Assembly: GCF_014196635.1 (NCBI RefSeq)
Contig: NZ_JACIEB010000002.1
Coordinates: 372,001 to 436,000 of the forward strand
Source: Sphingobium fontiphilum
GTDB lineage: Bacteria > Pseudomonadota > Alphaproteobacteria > Sphingomonadales > Sphingomonadaceae
Direction of reading: 5' to 3'
DNA: 64,000 nucleotides
The first letter of the stretch is position 1. Every line of letters starts with the position of its first letter. Both the position numbers and the translations under genes were made by a program. Positions 1-64,000 of the stretch are shown here, piece by piece. The notes below the pieces were generated by a model, which was given only the letters and a program-made list of their open reading frames with translations, did not search any database and had not been told where the DNA came from.

Positions 1-393
1 TGCCGCCCCCCGGAACTTGTCCAGCTCGCCCAGCGTCAGCACATTGTCGCGCAAGGCCCCGCGCATCCGCACGCCGCCCGCCCGGATCGCCGCGACCGTG
101 GGCGTCAGGTCGGTGAAGCTGATGTCGACCTCCACCCAGCGCGCCGTCAGATCGGGATTATTGGGGTCGCCCAGCACGATATTCTCGATCCGCTGGGTGC
201 GCAGGCCGATGTCGATCAGGTCATAACTGCCCCTGACCCCGCGTTTGTTGAATTCACGGTTGATGAAATTTTCAGCGATCGGCGCGCGTTGCGTCCACAG
301 TCCCGCCAGCACGAGCGGAACCATGCCGACGCCGATGCCCAGCCAGCGCAGCCAACCCCGGCGATTATTCTGTTCGCCGATTTCTTCATCCAT
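1..393 (-). CDS. YdbH-family (AsmA-like) inner-membrane protein, N-terminal part only
   Basis: The gene runs off the left edge, so only its first 131 codons are visible, read from an ATG at 393. The residues begin MDEEIGEQNNRRGWLRW. A single hydrophobic segment follows at about residues 14-33, and then a region dominated by short alternating hydrophobic and polar stretches (LGDPNNPDLTARWVEV). This matches the start of YdbH-domain proteins, large membrane-anchored proteins with a long periplasmic beta groove. In Escherichia coli YdbH is one of the AsmA-like proteins, with TamB and YhdP, that move phospholipid between inner and outer membranes. The family assignment comes from recognising the N-terminus and could change once the rest is seen. 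The gene is divergent from radC. I see no clear promoter in the 118-base gap. Confidence 0.6.
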   Translation of the reverse strand, partial: MDEEIGEQNNRRGWLRWLGIGVGMVPLVLAGLWTQRAPIAENFINREFNKRGVRGSYDLIDIGLRTQRIENIVLGDPNNPDLTARWVEVDISFTDLTPTVAAIRAGGVRMRGALRDNVLTLGELDKFRGAA

Positions 394-511
394 GCTTATG
401 GCCAACCCCGGCTTTGACGGTCCCGCATCGCGCGACGCGCGACAGGCGCACAACGTGCCAAGCCCCTTAAATATCCTTGCCCCGCCGAAGTGCAACGCCT
501 AGCCAGAAAAC

Positions 512-1204
512 ATGGCCGATGACGCAGGCAGCAACGACCATGGCGGGACCGGCCATCGCGCGCGCCTGCGCCAGCGCCTGTCGCAGGGGCCGGACGCGCT
601 GCTCGACCATGAACTGGTCGAATATCTGCTGGCGCTGGCCATCCCGCGCCGCGACACCAAGCCGCTGGCCAAGGCGCTGTTGCACCGTTTCGGGGGCCTG
701 GGCGGCCTGATGACCGCCGACTGGCGGGCCATCGCCAAAATGCCGGGCATGGGCGACACCAGCACGGCGGCGATCAAGATCGTGCAGGCGGCGGCCCTGC
801 GGATGCTGAAGGAGCCGGTGACGCAGCGCCCGGTGCTGGCGAGCTGGCAGGCGCTGCTCGATTATCTGCGCGCGGACATGGCCTTTTTGTCGATCGAGCG
901 CGTGCGGGTGCTGCACCTCAACAGCCGCAACATGCTCATCATGGACGATCATATGGGCGACGGCTCCATCGACCAGGCGGCGATCTATGTGCGCGAGGTT
1001 ATCCGTCGCGCCATCGACCTCGGCTCCGCCGCGCTGATCCTCGTCCACAACCACCCCAGCGGCGCGCCGGACCCCAGCCGGCAGGATATCGACATCACCC
1101 GCCAGATCGTCGAGGCGGGTAAAAGGCTGGGCATTTCAGTGCACGATCATATCATCATCGGCGCGCAGGGGCACAGCAGCATGCGGGCCAAGGGGCTACT
1201 TTAA
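512..1204 (+). CDS. radC: RadC/YeeS-type JAB-domain protein
   Basis: This 230-residue protein has the two-part layout of RadC. The N-terminal helix-hairpin-helix-like part covers about residues 15-100, with GLGGLMTADWRAIAKMPGMG near 61-81. The C-terminal JAB/MPN metalloprotease-like domain covers 105-230. The metal-binding motif is complete: H179 and H181 in HNHPSG, and D192. Length is normal for the family. RadC was first named as a DNA repair factor, but its biochemical role is unsettled. The copy sits outside any mobile element here and looks like the ordinary chromosomal one. It stands alone, followed by a lipoprotein gene on the other strand 12 bases beyond its stop. Confidence 0.93.
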   Translation: MADDAGSNDHGGTGHRARLRQRLSQGPDALLDHELVEYLLALAIPRRDTKPLAKALLHRFGGLGGLMTADWRAIAKMPGMGDTSTAAIKIVQAAALRMLKEPVTQRPVLASWQALLDYLRADMAFLSIERVRVLHLNSRNMLIMDDHMGDGSIDQAAIYVREVIRRAIDLGSAALILVHNHPSGAPDPSRQDIDITRQIVEAGKRLGISVHDHIIIGAQGHSSMRAKGLL

Positions 1205-1216
1205 GCGCGGCTCGGT

Positions 1217-1480
1217 TCAATTGCCGTTCTGCGCCACTGCATTGCCGCCAGCCCCGGCGGCATAGTCGGCGTCGGCCTTCGCCCGCATTTCCGCCGCCGC
1301 ATTCTCGGCCGCGCGTTCGGCCGCAGCGGCCAGATTGTCGGCCCGCGCATCAAGGTCCGCCGCCTGATTGTCGAGGGCGTCGGCGCCATTTTCATAGGCC
1401 TGCCCGTTGCCGACCGCCTGCCGCGCGTCGCATCCGGCAAGCGCCGCGATCAGGCCGATGAGCAGCAATTTCTTGTCCAT
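1217..1480 (-). CDS. Small Ala-rich lipoprotein, coiled-coil type
   Basis: An 87-residue protein that starts MDKKLLLIGLIAALAGC, a classic lipoprotein signal with the lipobox cysteine at residue 17. I chose the ATG at 1480 because it places the signal at the very N-terminus. An in-frame start at 1507 would only add nine residues ahead of the signal. The mature part is rich in Ala, Asn, Asp and Glu (NLAAAAERAAENAAAEM) and is probably a helical or coiled-coil segment. I do not recognise a named family. Such small lipoproteins are usually envelope-anchored and lie in the inner leaflet of the outer membrane, but the sequence gives no specific role. It is convergent with radC. The 132 bases upstream hold nothing I can name. 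Confidence 0.7.
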   Translation of the reverse strand: MDKKLLLIGLIAALAGCDARQAVGNGQAYENGADALDNQAADLDARADNLAAAAERAAENAAAEMRAKADADYAAGAGGNAVAQNGN

Positions 1481-1612
1481 GGCGCTTCCTCCCGCCCGGC
1501 CCGCCAATCGCGGCGTCCAGGCCGATGGGGCCGGTCCGCGCCGACGCCCACCCTATCCAGAACCGATGGAGCGCACGCCGGTTCCCGTCCGGCCGCGCCC
1601 CGTTTGGTGGCG

Positions 1613-2056
1613 TTATTTCTTCAGCGAATCCCGGATTTCGCGCAGCAGCACGATGTCCTCTGGCGTCGGCGCGGGTTCGGCAGGCGCAGGCGCGGCTTCC
1701 GGTTCCGCCATCACCTTGTTCACCAGTTTGACCAGCAGGAAGATGATGAAGGCCAGGATCAGGAAATTGACCAGAACGGTCAGGAATTCGCCCCAGCCCA
1801 GCATGGCGACGCCCGCCGCCTTCAGGTCGGCATAGCTGGCCGCATTGCCCTTGAACCCATCGGGAATGTCCCCCAGCCGGATGAAATAGCCGGAAAAATC
1901 AGCGCCGCCGAAAAGATAGCCGACCACCGGCATGATCATGTCGTCGGTCAGCGACTTGGTGATGGTGGCGAAGGCCCCGCCGATGATGACGCCGACGGCC
2001 AGGTCCAGCACATTGCCGCGATTGATGAACGTCTTGAATTCGGAAATCAGTCCCAT
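1613..2056 (-). CDS. mscL: Large-conductance mechanosensitive channel
   Basis: The 147-residue product begins [20 protein letters not shown] and carries the two membrane helices of MscL. TM1 is at about residues 15-45 ([17 protein letters not shown]) and TM2 at about 80-105 ([19 protein letters not shown]). A charged cytoplasmic helix follows at the C-terminus ([15 protein letters not shown]). The homopentameric channel sits in the inner membrane and opens under membrane tension to release solutes during hypo-osmotic shock. The start at 2056 was preferred over longer in-frame openings because it gives the family N-terminus exactly. A Pro/Ala-rich linker ([18 protein letters not shown]) separates TM2 from the C-terminal helix. 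The gene is divergent from lemA, with a 115-base shared upstream region. Confidence 0.96.
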
Positions 2057-2171
2057 GCCCGGTCCCTTGCCTGTTGAACATGCCAATGGATGCAGACGAT
2101 TATCCATGGCCCGTTGCGCCTGCATCATCAACCGCCTATTTCCACTCCCATCATCAGGCGGAGTTTTTCCC

Positions 2172-2774
2172 ATGTCGCTTCTGCGTCGCTTTCGTTCCAT
2201 CCTGCTGCCCGTCATGGGCGCGCTCGTCCTGTCGGCCTGCGGCATCAACAGCGTGCCCACGGCAGAGGAAGAGGCCAAGGCCAAATGGGCCGATGTCCAG
2301 GCGCAATATCAGCGCCGATCGAACCTGATCGGCAACCTTGTGGCGACGGTGAAGGGCGCGGCCAAGCAGGAACAGGATACGCTGGTCCGCGTGACCGAGG
2401 CGCGGGCGAAGGCGACATCGGTGCAGGTCAGCGCCGAAGACCTGTCCGATCCGGCCAAGGTCGCCCAGTTTCAGGAAGCGCAGGCCCAACTGAGCCAGGG
2501 GCTCGGCCGCCTGCTCGCTTCGGTCGAGGCCTATCCCGAACTCAAGTCGAACCAGAATTTCCTGGAACTGCAATCGCAGCTTGAGGGCACGGAAAACCGC
2601 ATCGCCGTCGCCATCCGCGACTATAACGAAGCGGTGCGCGCCTATAACACCCGCATTCGCACCTTCCCCGACGCGATCGGCGCCAAGCTGATCCACGGGG
2701 CCAAGCCCATGACCCCCTATCAGGCGACGACGCCGGGGGCGGAAGAAGCGCCAAAGGTCGATTTCGGCAACTGA
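2172..2774 (+). CDS. lemA: LemA family membrane/lipoprotein
   Basis: A 200-residue LemA protein. It starts [20 protein letters not shown] and has a lipobox-like cysteine at residue 23 (LSACG), then a long helical domain with the family hallmarks [17 protein letters not shown] near 45-62, [19 protein letters not shown] near 125-143 and the C-terminal YNTRIRTFP. LemA is a small helical-bundle protein with its body on the outer side of the inner membrane, and its biochemical role is unknown. It is the first gene of a tight cluster. The TPM-domain gene begins 4 bases after its stop, and LemA beside TPM-domain proteins is a recurring pairing. The ATG at 2172 was chosen over upstream in-frame starts because it places the signal sequence first. 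Confidence 0.93.
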
Positions 2775-2778
2775 CCCG

Positions 2779-3564
2779 ATGATCGCCCGGCTGTTCCTGT
2801 TCCTCGCGCTGCTGGCGCTTGCGCCGGCGGCGCAGGGCCAGACCTTCCCGAAACTGACCGGGCGGGTGGTGGATGCGGCCAACCTGCTCGATCCGGCGCA
2901 GGAAAGCGTGCTGACCCAGAAGCTGGCGGCGCTGGAGACGCAGAGCGGGCGGCAACTGGTGGTCGCCACCATTCCCGATCTTCAGGGCTATGACATCGCC
3001 GATTATGGCTATCGGCTGGGCCGCGAATGGGGCATCGGGGCCAAGGACAAGGATGACGGCGCGCTGCTGATCGTCGCGCCCAACGACCGCAAGCTGCGGA
3101 TAGAGGTCGGTTACGGGCTGGAGGGCATACTGACCGACGCGCTGTCCTCCCGCATCCTCCGCAACGCCATCACGCCCCGGTTCAAGGCGGGCGATTATCC
3201 CGGCGGCATCAACGCGGGGGTCGATGAAATCGGCATGCTGCTCACCCTGCCGCCGGAGGAAGCCGCCGCCCGCGCCAAGGCGGCCGAGCAGGAGGCCAAA
3301 AAGGGCGACGGCGAAGTGCCCTTCGTCGTCATCTTCTGGCTGGTCGTCATCCTCATCATCGTTCTTTCGAGCCTGCGGTCGGGTCGGCGCGGCCGCCGTT
3401 ATCGCAGCGGCGGCGGGCCGGTGATCCTCTGGGGGCCGGGCGACAGCAACTGGGGCGGCGGCTCGTCCTGGGGCGGCGGCGGCGGATCGGGCTGGGGCGG
3501 TGGCGGCGGATTTTCCGGCGGCGGCGGCAGCTTCGGTGGCGGCGGCGCTTCGGGGGACTGGTGA
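2779..3564 (+). CDS. TPM-domain protein with Gly-rich tail
   Basis: This 261-residue protein has a signal peptide (MIARLFLFLALLALAPAAQG), a TPM domain at about residues 25-165 (VVDAANLLDPAQESVL, DKDDGALLIVAPNDRKLRIE, GYGLEGILTDALSSRI), a transmembrane helix at about 183-200 (VPFVVIFWLVVILIIVL), a basic stretch (RSGRRGRRYRSG), and a low-complexity tail of Gly, Ser and Trp repeats ending GGGGASGDW. TPM proteins (relatives of plant TLP18.3/Psb32 and YgcG) face the periplasm. Some bind calcium or have phosphatase-like activity, but the bacterial role is uncertain. The Gly-rich C-terminus is typical of the YgcG type. It lies between lemA and a second TPM gene, and its stop overlaps the next start in TGATG, so the genes are probably translationally coupled. 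Confidence 0.9.
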   Translation: MIARLFLFLALLALAPAAQGQTFPKLTGRVVDAANLLDPAQESVLTQKLAALETQSGRQLVVATIPDLQGYDIADYGYRLGREWGIGAKDKDDGALLIVAPNDRKLRIEVGYGLEGILTDALSSRILRNAITPRFKAGDYPGGINAGVDEIGMLLTLPPEEAAARAKAAEQEAKKGDGEVPFVVIFWLVVILIIVLSSLRSGRRGRRYRSGGGPVILWGPGDSNWGGGSSWGGGGGSGWGGGGGFSGGGGSFGGGGASGDW

Positions 3565-4247
3565 TGGCGCAATTCAGGGAACTGACCGAAGCCGACCATG
3601 GCCGGGTGACGCGCGCAGTCGCCGCCGCCGAAGCGGGCACGGACGGCGAAATCGTCACCATCGTCACCCGCCGGTCCGACAGCTATCATGATGTCGGGCT
3701 GCATTGGGCGGTCGGCGTCACCTTCCTCGCCATGTCGGTCTTCGCCGCCTTCCCCGACTTTTATCGCGGCCTCATCCTGCAGGTGATGGGCGGGTGGGAC
3801 CATGCGTTGTCCGAACGCACGTTCCTGACGGTCCTGCTCTGCGCGCTGATCGTCAAATTTCTCGCTACCCGCTACATCCTCGCCATCATGCCGCTCCGCA
3901 TGGCGCTGACCCCGCGCGCGACCAAATCGCGGCGCGTGCGGCGGCGCGCCATCGCCCTGTTCCGCGCCATGGTGCAGGGGCGCACGCGGGCGAAGACGGG
4001 CGTGCTCATCTACCTTTCCCTCGACGAACATCGCGCCGAACTGGTCGCCGACGCCGCGATCAACGATCAGGTCGCGCCCGAAGTGTGGGGCGAGGCGATG
4101 GCGGCGCTGATCGACGGTGTGCGCGCGGGCGATCCGGCGCGCGGCATGGAGGATGCCGTCCAGCGCGTCGGCGCGGTGCTGGCCCGGCATTTCCCGCGCA
4201 GCGCCGACGACAGCAACGAACTCCCTGACCGGCTGATCGAATTATGA
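3564..4247 (+). CDS. TPM-domain membrane protein (second copy)
   Basis: A 227-residue protein whose ATG shares one base with the upstream stop; a GTG three bases earlier is also in frame. The N-terminus (MAQFRELTEADHGRVTRAVAAAE) starts the TPM domain directly, without a signal peptide. Two hydrophobic segments at about 47-68 (LHWAVGVTFLAMSVFAAF) and 87-110 interrupt it. The C-terminal half (GVLIYLSLDEHRAELVADAAI) carries the rest of the TPM fold, ending RLIEL. This inverted arrangement, with the domain split around membrane helices, differs from its neighbour and suggests that the two form a pair in one membrane complex. That complex is an inference. The stop overlaps the nudix gene start in ATGA. 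Confidence 0.85.
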   Translation: MAQFRELTEADHGRVTRAVAAAEAGTDGEIVTIVTRRSDSYHDVGLHWAVGVTFLAMSVFAAFPDFYRGLILQVMGGWDHALSERTFLTVLLCALIVKFLATRYILAIMPLRMALTPRATKSRRVRRRAIALFRAMVQGRTRAKTGVLIYLSLDEHRAELVADAAINDQVAPEVWGEAMAALIDGVRAGDPARGMEDAVQRVGAVLARHFPRSADDSNELPDRLIEL

Positions 4248-4774
4248 CCGAAGCTGAAGAAATCATGTGGCAGGGCCGCTTCATCACCGCGAAGCGCCGG
4301 GGCCGGTGGGAATATGTCGGTCGCGCGCGCGGCATCCGCGCCGCCGTGATCCTGGCGGTGGAGCAGGCGGCGGAAGGGCCGCATGTCATCCTGGTCGACC
4401 AGTATCGCGTGCCGCTCGGCCGCCGCTGCATCGAATTGCCAGCGGGCCTTGTCGGGGACGATGATGCCGATGAACCGGCCGCCATCGCCGCCGCCCGCGA
4501 GCTGGAGGAGGAAAGCGGCTATCGCGCCGGGCGGATGGAGGATCTGGGCGAATTTTTTTCCTCGCCCGGCATGGTGTCGGAGAGCTTCACCCTGTTTCGC
4601 GCCCATGAGCTGATCCGCGTCGGCGACGGCGGGGGCGTGGCGGGAGAGGACATCATCGTCCACCGCGTGCCGCTGGCGCGCCTCGAAGCGCAGATCGCCC
4701 ACTGGCGTAGCGAAGGCTATGCGATGGACGTGAAATTGCTCCTGTTGCTCGGCGCGGGCATCCTGCCCCGCTGA
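4244..4774 (+). CDS. Nudix hydrolase, ADP-ribose pyrophosphatase type
   Basis: A 176-residue nudix protein with a perfect nudix box near residues 71-93: G, five residues, E, seven residues, then REL, E, EE, S, G, Y. The front half (WEYVGRARGIRAAVILAVEQ) and the segment SPGMVSESFTLFRAHEL, which follows the box, resemble NudF-type ADP-sugar pyrophosphatases. That points to hydrolysis of ADP-ribose or another nucleoside-diphosphate sugar in the cytoplasm. Substrate choice inside the family cannot be read from sequence alone. The ATGA overlap with the preceding TPM gene makes it the fourth member of the lemA-TPM-TPM operon. Its stop lies 3 bases from the convergent DUF6456 gene. Confidence 0.88.
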   Translation: MTEAEEIMWQGRFITAKRRGRWEYVGRARGIRAAVILAVEQAAEGPHVILVDQYRVPLGRRCIELPAGLVGDDDADEPAAIAAARELEEESGYRAGRMEDLGEFFSSPGMVSESFTLFRAHELIRVGDGGGVAGEDIIVHRVPLARLEAQIAHWRSEGYAMDVKLLLLLGAGILPR

Positions 4775-4777
4775 TCG

Positions 4778-5251
4778 TCAGGACGGCACCTTATACCAGT
4801 CCGCCACCCGGTCGAGCGCCAGCGTCAGCACCAGCTTGCCCGCCCGCGTCGGCCAGCCCAGCGCCTTTTCCGCCGCCGCGAGTCCCTCCCCGGCGCAGGC
4901 GACCCGCCACAAAATGTCGGCCAGCCCCGGCCCCGCCGCCCGGATGGCGCCGTCGAACCGCTCCCGCGCCGCCATTTGCGACAGCGAAGGATCATGCGCC
5001 CGCGCCGCGTTCCGCCCGCCCCGCCCGGCCAGCGGCGCACCGTCCCAGCACATGGTGACGCGCGCGCCCAGCCCCGCCCGCTCCCAGTCGCGGCGCAGCG
5101 CGTCGCCCGCATGATAGTGACGGTCGCTGAGCAGCCCGCGCGCATGGAGCCAGCCCAGCGGCGATTCGCCGATATGGACGGACAGGCTCTGCGGCCGGCC
5201 ATCGGGGTCTTCGATCATCTGCTGGACATAGGCGTGGGGGCGTCGGACCAT
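4778..5251 (-). CDS. DUF6456 domain protein
   Basis: A 157-residue protein read from the ATG at 5251 (MVRRPHAYVQQMIEDPDG). Its main part matches what I know of the alphaproteobacterial DUF6456 domain: SPLGWLHARG near 35, DALRRDWERAGLGARVT near 53-70, then a loop, a helix AARERFDGAIRAAGPGLADI, and the closing helix GWPTRAGKLVLTLALDRVADWY. Function is unknown. The domain is found alone or next to helix-turn-helix regions, which suggests a link to transcriptional control, but nothing here proves DNA binding. A longer in-frame opening to 5392 would run through the promoter region shared with the divergent XRE gene and overlap that gene, so I rejected it. Confidence 0.75.
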   Translation of the reverse strand: MVRRPHAYVQQMIEDPDGRPQSLSVHIGESPLGWLHARGLLSDRHYHAGDALRRDWERAGLGARVTMCWDGAPLAGRGGRNAARAHDPSLSQMAARERFDGAIRAAGPGLADILWRVACAGEGLAAAEKALGWPTRAGKLVLTLALDRVADWYKVPS

Positions 5252-5322
5252 GGGCAAAACTCCTTCGCTGATGGAGGAAGGGAAGCCTTGCCATGGCCAT
5301 CCATCTGTAGGACAGGGTAAAC

Positions 5323-5335
5323 AACCAAATAGGTT
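5323..5335. promoter_or_regulatory. AACC-N5-GGTT inverted repeat before the XRE gene
   Basis: In the 95-base gap between the divergent DUF6456 and XRE genes, an AT-rich patch reads AACC AAATA GGTT, ending 11 bases before the XRE gene ATG. It is the most AT-rich stretch nearby and could be the -10 region and/or an autoregulatory operator for the XRE protein. The repeat arms are only 4 bases, so chance is a real possibility. Confidence 0.3.
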
Positions 5336-5346
5336 ATGAACGCCCC

Positions 5347-5910
5347 ATGATAACCCGAATCCGCGACGTCCGCCGGGCCAAAGGCCTGACATTGGAGGAG
5401 GTCGCCGCCCTGTGCGATCCGCCGACCACCGCCCAGACCATCGGGCGGCTGGAAACCGGCGTCCGCACCGTGTCGGTCAAATGGCTTAACCGTATCGCCG
5501 CCGCCCTGAATGTGCCCAGCGCCGATCTGGTCGACATGCCGGGGCAGGACCATATCGACGTCGCCGCGATCATCGGGCCGGAGGGCGCGCGCGCGCCGAC
5601 CCGCGCGCTCCGCTGGACGGCGCCCGTCGCTTCGGGCGCGATGATCGGCGTGGAGGTCGGCGCCAGCACCGGCGATTATCGCGCCGGGGATCAGCTCTGG
5701 TGCGAGCGACTGGCGCCCGAATCCTTTGGCGGCGCGCTCGACCGCGATGTGCTTGTCCCCCTCCCCGCCGGGCGATTCCTTTTCGGCCGCCTGATCGACC
5801 GGGCGAATGGGCGGCTCGCTATATTGCCACCCGACAGCGGCAGCCGCAGGCAGGTGATCGACGAACCGCCATGGATGGCGGTCGCCGCACGGCTCGTCCG
5901 TTCCCTGTGA
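5347..5910 (+). CDS. XRE-family regulator with S24/LexA-like C-terminal domain
   Basis: A 187-residue protein. Residues 1-60 form an XRE helix-turn-helix (MITRIRDVRRAKGLTLEEVA, then TTAQTIGRLETGVRTVSVKW). The helix pattern is complete, but the second helix has a longer than usual insertion, CDPPTTAQT. Residues 75-187 look like an S24 peptidase-type fold: a VEVGASTGDYRAGDQLWC segment where S24 proteins have a GDSM..GD motif, then FLFGRLI and a proline-rich ILPPDSG. The catalytic Ser-Lys pair of self-cleaving LexA relatives is not convincingly present, so I regard it as a non-cleaving sensor domain. It is divergent from the DUF6456 gene, and the two may form a regulator pair. Confidence 0.75.
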   Translation: MITRIRDVRRAKGLTLEEVAALCDPPTTAQTIGRLETGVRTVSVKWLNRIAAALNVPSADLVDMPGQDHIDVAAIIGPEGARAPTRALRWTAPVASGAMIGVEVGASTGDYRAGDQLWCERLAPESFGGALDRDVLVPLPAGRFLFGRLIDRANGRLAILPPDSGSRRQVIDEPPWMAVAARLVRSL

Positions 5911-5955
5911 CCGTGCGCTAACAATCGCGTAACCCCTGGCCTATAGGCAGCATTT

Positions 5956-7128
5956 ATGGCGCTGAACGTCCTCATGCTCTCCACCCTGTTCCCGGACATG
6001 AGCCGCCCCAATTTCGGCGTGTTCGTGGAACGGCAGGCGCGCGAACTGGCCAGCCGCGAAGGGGTGAGCGTCACCGTAGTCGCGCCTGTCGGCCTGCCGC
6101 CATGGCCGCTGTCGCGCGCGCCCCATTATGCCGCGCTGCGCGCCCTGCCCCGGCAGGAACAATGGAAAGACCTGTCCGTCCATCGCCCGCGCTTTCCCAT
6201 CATCCCCAAATTTGGCGGCCGCGCCAATGTGACGACCATGACCCGCGCCCTATTGCCGCTGGTCCGCCGCCTGCACCGGGAAACGCCGTTCGACGTCATC
6301 GACGCCAGCTTCTTCTTCCCCGACGGCCCGGTGGCGCAGCGATTGTCGAAGGCGCTGGGCATCCCCTATTCGGTGAAGGCGCGGGGGGCCGACATCCACT
6401 ATTGGGGCGAGCGCCGGGGCACACGCAGGCTTGTCAAGAAGGCCGCCGACGGCGCGGCCGGCCTGCTCGCCGTCTCCGAAGCCATGCGCCAGTCGATGAT
6501 CGCCATGGGCATCGACGGCGACAAGATCCGCGTCCATTATACCGGTGTCGACCTTGACCGCTTTCAGATCGCGGATCGCGACGAGGCCAAGGCGGCGCTG
6601 GGTTTTGCCGGGCGGCCGGTGATCCTGTCGGTGGGCGCGCTGATCCCGCGCAAGGGGCAGGAACTGCTGGTCCGCGCGCTGCCAGAACTGCCCGATGCGG
6701 TGCTGTTGCTGGCGGGACAGGGGCAGGATCGCACCACGCTGGAAAAGCTCTCGGTGGACCTCAAGGTGGAGGATCGGCTCGGCCTGCTCGGCGGGGTAGC
6801 GCATGGCGGCCTGCCCCGGCTGTTCGCCGCCGCCGATGTGATGGCGCTGCCCTCCGCGTCGGAGGGTCTGGCCAATGCCTGGGTGGAGGCGCTGGCCTGC
6901 GGCACGCCCATCGTCATCAGCGATGTCGGCGGCGCGCGCGAACTGGTCGACCGGCCGTTCGCGGGCCGGATCGTCGAACGCACGCCGCAGGCCATTGCAG
7001 AGGCGATTCGCGCCATCCTGGCCGACCCGCCGGACCGAAACGCGGTGCGCGAAACCGCGCTGCGCTTCACCTGGGCCGCCAATGGCGACACGCTGGTCGC
7101 CCATCTGCGCGCGATTGCGGGGGTTTAG
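5956..7128 (+). CDS. Glycosyltransferase family 4 protein
   Basis: A 390-residue GT-B glycosyltransferase. The N-terminal domain opens MALNVLMLSTLFPDMSRPNF, typical of GT4 enzymes, with a glycine-rich acceptor loop (NFGVFVERQARELASR). The C-terminal nucleotide-sugar domain has VGALIPRKGQELLVRALPEL near 233-252, FAAADVMALPSASEGLANAW near 295-314 and the E-x7-E element in EGLANAWVEA. It likely transfers a sugar from a nucleotide donor to a lipid- or polymer-linked acceptor at the cytoplasmic face. Donor and acceptor cannot be inferred. It is not physically joined to the capsule operon, but several similar enzymes occur within 25 kb. Its last three bases overlap the convergent oxidoreductase gene. 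Confidence 0.9.
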   Translation: MALNVLMLSTLFPDMSRPNFGVFVERQARELASREGVSVTVVAPVGLPPWPLSRAPHYAALRALPRQEQWKDLSVHRPRFPIIPKFGGRANVTTMTRALLPLVRRLHRETPFDVIDASFFFPDGPVAQRLSKALGIPYSVKARGADIHYWGERRGTRRLVKKAADGAAGLLAVSEAMRQSMIAMGIDGDKIRVHYTGVDLDRFQIADRDEAKAALGFAGRPVILSVGALIPRKGQELLVRALPELPDAVLLLAGQGQDRTTLEKLSVDLKVEDRLGLLGGVAHGGLPRLFAAADVMALPSASEGLANAWVEALACGTPIVISDVGGARELVDRPFAGRIVERTPQAIAEAIRAILADPPDRNAVRETALRFTWAANGDTLVAHLRAIAGV

Positions 7129-8786
7129 GCTTTCACGATGGACAGCCGGGCCCGGCCGTCGCCGGTCGGGAATTGGCCATGGTCGAACGGCACCTCGCCC
7201 CATCGCCAGGGCGTCAGCTCGTCATAGGCGGGGTTGGAAAGCGATCCGTGGCGCTTCAGGTTGAACAACCGCTCGCCATCGTTGCGATAGGCCGACAGGC
7301 GCGCATGTTCGCGATAAATGTCGACCGGCCGTTCGAACGTGAAACCATCCCACCACCCCATCGCCCGCGCGACGCGCGTCACCATCCACCAATGCGGGCG
7401 CGCCTGCCCCGTCCAGGGGAAAATCGCCCGATGGCGGCTGACCAGCCGGTCCGCATTGGTGGTCGTGCCGTCCCGCTCGCCCCAGGGAGCCGCGGGCAGC
7501 AGCACATGGGCAAGCGGCGCCGTCGCCGCGCCGCTCCATGCGGTCGACAGCACGACCAGCGGACAGGCGGTCAGCGCCGCGCGCCAGCGTTCGCCCAGCA
7601 CGGGATCGGCCACCGGATCGACCTCCATCAGCCAGATCGCCCTGATCCGGCCCGCCTCCAGCCCCTCCAGCATCCCGGCCATGTCCAGCCCCGGCCCCTG
7701 CGCCATGGTCGGCGATCCCCATAATCGCTGCACGACCGCCGCCGCCTGATCGCCAAAGCGATGATGGGCGGCCAGTTCGCCCGGCAGGCTGCCGACCTCC
7801 GACGCGCCCATGGCGTTGGCCGAACCGGCCAGCAGAAAAGGAGCCGCGCCCGGCTTGCCGATCCGTCCGGTCGCCAGATGCACGTTCAATATGGCCCGCG
7901 TCGCCGCGTCGCCCAGATCGTTCGCGAACAGGGTCAGCGCGCGCGGACTGGCGGCAAAGCCCTCATAATATTGCTTCACCTGCGCGGGCGACAGGTCGCA
8001 GGCGCGCGCCACCGACCAGATGTCGTGCCCGGTGCGGATATGGTCCCAGAAGCCCAGGGGCGCGGCGACATGATTGTCCAGATAGTCGGCATCGACCGCC
8101 CCCGCCTGATCGCAATGGGCGAGCAGGCCGTTCATCAGCATGGCGATGCGGTCCGGCCCGACCGGCAGGTGCGCGCCGCGCTCCGCCTCCGTGCCGGGGG
8201 GCATATGGAGATGCAGCCAGGCCAGCGCCATGCCCCGCTCCTCCCGCGCCGCCATGATCCGCCGGTGCAGCACCGGATAGGCGGCGGGCAGGTCGACCCC
8301 GGCGACGACGATCATGTCGGCCCGGTCGACGTCCTCATAGGTCGCAGGCACGACCATTTCGCCCAGCGCATCGCCATGCGCGCGTGCCGCGACCGCCCAG
8401 CCGCCCGCATCCATGTCGATATTGGCCCCGCCGATATAGCCCTTCATCAGCTTGTTGGCGGCGTAATAATCCTCGGTCAGCAGGCCGTCCGACAGGATGA
8501 AGCCGATGGCGTCGGCGCCATGGCGCGACGCCAGTCCCGACAGGCGGCGGGCGATATGGCCGGCGGCGCGATCCCAGTCGATCACATTGCCGCCCTTCCT
8601 GGGTTCCAGCAAGCGCCCTTCCAGATCCAGCTCGTCGCGAATGCCCGCGCCGCGATGGCACAGCCGGCCCTGATTCGCCGGATGGGTGCGATCGCCTTCG
8701 ATCAGGACATGGCGGTCGCCGTCCCGTATGGCGCGGATGCCGCAGCCGACAGCGCAATGGGGGCAAGTGGTGCGAACCGAATACAT
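7125..8786 (-). CDS. Short, Mo-site-degenerate molybdopterin oxidoreductase (nitrate reductase-like)
   Basis: A 553-residue relative of the assimilatory nitrate reductase catalytic subunit, read from the ATG at 8786. The N-terminal 4Fe-4S ligands are intact: C8, C11, C15 and C43 (CPHCAVGC, GRLC). Family segments are easy to follow: LTEDYYAANKLMKG (103-116), NAMGASEVGSLPGELAAHHRF (324-344), NADRLVSRHRAIFPWTGQAR (444-463) and REHARLSAYRNDGERLFNL (492-510). Three things are missing. W130 stands where the Mo-ligating cysteine is expected (NIDMDAGGWAV). The cofactor-binding DPRRT-type loop is replaced by LHLHMPP. The C-terminal molybdopterin dinucleotide-binding domain (about 130 residues or more) is absent; the protein ends at TGDGRARLSIVKA. 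No frameshift is visible, since the next gene is complete and convergent. It sits divergently beside modABC. I infer a protein that keeps the Fe-S cluster but may not bind Mo. Confidence 0.8.
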   Translation of the reverse strand: MYSVRTTCPHCAVGCGIRAIRDGDRHVLIEGDRTHPANQGRLCHRGAGIRDELDLEGRLLEPRKGGNVIDWDRAAGHIARRLSGLASRHGADAIGFILSDGLLTEDYYAANKLMKGYIGGANIDMDAGGWAVAARAHGDALGEMVVPATYEDVDRADMIVVAGVDLPAAYPVLHRRIMAAREERGMALAWLHLHMPPGTEAERGAHLPVGPDRIAMLMNGLLAHCDQAGAVDADYLDNHVAAPLGFWDHIRTGHDIWSVARACDLSPAQVKQYYEGFAASPRALTLFANDLGDAATRAILNVHLATGRIGKPGAAPFLLAGSANAMGASEVGSLPGELAAHHRFGDQAAAVVQRLWGSPTMAQGPGLDMAGMLEGLEAGRIRAIWLMEVDPVADPVLGERWRAALTACPLVVLSTAWSGAATAPLAHVLLPAAPWGERDGTTTNADRLVSRHRAIFPWTGQARPHWWMVTRVARAMGWWDGFTFERPVDIYREHARLSAYRNDGERLFNLKRHGSLSNPAYDELTPWRWGEVPFDHGQFPTGDGRARLSIVKA

Positions 8787-8920
8787 GCCCGACAGCCACC
8801 CTTTCCCTGATCGCTCCTGCCCGCGAGCCAGCGCAATGAACCAGCAAACGCGGCCTCTATCATGCTCCCGCCGCGCAGGTCGATAGCCAGCGCGGCTGCA
8901 CCGCGTGCCTGTGTCGCGCG

Positions 8921-8951
8921 CTTGTGCCGCCATGCCGCTTTGCGGCACAAG
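8921..8951 (+). promoter_or_regulatory. 10-bp perfect inverted repeat/hairpin over the modA ribosome-binding site
   Basis: CTTGTGCCGC at 8921-8930 and GCGGCACAAG at 8942-8951 are exact inverted copies with an 11-base spacer. The modA ATG follows at 8958. The likely Shine-Dalgarno AAGGA (8949-8953) lies partly inside the right arm. As RNA this is a strong stem that would hide the ribosome-binding site; as DNA it could be a repressor operator shared with the divergent oxidoreductase. It does not match the known ModE operator (TATATA-type arms). Confidence 0.6.
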
Positions 8952-8957
8952 GACGCC

Positions 8958-9719
8958 ATGGTCCGATTCCTTCGCCCGCTCCTCGCCCTGATGCTGTTTT
9001 TCGGCGCCACCGCCCATGCCGCCGACCGGGGGCCTCTGGTGCTGGCCGCAGCGTCCATGCAGGAGGCGCTGAACGCGGCGGCCGATGACTGGGCGGCGCG
9101 CGGCCATCCCCGGCCGCTGCTGTCCTTTGCGGGCTCGTCGGCGCTGGCGCGACAGATATTGGCGGGCTCCCCGGCCGATCTTTTCATTTCCGCCGATCAG
9201 ACATGGATGGACAGCGTCGAAAAGGCGGGCTTCGTGGCGCGCGGCAGCCGCGCGACATGGGCGGGCAACCGACTGGTCCTGATCGCCCCCGCCAAAAGCG
9301 CCGTTCGCCTGGCCATAGCCCCGCGCTTCCCGCTGGCCCGCGCGATTGGCGACGGACGGCTGGCGATGGCCGACCCCGACAGCGTGCCCGCGGGCCGTTA
9401 TGGCAAGGCCGCCCTGGCCCGGCTGGGCGTGTGGGGCGCAGTGGAGCCGCGCGTCGCCCGCGCCGACAATGTCCGCGCCGCCCTTGCCCTGGTCGAAAGC
9501 GGGGCGGCCCCGCTGGGCATCGTCTACGCCACCGATGCGCGCGCCTCGCGGCTCGTGCGTGTCGTCGCCCTTTTCCCTGCCGGCAGCCATCCGCCGATCC
9601 GCTATCCCATCGCCCGGCTGGCGCGCAGCACCCATGGCGATGCCGAGCCGTTTCGCCGGTTCCTGCTCTCCGCACGCGGCCGGGGGATCATCGCCCGCTA
9701 CGGCTTCACCGCGCCTTGA
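8958..9719 (+). CDS. modA: Molybdate ABC transporter periplasmic binding protein
   Basis: A 253-residue ModA. The signal peptide is MVRFLRPLLALMLFFGATAHA. The mature protein begins with the family signature LVLAAASMQEALN and continues LLSFAGSSALARQILAGSPADLFISAD, which forms the anion site (Ser of AAS, Ser of GSS). The later segment SGAAPLGIVYATDA is the second ligand loop. It captures molybdate or tungstate in the periplasm for ModB/ModC. I used the ATG at 8958, since the longer in-frame opening to 8862 lacks a signal at its start and would place the inverted repeat inside the gene. It is the first gene of a tight modABC operon, with modB starting 8 bases after its stop. Confidence 0.93.
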   Translation: MVRFLRPLLALMLFFGATAHAADRGPLVLAAASMQEALNAAADDWAARGHPRPLLSFAGSSALARQILAGSPADLFISADQTWMDSVEKAGFVARGSRATWAGNRLVLIAPAKSAVRLAIAPRFPLARAIGDGRLAMADPDSVPAGRYGKAALARLGVWGAVEPRVARADNVRAALALVESGAAPLGIVYATDARASRLVRVVALFPAGSHPPIRYPIARLARSTHGDAEPFRRFLLSARGRGIIARYGFTAP

Positions 9720-9727
9720 CCCTGCCG

Positions 9728-10423
9728 ATGCTGAGCGCCGACGAATGGAGCGTCATCGGCCTGTCGCTGAAAATCGGCCTGACCGCCGTGGCGGCGATGC
9801 TGCCCATATCGCTGGCGCTGGCCTATATATTGGCGCGCGGCCGCTTTCCGGGGCTACTGCTGCTCGACGCCCTCGTGCATCTGCCGCTGGTCGTGCCCCC
9901 GGTGGTCACCGGCTGGCTGCTGCTGCTGCTGTTCGGGGCCAGCGGGCCCGTTGGTCTGTGGCTGGAAAGCTGGTTCGGGGTCAGCGTGCTGTTCCGCTGG
10001 ACCGGGGCCGCCATCGCCGCCGCCATCATGGCCATGCCGCTGATGGTGCGCGCCATGCGCTTGTCGATCGAATCGGTCGACCGGCGGCTGGAGGACGCGG
10101 CGGCGACGCTGGGTGCAGGGCGCTGGCGGGTGTTCCGCACGATCACCCTGCCCCTGTCGCTGCCCGGCATCGCAGCCGCCATGGTGCTGGGCTTCGCCCG
10201 GTCGATCGGCGAATTCGGGGCCACCATCACTTTCGTATCCAACATTCCCGGCGAAACCCGGACCTTGCCCATAGCGATCTATGGCGCGCTGCAAATGCCG
10301 GGGGCCGAGGCGGAAGTGACGCGGCTGGCCATCATGTCGGTGCTGTTGTCGCTCGGCGCGTTGCTGGCGTCGGAACTGCTGGCGCGCCGCGCCGGCAAGG
10401 GGTGGCGCGGCCATGGGCTTTGA
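9728..10423 (+). CDS. modB: Molybdate ABC transporter permease
   Basis: A 231-residue permease starting MLSADEWSVIGLSLKIGLTA, with about five or six membrane segments. It has the cytoplasmic EAA-type loop that docks to ModC (LEDAAATLGAGRWRVFRTIT, near 122-141), followed by the usual LPLSLPGIAAAMVLGFARSI. Length is standard for ModB. The ATG at 9728 fits the family N-terminus; an upstream TTG at 9716 also lies in frame. It forms the membrane channel for molybdate. It overlaps modC by 11 bases, which makes translational coupling likely. Confidence 0.93.
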   Translation: MLSADEWSVIGLSLKIGLTAVAAMLPISLALAYILARGRFPGLLLLDALVHLPLVVPPVVTGWLLLLLFGASGPVGLWLESWFGVSVLFRWTGAAIAAAIMAMPLMVRAMRLSIESVDRRLEDAAATLGAGRWRVFRTITLPLSLPGIAAAMVLGFARSIGEFGATITFVSNIPGETRTLPIAIYGALQMPGAEAEVTRLAIMSVLLSLGALLASELLARRAGKGWRGHGL

Positions 10424-11030
10424 CATCGATGTGCGCAGACGACTGGGCGACCGCGCCATCGCCCTGCGGCTGACAGGCGGCCCGGGCGTTACGGCGCTGG
10501 TCGGGCCGTCGGGCGTGGGCAAGACCAGCATCCTCAACATGGTCGCCGGGCTGCTGCGGCCGGATGAGGGGCATATCGGCGTCGCGGGGACAACGCTGTT
10601 CGACGCCGCCCGCCGCATTGACCTGCCGCCGTCCCGTCGCCGCGCGGGCTATGTCTTTCAGGACGGGCGTCTCTTCCCTCATCTGCGCGTGCGCGCCAAC
10701 CTGATGTTCGGCGCTGGACGAAACGGCGGCAATATGGATTTTGACCGGATCGTCGCCATGCTGGGCATCGCGCATCTTCTCCACCGCTGGCCAGCCAGCC
10801 TGTCGGGCGGCGAGGCCCAGCGGGTGGCGATCGGCCGTGCGCTGCTGTCGTCCCCGCGCCTGCTGCTGATGGATGAACCGCTATCATCGGTCGACCCGGC
10901 CCGGCGCGAGGAGATATTGACGCTCATCGAGCGAGTGCGCGACGCCAGCCCTCTCCCCATCCTTTATGTGAGCCATGACCGCGCAGAGGTCGACCGGCTG
11001 GCGGACCATGTGGTGGAATTGACCGGCTGA
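10413..11030 (+). CDS. modC: Molybdate ABC transporter ATPase, short form without the Mop/TOBE domain
   Basis: A 205-residue ABC ATPase with Walker A GPSGVGKTS (about residues 31-39), the signature LSGGEAQR (129-136), Walker B LLLMDEP (about 149-155) and the H-loop histidine in YVSHDRAEV. Classical ModC is about 350 residues because a C-terminal molybdate-binding TOBE/Mop domain follows the ATPase. This protein ends right after the ATPase (LADHVVELTG), so molybdate feedback on transport through that domain is not expected. Short ModC proteins are known in several proteobacteria. It energises ModB from the cytoplasm. Operon order is modA-modB-modC, with an 11-base overlap to modB. Confidence 0.9.
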   Translation: MGFDIDVRRRLGDRAIALRLTGGPGVTALVGPSGVGKTSILNMVAGLLRPDEGHIGVAGTTLFDAARRIDLPPSRRRAGYVFQDGRLFPHLRVRANLMFGAGRNGGNMDFDRIVAMLGIAHLLHRWPASLSGGEAQRVAIGRALLSSPRLLLMDEPLSSVDPARREEILTLIERVRDASPLPILYVSHDRAEVDRLADHVVELTG

Positions 11031-11081
11031 CAGCGAAAATCCGTTGGACGGCCAGCGGCTTTTAGGCTTTGTCCCGATGTG

Positions 11082-11975
11082 ATGGATGACACGCCCCTGC
11101 CCCGCGAGGCCGTTCTGGTCGTCAACGCCCGGTCGCGCAGGGGAGAGGCGATGTTCAAGCGCGCGCGCGACGCGCTGGAGGCGGCGGGCGTGCGCCTGAT
11201 CGCCGCGCACGGGCTGCGCGACCCTTCCCATATGGCGCCTACAGTGCGCCGGTCCGTGCAGGCGGGCGCCCCCATGGTGATCGTGGGCGGCGGCGATGGA
11301 TCGCTGTCGGGGACGGTGGACGAACTGGTCGGCAGCGACTGCGTCTTCGCCGTCCTGCCGCTGGGCACCGCCAACAGCTTCGCCCGCACGCTGGGCCTGC
11401 CGCTTGACCTGGAGGCAGCGGTCGCCGCCATCGCCAACGGACGGCGGCGGCGTGTGGACCTGGGCGTCATCAACGGCGATTATTTCGTCAATTCCGCCTC
11501 CATCGGCCTGTCGCCGCTGATCGGCGCGACCGTCCCCCACGGCCTCAAACGCTATCTGGGGCGGCTGGGCTATCTGATCTGGGCGGTCCGTTGCTTCTTC
11601 AACCTGCGCCCCTTCCGCCTCGTCATCGACGACGGCAACGTCGAACACCGGCTTTGGTCAACCGAAGTACGCATCCTGAACGGCCGTTTCCACGGCGGCG
11701 TCGAATTGTCGGAAACAGCCGAAGTGGACAGCGGCCGGATCATGATTCAGGCGGTGACGGGGCGCAGCCTGATGCGGCTCTGCGCCGACTGGTACGCCAA
11801 ATTCTTCAAATTGCGCGACCGCGACGCCCATACGCAGGAATTTGTCGCCTCCGCCTTTCGCATCGACACCCGCCCGCGCCTTCGCATCTCCATCGACGGC
11901 GAAGTGCTGACGCGCACCCCCGCTGATGTGCGGATCGCCGCCGCTGCAATAGAGGTGGCGGTGGCGGCCGATTGA
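11082..11975 (+). CDS. Diacylglycerol/sphingosine kinase family lipid kinase (YegS-like)
   Basis: A 297-residue DAGK-catalytic-domain protein. The start region EAVLVVNARSRRG is the typical opening, and the nucleotide loop GGGDGSLSGTVDEL lies near residues 70-83. PLGTANSFARTLGLPLDLEAA near 107-127 is the PxGTxN(D/S)FA motif, and the C-terminal beta sandwich carries SIDGEVL. Such enzymes phosphorylate diacylglycerol, ceramide or related lipids at the membrane. A YegS-like lipid kinase could suit a sphingolipid-making genus, but the substrate is not determined by the sequence. A GTG three bases upstream is an alternative start. It lies 51 bases after modC and is convergent with the export lipoprotein gene. 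Confidence 0.88.
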   Translation: MDDTPLPREAVLVVNARSRRGEAMFKRARDALEAAGVRLIAAHGLRDPSHMAPTVRRSVQAGAPMVIVGGGDGSLSGTVDELVGSDCVFAVLPLGTANSFARTLGLPLDLEAAVAAIANGRRRRVDLGVINGDYFVNSASIGLSPLIGATVPHGLKRYLGRLGYLIWAVRCFFNLRPFRLVIDDGNVEHRLWSTEVRILNGRFHGGVELSETAEVDSGRIMIQAVTGRSLMRLCADWYAKFFKLRDRDAHTQEFVASAFRIDTRPRLRISIDGEVLTRTPADVRIAAAAIEVAVAAD

Positions 11976-11993
11976 GTCCGCCACCCGGCCGGA

Positions 11994-13205
11994 TCAGTTG
12001 TTCGCCCGGTTGACCCGATCCGCCAGGATCATGCCCTGAAGCACGGGCGAGAACAGCATGTTGATGACCTGCACCACCTGCCGCGTCTTGTTGAATCGCG
12101 CATTGGCGATATAGATCACGTCCTTGTCCCGCATCATGAACCGCTGCGCCAGGAAATAGCTGGACGGCTTGAGCAGGTTGATCCGATAGATGACCGGCCG
12201 TTCGCCATTGGGCGCGGTGGCATCAGGCACGAAGCGGAAAACGAAGACGCCGGTCGGGTCGGCCTCCTGCGAATTGGGTCCGCCCGCGCGCGCGACCGCA
12301 TCGGCCAGCGAGACATTCTCCGTTTCGAACGGCACTTCCGCGACCTTGCCGGCCGCGCCGAACACGGTGAAGGTGCGCTCCATATGCACGATGTCCAGCC
12401 GGTCGCCCGGCAACAATGGCAGGTCCGCGGCCGATCCCGGCGTGATCTGGTTGTAATAGGCTTCGGCGGTCTTGCCGTCGCGGGTGAAGCGCACCACCGC
12501 ATTCTGCCAACTGGCGGGCGATTTCACGCCCCCGGCGCCGGCAATCGCGTCGAGCAGCCGTTCCCGGCCCAGCGAAAGGCGCTGGCGGCCCGGATCGGCG
12601 ACCAGCCCCCCCACCAATATGGTGTTGGTCACATTTTCGCTGATGCTGACCAACGCCTGCGGCGCCTGCGACTTGCCGCGCAAACCGCGAATGACCTGCT
12701 GGCGCACGTCTTCGGTGGTGCGTCCCGCCGCCTTGATCCGGCCGATATAGGGCAGGGTGATGTAGCCCGCATCATCGACCACCACGCCACGCATCGCCTC
12801 CGTCTTGGCGGTCGGATCGAACACGCGCGTGTCGCCCTCCCCGATATTGGCCGATCCGCCGAACAGGGATACGCCGACTTCGAAGATGCTGACCGACAGC
12901 ACATCGCCCGGCCCCAGCAGGTCGACGCGGCCATCGCGCGCCAGCGCCTCCAGCCCGCCGGTCTGCATCAGCGCGGCGCGCTCCGACACGGGCACGGTGT
13001 CGGCGGTGACGTCGACCAGGGTGAATCCCATCTTGGCGACCTGTTCGCGCTCGCTGTTGATCACCTCATTGGCGGTCGGGCCGCTATTGGGCAGGCTGGC
13101 GCAGCCGCCCAACAGGGCGATGCCCGCCATCGCGGTCAGTCCAAGGGCGGGCTTCCGGTTCGAAAAACCCGCGGCAAAGCGCGAAAAGCCAAAGCTAGTC
13201 TTCAT
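11994..13205 (-). CDS. Polysaccharide export outer-membrane lipoprotein (Wza/KpsD type)
   Basis: A 403-residue protein with a lipoprotein signal whose cysteine is residue 35 (GIALLGGCASLPNSG). A poly-export domain follows (RVDLLGPGDVLSVSIFEVG near 93-111; DDAGYITLPYIGRIKAAGRT near 142-161), then two SLBB-type beta-grasp repeats (ILVGGLVADPGRQRLS and FTVFGAAGKVAEVPF). Wza and KpsD relatives form the periplasm-spanning outer-membrane channel for polysaccharide export. The start codon overlaps the stop of the upstream glycosyltransferase by four bases (ATGA), so it is the third gene of a GT-GT-export operon. It may supply the outer-membrane step for the kps genes 8-18 kb to the right. That link is an inference. 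Confidence 0.9.
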   Translation of the reverse strand: MKTSFGFSRFAAGFSNRKPALGLTAMAGIALLGGCASLPNSGPTANEVINSEREQVAKMGFTLVDVTADTVPVSERAALMQTGGLEALARDGRVDLLGPGDVLSVSIFEVGVSLFGGSANIGEGDTRVFDPTAKTEAMRGVVVDDAGYITLPYIGRIKAAGRTTEDVRQQVIRGLRGKSQAPQALVSISENVTNTILVGGLVADPGRQRLSLGRERLLDAIAGAGGVKSPASWQNAVVRFTRDGKTAEAYYNQITPGSAADLPLLPGDRLDIVHMERTFTVFGAAGKVAEVPFETENVSLADAVARAGGPNSQEADPTGVFVFRFVPDATAPNGERPVIYRINLLKPSSYFLAQRFMMRDKDVIYIANARFNKTRQVVQVINMLFSPVLQGMILADRVNRANN

Positions 13206-14536
13206 TTTCTGCCTTTTCCCTCAAGCACATGCCGATAATAGGCGTCGATCCGCTGTTCAAAGCGCGCCGCCGAGAATATGTCGGACCGGCTGCGGCCTAA
13301 TGCACCCAGGCTTTGACGCAAAGCGGAATCTCCATCCATGCGACGGATCGCGGCAGCCATTGCGTCGACATCATAGGGGTCGACCAGCAATGCGCCATCG
13401 CCCGCGACTTCGGGCAGAGAACTGACATTGGTGGTCATCACCGGCCGCCCCAGGGTCATCGCCTCCAGCACCGGCAGGCCAAAGCCTTCATAAAGCGAAG
13501 GGAAAAACACGCCCCGCGCGCCGTGCACCAGCCGCATCAGGGCCGCGCGCGGCAGATAGTCGACCCGGCGGATGCGCGACGCGCCCTTCAGCACCGTCCC
13601 CGCCCCGCCGCGCAGCAGCCGCAGTTCCGCCTCCGCCCGCCAGCCTTCGCGGCCGACGATCACCAGCGGCGTCTCGACCCCCGATTGCAGATAGGCTTCG
13701 ATCAGGCGACCGACATTCTTCTTGGGCTCGATAGCGCCAGCGAACAGGAAATAGCCGTCGCGCTCCAGATCGAAGATCGTGTCCAGCCATTGGGCGAGAT
13801 GCGCCTGATCCTCATCGGGCCGGGCGTCGGCCATGTCCGCCGCTTGATAGAGGTTGACGACCCGGTCCGGCGCCAGCCCGAACATGCGGGTGATATCGGC
13901 CGCCGAAGCCTCGGAAACCGTGCAGACGCCCGCCGCATTCTCGATCTGCCAGCGCAGCACATCGGCGTAATAGCGCTTATCCTCAAGGCTGGCATAGGGC
14001 ATGACCAGCGGCACAATGTCGTGCATCGTATAGATATTGGCCGATCCTTCCAGTTCGACCGGCACCGGATAGGTCCAGTGCATGATCGCGGGCGGATCGG
14101 GGATGCGCAGCCGCAGCGGGCGGCCATAGCGCCGGAAATGCTTGACCGCCGTGTCGAACAGGCCGCTGCGCGTGAACAGCCGGTCGGCGGGCGGCACGGC
14201 ATTGGCGAAATGGCTGGCGTTGACGCGTCCCTCGATCGGCACGGCCAGCGGCCGCCGCACCTTGGGCAACAACATCGCGCGGACCAACCGCCGCTTCATC
14301 GTCATGCGCGGCTTTTCTCCCAGCGCCAACGCATGGCCCAGCGCCGAATAAAATTGCGTCTCGCGCATTTCGGGCGGCGTCGAGGACGGCACGGACACGC
14401 CGTAAATCAGGTCGAGTCCATGGCCCAGACCCCGGATCGCCCGGCACAGCGCCCGGCCATAGCTGGCGACCCCGGTGCCGCCGGGCAGCGCCATATTATA
14501 GCCGTCAACGCCTATTGTCAGTCGGTTCGCCGTCAC
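13202..14536 (-). CDS. Glycosyltransferase family 4 protein
   Basis: A 444-residue GT-B enzyme. The N-terminal domain reads RLTIGVDGYNMALPGGTGVA, with the glycine loop for acceptor binding. The middle carries MHWTYPVPVELEGSANIYTM (about 150-169) and HDIVPLVMPYAS. The donor domain carries GAIEPKKNVGRLIEAY and FFPSLYEGFGLPVLEAM, with the E-x7-E pair. It shares the MHWTYP, IYTxHDxxPL and IEP(K/R)KN blocks with the neighbouring gene at 14533-15765, so the two are paralogues. Its role is sugar transfer in surface polysaccharide assembly at the cytoplasmic side of the inner membrane. It overlaps both neighbours by four bases, a fully coupled three-gene operon. Donor sugar is unknown. Confidence 0.9.
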   Translation of the reverse strand: MTANRLTIGVDGYNMALPGGTGVASYGRALCRAIRGLGHGLDLIYGVSVPSSTPPEMRETQFYSALGHALALGEKPRMTMKRRLVRAMLLPKVRRPLAVPIEGRVNASHFANAVPPADRLFTRSGLFDTAVKHFRRYGRPLRLRIPDPPAIMHWTYPVPVELEGSANIYTMHDIVPLVMPYASLEDKRYYADVLRWQIENAAGVCTVSEASAADITRMFGLAPDRVVNLYQAADMADARPDEDQAHLAQWLDTIFDLERDGYFLFAGAIEPKKNVGRLIEAYLQSGVETPLVIVGREGWRAEAELRLLRGGAGTVLKGASRIRRVDYLPRAALMRLVHGARGVFFPSLYEGFGLPVLEAMTLGRPVMTTNVSSLPEVAGDGALLVDPYDVDAMAAAIRRMDGDSALRQSLGALGRSRSDIFSAARFEQRIDAYYRHVLEGKGRK

Positions 14537-15765
14537 GCCCCTGCCATCGCCGATCGGGGATATTGCGCCACATCGGCATATATCCGTTCAAGCCTGTCAT
14601 AATAGGCGCGCGGGCCATAGTCGACCGCTTTGGCAAGCCCCGCCTGCCGCAATCGGGCGCACAGCGCGTCGTCTTGGTCGAGAGCGCCAATCGCAGTTGC
14701 GATCGCCCCCGCATCGGCCGGGTCGACCAGCAAGGCGGCATTCCCCGCCACCTCCGCCAGCGCGGGCAGGGCCGATGTCATCACCGGCACGCCCATGGTC
14801 ATGGCCTCCGCCACCGGCAGGCCGAAACCCTCCGCCAGCGACGGGAACAAAAGCGCCCTGGCCGCGCACATCTGCGCCAGCAACGCGGCCCGATCCAGAA
14901 AGGGCTTGAAGGTGACGCCCGGCGCATCGCCAATCGCGGCGCGCACCGCGTCCGCGCGCCAGCCATCCTCGCCCGCGATGACAAGGGCGCGGCGGCTCCC
15001 GCTCAGCCGATAGGCCTCCACCAGGCGGACCAGATTCTTGCGCGGCTCGATTGATCCGCAGAAGAAGAAGGGCGCGTCCGCTTCCGGCGGCGGCGCGGGC
15101 GTCAACCCCTCGTCCACCGCCTGATGACAGGCGACCACCAGTTCCGGCGCGCAGCCGGTTGCGGCAATCACCTCCCGCCGCACCGCTTGCGTCACGGTGA
15201 CGATCCGGTCGGCGCTGGCCGCGATCGCGCGAACCAGCCGGGCCAGCCGGTCGCCCTTCACCGGCGACAGATCCGGCGTCGTGAGCGGGATCAGATCGTG
15301 GATGGTGTAAATGTTGCGCCATCCCGCCATGCGCAGCGGCAGCGGGTAGGTCCAATGCATGATGCCCGGCGCTTCCCCCGTCCGCACCGGCATCAGGCGG
15401 CCGAGCAGCTTGAAGTGGAGATAGGCCTCGCGGAACAGGTCCGCCCCTTCCATCCGCCCGCGCCACGCCCCGGCCTGCGCGGTGCCCGGCTCGGCCAGCG
15501 CAGGGCGCGGCCAAGGGCGCAGCGCCTTCAGAAAACGGCGTGGGTCCGATCCGTGCCGATCCCCTTCGGGCAGGCGTGCGTCCAGCCGCCAAGGCGCATC
15601 GCCATGGGCGGCCAATGCGCGGACCAGCCGGTCGCCATAATGGGCAACCCCCGAACGGGGTTCATCAAGCAGCCGTCCATCGACGCAGATGGGCGGCAAT
15701 GGGGGTTTTCCGGCCTGCGGGTCGGGCGATCGCCCCTCGACTGGATAGACTGCGCCCGCCATCAT
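14533..15765 (-). CDS. Glycosyltransferase family 4 protein, paralogue of its neighbour
   Basis: A 410-residue GT-B enzyme starting MMAGAVYPVEGRSPDPQAG; the second Met is an equally good start. Key segments are ICVDGRLLDEPRSGVAHYGD (about 26-45), MHWTYPLPLRMAGWRNIYTI (about 136-155), GSIEPRKNLVRLVEAYRLSG (about 235-254) and LFPSLAEGFGLPVAEAMTMG with E-x7-E. The first gene of the GT-GT-export operon. Its parallel with the downstream glycosyltransferase shows a tandem duplication followed by divergence, so the two probably add successive sugars of one repeat or primer. The 46-base gap to the MFS gene holds no obvious terminator. Confidence 0.9.
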   Translation of the reverse strand: MMAGAVYPVEGRSPDPQAGKPPLPPICVDGRLLDEPRSGVAHYGDRLVRALAAHGDAPWRLDARLPEGDRHGSDPRRFLKALRPWPRPALAEPGTAQAGAWRGRMEGADLFREAYLHFKLLGRLMPVRTGEAPGIMHWTYPLPLRMAGWRNIYTIHDLIPLTTPDLSPVKGDRLARLVRAIAASADRIVTVTQAVRREVIAATGCAPELVVACHQAVDEGLTPAPPPEADAPFFFCGSIEPRKNLVRLVEAYRLSGSRRALVIAGEDGWRADAVRAAIGDAPGVTFKPFLDRAALLAQMCAARALLFPSLAEGFGLPVAEAMTMGVPVMTSALPALAEVAGNAALLVDPADAGAIATAIGALDQDDALCARLRQAGLAKAVDYGPRAYYDRLERIYADVAQYPRSAMAGA

Positions 15766-15811
15766 TCAGCCATAGCGTGGCCGCGCGCGCGGGGCAAAGT
15801 CGTTCGCGCCT

Positions 15812-17089
15812 TCAATCAATATCGCGCAGGTCGATGCCTTTTGTTTCATGCGCAAAGAACACCGCGATCACGCTCACCACCATGCCCATTGCGACATAGG
15901 CCGCGACCGGGGTGATCGAATGATAGAGCTGATATAGCGACAGCGCGATGATCGGCGCCAGCGATCCAGCCAGGATCGATGTCGCCTGATAGGCGATGGA
16001 CGCGCCCGAATAGCGCAACTGGGTCGGAAATAGCTCAGCGATGAAGGCGGCCTGCGGGCCATACATCGCGCCATGGGCGATCATCGCGACCGTGATCGCC
16101 AGCCCCACCAGCAGCGGGTCGGCGGTATCCAGCAAAGCGAAGAAGGCCAGGAACCAGGCCACCAGAAAGGCCGCGCCCGCGCCATAGACCCAACGGCGGC
16201 CCACCCGGTCGGAAAGCGCGGCGAACATCGGCATCGTCACCATTTCCAGCGCCGCGCCGATCAACACCGCGTTCAGCACCAGCGAACGGTCCCCACCCCT
16301 TATTTCGGTGAAATATGTCAGCGAAAAGGTGGTCGCGACATAATAACAGATATTCTCGCCAAAGCGCAGGCCGCCCCCGACCAGCAGCGCCCGCCCCTTG
16401 CGGCGCAGCACTTCGACCGCCGGGAAGGCATGGGCCTGTTCCGCCTCCTCGGCAAAGATGCGACTTTCTTCAACCGCCTGCCGCAGCCAGTAGCCAATCA
16501 GCACCAACGTGATCGACAGCAGAAAGGGGATACGCCATCCCCAGGCGAGAAAATCGGCATCGCTCAGCAAGGCGGACGACAGCGCGAACACCCCCGCCGC
16601 CAGCAAATTGCCGGCCGGCGCCCCGACCTGCGGCCAACTGGTCCAGAACCCACGCGATGCAGATGGCGCTTCCTCCGCCACGATCAGCACCGCCCCGCCC
16701 CATTCGCCGCCCACGGCAAAGCCCTGCACCAATCGCAACAGGATCAGCAAAGCGGGGGCCAGCGCCCCGACCTGATCATATGTGGGCAGCAGGCCGATGG
16801 CCGTGGTCGACAGGCCCATCATCAGCAGCGAGATCATCAGCAATGTCTTGCGACCGATCCGGTCGCCGAAATGACCAAAGACGATACCGCCCACCGGGCG
16901 CGCGAAAAAGCCCAGCGCATAGGTGGAAAAGGCGATCAACGTGCCGGTCAGCGGATCAAAAGCCGGGAAGAACAGCTTGTTGAACACCAGCGCGGCGGCG
17001 ACGCCATAGATGAAGAAATCGAACCATTCGATTGTGGTTCCGATCAGGCTGGCGCCTACAACCGTGCGCAACTGGCTCTGCGTCTTCAC
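15812..17089 (-). CDS. MFS transporter, metabolite:H+ symporter (MHS) type
   Basis: A 425-residue, twelve-helix transporter. The N-terminus has the MHS hallmark GTTIEWFDFFIYGVAAALVF. The cytoplasmic loop GHFGDRIGRKTLL (about 73-85) is the conserved MFS loop-2 motif, and LVQGFAVGGEWGGAVL marks helix 4. A second loop-like motif, ALSDRVGRRWVYG, appears between helices 8 and 9. Relatives carry organic acids such as alpha-ketoglutarate, citrate, proline/betaine or shikimate with protons. The substrate here cannot be inferred. The gene stands alone between the export operon and lpd, and no regulator is adjacent. Confidence 0.88.
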   Translation of the reverse strand: MKTQSQLRTVVGASLIGTTIEWFDFFIYGVAAALVFNKLFFPAFDPLTGTLIAFSTYALGFFARPVGGIVFGHFGDRIGRKTLLMISLLMMGLSTTAIGLLPTYDQVGALAPALLILLRLVQGFAVGGEWGGAVLIVAEEAPSASRGFWTSWPQVGAPAGNLLAAGVFALSSALLSDADFLAWGWRIPFLLSITLVLIGYWLRQAVEESRIFAEEAEQAHAFPAVEVLRRKGRALLVGGGLRFGENICYYVATTFSLTYFTEIRGGDRSLVLNAVLIGAALEMVTMPMFAALSDRVGRRWVYGAGAAFLVAWFLAFFALLDTADPLLVGLAITVAMIAHGAMYGPQAAFIAELFPTQLRYSGASIAYQATSILAGSLAPIIALSLYQLYHSITPVAAYVAMGMVVSVIAVFFAHETKGIDLRDID

Positions 17090-17175
17090 GCCCCGCTCCC
17101 CTTCTGCCTGTTACCCGATCCGCTTCGCGTGCCAGGGCTCAATACGGGAACGGCGCTTTGCCTATCCCCGGTGGA

Positions 17176-17209
17176 GTCCGGGCGGTGCGCGGGCCGCGCC
17201 CGCCCGGAC
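17176..17209 (-). terminator. GC-rich hairpin after lpd
   Basis: GTCCGGGCGG (17176-17185) and CCGCCCGGAC (17200-17209) form a perfect 10-base stem around a 14-base loop, about 10 bases beyond the lpd stop. There is no T-run on the minus-strand side, so this is at best a terminator without a U-tract or an mRNA-end stabiliser. Confidence 0.45.
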
Positions 17210-17219
17210 GAAAACAACA

Positions 17220-18614
17220 TCAGATGTGCAGCGCCCGGCCATAGGCGGCCAGCACGCTTTCGTGCATCGATTCCGAAATGGTCGGGTGCGGGAACACCGT
17301 TTCCATCAGTTCGGCCTCGGTCGTCTCCAGCGTCTTACCCACGACAAAGCCCTGAATCATTTCGGTGACTTCCGCGCCCACCATATGTGCGCCCAGCAGT
17401 TCACCGGTCTTGGCGTCGAACACCGTCTTGGTGAAGCCTTCCGCCTCGCCCAGCGCAATCGCCTTGCCATTGCCGATGAAGGGGAACATGCCGACCTTCA
17501 CCTCATAACCCGCTTCCTTCGCCCTGGCTTCGGTCAGGCCGACGCTGGCGATCTGCGGATGGCAATAGGTGCAGCCGGGGATGTTGCGCGGGTCCATCGC
17601 ATGGGGGTGGCCGCCCGCAATCGCTTCCGCCACGATCACACCTTCATGGCTGGCCTTGTGCGCCAGCCATGGCGGCGCGGTGACGTCGCCGATCGCCCAG
17701 ACGCCCTCGACATTGGTGCGGCAGGCGCCGTCAGTGGCGATATGACCGCGCTCGGTCTTCACGCCCAGCGTCTCCAGCCCGATATTCTCGGTATTGGGCA
17801 GGATGCCGATGGCGACGATGACATGGCTGAAATCGCCCTGCGTCACCTTGCCGTCCTTGCCTTTGATCGCCGCCTTGATCCCGTTTACGCCGACATCGAT
17901 CTTTTCGACGCCCGCGCCGGTCATAATGGTCATGCCCTGTTTCTTGAGCGCCTTTTCCAGGAAGGCCGACACATCGACATCCTCCACGGGCACGATGCGA
18001 TCCATCATTTCGACGACCGTCACGTCAGCGCCCATGTCGTTATAGAAGCTGGCAAATTCGATGCCGATGGCGCCCGACCCGATGACCAGCAGCTTGCTGG
18101 GCATTTCCGCCGGCGTCATGGCGTGGCGATAGGTCCACACCCGCTTGCCATCGGCCGGCGCGAAAGGCAGGTCGCGCGCGCGCGCGCCGGTGGCGACGAT
18201 GATGTCCTTGGCGGCCAATTCCTCGGTCTTGCCGTCCCTGGTGACGCTCAGCTTGCCTTTCGCGACCAGCTTGCCCTCGCCCATATGGACGGTGATCTTG
18301 TTCTTCTTCATCAGGTGGGTGACGCCCTGATTGAGCTGTTTGGCCACGCCGCGCGACCGTTTCACCACCGCCTCTATGTCGGCGCTGATCTTCTCGGCGG
18401 CCAGGCCATAATCCTTGGCATGGTTCATATAGTGGAAGATTTCCGCCGAACGCAGCAGCGCCTTGGTCGGGATGCAGCCCCAGTTGAGGCAGATGCCGCC
18501 CAGATTCTCCCGCTCCACGATCGCGGTCTTCAGGCCCAGTTGCGCGCAACGGATCGCCGCCACATAACCGCCAGGGCCGGACCCCAGAACGATGACATCG
18601 TAATTTTCTGCCAT
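17220..18614 (-). CDS. lpdA: Dihydrolipoamide dehydrogenase (E3)
   Basis: A 464-residue flavoprotein read from the ATG at 18614 (MAENYDVIVLGSGPGGYVAA). It has the FAD Rossmann motif GSGPGG, the redox disulfide CLNWGC in GGICLNWGCIPTKAL, the NAD-binding LLVIGSGAIGIEFASFY, the second FAD motif VWAIGDVTAPPWLAHKA, and the C-terminal His-Glu dyad in HPTISESMHE. It reoxidises dihydrolipoyl groups of E2 in the pyruvate and 2-oxoglutarate dehydrogenases. It probably also serves as the L-protein for the glycine cleavage system encoded at the right end of the window. It is the last gene of E2-thioesterase-Lpd, 11 bases after the thioesterase stop. Confidence 0.96.
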   Translation of the reverse strand: MAENYDVIVLGSGPGGYVAAIRCAQLGLKTAIVERENLGGICLNWGCIPTKALLRSAEIFHYMNHAKDYGLAAEKISADIEAVVKRSRGVAKQLNQGVTHLMKKNKITVHMGEGKLVAKGKLSVTRDGKTEELAAKDIIVATGARARDLPFAPADGKRVWTYRHAMTPAEMPSKLLVIGSGAIGIEFASFYNDMGADVTVVEMMDRIVPVEDVDVSAFLEKALKKQGMTIMTGAGVEKIDVGVNGIKAAIKGKDGKVTQGDFSHVIVAIGILPNTENIGLETLGVKTERGHIATDGACRTNVEGVWAIGDVTAPPWLAHKASHEGVIVAEAIAGGHPHAMDPRNIPGCTYCHPQIASVGLTEARAKEAGYEVKVGMFPFIGNGKAIALGEAEGFTKTVFDAKTGELLGAHMVGAEVTEMIQGFVVGKTLETTEAELMETVFPHPTISESMHESVLAAYGRALHI

Positions 18615-18625
18615 GGTCAGTCTCT

Positions 18626-19030
18626 CTATGCTTGAACCGCCAGCGGCGGCACGGAACGGGGCTGGCGATCCTCTCCGATCGCCACGAAGGTAAAGGTCGC
18701 GCGGGTGACGCGATAACTGCGGTCGTCGTGGCGCGCACGGCGCCATGCTTCTACGTCGATCTTCATCGATGTGCGCCCAACGGATTTGAGGGTTGCGAAC
18801 ACCGATACTTCATCGCCGACGATGACCGGCCGCAGGAAGGACATGCCCTCCACGGAAATGGTGACGGCGCGGCCGTGGCTGTGGCGGGCGGCGACCGAAC
18901 CCGCCGCCGCATCCATCAGGCTCATCAGCCAGCCGCCGAATATATCCCCATGGGGGTTGGTGTCGGCGGGCATGGCGATGACGCGAACCGCCGGGCTCTG
19001 GGCCGGCGGCTGCTCATCGGGCGAACCCAT
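18626..19030 (-). CDS. Acyl-CoA thioesterase, YciA-like hot-dog fold
   Basis: A 134-residue hot-dog protein. Its N-terminal MPADTNPHGDIFGGWLMSLM (about 20-39) is the YciA/acyl-CoA hydrolase signature, with the catalytic Asp probably in LMDAAAG just after it. The C-terminal strand SYRVTRATFTFVAIGED completes the fold. Relatives hydrolyse acyl-CoA in the cytoplasm, often with broad range. The start codon shares one base with the E2 stop (TGATG), and lpd follows 11 bases later. It is thus wedged inside the pyruvate dehydrogenase genes and probably co-expressed with them. That position suggests a house-cleaning role for acyl-CoA overflow, which is an inference. Confidence 0.88.
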   Translation of the reverse strand: MGSPDEQPPAQSPAVRVIAMPADTNPHGDIFGGWLMSLMDAAAGSVAARHSHGRAVTISVEGMSFLRPVIVGDEVSVFATLKSVGRTSMKIDVEAWRRARHDDRSYRVTRATFTFVAIGEDRQPRSVPPLAVQA

Positions 19031-20313
19031 CAGGCCAGCATACCCAGCGGGCTTTCGACCAGATCCTTGAACGCCGCCATCAACCGGGCGCCGTCAGCGC
19101 CATCGATGGCGCGGTGGTCGAAACTGCCGGTTGCGCTCATCACCGTCGCCACCTGCAAAGCGTCGTCGATGACATAGGGCCGTTTTTCGCCGGCGCCGAT
19201 GGCCATGATCATCGCCTGGGGCGGGTTGATGACCGCCTCGAACTGCTTGATGCCGAACATGCCCATGTTGGAAAGCGACGCAGTGCCGCCCTGATATTCA
19301 TGGGGTTGCAGCTTGCCGTCCTTGGCGCGATTGGCCAGGTCCTTCATCTGCTGCGAAATGGCGGCAACGCCCTTGCCATCGGCCCCTTCGATGATCGGCG
19401 TGATGAGGCCGCCGGGGATGGACACGGCGACGGAGATGTCGGCGCGGTGGAATTTCAGCAACTGGTCGCCCGCAAACTGCACATTGCATTCGGGCACCTG
19501 CATCAGCGACACGCCCAGCGCCTTGATCAGCAGGTCGTTGACCGACAGCTTGACGCCGCGTCCCTGCAACCCGGCATTCAGTTCCCCGCGCAGCTTCAGC
19601 AGCCTGTCCAGTCGGATGTCAACCGTCAGGTAGATGTGCGGAACCTGCTGCTTGGATTCGGTCAGGCGACGCGCAATCGTTTTGCGCATGTTGCTGAGCT
19701 TGACCGCATCGTGCGGAATGCCGAAATCCTGCGCCGCGACGGCGACCGGGGCTGGAGCAGGCGGGGCTGAGGAAGCAGGCGCGACGGCCGGAGTCGCGGC
19801 CGGTTGAGCTGCGCCGCCCTTCGCCTGTTCCACGTCGGCCTTCACAATGCGCCCGCCCGGACCGCTGCCCTCTATACCCGACAAATTCACCCCCTTGCCC
19901 AGCGCCAGGCGACGGGCCAGCGGACTGGCCTTCACCCGGTCGCCCGAAGCGGCCGCGGGCACGGCGGTCGGCGCGGCAGGCTTGGCGGGCACCGGGTCGG
20001 CCTTGGGCGTGGTCGCCTTGGCGGGCTCGGGCGCGACCTGCGCGGCGGCGGGCACGGATGCGGCATCCTCGCCTTCCTCCACCAGGATCGCGATCACCGC
20101 GCCGACCTTCACGCCTTCGGTGCCCTCGGCCACCATGATCTTGCCGATCGTGCCTTCATCCACCGCCTCGAACTCCATTGTCGCCTTGTCTGTCTCGATC
20201 TCGGCCAGAAGATCGCCGGAGGCGACAACATCGCCCTCCTTGACCAGCCACTTGGCCAGCGTCCCCTCCTCCATCGTAGGGGACAGGGCGGGCATCTGAA
20301 TGTTCTTGCTCAT
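19030..20313 (-). CDS. pdhC: Pyruvate dehydrogenase E2, dihydrolipoyl acetyltransferase
   Basis: A 427-residue E2. The lipoyl domain is at residues 1-80, with the lipoylated K43 in [11 protein letters not shown]. An Ala/Pro-rich linker follows, then a peripheral subunit-binding domain at about 130-165 ([20 protein letters not shown]). The catalytic acetyltransferase domain covers about 205-427 and carries the [12 protein letters not shown] active-site motif (His and Asp) near the end. There is a single lipoyl domain, as in alphaproteobacterial PDH. It moves acetyl groups from E1 to CoA. The E1 genes are not in this window. It heads the E2-thioesterase-Lpd operon and is divergent from the universal stress protein across a 144-base gap. 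Confidence 0.95.
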
Positions 20314-20457
20314 GCGCTCGCGGCCTTTCTTTTGCGGGATGGCATATATGTCTTTTCTGGCTTCGTTTTCACGCTTTGGGCGTCATGGTCAAGGCCGCGC
20401 CCTTGCGCAGCCGCCTTTTCTCCCTCACAATTCACGTCAGGAAGAGGGGCGCGATCA

Positions 20458-20910
20458 ATGCGGACATATATGGTGGTGCTCGATGAAAGCCCCGAGGCGG
20501 AAACCGCCCTGCGCTTTGCCGCTCGCCGCGCCGCCAAGACGGGCGGAGCGGTGCGCATCCTCGCCCTCGTCCCCCCCACCGAATTCGTTCAGTGGGGCAG
20601 CGTTCAGGCAACCATGGAAGACGAAGCCCGGCAACGCGCCGAGGCGCTGGTTGTCGGCGCCGCCGGCACGTTGATGGAGGAAGCCGGCCTGCGTCCGACC
20701 ACCATCGTGCGACAAGGCGACCCGGTAGAGATCGTGCTGGAAATGCTTCAGGAGCATGAAACGGCGGCATTGGTGCTCGGCGCGGCGGCCTCCGGCCCGC
20801 CGGGACCGTTAGTGGCGCATTTCGCGGGGGCCGATGCGGGCGCCCTGCCCTGTCCCGTCATGGTCATTCCCGGCGGCCTTGATATGGAAGCCATTGACCG
20901 GCTGAGCTGA
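20458..20910 (+). CDS. Universal stress protein family (UspA-like)
   Basis: A 150-residue single-domain Usp protein, from the ATG at 20458 (MRTYMVVLDESPEAETALRF). The fold is complete: VVLDES strand 1, ARRAAKTGGAVRILALVPP, EIVLEMLQEHETAALVLGAA, and the ATP-type loop with PGPLVAHFAG followed by LPCPVMVIPG. The glycine spacing is close to the G-2x-G-9x-G ATP-binding pattern, but the end is divergent. Usp proteins respond to growth arrest and nutrient stress in the cytoplasm; the specific partner is unknown. It is divergent from pdhC. An in-frame opening running back to 19804 is an antisense read of pdhC and is not used. Confidence 0.88.
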   Translation: MRTYMVVLDESPEAETALRFAARRAAKTGGAVRILALVPPTEFVQWGSVQATMEDEARQRAEALVVGAAGTLMEEAGLRPTTIVRQGDPVEIVLEMLQEHETAALVLGAAASGPPGPLVAHFAGADAGALPCPVMVIPGGLDMEAIDRLS

Positions 20911-20925
20911 CCGGCCGCAATCGAG

Positions 20926-21729
20926 CTATCGCGCCGCTTCCCGCTCGATCCAGGCGGCGATGCCGGACCGGTTTAGTTCCGGTTGGCCGCGATACCATGC
21001 CACCGCAACCGGCAAGCGCCAGTCGCGGATCGATCGCACAGCCATCCCCGACGCCCTGCAATAGCAGAACAGATACCAGCCCGCAGACATCGCCGCGCCC
21101 AGACGCCACACCCATGCGCCGCCTTTCGCGCCGCTCGCGCCATAACGGATCAGGAGCGCCGTCCGCGCCGCATCGGCCGCCGGATCGCCAATCATCGCCT
21201 TGGACCAGTCGATCGCCACAGGTCCGCTGGACGCGATCAGCATATTGTCCGGGTGCAGATCGCCATGGCACAACCTGTCGCCGGTCGACAGACTATCCAG
21301 CCGCGCCAGAGCCTTCGCCTTCGCCCGCGCACTCGCGGCGGAAAGCCCGATCCGGTGCGCAAGCACCGTGTGCACCTTGGGGATCGTGGTTGAAGGCCAG
21401 GCCGGCGCATCGCGATGCAGACGCGCCTGATACAGCGCGAGCGAGCGGACCAGCGTCCACATTCGACCTGGATCGCGCACCATCTGCGCCAGCATGGTCG
21501 GGCCGTATATGCGCTCGAACATGATGCCCAAACGACCGCCCTCCTCGACGCGGCCGAGGGGAAGAGCCACCTTCAGCCCGAGCGCATGGGCCGCGCGCGC
21601 CGCCGCCTCCTCCAGCGCAACCGGAATCGCATTGGCATGGGCATGATAGAGTTTCAGAACCCGGTCATCATCAATCGCCCACACTTCGGCGCTGGACCCG
21701 GTTCCGATCAGGGATCTGTCGTCGCTTAT
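20926..21729 (-). CDS. Aminoglycoside phosphotransferase-family kinase in the capsule operon, apparent ATA start
   Basis: The protein kinase-like fold of the APH family is clear: a Gly-rich loop (IGTGSSAEVWAIDDDRVLKL), the Brenner motif HGDLHPDNMLI and the metal-binding Asp in AIDWSKAMIGDPAAD. No ATG, GTG or TTG lies in frame upstream of a GTG at 21684, and that GTG would cut off the Gly-rich loop. Instead an ATA at 21729 overlaps the upstream stop (ATAA) and is preceded at seven bases by AAGAGG, a good ribosome-binding site. From there the protein is 267 residues. ATA initiation, or a base difference from ATG, are both possible. As the last gene of the capsule operon, the kinase more likely acts on a sugar, lipid or choline-type substrate than on an antibiotic. 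That is an inference. Confidence 0.75.
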   Translation of the reverse strand: MSDDRSLIGTGSSAEVWAIDDDRVLKLYHAHANAIPVALEEAAARAAHALGLKVALPLGRVEEGGRLGIMFERIYGPTMLAQMVRDPGRMWTLVRSLALYQARLHRDAPAWPSTTIPKVHTVLAHRIGLSAASARAKAKALARLDSLSTGDRLCHGDLHPDNMLIASSGPVAIDWSKAMIGDPAADAARTALLIRYGASGAKGGAWVWRLGAAMSAGWYLFCYCRASGMAVRSIRDWRLPVAVAWYRGQPELNRSGIAAWIEREAAR

Positions 21730-24065
21730 GGCAGCGCCTCTTGATTGAAGGCGATCGCCGACAGCGAATTCAAAGCGGCCATTTCGACAAAGTTGAAGCG
21801 CGCCATCATGTCATCGGCCCGGCAGAAAAAGAAGCCGGCCACGCCCGCCGCGATGATCCGCTTGTCGACGCCTCCGCTACGGTCGTTCAGGTCATCGGCG
21901 TGCGACCCCTGGAGCCTGATGGAGACCCCGTCAGTCGGCAGGTTTGCGGGCATTTCGAAACTGATCCAGCGATATTCGTCGGGCTTCATCGTCCCCGCGA
22001 TGGACAGGTCGAAATCCTCCGACGTCAGGGTGAAGCGCGTCACCCCGCCCGCCGGCGCATGGATCCGCAGGAAACAGCGCAGCGGCCCGTCCTGGTCGGG
22101 AAAGCGAAAGGCCAACTCGCCGCCATTGGGCTTGGTCCAGCATCCCCATTCATCGGGCCACCACCAGCCCGTGCCCCGGCGATAGATCTCCGCCTGCGCC
22201 AGGCCACGCCATATCCGCATCTCATAATTGCGCGTGATCGGATACCAGGCTCCCAGTTCGACCGGCTGGGCCGCATCCGATTTTTCATCCAGACCCGGTT
22301 CGGCTTTGGCGCGCCTTACGAACGCTTCAACTTCCTCGACGATCTGCGCCGCAATGTCTTCCCAGCCGCGCGGCCGGAACTCGGTTGCGATCTTCGCCTC
22401 CAGCCGCGCCAGTTCGGCATCGTCGAAGATCAGCCGCTCCGCCTTCTCGATCAGCTCGGGCGTCGATCCGGCTTCGAAATAGACGGCAAAGTCGCCACCC
22501 GCTTCAGGCAGGGACGATGAATCGGACAGCAGCGGCACCTTGCCGTAACAAAGCGATTCGGTGACGGGCAGGCCCCAGCCTTCATAATTGCTGGGATAGA
22601 GGGTGAAGCGGCACTGGCGATAGAGCAGCGTCAGCTCTTCGTCGGACAGACCCTGCAACATCACCACATGCTTGCGCAGCGCGGGCGAATTTTCGATCCG
22701 GGAATAGACGGCATCGTTCAGCCAGCCGCGATTGCCCACACAGACCAGCTTGGGGATGTTCGCCGCGCCATGGCGCTGGATCATGTCCAGCCAGGCATCG
22801 AGCGCGCCGATATGATTTTTGCGCGATTCGATGGTCGACACGAACAGCACGAACTTGCCAGGCTCGATTTTCCACTTGTGCAGCTTTTCAAGGGAAGCGC
22901 GCGGGGCATCGGGCGACCCGAAACGCGCGTTGAGCGGGATCACGGACACCGCATCGGGCGACACCTGATGGCCCAGAATGTCGGCTACCTTCAGCAGGTC
23001 CTTCTTGGTCGCCTGGCTGTTGACCAGGAAAAAGTCGGCGTGCTGGTAAACGCCCAGCGCCCAGCTTATGAAGTCCTGCGTCAATTGCTTGATGCAATGT
23101 TCCGGCGTCATGATCGGGATGAAATCATGGACGAAGGGCACATAGCGGATGTTGTGCAGGCGCTTGGCCTCGCGCACGAACATGAAATAATTCTGCAACC
23201 ACCAGGACGTGCCCAGATTGACCAGAAAGGCGCCCTGCGGGAAAACCAGCGGCGGGGCGAGCAGCACCTCCACCTTCAACCGCATATAGGCGTCGATCCA
23301 TTCGGGATCCCTGCGGTCGCCGCTGAGGACGGCCAGCCCCGCCAGTTCCAGAAAATTGGCGACCGGCACTTCCCGCCAATTGTCGCCGCGGTCGGAGAAG
23401 CAGCAGATCCGCACGCTGCCCTTTGGCCGGTTTTCCAGCGCCCCGGTGATCGTGGCGATCTGCACGCGCTGAATGCCGGTGGGCAAACGCGCATTGCCGA
23501 AATAGGAAATCAGGTCGGACGCATCGAACACGACGACGCTCACGCCATCCTCAACCACGATATCGGCGGGTGCAGCCGATACAGCCGCTGGTCCAGCGGT
23601 GGGCTTGAGAACCGCCAGAAGCTGGTCCGACAGTCGAGAATCGCCGCGTTCCAGCAACTCCAGAAGTTCGCGTAGCGCGTCAGGGTCGTCCCGCCCATGC
23701 TGATAGGCGCGCAGAAAATGGGCCGTGGCGGCGGCGCCGTCCTTCATCAGCTTGGCGACATGGCCCTGATGGACCGCCGCTTCGCTGGCGGTCGGATCAT
23801 TTTCCTCGGCCCTGGCATAGGCCGCCATCGCCTCGTCCAGCCGCCGCTCCTCCTTGAGCATATGGCCAAGCTGGATCCAGATGTGGGTCAGCGAGGGCTG
23901 AATTTCCAGCGCGGCCTGATAGTGCCGCGCCGCCTTGGCCCATTGCTCGGCCGAACGCGCGGCGTTGCCCGCCGAAATCAGCCGGTAAACCTCGGCCGAA
24001 ACCGACACGCCGGCCGAACGATATCGTCCGCGCAGGCGATTGAACAATGCCCTGGCCTTGCGCAT
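21726..24065 (-). CDS. TPR-glycosyltransferase fusion with a C-terminal carbohydrate-type domain
   Basis: A large protein of 779 residues. The N-terminal part (about 20-150) is made of TPR-like repeats (WAKAARHYQAALEIQPSLTH, LDEAMAAYARAEENDPTASE). The central GT-B glycosyltransferase (about 170-600) contains LPTGIQRVQIATITG, YVPFVHDFIPIMTPEH, STIESRKNHIGALDAW and YPSNYEGWGLPVTESLCYGK. A C-terminal extension (about 615-779) opens WYPITRNYEMRIWRG and has a beta-rich, carbohydrate-module look (FRFPDQDGPLRCFLRIHAPA). I place the start at the ATG of 24065; the in-frame start at 24149 would overlap kpsE by 29 bases. It shares the PTGIxRV block with the enzyme at 30231-31541. The TPR part may hold partners of the polymerase. 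Confidence 0.85.
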   Translation of the reverse strand: MRKARALFNRLRGRYRSAGVSVSAEVYRLISAGNAARSAEQWAKAARHYQAALEIQPSLTHIWIQLGHMLKEERRLDEAMAAYARAEENDPTASEAAVHQGHVAKLMKDGAAATAHFLRAYQHGRDDPDALRELLELLERGDSRLSDQLLAVLKPTAGPAAVSAAPADIVVEDGVSVVVFDASDLISYFGNARLPTGIQRVQIATITGALENRPKGSVRICCFSDRGDNWREVPVANFLELAGLAVLSGDRRDPEWIDAYMRLKVEVLLAPPLVFPQGAFLVNLGTSWWLQNYFMFVREAKRLHNIRYVPFVHDFIPIMTPEHCIKQLTQDFISWALGVYQHADFFLVNSQATKKDLLKVADILGHQVSPDAVSVIPLNARFGSPDAPRASLEKLHKWKIEPGKFVLFVSTIESRKNHIGALDAWLDMIQRHGAANIPKLVCVGNRGWLNDAVYSRIENSPALRKHVVMLQGLSDEELTLLYRQCRFTLYPSNYEGWGLPVTESLCYGKVPLLSDSSSLPEAGGDFAVYFEAGSTPELIEKAERLIFDDAELARLEAKIATEFRPRGWEDIAAQIVEEVEAFVRRAKAEPGLDEKSDAAQPVELGAWYPITRNYEMRIWRGLAQAEIYRRGTGWWWPDEWGCWTKPNGGELAFRFPDQDGPLRCFLRIHAPAGGVTRFTLTSEDFDLSIAGTMKPDEYRWISFEMPANLPTDGVSIRLQGSHADDLNDRSGGVDKRIIAAGVAGFFFCRADDMMARFNFVEMAALNSLSAIAFNQEALP

Positions 24066-24120
24066 CGGTCCCGAAATGGTCGTAGCCCCCCAACTAACCA
24101 ACCCGTCCTGTCCGCCAAAT

Positions 24121-25287
24121 TCAGGCGGCGTGTTCGCGCACGCCCGCAATCAGCAGCCAGGCGATGCCATAGCTCAGCATCAGCACCAGAAACACCGCCA
24201 CGGTGCCGCGCAGCCCCTTGGGATAGGTCGCCTTGACCGGGTAGCTCGGCTGGACCAGCCGCACGACGAACAATTGTTGGCGCAACGCCTGTTCGCGCGC
24301 ACCTTCCAGCGACGCCGCCGCCGAAGAATAGCGCTTGGATTCAAATTCCTGCCTCAATTGCAGTTCCTGATAGTCGCCCAGGCGCGATGCAATCGACTTG
24401 CTGTTCCCGACCAACATGCTCTGCTGGGAATTGAGCTGCTCGGAAATCGCCGACGCTCTCGACCTGAGCGCCTGATATTGCGGATTGTTGGTGCCGATCT
24501 GCGATGCGATCGCCTGCATCTCGGCTTCGGCCAGCGCCTGATCCTTGCGCAATTCGGTCACCAGGCGCAACTGCGCCTCACCGCTGCCCTCGGGATCAAT
24601 GTCGCTTTGCCCCTTGCGGAATGCCGTCAGAGCGGACTGCGCCTTGCGCAATCCGGCCTCTGCGTCACCCAGTTGCCGCTTCGCCTGGCGGATGGCCACT
24701 TCATAGGCCCTCTCGTTCAGCGCGTTGACGCGCTCCTCACCCAGATCGAGCAGAGCGTTCATCAACTCGAACGAATCCTTCGGGCGGAACGTGCGCACAC
24801 GAACCGTCAGGATGCCGGTATCGGTGTTCAGTTCAACGTCGGTGCGGCTGCGATAATATTTCAGCAGCGTCTCCGATGCGGGGTCTTCGCCATTGAGGCG
24901 CGCAATCATGTCCGCTTCGGGCCTGCGATAACGCTCGACCAGATTGTTGTTCTTGCGCAGCGATGCGACCACATCATGCGAGCGCATATAATCGGCCAAC
25001 GGGATCGCCTGAACCGCGCCCTCCAACCCCGATCCGCCGACCGAGCGGAGCATGGATTCGATGCCGCCCGAACCGCCTCGATCGCCGCTGCCCGAACGAA
25101 CGAGCAGATGCGCTTCGGATTCATACTGATCGGCGGCGAAAAAGGCGAAATAAGCGCCGACGATCAGCGTCGGCAGCATCACCACCATCAGGAAATAGCG
25201 CAGGCGCCAAAGCCGGCGGACGATGACCGATCTAATCCGGCGGGACTGCGCGCCTTCATGGCCCAATGGGGCGGACAATTCTTGCAT
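24121..25287 (-). CDS. kpsE: Capsule export inner-membrane protein, KpsE/Wzz type
   Basis: A 388-residue protein with the KpsE/BexC/CtrB topology. A cytoplasmic N-terminus leads to TM1 at about 31-52 (FLMVVMLPTLIVGAYFAFFA), followed by a long periplasmic helical region with heptad-like stretches (residues about 190-330) and TM2 near the end (VAVFLVLMLSYGIAWLLIAG). YPVKATYPKGLRG precedes TM2, as in other polysaccharide co-polymerases. It bridges the ABC exporter and the outer-membrane channel in the periplasm. The ATG at 25287 overlaps the kpsM stop in TGATG. It lies between kpsM and the TPR-glycosyltransferase in the capsule operon. Confidence 0.9.
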   Translation of the reverse strand: MQELSAPLGHEGAQSRRIRSVIVRRLWRLRYFLMVVMLPTLIVGAYFAFFAADQYESEAHLLVRSGSGDRGGSGGIESMLRSVGGSGLEGAVQAIPLADYMRSHDVVASLRKNNNLVERYRRPEADMIARLNGEDPASETLLKYYRSRTDVELNTDTGILTVRVRTFRPKDSFELMNALLDLGEERVNALNERAYEVAIRQAKRQLGDAEAGLRKAQSALTAFRKGQSDIDPEGSGEAQLRLVTELRKDQALAEAEMQAIASQIGTNNPQYQALRSRASAISEQLNSQQSMLVGNSKSIASRLGDYQELQLRQEFESKRYSSAAASLEGAREQALRQQLFVVRLVQPSYPVKATYPKGLRGTVAVFLVLMLSYGIAWLLIAGVREHAA

Positions 25288-26099
25288 CACAGATGGATCC
25301 TATTGCGGACCGCACGGATCGACTGCAATCCGATAAAGGTCAAAATCATACAGACAAGAGAGGTGTAGCCGATGAAACAGAACTTGTCGGACGCCCCTTC
25401 GAACCAGCCGTAGCGGATTTCCTCGAAAATGATCAGCATCGGCCACCATTCGAGATATTGGTGGACGGAATAGGGGAACCACTCCGCTGCGAAGAACGCG
25501 CCGGACAGGGGCAGCAAGATATAGCTGATCGGATGCACGAATTTCTGAACGACGGGGTTTTCATAGGACGCAGCGCAGATAATCATCGACAGCGAGAACG
25601 ACCACCAGAAGAGCAGCAATATACCGATCACAAACTCCATGGGACGGGCCGGGAAATCGGCGATCCCCATGATGATGAGCACTGTCACGATGACCAGAAA
25701 CGCCCCCACCGCCCCGAATGCATCCAATATGCCGCGCGCGAACAGAATGTCGAATATCGTCACCATGCGGTGGTAAAGCAATGTCATATTGGATTCGAGC
25801 GCGCCATCCGCCCGGTTCCACAGGCTGCGGAAGAGCATGTACATGGTGTAGCCCAGCACGATGAACACCAGCGGGTCCATGCCGCTGTGACCACGGGCCG
25901 CGTGCGTTCCACGAATGGACATGACCAGCAAGGCCAGAATCATCGGTTCACCGATGATCCAGAAAAAGCCCAGCCCCTTGCGGCCATAGCGCGTGTGAAT
26001 CTCGCGCATGATGAGAGCGCCGATGACATTCGCCTGTACGCGCAGGCCGCGGAAAAATTCTCCGATCACCCGGCGTTGCGATGCTGTTGCTGCGGTCAT
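25287..26099 (-). CDS. kpsM: Capsule polysaccharide ABC exporter permease
   Basis: A 270-residue ABC-2 permease from the ATG at 26099; an in-frame TTG at 26102 is also possible. The N-terminal cytoplasmic helix (VQANVIGALIMREIHTRYGR) and the six membrane segments fit KpsM/CtrC/BexB. These include FFWIIGEPMILALLVM, FLVIVTVLIIMGI and YTSLVCMILTFIGLQSI. KpsM forms the channel that moves lipid-linked capsule across the inner membrane when powered by KpsT. No KpsT-like ATPase is encoded in this window, whose only ABC ATPase is ModC. The stop is joined to the kpsE start (TGATG). Confidence 0.92.
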   Translation of the reverse strand: MTAATASQRRVIGEFFRGLRVQANVIGALIMREIHTRYGRKGLGFFWIIGEPMILALLVMSIRGTHAARGHSGMDPLVFIVLGYTMYMLFRSLWNRADGALESNMTLLYHRMVTIFDILFARGILDAFGAVGAFLVIVTVLIIMGIADFPARPMEFVIGILLLFWWSFSLSMIICAASYENPVVQKFVHPISYILLPLSGAFFAAEWFPYSVHQYLEWWPMLIIFEEIRYGWFEGASDKFCFIGYTSLVCMILTFIGLQSIRAVRNRIHL

Positions 26100-26259
26100 C
26101 AAAGCACCTGGCCCGCGACTGTGCGTCGATCAGGACGGCGGGGGGCAGGCCCGAAATATCTGCTGCAATGCATCATCAGCCGCATTCTCTACGACGCCCC
26201 ATAGCGACCGTCAAAACAATTCCCGATCTCCGCCGCCGGGTGGGAACGGGCCGACGTTC

Positions 26260-27366
26260 CTATTCCGCCGCCTGCACGACCGGAGGCTGAAACGCGCCGC
26301 GCTTCACCATTTCCACCACCGCCTTCACATCCTGGGAGCGATCGCGCGGCATGACGAGGACGCCGACGCTGGTCGATACGATGACGGAATCATGCACGCC
26401 AATAGCGGCCACCGGCGGTCCGCCGTCGACATAGATAAGGTTGCCGGTGCTATCGATGGTCACCGCGCCATTGTGCAGGCTGTTCTGATCGGCGTCATGG
26501 CCGCGGATCGCCCACAGCGCATCCCAGGATCCAACGTCGGACCAGCCCATGTCGACCGGCACCACCACCTTGTTTTCGGTCGGCTCCATCACGGCATAAT
26601 CGATGGAGCGATCGGGCGAGGCGCAGAACGCCTCCGCCTCCGGCCGGACGACAACGCCCTCGTGCGCGGCTTTCTGCATCGAAAGGGCGGCTGCGCGGGC
26701 GATGTCAGGCGCATGATCGTCCAGCGCGGCGAGATAGGCGCGCGCCGTGAACAGGAATATGCCGCCATTCCAGTAATGGCGCCCGCCCTCGACATAGGCC
26801 TGCGCCCGCGCGAGTTCAGGCTTTTCGACGAACTGCACCGCAGCGAGCACGCCGTCCAGACCCGCCATGGCCGATCCCGCCTCGATATAGCCATAGCCAG
26901 TTTCCGGCCGGTCGGGCGTTATGCCGAAAGTGACCAGACGACCGTCGACGGCCGCAGGGATGGCCGTTTCGATCGCGGCGTGAAAGGCGGGCAGATCATT
27001 GATGACGTGATCGGACGGCATTACCAGCATCAGGCCGTCGCCCTCCGCCCGCGCAATCCAGTGCGCGGCGATGGCGATCGCCACAGCGGTGTTGCGCCCC
27101 TGGGGCTCCAGCAGAATAGCCGAGGGTTGCACGCCGATCTGCGCCATCTGTTCGCCGACCATGTCGCCATGGGCTTCGCTGGACACGACGATGGGGCCGC
27201 AAAACTGCGCCAGCACGGCGGTGCGCAGCGCCGTTTCCTGCATCATCGACCGGTCGGTCACCACGGGCAGAAACTGTTTGGGCCGTTCGGCCCGCGACAG
27301 GGGCCACAGACGCGTTCCCGAACCGCCCGAAAGAATGACCGGAAACGCCTTCATTTCAGTAGCCAC
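26260..27366 (-). CDS. Mannose-1-phosphate guanylyltransferase
   Basis: A 368-residue nucleotidyltransferase. The N-terminal GTP/pyrophosphorylase motif is GGSGTRLWPLSRAERPKQF (about 14-32), followed by LMLVMPSDHVI (about 112-122), VEKPELARAQAYV and the metal/nucleotide region VPVDMGWSDVGSW. Length corresponds to the transferase domain plus beta-helix end, without the extra phosphomannose isomerase domain seen in bifunctional enzymes. It makes GDP-mannose from GTP and mannose-1-phosphate in the cytoplasm, which points to mannose, fucose or rhamnose-type sugars in the capsule. The start is a GTG at 27366; MKAF at 27354 is an alternative. It sits between kpsS and kpsM in one operon. Confidence 0.92.
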   Translation of the reverse strand: MATEMKAFPVILSGGSGTRLWPLSRAERPKQFLPVVTDRSMMQETALRTAVLAQFCGPIVVSSEAHGDMVGEQMAQIGVQPSAILLEPQGRNTAVAIAIAAHWIARAEGDGLMLVMPSDHVINDLPAFHAAIETAIPAAVDGRLVTFGITPDRPETGYGYIEAGSAMAGLDGVLAAVQFVEKPELARAQAYVEGGRHYWNGGIFLFTARAYLAALDDHAPDIARAAALSMQKAAHEGVVVRPEAEAFCASPDRSIDYAVMEPTENKVVVPVDMGWSDVGSWDALWAIRGHDADQNSLHNGAVTIDSTGNLIYVDGGPPVAAIGVHDSVIVSTSVGVLVMPRDRSQDVKAVVEMVKRGAFQPPVVQAAE

Positions 27367-27423
27367 CGACTCTGTCTCCCCGAAAAATCTTCATTCCATC
27401 CCGCGCGATGACCCGCAAGGCCA

Positions 27424-28725
27424 TCAAACGTCCCAATCCCCCTGGCGACCCAACGCCCGTCGCGACAGGGCAAAGATGCCGCCCGGCGCGCCGTCCTCTC
27501 CCGCCGATCTGGCAAGGCCACGTGCGCCCGTCAATCGTTCGACGGCATTGGCGACCAGCATCGCCAGCCCTTCGTCGCTTAAAAGGCCGCCCCTCACAAG
27601 GCAGCGATCCTCCAGCACCCGGCGGAAAGCCGAGTAGAGGCGCATGTCCGGCGCCGGCGGCGATCGCCAGAACCCGTCCAGTGCGCCTTCATAAACGATG
27701 CCGGGCACCTTGTAGACCGCATGGCCCAGCACCGTCACCGGCTTGCCGCTATTGAGCGCCAGAGTGCCGACAGTGCTGTTCACCGTCACGACGCCCAGCG
27801 AATGGGCGACAACTTCGGCGATATCCCAGTCAGACAGATAAAATACCCGGTCGGCAACGCCATATTGCGCCGCCAGCTTCCGCGTGTGTCGCCCCCACCC
27901 GATCAGCCCGGCATCGAGCGGATGGCGCTTGACCACCAGATTGACAGTGTCGGGCGCCGCGCTGGCAAAGCTCTTGATCACGAAGCGCAAGGCGGCGCGC
28001 ATGTCGCCGAAAGGCGAATGGACGCGGATCTGATAGTCGGAGTTCAATTGGAGCGGGAGCGTGAAATAGGGCCTGTCCCTGACCTGGTCCCACGCCTTGC
28101 CCGATTCGGCCCTGTCGCGCTTGCGCATCAGCAGGCGCCCAGCCCAGCCAAAGGATTCGATCAGGAAGCTGTCGGGCCTGTGGGTGCGATAATAGGGGAA
28201 GCGCAAACGCCCCATGGTGGATGCGAGCCCGTTGCGCATGGTGTTCTGGGCGCGTCGCCTGAAGTCGGAGGAGATCGGCGTGGCCAGCGTCTCGACGTCG
28301 GGCAAGGCGCGCGCCTGATCCAGATACCATTGCGGATCGGTCGGCAGGGTGGAATTGCCGTTAACCCCGTCCGCCTCGAGTGTCATAAAGTCGGGCCGGA
28401 TATAGCCCTCCTCCATCACATGGACGCGCAAGCCGCGCAGCCGGGCCATGCCATGCGCGCTGGCGTGATAGGGGCGGCAATCGCCATAAAGAATGAGGTC
28501 GGTAATGCCGTGCTGGACGACATAGTCGTCGAAAAACAGCGGCCAGTTGCGAAAACTATGCCGATAATCGGTCGCTTCGCCCGGCCAGTCGTGCCGGTCG
28601 CCACCATTGAGGTTGATGCGAAACGTATCGTGACCGCGCTCGCGCAGGGCTTGCCCCAGCATGAAGAAATAGGGTCCGTGCGGCCCCTGAAGAAACAGAA
28701 AGCGTCTCGGCTCCGTGTCAGCCAC
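27424..28725 (-). CDS. kpsS: Capsule polysaccharide biosynthesis protein KpsS (Kdo transferase family)
   Basis: A 433-residue protein of the KpsS/LipB family. Its opening RFLFLQGPHGPYFFMLGQAL and the segments GDCRPYHASAHGMARLRGLR, VMEEGYIRPDFMTLEADGVN and TVNSTVGTLALNSGKPVTVLG are characteristic. I used the GTG at 28725 (first residues VADTEPRRF, read as Met), since the reading frame before it belongs to kpsC. It overlaps kpsC by eight bases. KpsS attaches the first Kdo residue to the phosphatidylglycerol terminus of group 2 capsules, so that KpsC can extend the linker. Whether this organism uses exactly that linker is not proven. Confidence 0.88.
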   Translation of the reverse strand: MADTEPRRFLFLQGPHGPYFFMLGQALRERGHDTFRINLNGGDRHDWPGEATDYRHSFRNWPLFFDDYVVQHGITDLILYGDCRPYHASAHGMARLRGLRVHVMEEGYIRPDFMTLEADGVNGNSTLPTDPQWYLDQARALPDVETLATPISSDFRRRAQNTMRNGLASTMGRLRFPYYRTHRPDSFLIESFGWAGRLLMRKRDRAESGKAWDQVRDRPYFTLPLQLNSDYQIRVHSPFGDMRAALRFVIKSFASAAPDTVNLVVKRHPLDAGLIGWGRHTRKLAAQYGVADRVFYLSDWDIAEVVAHSLGVVTVNSTVGTLALNSGKPVTVLGHAVYKVPGIVYEGALDGFWRSPPAPDMRLYSAFRRVLEDRCLVRGGLLSDEGLAMLVANAVERLTGARGLARSAGEDGAPGGIFALSRRALGRQGDWDV

Positions 28726-30238
28726 GCAGCTTCTCCGACGCCACGGTCCACATTCGCTGCAATGCCCCCTGCATTCCCCGAACCCGTGAAAGCCAGTTGG
28801 GCGATGGCATATGGCCATCACCTATTCGGCCCACCAATATTTCCGGCGAACAGGGAATATCGGTGACGGGATCAATATAGCGTGGGTAAAGAATCAACGT
28901 CCCAGCGACAAGTTGATCCAGCCCCAATTTTCTGACGCGCCGTTCCAATAACGGGGCGAAATCCCGCGTCAGCCCCCATCCGGCAAAGAAGGGCTGGCCG
29001 TGCACCGCCACGTCCCGCCCCCGCAGCAACGCTTCGAAGCCCGTCAATGACGACAGGACGTGAACGGTGTCGACCGCGTTCAGCAACGGCATCAGCGGCG
29101 CGTCCGCATCCACGCAATCGGCCAGCGCCAGCGCGGCCCCCTGCTCCACATGCCCCCGGCGATAGCCCGCCACCACATCGGGGTGCGGGCGATAGATGAT
29201 ATAGGCGTCGGGCTCGACCGCGCGCACCCGGCGCAGAAAATCGAGATTGCCCGCAATGCCAGCCCCACCGAAACGGACGGACAGATCGTCTTCCACCTGC
29301 CCGACCGCCAGCACGATCCTGCGCCCGGCGGGCAAGGACAGCGTCAGTTGATCGCCGGTCAGGCCATATTTGTTGGCGCCGGTCGCCACGATCCGCTGGC
29401 GAAGCCGCTCAGCCCGCGCCAGCAACGCATCGGAAAATTCGGTGGTCGCCAGCAGCATTTCCAGGTCGCTCGCCGATCGCGCATCATAATAGAGGCCAGC
29501 CCTATCGACGACGATGGAACTGGGCGGGTGCAGAGCGGCGCCCAGCCCGCGTGACCGCAGAAAGCCGTCCTCCACACGGATAAAGGGAACGCCGCGGTCC
29601 TGCGCCTGCGACATCATCGCCGCCGGCACGCGCGAGGGCCACACGGCGACCGCCCCGCCCTGCGCCGCCGCTCGGTCCAGCGCGGCGGCGGGCGACAGAG
29701 AGGGCGGCGATCGCCGTCCGTCCCAAAGGAACTGGCGGATCCTGCGCCTTTTCCACCAGGTCATGCCCGAAACGGCGGCGATGCGCCGGTTGCGGTCGAA
29801 CAGATTGCGCCACAGCGCCAGTTGCTCGACGGCGGCCGCCGCATCCACCATTTGACCCGTGAAACAGTCGCGATAGCGCGCCGCGCCGATCCGCGCTCTG
29901 GCCGCTTCGCGCAACGCATCGGCCGGGACCGGCGCGCCATCCGGACCGATGACCGGCACGCCCAGCAAGCCCGCGATGATCGCGTCATCATCCTGCGCGC
30001 AGGCATGGATGCAATCGGCCACGGCAATCCGCGCCCAGGGGTCGTCCCGCCAGAAGGCGCCGCCGACCCGCGCCTGCGTGATGCGGTCAAGCAAGGCGTC
30101 CTCCACCGGCTCGCGCGGATCATCGGGACCGATGGGGAGGCTGATCGCAGCGATACTGGCCGCAACGCCGGGGAACGGGGGCGACCGCAGGAAGGGCGGC
30201 CCCTCCCCGCCGCCGCTTGCCCGCGCCGGTTCAGTCAT
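28718..30238 (-). CDS. kpsC: KpsC-type beta-Kdo transferase, single glycosyltransferase domain
   Basis: A 506-residue KpsC relative from the ATG at 30238. About 150 N-terminal residues (DDPWARIAVADCIHACAQDD, ARYRDCFTGQMVDAAAAVEQ) resemble only the tail of a KpsC domain. Then one full domain starts at FDRNRRIAAVSGMTWWKRRR and continues with RVEDGFLRSRGLGAALHPPS, the SLTGFEALLRGRDVAVHGQPF motif and FAGWGLTRDF. Escherichia coli KpsC is about 675 residues with two such domains that alternate linkages. Here only one complete domain remains. It elongates the Kdo linker of the capsule lipid in the family model. It overlaps the upstream glycosyltransferase and the downstream kpsS by eight bases each. 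Confidence 0.85.
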   Translation of the reverse strand: MTEPARASGGGEGPPFLRSPPFPGVAASIAAISLPIGPDDPREPVEDALLDRITQARVGGAFWRDDPWARIAVADCIHACAQDDDAIIAGLLGVPVIGPDGAPVPADALREAARARIGAARYRDCFTGQMVDAAAAVEQLALWRNLFDRNRRIAAVSGMTWWKRRRIRQFLWDGRRSPPSLSPAAALDRAAAQGGAVAVWPSRVPAAMMSQAQDRGVPFIRVEDGFLRSRGLGAALHPPSSIVVDRAGLYYDARSASDLEMLLATTEFSDALLARAERLRQRIVATGANKYGLTGDQLTLSLPAGRRIVLAVGQVEDDLSVRFGGAGIAGNLDFLRRVRAVEPDAYIIYRPHPDVVAGYRRGHVEQGAALALADCVDADAPLMPLLNAVDTVHVLSSLTGFEALLRGRDVAVHGQPFFAGWGLTRDFAPLLERRVRKLGLDQLVAGTLILYPRYIDPVTDIPCSPEILVGRIGDGHMPSPNWLSRVRGMQGALQRMWTVASEKLRG

Positions 30239-31541
30239 CGCCGCCATCGGCCGCCACGCGGTCGAGCAGGTCCATGACAATATCGAAATAGGCGGGCCAT
30301 GTCGGCGCCAGCCATTGGCCGATGCGATCAATCTGCGCGGCGCGCGGGGCCGAGTCCGCTACGGTATAGGCGTCGATGGCGCGCAACCATGCCGCGCCGT
30401 CCAGAGGATCGATATAGTCGGGCGCGTCGCCGCCCACTTCCCGATGCGGCGGAATGTCGCTGCATATCACCGGCACGCCCGCCGACAGCGCCTCCATCAC
30501 CGGCATCCCGAACCCTTCGGCAAAGGAGGGCATCAGCATCGCCCGCGCGCCCGCCATCAGCGCCGCGATCTGCCGGTCGGAAAGCTGCCCCGCCTCCACC
30601 ACATGGCCGCGCGTGACATGGCATCGCTCCAATATGTCGATAACATTCTCATTCTCCCAGCCGCGCTTGCCGATCAGCACCAGCATCGGCGCCGCGTCGC
30701 CATATCGCTCCACCAGCCGCCGCCAGATGTGCAACAGCAACTGGTGGTTCTTGCGCGGTTCGATGGTCGCCAGATACAGGAAATAGGGCCGCGAGGGGAT
30801 CGGAAAGTCGCTGGCGTGGCTGGGATCGGGCGGGTCCGCGCCGAAATGCGCCACCGCCAGTTGCCGCCCGGCAAGGCCATGGGCCAGATGCGGCGTCAGT
30901 GCGTCCAGCGTCGCCTGGCTGTTGCCCAATATGCCCGCCGCGAAACTGTCGATCGCATGGACGCGCCGCGCATGTTCCTCCGCCCCCTGCGGCCGGACGA
31001 ATTCCGGGTGGGTGATGGGAATGACATCGTGGATCAGGGTGACGAAGCGGGCGCCCTCGCACCGCAATATGCCGCCAACCTGTTCATGGTCGTCCAGATG
31101 ATGGGGCGACACCTGAACATACAGGCGCGGGCGCGTGGCGCGCGGCACCGGGCGCGGGCGCATGGCGATCAGGTGGCGGACGACCGCGCCCTTGCGGCTG
31201 CGGCCGTCGGTGGTGTCGGAAGATCGCCAGCGTTCCGCCGTGAAATCGAGGAAGCGGCGCACCGCATCCCGGTCCAGCCGGCCATAAAAGCCGCCTGCCG
31301 GATGGACAGCCGAAAAATGCAGCAAGTCGCCCAGCCGAGCGAGCAGTTCGCGGGCGAACACATATTCCACCCGGTCGATGCCGGTGGGCGCGGCATAGAA
31401 GCTGCGCCACAGCAGGCGCGAGAGGTCCAGCACCACTTCGGCCGGCTGCCCCGATCGGATGAATGGCGCCCCCCTGGGCTTTGATCGCAGGGCCAGCCCG
31501 ACGCCCGGCACCTTGAACGGCTTCAGCAACAAAATCGCCAA
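30231..31541 (-). CDS. Glycosyltransferase of the capsule operon, GT4 type
   Basis: A GT-B enzyme of about 436 residues. The body has FYAAPTGIDRVEYVFARELL (the PTGIxRV block shared with the TPR-glycosyltransferase), RFVTLIHDVIPITHPEFVRP, LGNSQATLDAL, ATIEPRKNHQLLLHIW and MPSFAEGFGMPVMEALSAG. The start is uncertain. Upstream of the body there is no ATG in the gap to the HIT gene. I used the TTG at 31541 (LAILLLKPFKV, read as Met), and a GTG at 31511 is an alternative. The stop overlaps kpsC by eight bases, so this is the first gene of the capsule operon after the HIT gene. It probably adds a sugar of the repeat unit. Confidence 0.82.
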   Translation of the reverse strand: MAILLLKPFKVPGVGLALRSKPRGAPFIRSGQPAEVVLDLSRLLWRSFYAAPTGIDRVEYVFARELLARLGDLLHFSAVHPAGGFYGRLDRDAVRRFLDFTAERWRSSDTTDGRSRKGAVVRHLIAMRPRPVPRATRPRLYVQVSPHHLDDHEQVGGILRCEGARFVTLIHDVIPITHPEFVRPQGAEEHARRVHAIDSFAAGILGNSQATLDALTPHLAHGLAGRQLAVAHFGADPPDPSHASDFPIPSRPYFLYLATIEPRKNHQLLLHIWRRLVERYGDAAPMLVLIGKRGWENENVIDILERCHVTRGHVVEAGQLSDRQIAALMAGARAMLMPSFAEGFGMPVMEALSAGVPVICSDIPPHREVGGDAPDYIDPLDGAAWLRAIDAYTVADSAPRAAQIDRIGQWLAPTWPAYFDIVMDLLDRVAADGGDD

Positions 31542-31602
31542 CCTATGCTTTTCGGTCCCTGTCTGTGGACCAGTAGCACCGGCTTGTAAACGTCTGGCTG
31601 AC

Positions 31603-32043
31603 TTACAGAAACGCGCGAACGCTTTCCGCGAGAGCCCGCAACTCTTCCGCATCGGCCATGCCGCCCTGACCATGGGTGGAAAAGCCGACCGGCCCGCCTT
31701 CCCAGCGCGGGACGATATGGACATGCAGGTGAAAGACGGTCTGGCCCGCAGCCGATCCGTTGAACTGGGCGATATGGATGCCATCGGGGTTCAGCGCCTG
31801 GCGGAGCGCGATCGCCACCTTCTTCGCCGTCGCCATCACCTGAGCCAGCGCGTCGTCCTCCATTTCCAGCAGGTTACGCGCCTTCGACCATTTGGAAATA
31901 ACCAAGCTGTGCCCCTTCGACTGGGGCATGATGTCGAGGAAGGCATAAGTATGCTCGTCCTCATACAGCTTCGCCGAGGGAATTTTCCCTGCCAGGATGA
32001 GGGCAAAGGGATTGCCCTCATCATAGGCGCCGTCAAGGCTCAT
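31603..32043 (-). CDS. HIT family protein (histidine triad)
   Basis: A 146-residue HIT protein with the triad motif HLHVHIVPR (H-x-H-x-H-x-x) near 104-112. The N-terminal FALILAGKIPSAKLYEDEHT is the usual strand that opens the fold. HIT enzymes hydrolyse or transfer AMP and related groups from nucleotides such as adenosine phosphoramidate or dinucleoside polyphosphates. The cellular substrate is not evident. The gene is complete and of normal length. It stands 62 bases upstream of the first capsule glycosyltransferase on the same strand, so it could share transcription with the capsule operon. The gap to the CoA-transferase upstream is 15 bases. Confidence 0.93.
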   Translation of the reverse strand: MSLDGAYDEGNPFALILAGKIPSAKLYEDEHTYAFLDIMPQSKGHSLVISKWSKARNLLEMEDDALAQVMATAKKVAIALRQALNPDGIHIAQFNGSAAGQTVFHLHVHIVPRWEGGPVGFSTHGQGGMADAEELRALAESVRAFL

Positions 32044-32058
32044 CGCACCGCGCCCTTT

Positions 32059-32694
32059 TCAGCTCACATAATGGGCGGTGGTCTTGGCCGCCACTTCCTC
32101 GGCGGTCACGCCGGGGGCCATTTCGATCAAACGGAACGGGCTGTCATGGTCGGGCCGCTGGAACACGCACAGGTCGGTGACGATCATGTCAACCACATTC
32201 TTGCCGGTCAGCGGCAGGGTGCAGCCCGGGATGAACTTGGGGCTGCCGTCCTTGGAAGTATGCTCCATCACCACGATGATCTTCTTGACGCCCGCGACCA
32301 GGTCCATCGCCCCGCCCATGCCCTTGATCATCTTGCCGGGGATCATCCAGTTGGCGATGTCGCCATTTTCCGCGACCTCCATCGCGCCCAGCACGGTCAG
32401 GTCGATATGCCCGCCGCGGATCATGGCGAAACTGTCGGCGCTGGAGAAATAGGCCGACTGCGGCAGTTCGCTGATCGTTTGCTTGCCCGCGTTGATGAGG
32501 TCGGCGTCCTCCTCCCCTTCATAGGGGAAAGGCCCGATGCCCAGCATCCCGTTTTCCGATTGCAGCGTCACTTCCACGCCTTCAGGGATATGGTTCGCCA
32601 CCAGCGTCGGAATGCCGATGCCCAGGTTCACATAGAAGCCATCCTGCAATTCCTTCGCCGCGCGCGCAGCCATTTCATCACGTGTCCAGGGCAT
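32059..32694 (-). CDS. scoB: 3-oxoacid CoA-transferase subunit B
   Basis: A 211-residue CoA-transferase beta subunit. The catalytic glutamate is E47 in [24 protein letters not shown] is the opening, and [18 protein letters not shown] and [20 protein letters not shown] complete the family pattern. It works with the alpha subunit encoded just upstream to swap CoA between succinyl-CoA (or acetyl-CoA) and acetoacetate, in ketone or butyrate use. Substrate choice among SCOT-type enzymes is not resolved by sequence. Its start shares one base with the stop of subunit A (TAATG). Confidence 0.93.
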
Positions 32695-33410
32695 TATGCG
32701 GCTTCCTTCTGGCGAACGGTGCGGAACTCGATCTTCTTGTCATAGGGCGCGCCGACGATCATGCGCTTCACGTAAATGCCGGGCAGGTGGATGGCGTCGG
32801 GGTCGAAGGTGCCGGTCGGCACCACTTCCTCGACTTCGGCGACGCAGATTTTGGCGGCGGTCGCCATCGGCTGGTTGAAGTTGCGGGCGGTCTTGCGGAA
32901 AATCAGGTTGCCGCTCTCATCGGCCTTCCAGCCCTTGATGATCGCGACATCGGCAAAAATGCCGCGTTCCAGGATATAATCCTGGCCATCGAAATTCTTG
33001 ACCTCCTTGCCCTCGGCCACCGCTGTGCCGACGCCGGTCTTGGTGTAGAAGCCGGGAATGCCCGCCCCGCCGGCGCGGCAGCGTTCGGCCAGCGTCCCCT
33101 GGGGGCAGAACTCCACCTCCAGCTCGCCTGCCAGATATTGGCGCTCGAACTCCTTGTTCTCGCCGACATAGCTGGAGATCATCTTCTTGACCTGCCGGGT
33201 GCGCAGCAGCTTGCCCAGCCCCTCACCGTCGATCCCGGCATTGTTGGAGGCGATGGTCAGATCCTTGACCCCCGAATCGCGGATCGCGTCGATCAGCCGT
33301 TCGGGAATGCCGCACAGGCCAAAGCCGCCCGCGCACAGATGCATTCCGTCGAACAGCAATCCTTCCAGCGCGCTCGCGGCATCGGGGTAGAGTTTTCTGG
33401 CCATCAGCAT
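32694..33410 (-). CDS. scoA: 3-oxoacid CoA-transferase subunit A
   Basis: A 238-residue CoA-transferase alpha subunit. [20 protein letters not shown] (about 19-38) is the glycine-rich CoA loop, and [20 protein letters not shown] and [20 protein letters not shown] (about 101-120) are signature regions. It forms the A2B2 or AB enzyme with subunit B. The ATG at 33410 follows an AT-rich stretch shared with the divergent LysR regulator, which is probably its activator. I found no thiolase or 3-hydroxybutyrate dehydrogenase in the window. Confidence 0.93.
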
Positions 33411-33488
33411 TCATCCTTTCCCAGTTTCCGCCAGATTAGGCGCGCCAACTCATCAATACCAATGATTTATTTTTTCGGTTATATCCAA
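33411..33488. promoter_or_regulatory. Divergent promoter/operator region between scoA and the LysR gene
   Basis: The 78 bases are AT-rich next to the LysR start (positions 33457-33485), far above the surroundings. ATACC (33456-33460) and GGTTAT form an imperfect inverted pair across TTTATTTTTTC. This is consistent with a LysR-type binding site that overlaps the LysR promoter, but no canonical T-N11-A box stands out beyond these arms. Confidence 0.4.
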
Positions 33489-34382
33489 ATGATGGCTATC
33501 AATCGCATCGCCTTCTATCATCTGGAAACCCTGTTGTGGATCGCGCGGCTGGGCACCTTCGCGGCGGCGGCCGAGCGATTGAACACGTCCCAGCCTGCCA
33601 TTTCCGCGCGCGTGCGGGAACTGGAAAATCACCTTGGCGCCGCACTTTTCCGGCGCGAGGGGCGCGCCATGGCGCTGACCCCGGCGGGGCGCGAGCTGGT
33701 GCGCGAGAGCGAACCGCTGTGGGCGCGGTTTCAGGGCGTGCTGATGGCCTGCGGCGACATCGCCGGGGCCAGCGGCGTCATCCGCATCGGCGCGGGCGAG
33801 ATCGCGGCGGCCAGTTGCCTGCCCGGCTTCGTTGCGGAACTGGGGCGCGACCTGCCCCATGTCAGCCTGGAAATCGACATCGCGCTGACCGCCGACCTGA
33901 TCCAGCAACTCGCTTCCGGCCACAGCGACATCGCCTTCGCCGCCGGGCGGATCGCCCACCCGATGCTGCGCACCGCACCGATCGGCAGCGTCGACCTGCT
34001 CTGGCTGGCCAGCCCCGCGACAGTGGCGGAGATGGACGCCGACCGCCCGCCTATCTGGTCGCTCTCCAACCTCTCGCCGCTCTATCGCCTGATGAAGGAC
34101 GCCATCGCCGCGTCGCATCTGGCCGATTGCCCGCTCAACTTGTGCAACAATGTCCGCGCGATGATGGATTTCGTGGTGGAAGGCGGCGGCATCGGCATCT
34201 TCCCCCGACCGATGGCGCGTCAAGAGATGGCCGATCGCCGCCTGATCCCCGTGCCGGGCGCGCCGACCATGCCCGCCATCGACTTCCACGCCGCCATCCG
34301 CGCTGCGGAAAGCGACCCGCTGGTGCTGGCGATTTTCGACCGGGCGAGCAGGCTGGAGTTGGGGGGCGATAAGGGCGCGTGA
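33489..34382 (+). CDS. LysR-family transcriptional regulator
   Basis: A 297-residue LysR protein that starts MMAINRIAFYHLETLLWIAR. The winged helix-turn-helix is in residues 1-65 (FAAAAERLNTSQPAISARVR, HLGAALFRREGRAMALTPAG). The substrate-binding domain covers about 90-297 (GVIRIGAGEIAAASCLPGFV). The two adjacent ATG codons at 33489 and 33492 are both good. The long in-frame opening running back to 32682 is an antisense reading of the CoA-transferase genes. It is divergent from scoAB and so probably controls them. The inducer is unknown, but an acetoacetate- or butyrate-related metabolite would fit. Confidence 0.92.
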   Translation: MMAINRIAFYHLETLLWIARLGTFAAAAERLNTSQPAISARVRELENHLGAALFRREGRAMALTPAGRELVRESEPLWARFQGVLMACGDIAGASGVIRIGAGEIAAASCLPGFVAELGRDLPHVSLEIDIALTADLIQQLASGHSDIAFAAGRIAHPMLRTAPIGSVDLLWLASPATVAEMDADRPPIWSLSNLSPLYRLMKDAIAASHLADCPLNLCNNVRAMMDFVVEGGGIGIFPRPMARQEMADRRLIPVPGAPTMPAIDFHAAIRAAESDPLVLAIFDRASRLELGGDKGA

Positions 34383-34434
34383 AAATGTTCATCCCCTCCC
34401 TCAAGGAAGAACGAGCGTCACGAGCGCCTCAGCC

Positions 34435-35433
34435 CTAAATCAGCCCCGCCAGCGGGCTGGACGGATCGGCATACATGCGCTTGCCCATGCGCCCGGCGCG
34501 ATAGGCCATGCGGCCCGCTTCCACGCCCGCCTTCATCGCCGCGGCCATCAGCACCGGGTCTTTCGCCTCGGCAATGGCGGTGTTCATGAGGACGCCGGTG
34601 CAGCCCAGCTCCATCGCCTCCGCCGCCTCCGACGCGGTGCCGACGCCCGCATCGACCAGCACGGGCAGCTTGGTGCCCTCCACGATCAGGCGGATCGTCA
34701 CCCGGTTCTGGATGCCGAGGCCAGATCCGATCGGCGCGCCCAGGGGCATGATCGCCACCGCGCCCGCATCCTCCAGCCGCTTGGCCGCGATCGGATCGTC
34801 GACGCAATAGACCATCGGCTTGAAACCTTCCTTCGCCAGCACCTCGGTCGCGCGCAGCGTTTCGACCATGTCGGGATAGAGAGTGCGCGCCTCGCCCAGC
34901 ACCTCCAGCTTCACCAGATCCCATCCGCCCGCCTCGCGGGCCAGCCGCAGGGTGCGGATCGCCTCCTCCCCTGTGAAGCAGCCGGCGGTGTTCGGCAGGT
35001 AGGTGACTTTTTTGGGGTCGATATAGTCGGTCAGCATCGGCGCCTTGGGGTCGCTCACATTCACGCGGCGCACCGCCACGGTCACGATTTCCGCGCCCGA
35101 CGCCGCCAGCGCCGCCGCATTCTGCTCGAAATTCTTATATTTGCCCGTGCCCACGATCAGGCGCGAGCGGAACGTCCTGCCCGCCACGGTCCAGTCGTCA
35201 TCGCGCGCCGCCGCGTCGCCGCCGCCGACGAAATGCACGATTTCCAATTCGTCGCCGTCCTCCACGACGACTGCGGCCAGCGTCGAGCGCGGCACCACCT
35301 CCAGATTGCGCTCCACAGCCACCTTTTCCGGCGCCAGCCCCAGTTCGCCCGCGAGTTCCGCCAACGTGATGCCCGCGCGCACGCGGCGATGTTCGCCGTT
35401 CAGATGGATGGAAATGGTGCCGTCGGTTCTCAC
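34435..35433 (-). CDS. thiG: ThiS-ThiG fusion: sulfur carrier and thiazole synthase
   Basis: A 332-residue fusion from a GTG at 35433, which is preceded by the ribosome-binding site GGGGAAGG. Residues 1-72 are a ThiS sulfur carrier ([20 protein letters not shown]) that ends in GGG at 70-72, where free ThiS ends with GG. Residues 80-332 are ThiG, with the Schiff-base lysine at K175 ([10 protein letters not shown]) and the phosphate-binding [14 protein letters not shown]. ThiG makes the thiazole phosphate of thiamine from deoxyxylulose phosphate, a glycine-derived imine and sulfur from ThiS. The fusion places donor and acceptor on one chain, so its internal GGG must still react as a thiocarboxylate, or be cleaved. 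No other thi gene and no TPP riboswitch is nearby. Confidence 0.92.
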
Positions 35434-35556
35434 AATGCGCCTTCCCCTGGAGGATAAGGCCACAACCCGTCTCGACTTTGCGGGACGCGAAGGGCTAAAG
35501 ATCGGGCGCATATAGGGGCGCGATCGCCCCGACCGCAACTGGCAAGGGAACAGGGG

Positions 35557-35997
35557 ATGACGAACCCGCGCAGGATTTTCGTATTGAACGGCCCCAATCT
35601 CAATCTGCTGGGCACGCGCGAACCGGAAATTTACGGTTACGACACGCTGGACGACATTGCCGAGCGGATGGACGATGCGGCGGGCCGCGCGCATGTGGAA
35701 ATCGACTTTCGCCAGTCCAACCATGAAGGCCATCTGATCGACTGGCTGCATGAAGCCCATGCGGAGGGCGCCCATGCCGTCATCATCAATCCGGGCGGCC
35801 TGACCCATACGTCGGTGGCGCTGCACGACGCGATCAAGTCCATCAGCGTGCCGGTGATCGAAATCCACCTGTCCAACCCCCATGCGCGCGAGCCTTTCCG
35901 CCACAAAAGCTATGTCGGCATGGCGGCGAAGGGCGCCATCGCGGGCTTTGGCCCCCTGTCCTACATGCTGGCGCTGGAGGCCGCGCTGGAGCTTTGA
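35557..35997 (+). CDS. aroQ: 3-dehydroquinate dehydratase, type II
   Basis: A 146-residue type II dehydroquinase. It has the N-terminal [19 protein letters not shown] (about 9-27), with the active-site Arg and Tyr, then [33 protein letters not shown] and [20 protein letters not shown], with the catalytic His. The dodecameric enzyme converts 3-dehydroquinate to 3-dehydroshikimate in the shikimate pathway, in the cytoplasm. It is the first gene of a group with accB and accC, starting 75 bases ahead of accB. This aroQ-accB-accC order is common in alphaproteobacteria. Confidence 0.96.
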
Positions 35998-36072
35998 ACA
36001 TTGCACTGCGGCACAAATACGCATAGTCGCGGGCGCAGGTTTCCAGGGATCAACCCATCAGGGGCGAAAAAA

Positions 36073-36555
36073 ATGAGCGATAAACAAGAAAAGGGCGCAA
36101 TGCAGGTCGATGTTCAGTTGGTGCGCGATCTCGCGGCACTGCTTGACGACACCAACCTGACCGAGATCGAGGTCGAGGATGGCGACCGCAAGATCCGCGT
36201 CGCCCGCAAGGCTGGCGGGGGTCAGGCCGCGCCCGCCTATATCCCCGCGCCGGTCGCTGCCGCGCCTGTCGCCGCCCCGGCTGCCGCAGCGCCCGCCGCT
36301 GAAGAGGCCGCCGCCCCCGCCGGAACGCCGGTCAAGTCGCCGATCGTCGGCACCGCCTATCTGTCGGCCGAACCGGGCGCCGCCCCGTTCGTGCGGATCG
36401 GCGCACAGGTGAAGGAAGGCGACACGCTGCTGATCGTCGAGGCGATGAAGGTGATGAACGCCATCCCTTCGCCCGCTTCCGGCAAGATCGTGGCGATCCT
36501 GGTCGATAATGGTCAGCCGGTCGAATATGACCAGCCGCTGGTCGTGATCGGCTGA
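36073..36555 (+). CDS. accB: Biotin carboxyl carrier protein of acetyl-CoA carboxylase
   Basis: A 160-residue BCCP. The N-terminal helix region ([20 protein letters not shown]) leads to an Ala/Pro-rich linker (about 50-85) and the biotinyl domain, with the biotinylated K126 in VEAMKVMN. The start at 36073 was chosen because [11 protein letters not shown] fits the family; an earlier in-frame opening at 36001 overlaps aroQ's end region. It carries the carboxyl group between biotin carboxylase and carboxyltransferase during malonyl-CoA synthesis. accC follows 17 bases later. Confidence 0.95.
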
Positions 36556-36572
36556 ACGGGGGCGATGACGCC

Positions 36573-37922
36573 ATGAGCATCGAAAAGCTGCTGATCGCCA
36601 ATCGCGGCGAGATCGCCCTGCGTATTCATCGCGCCTGCCATGAAATGGGGATCAAGACGGTCGCGGTGCACTCCACCGCCGACGCCGACGCCATGCATGT
36701 GCGCCTTGCCGACGAAGCGATCTGCATCGGGCCGCCCGCCGCGCGCGACAGCTATCTGAACATAGCGGCGATCATTTCGGCGGCCGAAATCAGCGGCGCC
36801 GACGCCATCCATCCGGGCTATGGCTTCCTGTCCGAAAACGCCCAGTTCGCCGAAATCGTCGAAGCCCATGGCATCGCCTTTGTCGGGCCGAAACCCGAAC
36901 ATATCCGCATCATGGGCGACAAGATCGAAGCGAAGAAGACGGCGGGCGCGCTCGGCCTGCCGCTCGTCCCCGGCTCCGACGGCGCGGTCAGCGATGTCGA
37001 GGAGGCAAAGGCCATCGCGGAAAAGGCGGGCTATCCCGTCATCATCAAGGCGGCGTCGGGCGGCGGCGGGCGCGGCATGAAGGTATGCACTTCGCCGGAC
37101 CAGCTTGAGACGCTGATGCAGCAGGCCGGATCGGAAGCCAAGGCCGCCTTTGGCGACGCCACCGTCTATATCGAAAAATATCTGGGCAATCCTCGCCATA
37201 TCGAATTCCAGATTTTCGGCGACGGCAATGGCAATGCCATTCACCTGGGCGAACGCGACTGCTCGCTCCAGCGCCGCCACCAGAAGGTGCTGGAGGAAGC
37301 CCCCTCCCCCGTCCTGTCCGCCGCCGAGCGCGAGCGCATGGGCGAAATCGTCCGCAAGGCGATGGCGGATATGGGCTATCGCGGCGCTGGCACCATTGAA
37401 TTCCTGTGGGAAGACGGCGAATTCTACTTCATCGAAATGAACACCCGGCTTCAGGTGGAGCATCCGGTGACGGAAATGATCACCGGCGTCGATCTGGTCC
37501 GCGAACAGATCCGGGTGGCGGAGGGCAAGCCGCTGTCGGTCGAACAGAAAGACCTCAAATTCACCGGCCACGCCATCGAATGCCGGATCAACGCCGAAGA
37601 CCCCCGGACGTTCGCGCCGTCGCCCGGCACCGTCACGCGCTATCATGTCCCCGGCGGCATGCATGTCCGCGTCGACAGCGGTCTGTATCAGGGTTACCGG
37701 GTGCCGCCCTATTATGACAGCATGATCGGCAAGCTGATCGTCTATGGCCGCACCCGCGAAGGCGCGATCATGCGCCTGCGCCGCGCGTTGCAGGAATATG
37801 TGATCGAGGGCATGAAAACCACCATCCCCCTGCATCAGGCGCTGCTGGAAGACCCCGATTTCCTCAACGGCGACTATACGATCAAATGGCTGGAGGATTG
37901 GCTGGCGCAGCAGGGCGATTAA
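36573..37922 (+). CDS. accC: Biotin carboxylase of acetyl-CoA carboxylase
   Basis: A 449-residue ATP-grasp enzyme. Key parts are the N-terminal [18 protein letters not shown], the ATP loop [12 protein letters not shown] (about 161-172), [20 protein letters not shown] (about 209-228), the catalytic [11 protein letters not shown] (about 292-302) and the closing biotin carboxylase domain with RINAEDP. It carboxylates the biotin of AccB using ATP and bicarbonate. The stop is 3 bases ahead of the TTG of the next gene, which may therefore share the message. The carboxyltransferase genes accA and accD are elsewhere. Confidence 0.96.
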
Positions 37923-37925
37923 GCG

Positions 37926-38591
37926 TTGCGCAGCGTTCAGCCGGAAGGAAAGAAGGGGAGCCTCAAATGGATACAGCGCGCGGTCAACAGTCGTGCTGCA
38001 TCGCTCGAGGCTCCCATCCTCGACCGGACCGGGGCAGTATTCGTTGATTGGCGCTCTCCGCTCGCCGAGGATGAATTTGCCGAATATCGTGATGCAGCCT
38101 TCCTTGAACGATTGGGCATGGTGTCATTGACGGCGCCTCTTCAGGAGTTCTGGCCATCGCATGGACCGCAATGGGACGCCTTGGCGCGGACCGACCGTGG
38201 AGACATATTGTTGGTGGAGGCCAAGGCACATATTCGCGAGATGTACTCTCCAGCATCGCAAGCCTCTCCCGGCTCCCTCGCCAAGATCATGAGGGCGCTT
38301 GATGAAACCGCAGAGGCGCTTGGTGCGAGCGCAAATCGCGCGCCATGGAGCAAGCATTTTTATCAGATGGCAAACCGTCTTGCGCACCTGCACTTTTTCC
38401 GGTCACGTGATGTTCCGGCATGGCTGGTTCTGGTCAATTTCGTCGGCGACGAAGAGATGGCGGGGCCTCGCACGCAACGGGAATGGGCTGCCGCCTATCA
38501 GGTGATGTGGCATGTCATGGGCCTTGGTTCCCGGCATCCGCTAGCCCGCTATATTATCGACATTTGCGCCCCCATCGAGGAATTACAATGA
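37926..38591 (+). CDS. Hypothetical protein with PD-(D/E)XK nuclease-like motif, foreign codon use
   Basis: About 221 residues from a TTG at 37926. I do not recognise a named family. FWPSHGPQWDALARTDRGDI followed by LLVEAKAHIREM near 75-107 has an Asp, a short spacer and then E-x-K, the core of the PD-(D/E)XK nuclease superfamily. An ExK strand after a DALA segment is also typical of uncharacterised DUFs of that fold. Codon choice is unlike its neighbours: many ttg, cat, gca, caa, tct and cgt codons, suggesting transfer. The start is unclear. The strong ribosome-binding stretch GGAAGGAAAGAAGGGGAG (37943-37960) lies inside the frame, and the next in-frame codons include an ATA at 37971. It is joined to the ArsC gene by an ATGA overlap. 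Confidence 0.6.
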   Translation: MRSVQPEGKKGSLKWIQRAVNSRAASLEAPILDRTGAVFVDWRSPLAEDEFAEYRDAAFLERLGMVSLTAPLQEFWPSHGPQWDALARTDRGDILLVEAKAHIREMYSPASQASPGSLAKIMRALDETAEALGASANRAPWSKHFYQMANRLAHLHFFRSRDVPAWLVLVNFVGDEEMAGPRTQREWAAAYQVMWHVMGLGSRHPLARYIIDICAPIEELQ

Positions 38592-38932
38592 AAGCCACCA
38601 TCTGGCATAATCCCCGCTGCTCCAAGTCGCGCGCGGCGCTGGCCTTGCTTCAGGATTCGGCCGGCGTTGAGGTCGAGGTGGTCGAATATCTCAAGACCCC
38701 GCCCTCCCGCGCGGAGCTGGAGGCCATCTTCGCCAAAGCCGGGATCGCCCCGCGCGACGCGCTGCGCAAGGGCGAGGATGTGGTGAAGCAGATCGGCCTC
38801 GACACTGGCGATGACGCCGCGATCCTGGACGCCATGGCCGCCCACCCGATCCTGATCGAACGGGCCATCGTGATAACCGAAAAAGGCGCCGTGATCGCCC
38901 GGCCGCCGGAAAAGCTGCTCGAAATCCTCTGA
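38588..38932 (+). CDS. ArsC/Spx-family glutaredoxin-type arsenate reductase
   Basis: A 114-residue ArsC-like protein. The thioredoxin-type fold begins MKATIWHNPRCSKSRAALAL, with the active-site Cys at residue 11 in RCSKSR. VVEYLKTPPSRAELEAIFAK and PILIERAIVITEKGAVIARP are the family pattern. It would reduce arsenate with glutathione, although some relatives (YffB, Spx) have other roles. No arsenic efflux or ArsR gene is adjacent, so a role in arsenic resistance is not supported by context. It is coupled to the upstream hypothetical by ATGA. A start codon 168 bases earlier in the same frame would overlap that gene and is rejected. Confidence 0.88.
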   Translation: MKATIWHNPRCSKSRAALALLQDSAGVEVEVVEYLKTPPSRAELEAIFAKAGIAPRDALRKGEDVVKQIGLDTGDDAAILDAMAAHPILIERAIVITEKGAVIARPPEKLLEIL

Positions 38933-39007
38933 TTGGGCGCCTGTCGCGCATTCATCACCGCTGCGTCACGCAATCGTAACAATGGCGTGATTGTTCGCTT
39001 GCCATAA

Positions 39008-39036
39008 GGGGGCTGGAGGACTTAGCCTCTGCCCCC
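39008..39036 (+). promoter_or_regulatory. Strong GC hairpin directly before the ParA start
   Basis: GGGGGC (39008-39013) pairs with GCCCCC (39031-39036), and the inner GAGG (39016-39019) pairs with CCTC (39026-39029) around the loop ACTTAG. The right arm ends at the base before the ATG at 39037. The SD-like GGAGG is buried inside the stem. This would hide the ATG at 39037, and the alternative TTG at 39055 with its own AAAGGA lies downstream of the stem. Confidence 0.5.
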
Positions 39037-39786
39037 ATGGTAAAGGAACCGTCATTGGCGACGATCGCCGTTTACAGCCTGAAGGGGGGCGTCGGCAAAA
39101 CCACCTTCGCCATCAACCTTGCCTGGGCGTCGGCCAGCATTTCCAAGCGACGAACCCTGTTGTGGGATCTCGACCCGCAAGCGGCGTCGAGCTGGCTGAT
39201 TTCGACCGACAGCGCCAGCCGCGACGCGGCGCAGGCGATCTTCAGCAAGGATGTCGATGTTCGCAAGCTGATCCAGCCTTCGACCGTGCCGGGGCTGGAC
39301 CTGATCGCCGCCGACACCTCGCTGCGCAGCCTCGACCATCTGTTCCGCGAGATGGACAAAAAGAAGCGCTTGGCCAAGCTGATCGAACGGCTGTCGAAGG
39401 ATTATGAGCGGATCATCCTCGATTGTCCGCCGGGCCTCACCGAAACCAGCGAACAGGTGCTGCGCGCCGCCGACCTGATCGTCATTCCGGTCATCCCTTC
39501 GCCGCTGTCGCAACGGGCGATGGGCGAAGTCGCCCGCTATCTGGTCCAGCGCGGCGGCAGTCATGCGCCGATCATGCCGGTCTATTCCATGGTCGACCGC
39601 CGTCGCAGCCTGCACCGCAAGGCGCTGGAGGAACAGGCGAGCTGGTCGGCCATCCCGATGGCGAGCACGATCGAACAGATGACGGTGCGCCGCAAGCCGC
39701 TGGGCGCCTTTGCGCCATCGTCCCCCTCCGCGCGCGCCTTTTCGCAATTGTGGACAAATATCGAACGGCAATTGATCGGGGCCTGA
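39037..39786 (+). CDS. Orphan ParA-family ATPase
   Basis: A 249-residue deviant Walker A ATPase. The P-loop KGGVGKTT lies near residue 16-23 (YSLKGGVGKTTFAIN), then the LLWDLDPQAASS switch, IILDCPPGLTE and the VIPVIPSPLSQ region. ParA-like proteins position plasmids, chromosome origins or large complexes. There is no ParB gene or parS-type repeat here, so it is an orphan, perhaps for chromosome or complex positioning. Two starts are possible: the ATG at 39037, right after a hairpin, or a TTG at 39055, preceded by AAAGGA at proper spacing, which gives MATIAVYSLKGG, the usual family N-terminus. I think the TTG is likely the real start. Confidence 0.85.
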   Translation: MVKEPSLATIAVYSLKGGVGKTTFAINLAWASASISKRRTLLWDLDPQAASSWLISTDSASRDAAQAIFSKDVDVRKLIQPSTVPGLDLIAADTSLRSLDHLFREMDKKKRLAKLIERLSKDYERIILDCPPGLTETSEQVLRAADLIVIPVIPSPLSQRAMGEVARYLVQRGGSHAPIMPVYSMVDRRRSLHRKALEEQASWSAIPMASTIEQMTVRRKPLGAFAPSSPSARAFSQLWTNIERQLIGA

Positions 39787-39808
39787 CCGGCGGGCCGATC
39801 CTGCCGGT
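39786..39808. terminator. Hairpin between convergent parA and GGDEF-EAL genes
   Basis: ACCGGC (39786-39791) and GCCGGT (39803-39808) form a 6-base stem in the 22-base gap between the two convergent genes. There is no T-run, so this is a weak terminator candidate. Confidence 0.3.
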
Positions 39809-42178
39809 TCAGCCGAGCGCCCGTCGGGGTGGCGCAAACAGCATGGCGGCGTCGCCAGCGGACATGGGCCGCCCATAATAGAAGCCCTGCACCTTGTTGC
39901 AGCCCAGGCTCCGGACCATCGCCAGTTCCGCCTCCGTCTCGACGCCTTCCGCCGTGGTCGCCATGCCCAGACTCTGCGCCAGCGTCACCACCGCGCGGAT
40001 GATCGCCAGGCTCTCGGCGACATTGTTGGCCGCGCCGACCACGAAGCTGCGGTCGATCTTGATCGTGCTGAACTTCGTGCGGCTAAGATAACCGAGCGAG
40101 GAATAGCCGGTCCCGAAATCGTCGAGCGACAGCCGGATGCCCAGCGCCAGCACCTGGTTGAGCACCTTGATCGCCCCGGCATCCTCATTGATGAAAACGC
40201 TTTCGGTGACCTCCAGCTCCAGCCGATCGGCCGACAGCCCGCTCTGCGCCAGCGTCTGGGCGACCACCGTCGGGAATTGCGGGTTGGTCAATTGTTCAGG
40301 CGACACATTGACGGCCACGCGTACATCGCCGGGCCATCCGGCCGCCTCGCGGCAGGCGGTGCGCAACACCCATTCGCCGATCGGCGCGATCAGCCGCGCA
40401 TCCTCCGCCACCGGAATGAACTTGGCCGGCGAAATCGGCCCCATTTCAGGGTGAGTCCAGCGCACCAGCGCCTCAAAGCCTGAAATACCGCCACCCTCCA
40501 CCCGCACCACCGGCTGATAGACGACGTGCAACTGGTCCTTTTCCAGCGCCTCGCGCAGCGCCAGTTCCAGTTGGCGCCGCTCCTCGGCTTTCGCGTGCAA
40601 TTGCGGCTCATAGGCGCAATGCATCCCCCCGCCCTCACCCTTGGCGCGATAGAGCGCCAGGTCGGCGCTGCGGATGATCGCCTCGGATGAGCGGCCATCG
40701 GCCGGGGTCATGGCGGACCCGACACAGGCCCCGACATAGAGCGTATCGTCCCCGACCTGATAGGGTCGCGAAAGCCCGGCGATAATCGCCTGGGCCAGGT
40801 TGGCGACCTGATGCTCGCTGACCGGCTGGGCAATGACGACGCCGAATTCATCGCCGCCGATCCGTCCGCAAAATTCGCCGCCCGCGCAGATCTGGCGCAA
40901 TCGCCCGGCGACCTGCACCAGCAACTTGTCGCCCGTCTGATGACCCAGCGTGTCATTGATCGCCTTGAACCGGTCAAGGTCGATCATCAGAAACGCGCAT
41001 CCCCGCCCGCGAACATCCAGGCGTTCCATGGCCAATTCCAGCGCTTCGTAAAGATGAGCGCGGTTGGGTAGGCTGGTCAGCGGATCGAAACGGGCCAGTT
41101 GCGCGATCTTTTCGGCCGACTCCCGCTGTTCGGTTACGTCGGACCCGACGCCGCGAAAGCCGATGAACGCGCCCCGTTCGTCATAGCGGGGCGAAGCGGA
41201 CAATTCCCACCAGCGCCTTTTGCCGTTGATTTCGATCGGCAGAACAAGGTCGCTGAAGATTTCCTTGAGCTTGAGTTTTTCGGCCAGCATGTGCAGGCCC
41301 GGTGCGAACCGCCCGGTATCCCACGATGCCCCGGCCAGCACCTGAACCAGCGGCGCTCCCTCCAGCACCTGGGGTTCAGCGCCCAGCAATTCCGCAAAGC
41401 GCGGGGAAACGCCGCTGATCCGGCGCGCGGCATCGGTCTGCCACAGCCAGTCCGCGCCGCTATCTTCATGCTCGCGCAGCAACAAGCTGACGACCTCGGA
41501 CTTTTCCTCCAGCTGCTCGCTCGTCTGCTGCTGGCGCAGGAAAGCGCGGGCCGCCAGAAGAACGCCGACGAGCAGGGCGACCGTGAAACCCGCAACCAGC
41601 GCGACCAGTTCATCACGATTGTCGCCCAGAAACATCCAGGGCGACGCCGCCGCCATGGGAATAAGAGCGCCCATCGCGCCCATCGGCGCGGTCGTGAAGG
41701 CGACCGCGGCGCACAGCATCACGCAACTGAGCAGGGTCCAAAGCGCCATGACTTCGCCGGGCCTGTCGGCATGGGGAAAGGCGACCATCGCAATGGCCCA
41801 CAGGACGCCGAAAATCAGTCCCGACAGCGCCAGCCCATGAAGATCGCGCGTCGACGCCCGGGCATAATCGTCGACGTGACGCCGACGGCCAATGAATATG
41901 GGCGCAACCGTCGCCGCCAGCATCAGGCCCGTCCACCCGATCAGGACCACGCCCGAGACGGAATCATCGAACACCCGCCAGATGAACAGCAGACCAATGA
42001 TATTGATGAACTGGCGCAATGGCGCGACGCGATCCGAAAAGCGCAGTTGCGCCGCCAATATCCGCTGGCCCGCATCATTTGACGGCGCCTGAAATCCCAT
42101 CATGTCCCACAGGGTGATCCTGTCCTGGACAACCTCAGCCGTTGCCTGGGCCTTTCGATTCAATTCTGCGCGCGACAT
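39809..42178 (-). CDS. Membrane GGDEF-EAL protein with PAS domain
   Basis: A 789-residue inner-membrane c-di-GMP enzyme. Residues about 50-215 have six or so hydrophobic helices. A PAS domain covers about 235-350. The GGDEF domain (360-520) has an intact active site at 441-445 (RIGGDEFGV), but the usual RxxD inhibitory site upstream is absent. The EAL domain (530-785) has E569-A-L in FEALVRW, DDFGTG at 686-691, KIDRSF and EGVET, so phosphodiesterase activity is expected. It may make and/or degrade c-di-GMP in response to a membrane or PAS-bound signal. It faces parA convergently and is preceded upstream by the acyl-AMP ligase on the same strand, 80 bases apart. Confidence 0.92.
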   Translation of the reverse strand: MSRAELNRKAQATAEVVQDRITLWDMMGFQAPSNDAGQRILAAQLRFSDRVAPLRQFINIIGLLFIWRVFDDSVSGVVLIGWTGLMLAATVAPIFIGRRRHVDDYARASTRDLHGLALSGLIFGVLWAIAMVAFPHADRPGEVMALWTLLSCVMLCAAVAFTTAPMGAMGALIPMAAASPWMFLGDNRDELVALVAGFTVALLVGVLLAARAFLRQQQTSEQLEEKSEVVSLLLREHEDSGADWLWQTDAARRISGVSPRFAELLGAEPQVLEGAPLVQVLAGASWDTGRFAPGLHMLAEKLKLKEIFSDLVLPIEINGKRRWWELSASPRYDERGAFIGFRGVGSDVTEQRESAEKIAQLARFDPLTSLPNRAHLYEALELAMERLDVRGRGCAFLMIDLDRFKAINDTLGHQTGDKLLVQVAGRLRQICAGGEFCGRIGGDEFGVVIAQPVSEHQVANLAQAIIAGLSRPYQVGDDTLYVGACVGSAMTPADGRSSEAIIRSADLALYRAKGEGGGMHCAYEPQLHAKAEERRQLELALREALEKDQLHVVYQPVVRVEGGGISGFEALVRWTHPEMGPISPAKFIPVAEDARLIAPIGEWVLRTACREAAGWPGDVRVAVNVSPEQLTNPQFPTVVAQTLAQSGLSADRLELEVTESVFINEDAGAIKVLNQVLALGIRLSLDDFGTGYSSLGYLSRTKFSTIKIDRSFVVGAANNVAESLAIIRAVVTLAQSLGMATTAEGVETEAELAMVRSLGCNKVQGFYYGRPMSAGDAAMLFAPPRRALG

Positions 42179-42258
42179 GCTCTGGCCTATAGAAGCAAGC
42201 CGTTAGCAATCCGTAACCTTAGCCGACCGTTAAGGCAGAATTTTGCGCCTTTCTGAAC

Positions 42259-44025
42259 TCAGGCGGCGATGTCATAGGGACGAATTTCGCCCGACAGGTA
42301 AAGATTGCGCGCCTTCGATCGGCTCAGCTTGCCCGAGCTGGTGCGCGGCAATGTGCGCGGCGGCACCAGTTCGACGACGCAATTCATGCCGGTGATCGCC
42401 CGCACCCGCTCGCGGATCTGGTCGCGCAGCCGCGAACGCTCGACATTGTCGGACGTGCGGCAATGGACCAGCACGGCGGGCGCTTCCTCGCCCCCCGGCG
42501 TGGTGATGGCGAAGGCGGCGATATCGCCCTGCTTAAATCCCGGCAATTGCTCCACCGCCCATTCAATGTCCTGGGGCCAATGGTTCTTGCCGTTGATGAT
42601 GATCATGTCCTTGGCGCGGCCGACAATATAGAGATAGCCGTCGGACAGATAACCCATGTCGCCGGTATCCAGCCAGCCATCGGCCATACAGGCGTCGGTC
42701 GCCTCCTGATCGCGGAAATAACCGACCATCAGCGACGGACCGGTGGTCCACACCTTGCCGATGCGGCCTTCGCCCAACGGGCTGCCATCCTCGTCGCGGA
42801 TCTCGACGATCATGTCGCGCGCGGGCTTGCCGCAATTGACGATGGAGCGGAAACGCTGCGGACGCCCCTCGGCGGCATGGCCGCCCGACAGGTCGGTTTC
42901 CTCGACCAGTTCGACGATGATCCCCTCGCCCGGCGGCATGATGGTGACGGCCAGCGTCGCTTCAGCCAGGCCATAGCTGGGCAGGAACGCCTTGGGGCTG
43001 AAACCCGCGTCGGCAAAGGCGTCGACGAAGCTCTGCATCACGTCGGGGCGGATCATGTCGGCGCCATTGCCCGCCAGCCGCCAGCGCGACAGGTCGAAAC
43101 GGTCGGCCGCCTTGGTCTGGCTCGACATGCGCCGCGCGCAAATGTCATAGCCGAATGTCGGGGAGTAGCTGATCGAGGTGCCCTGATTGCGGCTGATCAG
43201 GTCCAGCCAGGCGAGGGGACGCCGGGCGAAATCTTCGGTCTTCATATAATCGGCCGACACCTGGTTGGCGACCGGCGACAGGAAGCAGCCGACAAGGCCC
43301 ATGTCGTGATACCAGGGCAGCCAGCTTATGCAGCGGTCGCTCTCCACCACTTCCATGCCATGGCTGTGTGCGCCCAGATTGCTGAGCAGCGCATGATGGG
43401 TGACGGCGACGCCATGGGGAAAGCGGGTCGACCCGCTGCTATATTGAAGATAGCAGATTTCATCGCCTTTCGCCTGCGGCAGCGCGCATGGCGCGGCTTC
43501 GCGCGCGATGAAATCCTCGAACGCGATGCTCTCGACATTCTTCTGGCGCCCGGACTCCCCGGCCATTTCGGCTAGTTCCTTCGGAAACAGGAACAGCATC
43601 GGGTCGCAGCTCGACAACTGGACGTTCAACTGGTCGATATAGCTTTCCTTGCCGCCAAAGCTGGTCGGCAGCGGCAGCGGGACGGGCCAGCCGCCCGCAT
43701 AGACGATCCCGAAGAAAAGCTGCGCGAAATCCGGGCCGGTTTCAGCCACCAGGGCAACGCGGTCCTGCGGCTTCACGCCATGGGCGATCAGGCGATGGGC
43801 GCAGGCAATGGCGTCGGCCCGCAGTTCGCTGAACGGATAGGGCCGCGTCAGATTGCCGCGCGCATCATGGAAATTCAGCCCGCGCGCGCCCTGCGCCGCA
43901 TAATCCAGCGCCTCGCCCAATGTCTCGAAATCCGAAAAGCGCCGGGGCAGCGCATCTTCGGTCGGCGTGGGCAGAATTTCGGCGTTGGTCATGGTCAGCG
44001 AACCCGTCATATTGGTGTCACCCAA
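42259..44025 (-). CDS. Fatty acyl-AMP ligase (FAAL), adenylate-forming enzyme
   Basis: A 588-residue member of the fatty acyl-AMP ligases. The P-loop-like YLQYSSGSTRFPHGVAVTH (about 202-220) is the A3 motif, WLPWYHDMGLVGCFLSP is typical, YGLAEATLAVT is the A5 region, and WLDTGDMGYLSDGYLYIVGR is the A7/A8 region. FAALs activate fatty acids as acyl-AMP and pass them to an acyl carrier domain in lipopeptide or polyketide assembly. Unlike acyl-CoA ligases, they make little CoA ester. No ACP, PKS or NRPS gene is nearby, so the acceptor is not evident. The start MGDTNMTGSL is used; MTGSL at residue 6 is also plausible. It is convergent with nothing and precedes the GGDEF-EAL gene. Confidence 0.9.
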   Translation of the reverse strand: MGDTNMTGSLTMTNAEILPTPTEDALPRRFSDFETLGEALDYAAQGARGLNFHDARGNLTRPYPFSELRADAIACAHRLIAHGVKPQDRVALVAETGPDFAQLFFGIVYAGGWPVPLPLPTSFGGKESYIDQLNVQLSSCDPMLFLFPKELAEMAGESGRQKNVESIAFEDFIAREAAPCALPQAKGDEICYLQYSSGSTRFPHGVAVTHHALLSNLGAHSHGMEVVESDRCISWLPWYHDMGLVGCFLSPVANQVSADYMKTEDFARRPLAWLDLISRNQGTSISYSPTFGYDICARRMSSQTKAADRFDLSRWRLAGNGADMIRPDVMQSFVDAFADAGFSPKAFLPSYGLAEATLAVTIMPPGEGIIVELVEETDLSGGHAAEGRPQRFRSIVNCGKPARDMIVEIRDEDGSPLGEGRIGKVWTTGPSLMVGYFRDQEATDACMADGWLDTGDMGYLSDGYLYIVGRAKDMIIINGKNHWPQDIEWAVEQLPGFKQGDIAAFAITTPGGEEAPAVLVHCRTSDNVERSRLRDQIRERVRAITGMNCVVELVPPRTLPRTSSGKLSRSKARNLYLSGEIRPYDIAA

Positions 44026-44145
44026 TGGTCTTCATATCTTGTGCGCGGCCCGCTAGCATCTTTGCCTGCGCGGCGCACGGATTAATAAGGGGACGCTTCT
44101 AGCGCATAAGGCGCGTTCAAAATCCGGCCCGACTGTGGCATAAAC

Positions 44146-44697
44146 ATGGCGCGCGGACGGGAACGGAACGACATGACAACAAAATGGCCCCGTCCACCGC
44201 TGAATGATGCGTCGTTCCGCGAGCTCGCGCTCCATTATGCCGCGCGCTACGCCACCAGCAAGGCCCGGTTGACCGCCTATCTGCGCCGCAAGCTGAAGGA
44301 ACGCGGGTGGGAAGGGGAAGAGGCGGCCGATCCCGATGCGCTGGTCCAGCGCATGGCCGATCTGGGCTATGTCGACGATGCCGGTTTCGCGCGGATGAAG
44401 GGCGCGTCGCTCTCGCGGCGCGGCTATGGCCCCCGCCGCATCGCCCAGGCGCTGACCGGCGCCGGGATCGTCGGCGCCGACCGGGCGGAGGCGGAGGAGG
44501 AGGCAAGCGCCGCCATCTGGGCCGCCGCCGACGCCTTTGCCCGACGAAAGCGGATCGGTCCCTATGCGGCGTCGCCGCCCGACCGCGACCAGCGCGAAAG
44601 GATGATCGCGGCCTTCCTGCGCGCCGGGCACAGCCACGCCACCGCCCGCGCCTGGGTCGACGCGTCGCCGGGCGACCCGCCCGACCCTGATCGCTGA
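44146..44697 (+). CDS. recX: RecX family regulatory protein
   Basis: A 183-residue RecX-like protein of helical repeats: SFRELALHYAARYATSKARL, LTAYLRRKLKERGW, DALVQRMADLGYVDDAGFAR, RRGYGPRRIAQALTGAGIVG. RecX binds RecA filaments and limits recombinase activity. recA is not next to it. Two starts fit: the ATG at 44146 and MTTKW at 44173. Its family length is typical. It is convergent with the lipoprotein gene at 44777 through a 79-base gap that contains a hairpin. Confidence 0.88.
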   Translation: MARGRERNDMTTKWPRPPLNDASFRELALHYAARYATSKARLTAYLRRKLKERGWEGEEAADPDALVQRMADLGYVDDAGFARMKGASLSRRGYGPRRIAQALTGAGIVGADRAEAEEEASAAIWAAADAFARRKRIGPYAASPPDRDQRERMIAAFLRAGHSHATARAWVDASPGDPPDPDR

Positions 44698-44703
44698 CCA
44701 GTA

Positions 44704-44728
44704 TTGGCGATGCTCCGGCATCCGCCAA
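44704..44728. terminator. Hairpin between convergent recX and the lipoprotein gene
   Basis: TTGGC (44704-44708) pairs with GCCAA (44724-44728), and inner GATGC pairs with GCATC around TCCG, with one bulged C. It starts 6 bases after the recX stop. It has no T-run. A bidirectional terminator or mRNA end hairpin is plausible. Confidence 0.45.
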
Positions 44729-44776
44729 CCCCGCATCGCGCGCGTCGGAACCGCCTGTGCCGGAAGCGACCGGCGA

Positions 44777-45295
44777 TCAGGGGCGGAGCGCGGTTTCTAT
44801 CTGGCTTTCATAAGGGGCGAGCGCCGCGATCACGTCGGGGTCTGCCGCATAACGCTGGCGCAACCGGGCCAGCCGCGCATCGGTGCCGCTGCACAATTCG
44901 CGAATGCTCTCGTTCAGATAGGCCCTGCGCTCCGCATCGAATGGCTCCTCGCCCCGGAAATGATCGCAACCGTCGCGGTCGACCATGAAGGCGGTCACCT
45001 CGGCTGGAAAGGGCATGACTGGCTCGACGATATTCGACGCGGGCAAATCGACCACGGCGACGGGCGCGATAGGCGTCGCGGCGTTGTGGGCGATGTCGGA
45101 CGCGATGGCCGGGATGACCCGAACCTCCGCCCTTGGCCTGGGCGGCGCGGGCGCGACGCTGCTTTCAACCGGAGCCGCCGCTACCTCCGGCCGTTCCGGG
45201 CCGCTCTGTTGCTCCGCCTGCTCGACCGACGAATCGTCGCATCCCCCGACAAGCAGGGGCGACAACATGGCGGCGAGGATCAACAGACGCTTCAC
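44777..45295 (-). CDS. Lipoprotein with Pro/Ala-rich linker, coupled to patatin-like gene
   Basis: A 172-residue protein with a lipoprotein signal (MKRLLILAAMLSPLLVGGCDD, Cys at 19). About 60 low-complexity residues rich in Pro, Ala, Val and Glu follow, then a C-terminal region of about 80 residues (MVDRDGCDHFRGEEPFDAER, YAADPDVIAALAPYESQIET). It contains Cys residues in DGCDHFRGEEPF and RELCSGTDARL, which may form a disulfide. No named family is recognised. The gene overlaps the stop of the patatin-like gene by four bases (ATGA), so it is translated after it and may act with it at the envelope. It is convergent with recX. Confidence 0.7.
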   Translation of the reverse strand: MKRLLILAAMLSPLLVGGCDDSSVEQAEQQSGPERPEVAAAPVESSVAPAPPRPRAEVRVIPAIASDIAHNAATPIAPVAVVDLPASNIVEPVMPFPAEVTAFMVDRDGCDHFRGEEPFDAERRAYLNESIRELCSGTDARLARLRQRYAADPDVIAALAPYESQIETALRP

Positions 45296-47607
45296 CCGAT
45301 CTCCCTTCGCAGGCTGGCGATCAGGTCGGCCGCATGGCGCAGCCTTTCCTCCTCCTCATCCAGCACCGCATGGAACGCCTTTCGCCTATAACCGTCAACG
45401 GCGTCGGGTGGAAGGCGACTTGCTGCGGGCATTGCCGAAATCACGATGTCCAGAAGTCGCTCCACTCCGTGCAAACGCCCCCACAGATAGTCATTTTCGC
45501 GATAAGCCCGGCTGAAGAAGGCGCCGAAATTGTTGAACTCGATGCCCTTCAGCGTCGCCTCCGCGCCGCCAGACCGAATCGCGAAACAGTCGTCGGGCGA
45601 AATCCGGTCAACCTTCACCGGATCATATTCGTCCAGCGCCTCGCCCTGAAGCAGCGGCAGGGTGGCGATATCGTAAAAGGGAAAGCCGAGATAGGCGAAC
45701 AGCATCGTCCGCCGATCCTCCTTCGGCAAATCGCGCAGGGCGTCGCACAACAGGGCGTCCGCCGCCTGATCGCGCTGGCGCAGATCGCGCGCGGCGGCCA
45801 CTGCGGCCATCGCCGCCGCCGGATCATTCAGCGCATCGCGGCACGCCGCCCTCACGTCTTCGCCGTAAAAGGCCGTGCCCTCGCATTCGGCATAAAGGGC
45901 CAGCCCGGCATAGATGGCGTCATGCACCGCTTCGATCGCGGTTTCATCGGCTGCGCTGCTGATCTCCAGCGTTTCGGCCAGGCGCCGCGCCAGAAAGCGC
46001 AAGCGGCGAATGCGAAAGGCCAGATCCTGCAACCGGAAAAACAGGACCGGGGGGGAAGTCGGCGACAGGTCGCCAGACAGATTATCGGCCCCGATGGCGC
46101 GCACATGATCCCATAGGGCGCGCCGCACCTGTTCGCGATTCCCGCCGCCCTTCTCCTCGCCCAGACCGCAGACCAGCCGACTGAGCCCCTCGACGATGCC
46201 CGACAGCTTCAAATGACCATAAGCGGGATAGGCGAAACCGGCGGCGTCGGCGGCGCGCTGCTGCGCCTTGGCGCGCCAGTTCGACAGGCGCTGCGTCGTC
46301 GGCCGGTCGAGGAACAACATCCCCCCGATGGCCGCTTCCACGTCGGCCTCGATGGTCGGGCGCAGCGCGGCAATGATCCGCCGCATCCGCCGGATCTGGG
46401 CCGAATGTCGATCTATGGCCTCCAGATTGTCGCGGATGGGCTGTTCGCGCGGAATGTCGCTCATCGCGCCCAGCAGCGTTCGCAGGAAACCGGGACCAGC
46501 AGGAGCGCCGCCCTTGTCGGCGCGGTTGAGCTGGATGGAGCGGCGACCGGGCTTGGGGTCGATATAGACGAAGCGCCGGTCGACCTCGCGCCGGGCCGGA
46601 CGATTGCGCAAGGCTCCGATCGCGGGCGCAAAGGGCGCGTTGGCCAGCACCGATCCGTCGATCAGCGCCGCGTCGTCCGCCAGCCCGTCGGCCGCGCGGC
46701 GCGGCAGGATGCGGCGCAGAAATGCGTCGCGCCCCGGCCATGCGCGATGGCGGCGCAGCAGCACCCCATCCATTTCGCGCGCGGTAAAGGGCGGGAAAGC
46801 GCCGGGGAAACTGGATGTCGCCCGCGCGGCGAAGGCCAGTTCGACCGGGTCGGCGAAATGCCTCTCACCCCGCCCCCGTCCCTGGAAACTGATCGACAAC
46901 CGGTGCTCCGTCTCCAGCACCTGCGGCGGGCTGTTGAGGTTCAGCCTTTCGGGATGGCCGTCAAAATCGGTGACGGTGACGAACAGGTCGAGCGGATGCC
47001 CATCGGGCAACAGCGGCGGCCCGCATGGCGCGCCCGCCATGGCGTCGAATGCGTCGAGCAGCATCGCCAGCAAGCCTTCGCCGCCAAAGGGCGGTTCGAA
47101 CCAGCGTGAGCGGATGAAGCTGGACAGCTTGCGCCGCACCTCCTCGCGCGTTTCGGGCGACACCGTGCGCTCCACCGTGTCGCCCGGCCGCCGCGCCGCC
47201 ATCCAGACCAGAGGCTGCGCCCAGAATTTGGTGAAGCGCCGCGTCGGCCGCGCATCGGGGTCAAGCAACTGTTCGACATCGGCCCGTTCCAGCCACATGT
47301 CCGTCAGCGGATCGAGCGACTGGCCGGTTTCGATCGCCTGCGCCAGGAAAATGCCGTTGATGCCGCCTGCGCTGGCCCCGGCGATGATGTCGGGCATGAT
47401 GCGCAGCCGCGTCCCGCTCTCTTTCTCCATCACGGCCAGCAACTGATGATAGACGCCCTGGCTGCCGCTGGCGGGGGCCTCGCCCTCGTGAAAGGCGCGA
47501 CTGGCGCGGGCCAGCCGCCATATCTCTTTGGTGATGCCGTGCATGTAGACGGCCAGGCTGATGCCGCCATAACAGACCAGCGCCAGCCTCAATTCCCTCT
47601 CTCTCAT
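45292..47607 (-). CDS. Patatin-like phospholipase family protein, long form
   Basis: A 771-residue patatin-like protein. The oxyanion-type glycine loop is near the start (RLALVCYGGISLAVYMHG, residues 7-24), and the nucleophile S79 is in IAGASAGGING. The catalytic Asp is probably in ALIDGSVLANAPFAPAIGA. The remaining 400 residues are mostly helical, with no clear membrane anchor. It looks like the long bacterial patatin-related proteins, but the phospholipase substrate is not evident. The first gene of a two-gene unit with the lipoprotein, through an ATGA overlap. The preceding gene on this strand is the endonuclease/exonuclease-fold protein, 42 bases upstream. Confidence 0.88.
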   Translation of the reverse strand: MRERELRLALVCYGGISLAVYMHGITKEIWRLARASRAFHEGEAPASGSQGVYHQLLAVMEKESGTRLRIMPDIIAGASAGGINGIFLAQAIETGQSLDPLTDMWLERADVEQLLDPDARPTRRFTKFWAQPLVWMAARRPGDTVERTVSPETREEVRRKLSSFIRSRWFEPPFGGEGLLAMLLDAFDAMAGAPCGPPLLPDGHPLDLFVTVTDFDGHPERLNLNSPPQVLETEHRLSISFQGRGRGERHFADPVELAFAARATSSFPGAFPPFTAREMDGVLLRRHRAWPGRDAFLRRILPRRAADGLADDAALIDGSVLANAPFAPAIGALRNRPARREVDRRFVYIDPKPGRRSIQLNRADKGGAPAGPGFLRTLLGAMSDIPREQPIRDNLEAIDRHSAQIRRMRRIIAALRPTIEADVEAAIGGMLFLDRPTTQRLSNWRAKAQQRAADAAGFAYPAYGHLKLSGIVEGLSRLVCGLGEEKGGGNREQVRRALWDHVRAIGADNLSGDLSPTSPPVLFFRLQDLAFRIRRLRFLARRLAETLEISSAADETAIEAVHDAIYAGLALYAECEGTAFYGEDVRAACRDALNDPAAAMAAVAAARDLRQRDQAADALLCDALRDLPKEDRRTMLFAYLGFPFYDIATLPLLQGEALDEYDPVKVDRISPDDCFAIRSGGAEATLKGIEFNNFGAFFSRAYRENDYLWGRLHGVERLLDIVISAMPAASRLPPDAVDGYRRKAFHAVLDEEEERLRHAADLIASLRREIG

Positions 47608-47649
47608 GGAACAGAACGTCGCAGAGGCCGGCGCGATTGTCGAGCGGGA

Positions 47650-48354
47650 TCAGGCGGTGGCAAAGTCCGCCCATACCGGCAGATGGTCCGACGCGCGCCG
47701 GGCGGCGGCGCTTTCATGCACACCGCTGTCGATCAGGGTCAGCCGGGCGCAATGCATGATGCGGTCGAGCCGCGCGACCGGTCGCCGCGCATGGAAACTG
47801 CGCCCACAGGCCGCAAAGCGGTAATGGCGGGCAAAATCGGCCAGACAGCCGCGCTGCGCGCTCCATTCGTTGAGGTCGCCCATCAGCACGGTCGGCATCG
47901 CTTCGCCCTGCGCCGCCGCATGGACGATGGCCGCCGCCTGTCGCCGCCGCCACAGGCCCGACAAATCAAGGTGCATCCCGAATGCGCGCATGGCGACGCC
48001 CTTCACCCGCACCTGCGCCATGGTCGCGCCGCGCGGCTCCAGACAGGGGAGGTGAATGACGTCAAAGGCGTCGATCTCGACATCCTTGCGCACCAATATG
48101 GCGTTGCCATGCCACCCCATGGAATCGAGCTGGATATTCAGCGGCACCGGCCGATAATCGCTTTTCGCCTCCATCAGCCAGGGCGGGATGGCGGCGGAAC
48201 GTACGCCGAAACGGCGGTCCGCCTCCTGCAAGGCCACGACGTCGGCGTCGACCTCCGCCAGCACCTCCAATATCCTTTCGGGCATGCGGCGGCGGTCGGT
48301 GCCGATGGCCTTGCGCATATTATAGCTGGCGACGCGAATCCGGGGCTTGGGCAT
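47650..48354 (-). CDS. Endonuclease/exonuclease/phosphatase-fold protein, cytoplasmic
   Basis: A 234-residue EEP-fold protein. IRVASYNMRKAIGTDRRRMP at residues 6-25 is the first metal strand, VVALQEADRRFG carries the metal-binding Glu, MGDLNEWSAQRGCLADF carries the catalytic D-x-N, and SDHLPVWADF near the end carries the His. No signal peptide is seen. Such proteins include lipid and nucleotide phosphodiesterases. The substrate is not evident. It has one clear relative next door (48409-49449), but the two are not near-identical. It starts 54 bases after the other EEP gene's stop. Confidence 0.88.
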   Translation of the reverse strand: MPKPRIRVASYNMRKAIGTDRRRMPERILEVLAEVDADVVALQEADRRFGVRSAAIPPWLMEAKSDYRPVPLNIQLDSMGWHGNAILVRKDVEIDAFDVIHLPCLEPRGATMAQVRVKGVAMRAFGMHLDLSGLWRRRQAAAIVHAAAQGEAMPTVLMGDLNEWSAQRGCLADFARHYRFAACGRSFHARRPVARLDRIMHCARLTLIDSGVHESAAARRASDHLPVWADFATA

Positions 48355-48408
48355 CCCCCATCCATGCGCCAGCCGCCGCGCGGATTCCAGTGCATCCTTT
48401 CCCCTATG

Positions 48409-49449
48409 TCATTGAAAGCGGTAGACGACCTTCAACCCCATATGGTCGGATAGCGGCTTTTTGCCCTGCCCCGGCTTGAACATCACTTCGCGCCCGACGA
48501 CGTCCAGATGCACGCCCGCAGGCGCGGAGAAAAATTGCCAGTCATTGGCGTGGCGCAGCGGCACATTGGCGGGAATCGCCGCCGGCCCGTCGCACTCGTC
48601 CGGCGTCTCGCGGCACAGCGGCGCATATTTGTCGCGCCCCATGGCGGTCGCCACCTTCGCCTTCTTGTGGCGGATATAGCCCATCAGCAGTTCGAGCCGC
48701 GCGGGCGAATGGCCCATGTTGAAATCGCCGGCATAGATGCTGACGGTGCGCTGATAGTCCGGCCGGTCGGTGAAATCGGCCAGCGCGTCGATCTGACGGG
48801 CATAGGCGACGCGGTTGACCGCTTCGGGCTGGCCGGACGGATTGCCGCTGTTGAGGTGGGTGGCGACCACCTGCACGGGCGCGGACACGCCGGGCACATC
48901 GACCCGCGCGGCCAATATGCCCTTGTTGGCCAGGCAGTCATATCCCGCGCACGCACCGCGCGGGAAGGGCGTGTGGCGGACGGCGCTCAGTCTGTAATCG
49001 GACAGCAGCACAAGGCCCGATGACATGGCGGGGCCGAAAGCCTCCCCCTTCCAGAACGAGCGATCGGGCGAAAATCCGGCCAGTTCAGGCTGAGCGTCGC
49101 CGCTCTCCGGGCCGAAGGCGGCATAGCGATAGCCCGCCCGCGCGGCGATGGCGCGCGCTTCGGGAGTAAACGCTTCCTGCAACACGACCACTTGCGGCGC
49201 GGTGCCGTTCGCGCGCATCCGCGCCAGCGAATCGCCGATCGCGGCCAGCGCCCTTGGCCGGTCGAATGCGGCTGGAAAAGGCAGGCCGTTCACATTGTAG
49301 GTCAACACCGCCAGTTGCCCGGCGGGCAGGCGGCTTGGCGCGGCGGCAAAGCGCACTGGCTGCGGTATCGTATCGGAAATGGCGGGCGAAAATCCGGCGA
49401 GCGCAACCGCCCCCAGAGCCAGCGCCGCCAGACGCTTGCGGTTCAACAT
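48409..49449 (-). CDS. Exported endonuclease/exonuclease/phosphatase-fold protein
   Basis: A 346-residue EEP-fold protein from the ATG at 49449. A signal peptide MLNRKRLAALALGAVALAGF precedes the mature part. AVLTYNVNGLPFPAAFDRPR is the first metal strand, VVVLQEAFTPEAR carries the Glu, YAGDFNMGHSPARLEL is the D-x-N element, and LSDHMGLKVVYRF carries the His. The signal means that it works in the periplasm or outside. Conserved cysteines in ACAGYDCLAN and PLCRETPDECDG could form disulfides. It resembles sphingomyelinase- and nuclease-like exported phosphodiesterases, but the substrate is unknown. It follows a 206-base gap before the radA gene. Confidence 0.88.
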   Translation of the reverse strand: MLNRKRLAALALGAVALAGFSPAISDTIPQPVRFAAAPSRLPAGQLAVLTYNVNGLPFPAAFDRPRALAAIGDSLARMRANGTAPQVVVLQEAFTPEARAIAARAGYRYAAFGPESGDAQPELAGFSPDRSFWKGEAFGPAMSSGLVLLSDYRLSAVRHTPFPRGACAGYDCLANKGILAARVDVPGVSAPVQVVATHLNSGNPSGQPEAVNRVAYARQIDALADFTDRPDYQRTVSIYAGDFNMGHSPARLELLMGYIRHKKAKVATAMGRDKYAPLCRETPDECDGPAAIPANVPLRHANDWQFFSAPAGVHLDVVGREVMFKPGQGKKPLSDHMGLKVVYRFQ

Positions 49450-49591
49450 TGGACCCTCCCTTACGAGAAGGGCGAACGCCTGCAACCAGCGCCCCCAACG
49501 CCCTTCCGATCCGGGTCTATCCATTAACGCTACGGAACGTCAGGGCGGTGACAGGTCGATGCAGTGGGGATGACGGGAATGCGTGGGAATT

Positions 49592-49613
49592 ATGACAGCG
49601 GGGGCGCTGTCAT
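49592..49613. promoter_or_regulatory. 9-bp perfect inverted repeat upstream of radA
   Basis: ATGACAGCG (49592-49600), then GGGG, then CGCTGTCAT (49605-49613) is an exact 9-base inverted repeat with a 4-base loop. It lies 43 bases before the radA ATG, in the 206-base divergent gap. It could be an operator (LexA-like sites have different sequence) or an RNA hairpin in the 5' leader. The rest of the gap (49450-49655) holds nothing else I can name. Confidence 0.5.
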
Positions 49614-49655
49614 CAGCCCCCTTGCGTTCCCTCTATGTTCCTTTATGACGGCAAC

Positions 49656-51023
49656 ATGGCCAAGGCAAAGCGCAAATTCGTCTGTCAGGACTGTGGATCG
49701 GTCTCCAGCCGGTGGCAGGGCCAATGCGAGGATTGCGGCGCATGGAACAGCATTGTCGAGGAAGCGGGCGAAACCACCTTTTCCGCCAGACATGATCTTC
49801 AGGGCGGCGGCCGCGCCATCACCCTGACCGCGGTCGACAGCACCGTCACCCTGCCCGACCGAACAAGCACCGGCATCGCCGAATTCGACCGGGCGCTGGG
49901 CGGCGGTCTGGTCGCCGGGTCGGCGACGCTGATCGGCGGCGATCCGGGCATCGGCAAATCGACCCTACTGCTTCAGGCGTCGGCGCAGGTGGCGCAGCGT
50001 GGCCGGAGCGTCGCCTATATCAGCGGAGAGGAAGCCGCCGATCAGGTGCGCCTGCGCGCCCGGCGGCTGGGCCTCGGCAATGCGCCGGTGCAACTGGCCA
50101 GCGCCACGTCGGTGCGCGACATATTGACAACGCTGGGCGAAGGCCCGCCGCCCGCCTTGCTGGTCATCGATTCCATCCAGACGATGCACAGCGACCTCAT
50201 TGAGGGGGCGCCGGGCACGGTCAGCCAGGTGCGCGCCTGCGCCCAGGAACTGGTGCGTTTCGCCAAGCAGCGCGGCACCGCGCTGGTGCTCGTCGGCCAT
50301 GTGACCAAGGATGGCAGCATCGCGGGGCCCCGCGTGCTCGAACATATGGTCGACACGGTGCTGAGTTTCGAAGGGGAACGCAGCCACCAATATCGCATCC
50401 TGCGCGCGATCAAGAACCGCTTTGGCGGCACCGACGAAATCGGCGTCTTTTCGATGGTGGCCGAGGGGCTGGAGGAAGTCGCCAACCCCTCCGCCCTGTT
50501 CCTCACCCATCGCGACGAGAATGTGACGGGCGCCACCGTGTTTCCCGCGCTGGAGGGCACGCGGCCGGTGCTGGTCGAAATCCAGGCGCTGGTCGTGCGG
50601 CTGGCGAGCGGGGCGACCCCCCGACGCGCGGTGGTCGGGTGGGACAACGGGCGGCTGGCAATGATCCTGGCCGTGCTGGAGGCGCGCTGCGGGCTGAGTT
50701 TCTCGACCTGCGAAGTCTATCTGAACGTCGCGGGCGGATACCGCCTGTCGGACCCGGCCGCCGACCTTGCCGTCGCAGCGGCGCTCATTTCCGCGCTGTC
50801 GGAGCGGCCCTTGCCCGCCGATGTCGTGCTGTTCGGCGAAGTCGCCCTGTCGGGCGAGATCCGCCCGGTCGCCCACGCGCCGCTGCGCCTGCGCGAATCG
50901 GCGAAGCTCGGCTTTGGCCGCGCCTTCGTGCCCGCCGCCGTCAGCGACGGGGTGAAAGGGATTTCGCTGTCGGGATACCGGACTTTGGCGGCGCTGGTTG
51001 ACCAGATGCTCGGTCGCGGATAG
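49656..51023 (+). CDS. radA: DNA repair/recombination protein RadA (Sms)
   Basis: A 455-residue RadA from the ATG at 49656. The zinc finger is CQDCGSVSSRWQGQCEDC near residues 10-27. The RecA-like ATPase has Walker A GGDPGIGKST (about 93-102) and the Walker B-like LLVIDSIQTM. The RadA-specific KNRFGGTDEIGVF motif is present. The C-terminal Lon-like domain includes LNVAGGYRLSDPAADLAVAA and LSGEIRPVAHAPLRLRESAK. RadA is a helicase/branch-migration protein that acts with RecA in recombination. An upstream in-frame start adds seven residues only. cvpA starts 10 bases after its stop. Confidence 0.95.
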   Translation: MAKAKRKFVCQDCGSVSSRWQGQCEDCGAWNSIVEEAGETTFSARHDLQGGGRAITLTAVDSTVTLPDRTSTGIAEFDRALGGGLVAGSATLIGGDPGIGKSTLLLQASAQVAQRGRSVAYISGEEAADQVRLRARRLGLGNAPVQLASATSVRDILTTLGEGPPPALLVIDSIQTMHSDLIEGAPGTVSQVRACAQELVRFAKQRGTALVLVGHVTKDGSIAGPRVLEHMVDTVLSFEGERSHQYRILRAIKNRFGGTDEIGVFSMVAEGLEEVANPSALFLTHRDENVTGATVFPALEGTRPVLVEIQALVVRLASGATPRRAVVGWDNGRLAMILAVLEARCGLSFSTCEVYLNVAGGYRLSDPAADLAVAAALISALSERPLPADVVLFGEVALSGEIRPVAHAPLRLRESAKLGFGRAFVPAAVSDGVKGISLSGYRTLAALVDQMLGRG

Positions 51024-51033
51024 CGCACGGGGC

Positions 51034-51558
51034 ATGACCGCGCTCGACATCTTCGTGCTGCTGCTGCTGATCGGCGGCGGCGCCATTTTCGGCCTGCTGC
51101 GCGGCTTCGTCACCGAAACGCTTTCGCTCATCGCCTGGGTGGCGGGGATTTTCGCCGTGCGGCTGTTCCACGCATCGGTCGCGGACCTGCTGACCCCCTT
51201 TGTCGGGACGGCGGGCGGCGCGGCGATCCTGGCGCTGGCGCTGGTCTTCGGCGTCACCTTCACGGCGGGCAAGCTCATCGCCCGCGCCATTGGCCAGCGG
51301 ACCCGCCAATCGGTGCTGGGGCCGATCGACCGGGTGCTGGGCGGCGGCTTCGGCGCGGTCAAGGGGCTGATCGGCGCGACCCTGCTCTTCCTCGCCTTCA
51401 CGCTGGTTTACGACACGCTTTATGGCAGCGGCGCAGCCCGGCCCGAATGGCTGGCAACCTCGCGCACCTTCCCGCTGCTCAACGCCAGCGGGCAGGCGAT
51501 CAGCGATTTCGTGGCGGAACAGCGGAAACAGCCCGCCAAGGCTCAGACCGCGCGATAA
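51034..51558 (+). CDS. cvpA: CvpA family membrane protein
   Basis: A 174-residue inner-membrane protein with four hydrophobic segments: MTALDIFVLLLLIGGGAIFG, LIAWVAGIFAVRLFH, AAILALALVFGVTFTAG and GLIGATLLFLAFTLVYDTL. The loop GPIDRVLGGGFGAVKG is the CvpA family hallmark. The family is linked with colicin V export in Escherichia coli and with envelope stress or cell-division mutants; its molecular activity is uncertain. The start at 51034 was chosen since earlier in-frame codons lie inside radA. It follows radA by 10 bases, and its last 16 bases overlap the convergent GST gene. Confidence 0.88.
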   Translation: MTALDIFVLLLLIGGGAIFGLLRGFVTETLSLIAWVAGIFAVRLFHASVADLLTPFVGTAGGAAILALALVFGVTFTAGKLIARAIGQRTRQSVLGPIDRVLGGGFGAVKGLIGATLLFLAFTLVYDTLYGSGAARPEWLATSRTFPLLNASGQAISDFVAEQRKQPAKAQTAR

Positions 51559-52229
51559 TCGGCGATGATGCGGCCCGCCGCACCGATCTCGGCCTCATGG
51601 CTGTCTTCCCGCCAGGTTTCGGCCAGCGCCTGCCTTTCCCATTCGCGCATCGCGGGCAGCGCCAGCATATGCTCGACCCAGGCCGTTCCCGCCGGGCCGA
51701 CATCCAGCCGATAGGTCCGCACACGAAAAGCCACGGGAGCAAAGAAGGCGTCGACCAGCGAGAATTCCGGCCCGGCCAGGAACGGCCCGCCAAAGCCGTC
51801 CAGCCCCTGCCCCCACAATTCCGCCAGCCGCGCGATGTCGCGACGCAGGGCGGGCGAATGCTCATGCGGCTCGACGCGAACACCGACATTCATGGTGCAA
51901 TCGTTACGCAGCGTCGAGAAGCCAGAATGCATTTCCGCCGTGGCGCACTGCGCATAGGCGCGCTGCGCCTCGCCCAGCGGCCACACCCCCTGATGCCGGT
52001 CAGCGAGGTACAGGCCGATGCCCAGCGAATCCCACACCGTCCGCTCACCGTCGATCAGCGCGGGCACCTGCCCGGTGGGGGAGAAGGATCGGAAGGCGTC
52101 ATAATTGACCGGCGCGGCAAAAGGCTCGATCCTGTCGACAAAGGGAATGCCCAGCACGGTCATCAAAACCCATGGCCGCAGCGACCAGCTCGAATAATTC
52201 CGGTTCGCGGTAATCAGCGTATAGGCCAT
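51543..52229 (-). CDS. Glutathione S-transferase family protein
   Basis: A 228-residue GST from the ATG at 52229. The N-terminal thioredoxin-like domain opens MAYTLITANRNYSSWSLRPW, with the Ser-type active site (YSSWSLRP), followed by SPTGQVPALIDGERTVWDS (the cis-Pro and Glu-Ser glutathione contacts). The helical C-terminal domain covers about 90-228. Length is standard. Substrate is not evident; GSTs in sphingomonads often take part in aromatic degradation, but none of those genes are here. It overlaps the end of cvpA on the opposite strand by 16 bases. Confidence 0.88.
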   Translation of the reverse strand: MAYTLITANRNYSSWSLRPWVLMTVLGIPFVDRIEPFAAPVNYDAFRSFSPTGQVPALIDGERTVWDSLGIGLYLADRHQGVWPLGEAQRAYAQCATAEMHSGFSTLRNDCTMNVGVRVEPHEHSPALRRDIARLAELWGQGLDGFGGPFLAGPEFSLVDAFFAPVAFRVRTYRLDVGPAGTAWVEHMLALPAMREWERQALAETWREDSHEAEIGAAGRIIADYRAV

Positions 52230-52317
52230 GGCTTTTCTCCCGGTTCTGGCAGGCACGGCATAGTCGGGAAGCCCTTCCGGCAACAGCCGGTTTTGCCGCC
52301 TGATTGATAAGCCCTGC

Positions 52318-53691
52318 TTATTTGGCGAGCGCCTTCAGCATGGCCTCCCACTGCCGTTGCGACGCCGCGATGCCACCGGCGGGCACGCGCTCGTTCAGGC
52401 CATGGGCAAAACCGTCGCTCGCCTTGGTGAACAGGGTGGACACGCCATAGCTGGGCACGCCCAGCGCCCGGAAATAGAGGCTGTCGGTCGCCCCCGCCGA
52501 CATGGACGGGGTCACCGACAGGCCGGGGAAGCGCGCCCGCACCGCCGCCTCCACCGCGCTCGTCACGTCGCGGCGCAGGGGTGAGGCGTCACTGGCGGTC
52601 GCGTCGCCGACCTGGGTGATGGCGGCGGTCGGATCGGCGACGATCCGGGTCAGTTCCGCCTTCACCGCGTCGATGGCGACGCCGGGGAAGATGCGACAAT
52701 TGACCTGCGCCCGCGCGCTTTGCGGCAGGGCGTTGAGCGCATGGCCCGCCTGCGCCATCGTCGCGACGCACGTCGTGCGGATCTGCCCGACAAATTCGGG
52801 ATAGGTGGACAGCAGCGCGGCGGCATCCTTGTCCTGCGTCGCGACATAGCGGCGCATCGCCTCGCCCGCCTCCCCGCCGATCCGCTGCGCCGTCAGCGTC
52901 AGCGACGCGCGGGTCAGTTCGTTGATCATCGGCGCAAACTCGTAATCGGCGATGCGGTCGATGGCTTTGGCTAGGCGATACAGCGGATTGGTCGCCGTCG
53001 GCGCGCTGCTATGGCCACCCGGATCGGTGAAGGCGATGTCGAAATCGGCATAGGTCTTCTCGCCCGCCTGGAGCAGGTAGAGCACCGGCGCGCCATCCTC
53101 GCCCAGCAGGCCGCCGCCGCCATCGCCATTCAGCGCCAGTTCGGCCTCCTTATACTGCGCCGCCAGCGCGCGGGTCGTGCGCATCGCGGTTTCCTCATCC
53201 CCCGACAGCAGCAGCTTCACCGTCCGGCGCGGCTTCCACCCGTCCTTTTTCAGGCCCGCGAGCACCGTCACCATCATGGCGACGTCATATTTGTTGTCTT
53301 CCGACCCGCGCCCGAAAATATAGCCATTTTCCTCGACCGGGACGAAGGGATCGCGGGTCCAGTCCTCGCGCTTCGCCTCCACCACATCCATATGGCCCAG
53401 CATCAGCAGCGGCCTGAGCGAAGGGTCGCTGCCCGGAATCGTCGCGGCAAATGTCGCCGTCCCCTCCATCGGCGTGATGACGATGTCGGCATCGGCGAAA
53501 CCGGCGGCCTTCAAAACCGACGCATAATAGGCCGCCAGCGCAGGCACCTGCCCCCCACCCTCGACCGTGCGAAAGGCGATGGAGCGCATCAGCACATCCT
53601 TCCCCAATGCCGGGTCGGGCGCGGCATTGGCCAGCGCAGGGCACAGGGCCAGGGCAGCGACGGCGCCAGCCAACACGCGCTTGAAGGTCAT
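52318..53691 (-). CDS. Exported M20/M28-type metallopeptidase
   Basis: A 457-residue peptidase from the ATG at 53691. The signal peptide is MTFKRVLAGAVAALALCPAL. Metal ligands are in MLGHMDVVEAKREDW, GRGSEDNKYDVAMM (bridging Asp) and LLLSGDEETAMRTTR (Glu-Glu). DPGGHSSAP is the dimerisation-domain motif. It cleaves di- or tripeptides or N-acyl amino acids in the periplasm. It is divergent from a sodium-coupled amino-acid/dicarboxylate symporter with 178 bases between, so a peptide scavenging unit is possible. The GST gene is 88 bases downstream. Confidence 0.9.
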   Translation of the reverse strand: MTFKRVLAGAVAALALCPALANAAPDPALGKDVLMRSIAFRTVEGGGQVPALAAYYASVLKAAGFADADIVITPMEGTATFAATIPGSDPSLRPLLMLGHMDVVEAKREDWTRDPFVPVEENGYIFGRGSEDNKYDVAMMVTVLAGLKKDGWKPRRTVKLLLSGDEETAMRTTRALAAQYKEAELALNGDGGGGLLGEDGAPVLYLLQAGEKTYADFDIAFTDPGGHSSAPTATNPLYRLAKAIDRIADYEFAPMINELTRASLTLTAQRIGGEAGEAMRRYVATQDKDAAALLSTYPEFVGQIRTTCVATMAQAGHALNALPQSARAQVNCRIFPGVAIDAVKAELTRIVADPTAAITQVGDATASDASPLRRDVTSAVEAAVRARFPGLSVTPSMSAGATDSLYFRALGVPSYGVSTLFTKASDGFAHGLNERVPAGGIAASQRQWEAMLKALAK

Positions 53692-53869
53692 CGAGGGGCA
53701 ACTCCGATCCATTGGAACATCGCCCGCTTCTGGCATGGTCGCAGCCCCTCGCCAATGCGCCATTTCGCCGCCGCCGCTATCGGCGCTTGCAGGGGCGCAA
53801 GAAAGCCTATCGCGCAATGATGTTTCAAGTTCACGATATAGTCGATCCAAACCAGCGGCGGATCATCCC

Positions 53870-55177
53870 ATGACCATCCCCTATCGCAATTTCGGTTTTC
53901 AGGTTCTCGTCGGCATGGTCGCCGGACTGGCGCTCGGTCTGCTCGCCCGGTCCATCGGCGCGGGGCCAGATGGCGAACTCAACATGCTGGCGACGACGCT
54001 CAAGACGGTCGGCGCCATCTTCGTCTCGCTGCTGAAGGCCATTGTCGCGCCGCTGGTGTTCCTGGCCATCGTCGCCAGCATCGCCAATCTGCGCGCGCTC
54101 GACAATGCCGCGCGGCTGGCGGGGCAGACCCTGCTGTGGTTCGCCATCACCGCGCTGATCGCGGTCGTCATCGGCCTCGCCATCGGCATCGTCGCGCAGC
54201 CGGGCGTCGGCCTGTCGGGCGCAGCGATCCCGGTGGAGGAGCCGACATCCTTCGGCGGCTGGCTCGATTTTCTCAAGGGGCTCGTGCCCGCCAATGCCCT
54301 GGCCCTGTCGGCCAGCACAAAGATCGCCGCCGACACCGGCGTCGCCACCACCAGCCTGTCCTTCAACATCCTGCAATTGCTGGTCATTTCCATCGCCGTC
54401 GGTCTCGCCACGATCAAGGTCGGGGAACGGGCCGAACCCTTCCTCGCCTTCGTCCGCTCCATGCTGGCCGTCGTCCGCGCGCTGCTCGGCTGGATCATCC
54501 GCCTGACGCCCATCGGTTCGGCGGCGCTGATTGGCACGGCCATCGCCACCTATGGCTGGGGAGCGCTGGCGCAACTGGGCGGCTTCACCGCCGCCGTTTA
54601 TCTAGGTCTCGCCATCGTGCTTTTGGGCGTCTATCCCGCGCTGCTGCTGCTCCATGGCCTCAAGCCCCTGCCCTTCTTCGCCAAGGCATGGCCCGCCATC
54701 CAGCTTGGTTTCGTCTCCCGCTCCTCGGTCGGCACGCTGCCGATGACCGAAACGGTGACGGAGCGCATGGGCGTCGACCGCGCCTATGCCGCCTTCGCCA
54801 TCCCGCTTGCCTCCACCACCAAGATGGACGGCTGCGCGTCGATCTACCCCGCCATCGCCGCAATCTTCGTCGCGGGCTTCTATGGCATTCCGCTGGGGAT
54901 CGCGGACTATGCGCTGATCGCCTTCGTATCGGTCATCGGATCGGCGGCGACGGCTGGCTTGACCGGCGCGGTGGTGATGCTGACGCTCACCCTGTCGACC
55001 CTTGGCCTGCCGATGGAGGGCGCGGGACTGCTGCTCGCCATCGACCCGATCCTCGACATGGGCCGCACGGCGGTGAATGTCGCGGGCCAGGTGCTGGTCG
55101 CCACCATCGTCGCCAAACGAGAGGGGATATTGGACGAGGCCGCCTATGCCGGCGGAGCGCCCGCCCTCCCGGCCTGA
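53870..55177 (+). CDS. Dicarboxylate/amino acid:cation symporter (DAACS family)
   Basis: A 435-residue transporter with eight or more membrane segments and the two hairpin loops of the glutamate transporter family. Key parts are LVPANALALSAS, SRSSVGTLPMTETV (HP1 serine-rich loop), IPLASTTKMDGCASIYPAIA (TM7 with NMDGT-like TKMDGC) and LAIDPILDMGRTAVNVAGQV (TM8 substrate-binding Asp and Arg). These are the family hallmarks, with NMDGT replaced by KMDGC. It imports glutamate, aspartate or C4-dicarboxylates with Na+ or H+. The ATG at 53870 was used; longer in-frame openings run antisense to the peptidase. Two bases separate its stop from the convergent regulator gene. Confidence 0.92.
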   Translation: MTIPYRNFGFQVLVGMVAGLALGLLARSIGAGPDGELNMLATTLKTVGAIFVSLLKAIVAPLVFLAIVASIANLRALDNAARLAGQTLLWFAITALIAVVIGLAIGIVAQPGVGLSGAAIPVEEPTSFGGWLDFLKGLVPANALALSASTKIAADTGVATTSLSFNILQLLVISIAVGLATIKVGERAEPFLAFVRSMLAVVRALLGWIIRLTPIGSAALIGTAIATYGWGALAQLGGFTAAVYLGLAIVLLGVYPALLLLHGLKPLPFFAKAWPAIQLGFVSRSSVGTLPMTETVTERMGVDRAYAAFAIPLASTTKMDGCASIYPAIAAIFVAGFYGIPLGIADYALIAFVSVIGSAATAGLTGAVVMLTLTLSTLGLPMEGAGLLLAIDPILDMGRTAVNVAGQVLVATIVAKREGILDEAAYAGGAPALPA

Positions 55178-55179
55178 TC

Positions 55180-56586
55180 CTAGCCATCACTGAACCCGAA
55201 GGGCGCGTGGCTGCGGCGATAATCGTCGGGCAGCATGTCGCGCCCGATGGGCGGGGCCGACCGGGCCATGCACCGGCCGCGATGGCACAGGCGACAGGTG
55301 ACGCCGATGGGCGTCGGCTCGACGGGCGGCTGCCCCTGGGTGTAGATCAGCCGGTCGGCATGCTCCGCCGCGCAGCACAACGCAATCGCCCGCTCCACGC
55401 GCGAGGCCCCCCAACCGCCGCCGCCCGCCGTCACCGTGCGCGCGATCGAAAAGAAACGCTGTCCGTCGGGCAATTCCAGCCATTGGGTAATCACCTCGCG
55501 CGGCCGTTCAAAAGCGCGATGCACCGACCAGAGCGGGCATGACCCGCCATGGCGGGCAAAGGGAAAGCCCGCGCCGTCCAGCCGCTTGGACACATTGCCC
55601 GCCGGATCGACCCGCAGGAAGAAAAACGGCACCCGTTCCTGCCCCGGTTTTTGTAGCGTGGTCAGCCGATGAGCGGTCTGCTCAAAACTCGTGCCGAACT
55701 GCCGGGCCAGCGCCTCGACATCATAACGGCGCGCCTCCACCGCCCTGGCAAAGGGGGTATAGGGCATCAATATCGCCGCCGCGCCATAGCTGGCCAGCGC
55801 CCGCCGGGTCAGCCGCCGCCCGCTTTCGCTGGCGAATTGGCCGTCCTTCAATATGGCGTCGACATCCTTGCGCATCTCCAGATAGGCGATTTGCAGGGCC
55901 AGCTGAAACTGGGTGCTCGCCCCGTCCAGCGCATCGTCCAGCAGCACGGCGTCGCGGTGCCGGTCCAGCCGCCGCATGGAACCGGCCATGACATCGGTTG
56001 GCAGGCGGCGAACGCGCAGATTATGCCGCGCGCGCAGCCATCCGGCGAAACCGCCCGTCTCCTCGACCTGCGCCGCCAGCCGTTCGGCGGCATCGTCCAG
56101 CGTTGGGAAGCTGTTGCGCCTCGCAGCGATGAAGCGACGCGACTCGGCGACCGGATCGGCGGCATCGCCCGGTTCTTCATTCTGCCCGCCCTGCGCATCC
56201 TTGTCGGCCAGCGCCAGCTGCTCCTCGCGATAGGCGGTGTGCAGGCGAATGAGCGCCTCGGTCACGCCCGGATAGTTGACCGCCACATCCCCCGTCGCCA
56301 GTTGCGGCAGGTCGATATCCGCAAACATCGGGTCTTTCAGAACCGCCTGCAACCGCGCCGTCTGCTCCGCGCCGCCATCCCCGGCCAGTTCGCTCATGTC
56401 CATCTTGTATGTGCGCGCCAGCCGCAACAGCATGTCGGCGGTCAACGGCCGCTGGTTGCGCTCCAGCAACGCGACATAGCTGGCCGAAATCTCCAGGTCG
56501 GACGCCATATCCGCCTGTGTCAGGCCCAGTTCGCGGCGCAACCGGCGCAGCCTTGGCCCCATATAAACCGGCCGGTCCTTGGCCAT
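55180..56586 (-). CDS. ScfR/RamB-type short-chain fatty acyl regulator (XRE + ImmA-like + DUF2083)
   Basis: A 468-residue regulator. Residues 9-65 are an XRE helix-turn-helix (LRRLRRELGLTQADMASDLE, ISASYVALLERNQRPLTADM). Residues about 160-320 look like an ImmA/IrrE-like region, with IAYLEMRKDVDAILKDGQFA and the ASYGAAAILMPYTPF segment. The C-terminus has the cysteine-rich DUF2083 pattern with GVTCRLCHRGRCMARSAPP. This is the architecture of RamB/ScfR/PrpC-type regulators of acetate, propionate and glyoxylate genes. It is divergent from isocitrate lyase. The 143-base region between them holds repeated CTTTACAA half-sites, its probable operator. I infer autoregulation and control of aceA. Confidence 0.9.
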   Translation of the reverse strand: MAKDRPVYMGPRLRRLRRELGLTQADMASDLEISASYVALLERNQRPLTADMLLRLARTYKMDMSELAGDGGAEQTARLQAVLKDPMFADIDLPQLATGDVAVNYPGVTEALIRLHTAYREEQLALADKDAQGGQNEEPGDAADPVAESRRFIAARRNSFPTLDDAAERLAAQVEETGGFAGWLRARHNLRVRRLPTDVMAGSMRRLDRHRDAVLLDDALDGASTQFQLALQIAYLEMRKDVDAILKDGQFASESGRRLTRRALASYGAAAILMPYTPFARAVEARRYDVEALARQFGTSFEQTAHRLTTLQKPGQERVPFFFLRVDPAGNVSKRLDGAGFPFARHGGSCPLWSVHRAFERPREVITQWLELPDGQRFFSIARTVTAGGGGWGASRVERAIALCCAAEHADRLIYTQGQPPVEPTPIGVTCRLCHRGRCMARSAPPIGRDMLPDDYRRSHAPFGFSDG

Positions 56587-56608
56587 GGCGCGACTCCCTT
56601 TGTGTTGC

Positions 56609-56639
56609 CTTTACAACTTTACACCAGATTTTTGTAAAG
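56609..56639. promoter_or_regulatory. CTTTACAA half-site cluster, likely operator of the ScfR/RamB-type regulator
   Basis: CTTTACAA at 56609-56616 is followed head-to-tail by CTTTACAC at 56617-56624 and, inverted, by TTGTAAAG at 56632-56639. The first and last are perfect inverted copies with a 15-base spacer. The cluster begins 22 bases upstream of the regulator's ATG (56586), so binding could block its own transcription. The aceA start is at 56730. RamB- and PrpC-type regulators are known to bind AAAG/TTTGCAAA-like sites, and this is similar in style. Confidence 0.6.
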
Positions 56640-56729
56640 ATCGACAACTGAACTTCACGCACCCTGCCGCAATGCACAATCGGGGTTTAGGGCGCACCCA
56701 TCCCCTTCAAAGCCACCAAGGATCGACAC

Positions 56730-58325
56730 ATGACCTACCAGCAGGAAATCGCGACCGCCGATGCACTGATCAGCGGCCAGAGCGCATGGGACGGCATCGC
56801 CCCGGAATCGGTTGCGCGCATGCGCCTCCAGAACCGTTTCCACACCGGCCTCGACATCGCGCGCTACACCGCGAAGATCATGCGCGCCGACATGGCCGCC
56901 TATGATGCCGATCCGGCCAACTACACCCAGTCGCTGGGCTGCTGGCACGGTTTCATCGGTCAGCAGAAGCTCATTTCGATCAAGAAGCATTTCGGCACCA
57001 CCAAGGGCCGCTACCTGTATCTGTCCGGCTGGATGGTCGCCGCGCTGCGCAGCGAATTCGGCCCCCTGCCCGACCAGTCGATGCATGAAAAGACCAGCGT
57101 TCCCGCGCTGATCGAAGAACTCTACACCTTTCTGCGTCAGGCCGACGCCCGCGAACTGGGCATGATGTTCCGCGACCTCGACGCCGCCCGCGAAGCCGGT
57201 GACGAAATCAGGGCCGCCAAGATCCAGCACGCCATCGACAATCACGAAACCCATGTCGTCCCCATCGTCGCCGACATCGACGCGGGCTTCGGCAATGCCG
57301 AAGCGACCTATCTGCTCGCCAGGAAGTTTATCGAAGCGGGCGCCTGCTGCATTCAGATCGAAAATCAGGTTTCCGACGAAAAACAGTGCGGCCACCAGGA
57401 CGGCAAGGTCACTGTTCCGCATGAGGACTTTCTGGCGAAGATCCGCGCGATCCGGTACGCCTTTCTCGAACTGGGCGTCGACGACGGCGTCATCGTGGCG
57501 CGCACCGACAGCCTGGGCGCTGGCCTCACCAAGCAGATCGCCTATGTGCGTGAAGCGGGCGACATTGGCGACCAGTATAACAGTTTCCTCGACTGCGAAC
57601 CGGTCGATGCGGCCAATCTGGGCCATGGCGACGTCATCATCACCCGCAACGGGCAACTGGTGAAGCCCAAACGCCTGCCCAGCAACCTTTTCCAGTTCCG
57701 CGCCGGCACGGGCGAGGACCGCTGCGTCCTAGACTGCATCACCGCGCTGCAGAACGGCGCCGACCTGCTGTGGATCGAAACCGAAAAGCCGCATATCGGC
57801 CAGATCGGCGGGATGGTCAGCCGCATCCGCGAAGTCATCCCCAACGCCAAGCTGGTCTACAACAACTCGCCCAGCTTCAACTGGACGCTGAACTTCCGTC
57901 AACAGGTGTTCGACGCCTGGGCCGAAGCGGGCAAGGATGTTTCCGCCTATGATCGCGCCCGTCTGATGAGCGTCGATTATGACGCCACCGACCTCGCGAT
58001 CGAAGCCGACGAACGCATCCGCACCTTCCAGCGGGACGCGGCGGCGCAGGCCGGCATCTTCCACCACCTCATCACCCTGCCGACCTATCACACGGCCGCG
58101 CTGAGCACCGACAACCTCGCCAGGGAATATTTCGGCGAACAGGGCATGCTGGGCTATGTCAAGGGCGTGCAGCGCCAGGAAATCCGCCAGGGCATCGCCT
58201 GCGTCAAGCACCAGAACATGGCCGGTTCGGATATTGGCGACGATCACAAGGAATATTTCGCCGGCGAAGCCGCGCTGAAGGCGGGCGGCGCCCACAACAC
58301 CATGAACCAGTTCGCCGCCGCTTGA
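56730..58325 (+). CDS. aceA: Isocitrate lyase
   Basis: A 531-residue isocitrate lyase of the longer subclass known from Pseudomonas and Acinetobacter. The catalytic KQCGHQDGKVTVPHEDF motif replaces the KKCGH of the short form, as is usual in this subclass. Other marks are ADIDAGFGNAEATYLLARKF (Mg2+ loop), VARTDSLGAG and YNNSPSFNWTLNF. It splits isocitrate to succinate and glyoxylate, allowing growth on acetate or fatty acids. The partner malate synthase is not in the window. A transcription terminator follows its stop by 82 bases. It is divergent from a ScfR-type regulator, its likely controller. Confidence 0.96.
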   Translation: MTYQQEIATADALISGQSAWDGIAPESVARMRLQNRFHTGLDIARYTAKIMRADMAAYDADPANYTQSLGCWHGFIGQQKLISIKKHFGTTKGRYLYLSGWMVAALRSEFGPLPDQSMHEKTSVPALIEELYTFLRQADARELGMMFRDLDAAREAGDEIRAAKIQHAIDNHETHVVPIVADIDAGFGNAEATYLLARKFIEAGACCIQIENQVSDEKQCGHQDGKVTVPHEDFLAKIRAIRYAFLELGVDDGVIVARTDSLGAGLTKQIAYVREAGDIGDQYNSFLDCEPVDAANLGHGDVIITRNGQLVKPKRLPSNLFQFRAGTGEDRCVLDCITALQNGADLLWIETEKPHIGQIGGMVSRIREVIPNAKLVYNNSPSFNWTLNFRQQVFDAWAEAGKDVSAYDRARLMSVDYDATDLAIEADERIRTFQRDAAAQAGIFHHLITLPTYHTAALSTDNLAREYFGEQGMLGYVKGVQRQEIRQGIACVKHQNMAGSDIGDDHKEYFAGEAALKAGGAHNTMNQFAAA

Positions 58326-58406
58326 CAGTTTAGCGGCCCATCCGCGCCGCTTCACGAGCCTTCCCGCGGGGGCGCACTCCCCGCGGGACGGGATGGAAGC
58401 CTCGAC

Positions 58407-58439
58407 AGCCTGGTCGCGCACGGCCAGGCTGATTTTTTT
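58407..58439 (+). terminator. Rho-independent terminator after aceA
   Basis: AGCCTGG (58407-58413) and CCAGGCT (58424-58430) form a 7-base stem, followed by GA and a T7 run (58433-58439). A second GC stem, CCCGCGGGG...CCCCGCGGG, lies just before it (about 58360-58387). This is the clearest intrinsic terminator in the window. Confidence 0.85.
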
Positions 58440-58451
58440 CAGGCTGCGGGC

Positions 58452-59093
58452 TCAGCCCCGCCGATAAACCAGCGTCAGATTGTTGGCGGGCATTTCGTGA
58501 ACCGCTTCGAGCGCAAAGCCCTGCCCTTGCGCCAGTTCGCTCACATCCTCCAGCCAGCGAATGCCCCATTCCGCATTGCGCGCGCGCAGACTCTCGTCAA
58601 AGGCCAGGTTGCTGGGCGCGGGCTCGCAACCTTCCCGAAAATAGGGTCCGTAAAGGATCAGCGGCGCGCCCTTTGGCAGGAGCCTTGCGCCTTGCGTGAA
58701 CAGCCCGACCGTCGCGGCCCATGGGCTGATATGCGTCATGTTGATGCACATTATCGCATCGGCTGCCTGCACGGGCCAGTCGGGCGAAGCTGCGTCCAGC
58801 GTCAATGGCGCACGAATATTGGCCCGTTTTGCGTGGCCCGCCCACGCCGCAACAGAAGCGATCGCCGCCGGATCGGGATCGGTCGGCTGCCATGCGAGCA
58901 AGGGCAGCGCCTGCGCGAAATGGACGACATGTTCGCCGCTGCCGCTCGCCACCTCCAGCACAAGGCCGGAGGGCGGCAGAACCTCCAGGAGCACCGCCAA
59001 TATCGCATCGCGGTTCCGCGCCGTGGCGGGGGCATGGCGGCGGGCGTCGCGCCCCTGCGCCGCCGCCGCCTCGCCGGGAACCCTTGCCGTCAT
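58452..59093 (-). CDS. DUF938 SAM-dependent methyltransferase-like protein
   Basis: A 213-residue protein of the DUF938 family. RHAPATARNRDAILAVLLEV (about 19-38) and LVLEVASGSGEHVVHFAQAL (about 44-63) give the Rossmann SAM-binding loop E-V-A-S-G-S-G. AIMCINMTHISPWAATVGLF (about 114-133) and LILYGPYFREGCEPAPSN are hallmarks of the family. Substrate is unknown. It is the last gene of the glycine cleavage operon: its ATG overlaps the gcvPB stop in ATGA, so translation is coupled. A one-carbon or methylation link with glycine cleavage is possible, but this is an inference. Confidence 0.85.
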   Translation of the reverse strand: MTARVPGEAAAAQGRDARRHAPATARNRDAILAVLLEVLPPSGLVLEVASGSGEHVVHFAQALPLLAWQPTDPDPAAIASVAAWAGHAKRANIRAPLTLDAASPDWPVQAADAIMCINMTHISPWAATVGLFTQGARLLPKGAPLILYGPYFREGCEPAPSNLAFDESLRARNAEWGIRWLEDVSELAQGQGFALEAVHEMPANNLTLVYRRG

Positions 59094-60661
59094 TCGGCCG
59101 CGACCGCCAGCGCCGGATCGGTCCAGCTCAGCACCGGCTTGCGCGCGGCCAGCGTTTCGTCGAGGCGGCGGCGCGGCGCGTGATAGGGCGCGCCCTTGAG
59201 CGCCTCGTCACCCGCCTTTGCGCGTTCGGCCAGGCTGCGCAGCGCCATGATGAACTGGTCGAGCGCGACCTTGCTCTCCGTCTCGGTCGGTTCGACCAGC
59301 ATCGCGCCATGGACGACCAGCGGGAAATACATGGTCATCGGGTGAAAACCCTCGTCGATCAGCCCCTTGGCGATGTCGAGCGTGGTGAAGCCTTCGGCCA
59401 GGCCCTTGTCGCTGAACAGCGCCTCATGCATGCACGGGCCGCTGCCGCCGAAGGGCGCGTCGAGCACGTCTTCCAGGCTGCGCAGGATATAGTTGGCGTT
59501 CAGCACCGCATCGCCCGCCACCTGGCGCAGGCCGTCCGCGCCGTGGCTGAGGATATAGGTCAGCGCGCGGGTGAACATGCCCATCTGGCCGTGGAAGGCG
59601 ACCATACGGCCGAAGGTCTGGCCGTGATGATCCTGCGCCGTTTCCTCCTCCACCAGTATGAACTGGTCGTCCTGCTTTTCGACGAAGGGCAAGGGCGCGA
59701 AGGGCGCGAGCGCCGCCGACAACACCACCGGCCCGGAACCGGGGCCGCCGCCGCCATGGGGCGTGGAGAAAGTCTTGTGCAGGTTGATGTGCATCGCGTC
59801 GACGCCCAGATCGCCGGGGCGGACCCGGCCGACAATGGCGTTGAAGTTCGCGCCGTCGCAATAGACGAAGGCGCCGGCGGCGTGAACCGCGTCCGAAATC
59901 ACCTTCATGTCGCGTTCGAACAGGCCGCAGGTATTGGGGTTGGTGATCATCACCGCCGCTACATCAGCCCCCAGCCGCGCTTTGAGCGCCTCCAGATCAA
60001 CGCGGCCGTCGGGGGTCGCGGGAATATCCTCCACCTTGTAGCCACAAAAGGCCGCCGTGGCAGGGTTGGTGCCATGCGCGCTTTCGGGGACCAGGACCAC
60101 GCTGCGCGCGTCGCCACGCGCTTCCAGCGCGGCGCGGATCGCCAGCAGCCCGCACAATTCGCCATGGGCGCCCGCCTTGGGCGACATGGCGACAGAATGC
60201 ATCCCGGTCAGCGTCACCAGCCACCGGGCCAGTTCATGGATAACGGCCAGCGCGCCCTGCACCGTGGACTGCGGCTGCAAGGGATGGATGTCGGCAAAAC
60301 CGGGCATCCGCGCGACCTTTTCATTCAGGCGCGGGTTATGCTTCATCGTGCAACTGCCCAGCGGAAAGAGGCCAAGGTCAATGGCGTAATTCTGCCGCGA
60401 CAGGCGGGTATAATGGCGCACCGTTTCCTGTTCCGAAAGGCCGGGCAGGCCGATGGCGTCGGTTCGGGTGAGGCTGCCGAGGCGGCTCGCCACCTGCGGC
60501 GCGTCGGCAAAGTCTACACCGGTCGTGTCTGTGGAGCCAATCTCGAAAATCAGCGCTTCCTCCAGCATCAGCGCGCGGTTGCCCGTGGCGGTCGCGGGCA
60601 GCATATGGCCGGTGGCGACGGCCTGGGGCGCGGTCGGGCGGCCTTCCTTCAACATGGTCAT
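59090..60661 (-). CDS. gcvPB: Glycine dehydrogenase (P-protein) subunit 2
   Basis: A 523-residue PLP-dependent subunit. [20 protein letters not shown] (about 102-121) and the PLP lysine in [20 protein letters not shown] (about 267-286) are the GcvPB signature. [15 protein letters not shown] (about 216-230) and [12 protein letters not shown] are around the cofactor. With subunit 1 it decarboxylates glycine and passes aminomethyl to the lipoyl of GcvH. The start overlaps the gcvPA stop by four bases (ATGA), and its own stop overlaps the DUF938 start in the same way. The P-protein is split in two subunits, as in many alphaproteobacteria, rather than one ~950-residue chain. Confidence 0.95.
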
Positions 60662-62016
60662 GCCAGTTCCTCCTCCAGCGCGGCGGCCAGCGCTTCAATA
60701 TCCTCGGGCGTCACGGTTTCGGTGACAGCGACCACCAGACCATGACCGATCTGCGACGCATCCGGGAACAGACGGCCCAGCGACACGCCCGCCAGCACGC
60801 CCCTGTCGGCCAGATTGCGGACGACCTCGCGCGCGTCCTTCGACAGGACCAGCGTGAATTCGTTGAAGAAGCTGTCGTTGAGCAGCGTGACGCCCGGCAC
60901 CTTCGCCAGACGGTCGGCCGCCTGACAGGCCATCGCATGGTTGAGGGTCGCCAGTTCCCGCAGGCCCTTCTCGCCCAGCAAAGTCATGTGAATGCTGAAC
61001 GCCAGCGCGCACAGGCCCGAATTGGTGCAGATGTTCGAGGTCGCCTTCTCGCGGCGGATATGCTGTTCGCGCGTCGACAGCGTCAGCACGAAACCGCGCT
61101 TGCCCGCCGCGTCCACCGTCTCGCCGCACAGGCGGCCCGGCATCTGGCGGACATATTTCTGTTTGCAGGCGAACAGACCGAGATAGGGCCCGCCGAACTG
61201 GAGGCCGACTCCGATCGACTGGCCTTCGCCCACCACGATGTCCGCGCCCATATGGCCCGGCGCCTTTATCGCGCCCAGCGCCACCGGCTCCGTCACCACC
61301 GCGACCAGCAGCGCGCCCGCCGCATGGGCGGCGTCGGCGAGCGGCGTCAGGTCGGCTATGCGCCCGAGGATGTCGGGATATTGCACGACGACGCAGGACG
61401 TATCCTCGTCGATACCCGCGATCAGCGCGTCGATGTCGGTCGCGGCGTCCAGCGTCGGCGCGTGATGCACCAGCGCGTCGCCGGTGAATTTCGCCATGGT
61501 CTGCGCGACCGAGACATAATGGGGATGCAGGCCCGACGACAACAGCGCCTTGCCGCGCCTGGTGATGCGCCGCGCCATGCCGATCGCTTCCCAGCAGGCG
61601 GTCGACCCGTCATACATGGACGCATTGGCGACGTCGCAGCCCAGCAGGCGCGCAACCTGCGTCTGGAACTCGAACAGCACCTGCAGCGTGCCCTGCGCGA
61701 TTTCCGGCTGATAGGGCGTGTAGGCGGTCAGGAACTCGCCGCGCTGGATCAGATGATCGACGCTGGCGGGCACATGATGCTTGTAGGCGCCGGCGCCCAG
61801 GAAGAAGGGCGCTTCCCCTGCCGACAGATTCTTGCGAGCGAGTGCGCCCATATGGCGCTCGACCGCCAGTTCGCTGGCATGATCGGGCAGGCCGGCGATG
61901 GTGCCGCTCAGGCGGGCTTCGGCGGGCACGTCGATGAACAGGTCGTCGATCGTCTCGGCGCCGATGACGGACAGCATCTCCTGCCGGTCGGTGTCGGTAA
62001 GGGGTAGGTAGCGCAT
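60658..62016 (-). CDS. gcvPA: Glycine dehydrogenase (P-protein) subunit 1
   Basis: A 452-residue subunit. The opening [20 protein letters not shown] and [20 protein letters not shown] (about 93-112), followed by [20 protein letters not shown], are characteristic. [20 protein letters not shown] and [18 protein letters not shown] are near the active site. It pairs with GcvPB in the P-protein. It is third in the gcvT-gcvH-gcvPA-gcvPB order. The 112-base gap before it holds a paired palindromic repeat, so it is less tightly coupled to gcvH than to gcvPB. Confidence 0.95.
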
Positions 62017-62029
62017 TCTGACTCCTTCT

Positions 62030-62114
62030 CCCCTCCCCTTCAGGGGAGGGGCCGGGGGTGGGGCGGTGCCCGGAAGAGAAGCCCCAACCCAACCCCTCCC
62101 CTGAAGGGGAGGGG
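62030..62114. repeat. Paired REP/BIME-like palindromic repeat in the gcv operon
   Basis: Two copies of a 22-base palindrome lie at 62030-62051 (core CCCCTCCCCTTCAGGGGAGG) and 62093-62114 (core CCCCTCCCCTGAAGGGGAGG). They are in inverted orientation to each other, with matching GGGGGTGGGG and CCCCAACCC flanks. Each arm can fold alone, and the pair can fold together, as in a BIME. It lies between gcvH and gcvPA. Such elements are common in GC-rich sphingomonad intergenic regions as I recall. Confidence 0.85.
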
Positions 62115-62128
62115 CTATTATGGGTTTC

Positions 62129-62500
62129 TCACAGGCTGGCCACGAACGTCTTGTAGGCGGCCTCGTTCATCAGGCCCTTGAGTTCCTCGGCATCGGCGAT
62201 GCGCAGCTTGAAGAACCAGCCATCCTCTTCGGGGTCGCTGTTGACGAGCGCGGGTTCATCCTCCAGCGCGCCGTTGGTTTCGACGACTTCGCCCGCAATC
62301 GGGGCGTAGACGTCCGACGCGGCCTTGACCGATTCGACCACGGCGGCGTCGTCGCCCTTTTCGAAGGTCGCGCCTTCATCGGGCAGTTCGACGAACACGA
62401 TGTCGCCCAGTTGTTCCTGCGCATAATCGGTAATGCCCACGGTGGCGATGTCGCCTTCGACATCGATCCATTCATGTTCGTCAGTGAAATAACGGCTCAT
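62129..62500 (-). CDS. gcvH: Glycine cleavage system H protein
   Basis: A 123-residue H-protein. The lipoylation lysine is K59 in [19 protein letters not shown]. The N-terminal [20 protein letters not shown] and [20 protein letters not shown] are standard. It carries the aminomethyl and reduced lipoyl groups between P, T and L proteins. It is 24 bases downstream of gcvT. The L-protein is probably the Lpd encoded at 17220-18614. Confidence 0.96.
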
Positions 62501-62524
62501 CTTTGTGCTCCCCTCAAAGAAAGA

Positions 62525-63679
62525 TCAGGCCCTGGCCCTGCGATAACGGTGCGGCACGAACGGCATGGGCGCAACCGTTGCGGCAATCCGCTTGCCGCGC
62601 ACCTCGATGGCGAGCGCAGTGCCAACGGTCGCCAGATCATTGTCGATCCACGCCATGGCGATGGGGGCGCCCACGGTCGGGGCAAAGCCGCCCGACGTCA
62701 CCGTGCCGACCTGCTTGTCGCCCGCCAGCACCGGCGCGCCTTCGCGCGCGGGCAGGCGCCCTTCGATGGTCAGGCCGACGCGGCGCTGCACCGGGCCTTC
62801 GCTCAATTCCCGCATCACCCGGCCATGACCGAAAAAGCCGCCTTCCGCCCGGCGGCGCTTGCCGATGGCAAAACCCAGGTCAGCGCCGATGGCGCTGACG
62901 TCGGGGGTCAGATCATGCCCATAAAGCGGCAAACCCGCCTCCAGTCGCAACGAATCGCGCGCGCCAAGACCGATAGGTTTGACCTGCGGCAGGGCGCACA
63001 GCGCATCGGCCAGCAGCGTCACGGAGTCGGCGGGCACGCTGATTTCAAAGCCATCCTCGCCGGTATAGCCCGACCGGCTGATCCACAACGGCGCGCCGCG
63101 CCAGGCGAACAGGCCCGATTGCATGAAGAACAGATCGGCGGCACCGGGGATCAGGCTGGCCAGCGCCTCGCCCGCCTCCGGCCCTTGCAGCGCGAGCAGC
63201 GCCTGCTCGTCCATATGGTTCATGGTCACTTCGTCGGGCAGATGTTCGATCATCCAGCCGATGTCGTCATATTTGGTCGCGCCGTTCACCACCATGTAAA
63301 TGGCCGCGCCGTCGAACGCGCCGTCGCCCGGCCGCGACACCATCAGGTCGTCGAGGATGCCGCCATCGGCGTCCATCAGCATCGAATAACGCTGACGAAA
63401 GGGTTTCAGCCCCTTGATGTCGGCGGGCAAAAGCGCCTCCAACGCCGCGTCCACGCCCTCACCCGAAAAGGCGATCTGGCCCATATGGCTGACGTCGAAC
63501 AGCCCGGCATGTTCGCGGGTCCAGCCATGTTCGGCCATGATGCCTTCATACTGGATCGGCATGTGATAGCCGGCAAAGCCCACCATCCGCGCGCCCTTTT
63601 CCCGGTGCCAGCCGTCGAGCGGCAGCGCCATCAGGGGCAGTTCTTCTTCCAATGTGGCGACGTCGTCGTTGACGGTCAT
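62525..63679 (-). CDS. gcvT: Glycine cleavage system T protein (aminomethyltransferase)
   Basis: A 384-residue T-protein. The N-terminus reads MTVNDDVATLEEELPLMALP; the domain starts at LPLDGWHREKGARMVGFAGY. YHMPIQYEGIMAEHGWTREHAGLFDVSHMGQI holds the folate-binding region (conserved Asp in FDVSHMGQ). SRSGYTGEDGFEISVP (about 206-221) and IGLGARDSLRLEAGLPLYGHD (about 237-257) are family signatures. It transfers the methylene group to tetrahydrofolate and releases ammonia. It is the first gene of the operon, with the riboswitch ahead of it, and an SD of GGAAAGG ends 8 bases before the ATG. Confidence 0.96.
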   Translation of the reverse strand: MTVNDDVATLEEELPLMALPLDGWHREKGARMVGFAGYHMPIQYEGIMAEHGWTREHAGLFDVSHMGQIAFSGEGVDAALEALLPADIKGLKPFRQRYSMLMDADGGILDDLMVSRPGDGAFDGAAIYMVVNGATKYDDIGWMIEHLPDEVTMNHMDEQALLALQGPEAGEALASLIPGAADLFFMQSGLFAWRGAPLWISRSGYTGEDGFEISVPADSVTLLADALCALPQVKPIGLGARDSLRLEAGLPLYGHDLTPDVSAIGADLGFAIGKRRRAEGGFFGHGRVMRELSEGPVQRRVGLTIEGRLPAREGAPVLAGDKQVGTVTSGGFAPTVGAPIAMAWIDNDLATVGTALAIEVRGKRIAATVAPMPFVPHRYRRARA

Positions 63680-63681
63680 CG

Positions 63682-63739
63682 GGCGGCCTTTCCGTAGGGG
63701 GTCAATGGCGACAAACGAATGGAGGCCGAAACGGCCGCC
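63682..63739 (-). promoter_or_regulatory. Predicted expression platform of the glycine riboswitch
   Basis: On the gcvT strand, GGCGGCC (63739-63733) can pair with the exact complement GGCCGCC (63688-63682), which adjoins the SD GGAAAGG (63693-63687) and the ATG. The same bases 63733-63736 also form a local stem (63724-63728 with 63732-63736). The two foldings exclude each other, as expected for translation control. This was worked out by eye. Confidence 0.45.
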
Positions 63740-63756
63740 ATGCCCTTTGCCACCCC

Positions 63757-63951
63757 CTCTGTCACGGAACCTGAGAGCTTTGACCAGCGGCCTTGCGACC
63801 GCATGGCTTACCCCTTCGGTGGGACGGGCGCGCCCGTCCGCTTTCCAGAGCGCCTGCCCATGATGCGGTCCTTTGGCCTGAGAGATTCCGGGGCGGTTGC
63901 TCCTTCGGCGACGGCGTTCGGCCTGAAAGGCCCGCCATGCTCTCCCGCATC
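63757..63951 (-). ncRNA. Tandem glycine riboswitch upstream of gcvT
   Basis: The leader of the gcv operon, read on the minus strand, has two glycine aptamers in tandem. Aptamer 1 runs 63951-63862. Its closing helix is GATGCGG with CCGCATC, and inside are CCGAAGGAGCAA and CTCTCAGGCCAAAGGACC, the family core. Aptamer 2 runs about 63850-63757. Its closing pair is CTCTG with CAGAG, and the core is CCGAAGGGGTAAGCC and CTCTCAGGTTCC. The pair sits about 80 bases ahead of gcvT. Glycine binding normally turns on gcv genes. A small open frame that crosses this region is an artefact. Confidence 0.93.
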
Positions 63952-64000
63952 ATGCCCGGCGCCGAATCCTCGAAGCCGGAGACTGTCACCGCCATGCGAG

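Follow-up and report, generated by a model that had tools for sequence, protein, structure and literature searches.

Loss of the Mo/W-bisPGD cofactor has been described within the MopB superfamily: the portions of Wells et al. (2023) drawn on here count three such losses, name Nqo3, FhcB and ActB as proteins without the cofactor and place these losses in subunits of larger complexes (PMC10100899). QrcB is another Moco-less case, according to the part of the report used here (PMC6303296). For StnC, the part of the study at hand reports that exchanging the [4Fe-4S] cluster cysteines of its inactive FdhF-like domain prevents tetramer formation (PMC10482914). Here, we analysed a gene in a 64,000-nucleotide stretch of Sphingobium fontiphilum DNA (the window) whose product retains the N-terminal [4Fe-4S] site of an assimilatory nitrate reductase of the NasA type and has lost its molybdenum site. 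We use the term short form for a protein of NasA type that has the four cysteines of the [4Fe-4S] site but neither the Mo-ligating cysteine nor the C-terminal dinucleotide-binding domain. Literature searches by title and opening of the abstract, covering open-access papers, found no NasA-derived Moco-less protein.

The short NasA-like gene (7125..8786, minus strand) encodes a protein of 553 residues, and reading of the frame, Pfam and alignment revealed Fe4S4 and molybdopterin domains only: Pfam matched Molybdop_Fe4S4 at residues 3-51 and Molybdopterin at residues 68-474 (PF00384, E 6e-35). The N-terminal [4Fe-4S] domain (residues 1-51; 8634..8786, minus strand) carries Cys 8, 11, 15 and 43, as an earlier note on this DNA had read from the open reading frame. 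The Mo-ligand column is Cys in 30 of 30 full NasA, within an NSRLC motif; here the site is lost, and codons 129-131 (G, W, A; 8394..8402, minus strand) stand in its place. The earlier note had W130 replacing the cysteine; the loss itself stands, but the column holds G129, with W130 one column further. No intact Mo-ligating Cys was found elsewhere in the aligned segment. Likewise, codons 192-197 (H, L, H, M, P, P; 8196..8213, minus strand) replace the DPRRT loop of NasA, DPRRT itself aligning with H192-P196.

The C-terminal molybdopterin-binding domain is also missing, as that note had claimed: Pfam found no Molydop_binding (PF01568) match in the window protein, and Pfam and NCBIfam scans together found no domain downstream of the molybdopterin domain. 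Short forms stop at about residue 553 of the full NasA encoded in the same genome (G000:C4, 864 residues), which continues past that point with a Molydop_binding domain and a BFD [2Fe-2S] domain. A separately encoded C-terminal domain was rejected, since the genome's five PF01568 matches all lie on other contigs, each inside a long open frame, and none is on this contig. By fold and sequence homology, the protein belongs to the MopB (DMSO reductase) superfamily; of the features of the nitrate reductase class (NasA/NarB/NasC), it has the four-Cys N-terminal site, as a sequence motif, and neither the Mo Cys nor the PF01568 domain. From these residues and domains, we infer that the short form would lack the capacity to hold bis-MGD and would not act as a nitrate reductase, and that it is presumably Moco-free and non-catalytic. 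It probably binds one [4Fe-4S] cluster.

A search profile (A1) built from 28 short forms was run against 94 genomes of the host genus, and the loci were then fetched and read. Short forms are present in 63 of these 94 genomes, so this protein is neither a chance occurrence nor one damaged gene. The 63 comprise that of the window, 27 others and 35 fetched loci, among them one cut by a contig end (L107) and two divergent copies (L109 and L110) that are full-like by score and short on reading. All 63 keep the four Fe-S cysteines and lack the Mo Cys (L107 being a contig-cut row), and the proposal that the Moco site was lost while the Fe-S site was kept therefore gains support from 62 further short forms. 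The reading frame is open in all 62 complete copies, which end 1-19 residues (median 8) beyond the column of L548 in the window protein; past that column, the 30 full NasA extend by another 309-324 residues. We discarded two other candidates, namely L108, a full NasA that is broken (the second copy of G064), and L111, a full NasA from another genus whose sequence runs into a contig end.

Outside the genus, a family sample of 149 genomes gave matches at E <= 1e-120 in 44, 41 of them from other genera, and no short form was found among these other-genus matches. Their frames are open over at least 789 residues, except in the contig-cut L111, and the Mo site was read in 21 of them, L111 included. 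L038, the sole named match in a contig search, carries NSRLC and is a full NasA. Among plasmids, 221 records matched, and the 20 listed are, by annotation alone, nitrate reductases or molybdopterin oxidoreductases, or are unannotated.

Across the part shared with short forms, 155 columns reach at least 97% conservation among the 30 full NasA. Of these near-invariant columns, 62 short forms keep 69 (at least 90%) and have lost 49 (less than 20%). The lost positions include K45, N126-M131, S165, N166, W169, C170, D193, R195-T197, Q321, N389, N443 and S444, and we take many of the lost positions to lie in cofactor motifs or at the cofactor, a placement based on the motifs of the family and not on mapping of coordinates. 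Conversely, 18 positions are at least 95% conserved in short forms and common to less than half of full NasA. Nine of these fall within residues 512-527 (R512, H513, S517, P519, A520, E523, L524, T525 and W527), inside a C-terminal stretch (residues 505-535; 7182..7274, minus strand) delimited from alignments and an AlphaFold2 model.

These losses bear on whether the protein could be a store of Mo or Moco, or an insertion chaperone delivering the cofactor to NasA or formate dehydrogenase. In favour, the short form is similar to the enzyme that it would serve and is usually found next to mod genes; however, it has lost the Mo Cys, DPRRT and further positions in the cofactor motifs of the family. 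Moreover, four genomes carry the short form and gave no full NasA at the cut applied (G018, G078, G002, which has a longer, 32%-identical relative, and G093, with a completeness of 83%), and the NasA of G064, which also has a short form, is broken. Full NasA without a short form occurs in 24 genomes. We consider a store or chaperone highly improbable.

The same alignment speaks to the suggestion in the earlier note that the protein may be an electron carrier, in which the [4Fe-4S] cluster would accept electrons from a donor and pass them on without other parts of the enzyme. In NasA and NapA, the N-terminal [4Fe-4S] cluster is the point of electron entry, and its four Cys ligands are kept in every short form. 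Lys45, which we take to be the link between the cluster and the pterin, is near-invariant in full NasA, yet just 16% of short forms retain it; furthermore, the BFD [2Fe-2S] domain of full NasA is gone, and no conserved gene for a redox partner adjoins the short gene. Because of the rarity of Lys45 and the lack of a redox partner encoded alongside, a stand-alone carrier is less likely than the note implied, and we regard it as improbable.

An AlphaFold2 model built from 61 sequences (56 short, 5 full) had a mean pLDDT of 94.3 and a pTM of 0.94; with a 28-sequence input, the C-terminal stretch was poorly predicted. The model aligned with the periplasmic nitrate reductase NapA (2nap) over 542 residues, with a Z of 43.8 and an rmsd of 2.0. 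The remaining domains keep the sequence of NasA and, in prediction, its fold. The protein might instead be a catalyst in which the Fe-S cluster acts directly on a substrate, and a 2025 preprint, in the part used here, reports three Salmonella MopB proteins in which catalysis proceeds via the nearby [4Fe-4S] cluster and not the Moco metal (PMC12636705). That abstract is silent on proteins without the C-terminal domain, however, and the window protein has no evident substrate site, making such a catalyst very unlikely.

A tree built from 62 short forms and 30 full NasA separated the two groups with a support of 99.2/100. Short forms together with the NasA of G088 (L112) were supported at 95.3/100, and the 60 short forms left when L109 and L110 are set aside at 95.3/96. 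An earlier tree of 28 short and 9 full rows gave the same split (100/99). With no formal outgroup, short forms branch from within full NasA wherever the root is placed among the remaining full rows. All short forms examined lie on one side of one branch, and a single origin is therefore the simplest account: one NasA duplication in the ancestor of part of the genus gave rise to short forms. Parsimony on an rpoB tree of 80 genomes gave one gain and four losses of the short gene; this tree leaves out 14 of the 94 genomes, eight lacking a full-length match and six being near-copies (G005, G021, G029, G074, G085 and G110). The gene tree and the rpoB tree conflict on G006, whose short form (L039) lies near the root of the gene tree; a transfer or a second copy may be involved here.

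The four losses are what might be expected of a decaying duplicate kept by chance. However, dN/dS of short forms was 0.13-0.22 in 13 hand-picked close pairs, like the 0.10-0.26 of full NasA (11 pairs), 97 columns are strictly invariant in 28 short-form rows, and no complete copy is interrupted. Short forms are under purifying selection; dN/dS and conservation rule out a gene that has already decayed, and one still decaying is scarcely credible.

On its far side from modA, the short gene meets a convergent glycosyltransferase gene (5956..7128, plus strand), assigned by domain scan and from the loci of relatives. The glycosyltransferase frame is complete and overlaps the end of the short gene by 4 bases, so that, as the earlier note had argued, no lost end is possible there. 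On the other side, the short gene and modA start in opposite directions from a 171-bp spacer (8787..8957). Domain scans identified modA (8958..9719, plus strand), encoding a molybdate-binding protein (SBP_bac_11), modB (9728..10423, plus strand), encoding a permease (BPD_transp_1), and modC (10413..11030, plus strand), encoding an ATPase of 205 residues without a TOBE domain, bearing out the divergent arrangement beside modABC (8958-11030). The note was also right that no nitrite reductase gene is near: nitrite/sulphite reductase domains on the same contig lie ~148 kb from the short gene, and a further match in this genome is on another contig, ~0.5 kb from full NasA.

Counted over the genus, modA is the immediate divergent neighbour of 49 of the 63 short forms, and modB also lies within 3.1 kb in 43 of these 49; in the other six, modB is on another contig (five) or the locus is at a contig end (one). 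Of the 14 short forms without adjoining modA, 11 retain a glycosyltransferase or HAD gene as neighbour. The neighbour of L039 is a reductase gene, and those of L109 and L110 are enoyl-CoA hydratase-like and dehydrogenase-like genes, named from the starts of their sequences. Five short-bearing genomes (G005, G018, G024, G086 and G103; G103 is 78% complete and the other four 96-100%) have no modB match, so the link to mod is not obligatory; G018 keeps its short form with neither a modB match nor full NasA.

In four relatives (G034, G067, G069 and G006), the glycosyltransferase gene directly adjoins modA with no gene between, an empty junction that rules out truncation in situ at the mod locus. 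For the same reason, the adjacency to mod is best read as mostly synteny, inherited after one insertion between the glycosyltransferase gene and modA. In 44 spacers between modA and the short gene (5 odd loci of 49 being set aside), we found no widely shared perfect inverted repeat; sharing was confined to three pairs or trios of close relatives, and the 10-bp repeat of the window's own spacer folds no better than shuffles (z -0.34). An Rfam search of positions 4000-16000 at the gathering threshold found no RNA element. The 14 loci without modA, the five genomes without a modB match and the lack of a widely shared operator count against a role as adaptor or regulator.

In exploratory comparisons, the short form was associated with the absence of ModE. 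Among 82 modB-bearing genomes, and in counts that ignore kinship, a ModE-like gene is absent in 23 of 58 short-bearing versus 0 of 24 short-less genomes, and adjoins modB in 1 of 58 versus 15 of 24. The cut for ModE was at least 49 bits, under the curated family cut-off of 98.5, which no ModE match reaches, and a 40-bit match in G032 was scored absent; for modB, 38%-identity matches in G098 and G105 were counted and a weaker match in G097 was excluded. Parsimony on the rpoB tree gave ten losses of ModE, eight on branches with the short gene, one of which lacks modB, and two on branches without the short gene, both of which lack modB, a count that requires two regains; at each of the four losses of the short gene, ModE was present. 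A model in which the short gene and ModE depend on each other was preferred over an independent one (LR 11.1, 4 df, p = 0.025), in a test picked post hoc on a tree of one marker (rpoB) with weak inner branches (support 27 for G000, the genome of the window). In genomes with a short form, most ModE matches map away from the mod genes and may act on different targets. The window's genome has no ModE match and no TOBE; TOBE-type sensors occur in only 4 of the 94 genomes, so that their absence, general in the genus, is uninformative on the short form. We treat the association with ModE absence as a lead, not a result. It weakly favours the molybdate-linked regulator suggested in the earlier note.

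Together, these data suggest that a preserved, cofactor-stripped copy of NasA, usually beside molybdate-uptake genes, has taken on a new, non-enzymatic job. The best explanation overall, which we put forward tentatively, is a NasA-derived, Moco-less Fe-S protein with a non-catalytic role in molybdenum metabolism. In the proposed course of events, a NasA gene would have been duplicated in the ancestor of part of the genus, and the copy would then have shed the Mo-ligand segment, the entire C-terminal part with its dinucleotide-binding and BFD domains, and many more positions that are invariant in NasA. The state of the cluster (present or absent, oxidised or reduced) and the newly constrained C-terminal stretch would govern how the protein binds a partner involved in molybdenum metabolism, and the short form would partly take over the role that falls to a ModE-type regulator in other members of the genus. 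Such an adaptor or regulator, non-catalytic and in part replacing ModE, is a possibility that we hold with considerable reserve. That the protein stands in for ModE in a stronger sense, its Fe-S cluster sensing molybdoenzyme maturation or electron supply and setting molybdate uptake as a new regulator of Mo status, is doubtful. Pfam and NCBIfam scans found no HTH domain in the window protein, and hence no winged helix of the ModE kind; with no recognised DNA-binding domain, any control of mod genes would be indirect. Overall, what the earlier note observed is confirmed, and its interpretation is partly supported.

Alternatively, the Moco-less fold and its cluster may serve the assembly of a complex, as in StnC, with the short form acting as a structural subunit or scaffold. 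The model shares its fold with StnC (8oh5_C, Z 34.1) and Nfn-ABC (9bov_A, Z 36.2), over aligned ranges that also stop near the chain end, and the portions of the literature cited here describe other Moco-less lineages as members of complexes (PMC10100899; QrcB, PMC6303296). However, short genes occur in three kinds of locus with no co-directional partner common to them, and we consider a scaffold unlikely, if still deserving of weight. On the preferred reading of a NasA-derived protein with a non-catalytic role in molybdenum metabolism, the short form would represent a further, recent and independent loss of Moco in MopB, in a separate gene of a single genus. With full-length sisters, an empty insertion site and secondary losses at hand, it leaves the repurposing of an enzyme unusually open to experiment, and if the association with ModE holds, it would offer a new route of molybdenum control.

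Set against known systems, the short form is closest by descent to NasA (G000:C4), with which it shares the Fe4S4 and molybdopterin domains and 42-44% identity in the shared part; in contrast, only NasA has the Mo Cys, the Molydop_binding and BFD [2Fe-2S] domains and an adjoining gene with a nitrite/sulphite reductase domain. ModE, which adjoins modB in 15 of 24 short-less genomes and almost never does so in short-bearing ones, is a small protein of winged-helix type (131 residues in G072) with no sequence relation to the short form. NuoG carries an N-terminal [2Fe-2S] and further Fe-S domains and is encoded in a nuo operon, whereas the window protein has no further Pfam domains and no nuo gene was found among the seven window neighbours scanned. 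NuoG/Nqo3 resembles the short form in having a MopB fold without Mo/W-bisPGD, as stated in the portion of the source used here (PMC10100899), and the model matches complex I chains at a Z of ~30; but it is a fused complex I subunit related to formate dehydrogenases, whereas the short form is a separate, NasA-derived gene. FhcB, ActB and QrcB are likewise MopB relatives without a Mo/W pterin cofactor, but are subunits of defined complexes, and the portions of the two sources drawn on describe no derivation from NasA (PMC10100899, PMC6303296). The FdhF-like domain of StnC and Nfn-ABC is, in the part of the study at hand, a catalytically inactive MopB domain that retains its [4Fe-4S] cluster (PMC10482914), and the model matches it at a Z of 34-36; it lies within the large subunit of a bifurcating complex, whereas the short form is a separate protein. 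StnC is the nearest mechanistic precedent for the short form.

A perfect inverted repeat with 10-bp arms and an 11-nt spacer lies at positions 8921-8951 of the window, where it ends 6 nt upstream of the modA start and overlaps the likely ribosome site of this gene. No inverted repeat of this length or more was found in the other 43 searched spacers between modA and the short gene (the NasA-derived gene that lacks the Mo ligand and C-terminal domain), and the fold stability of the repeat region in the window was not above that of shuffled sequences (z = -0.34).

Many genomes bearing the short gene (L042 and similar loci) have a HAD/phosphomannomutase-like gene between modB and modA, encoded on the strand opposite to modABC. 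Five related genomes carry modB on another contig, with modA still adjoining the short gene; the loci named for this modA/modB separation are L046, L047, L048, L076, L080 and L231. At L231 (G008, the one genome inspected), modB and modC are found without an adjoining modA. TOBE domains, which bind molybdate, occur in only 4 of the 94 genomes of the genus, and the 205-aa ModC of the window's own genome lacks one.

The full NasA of genome G064 (locus L108) keeps its Mo site, but its reading frame stops early, giving 555 residues with an unrelated tail. The short form of the same genome is intact.
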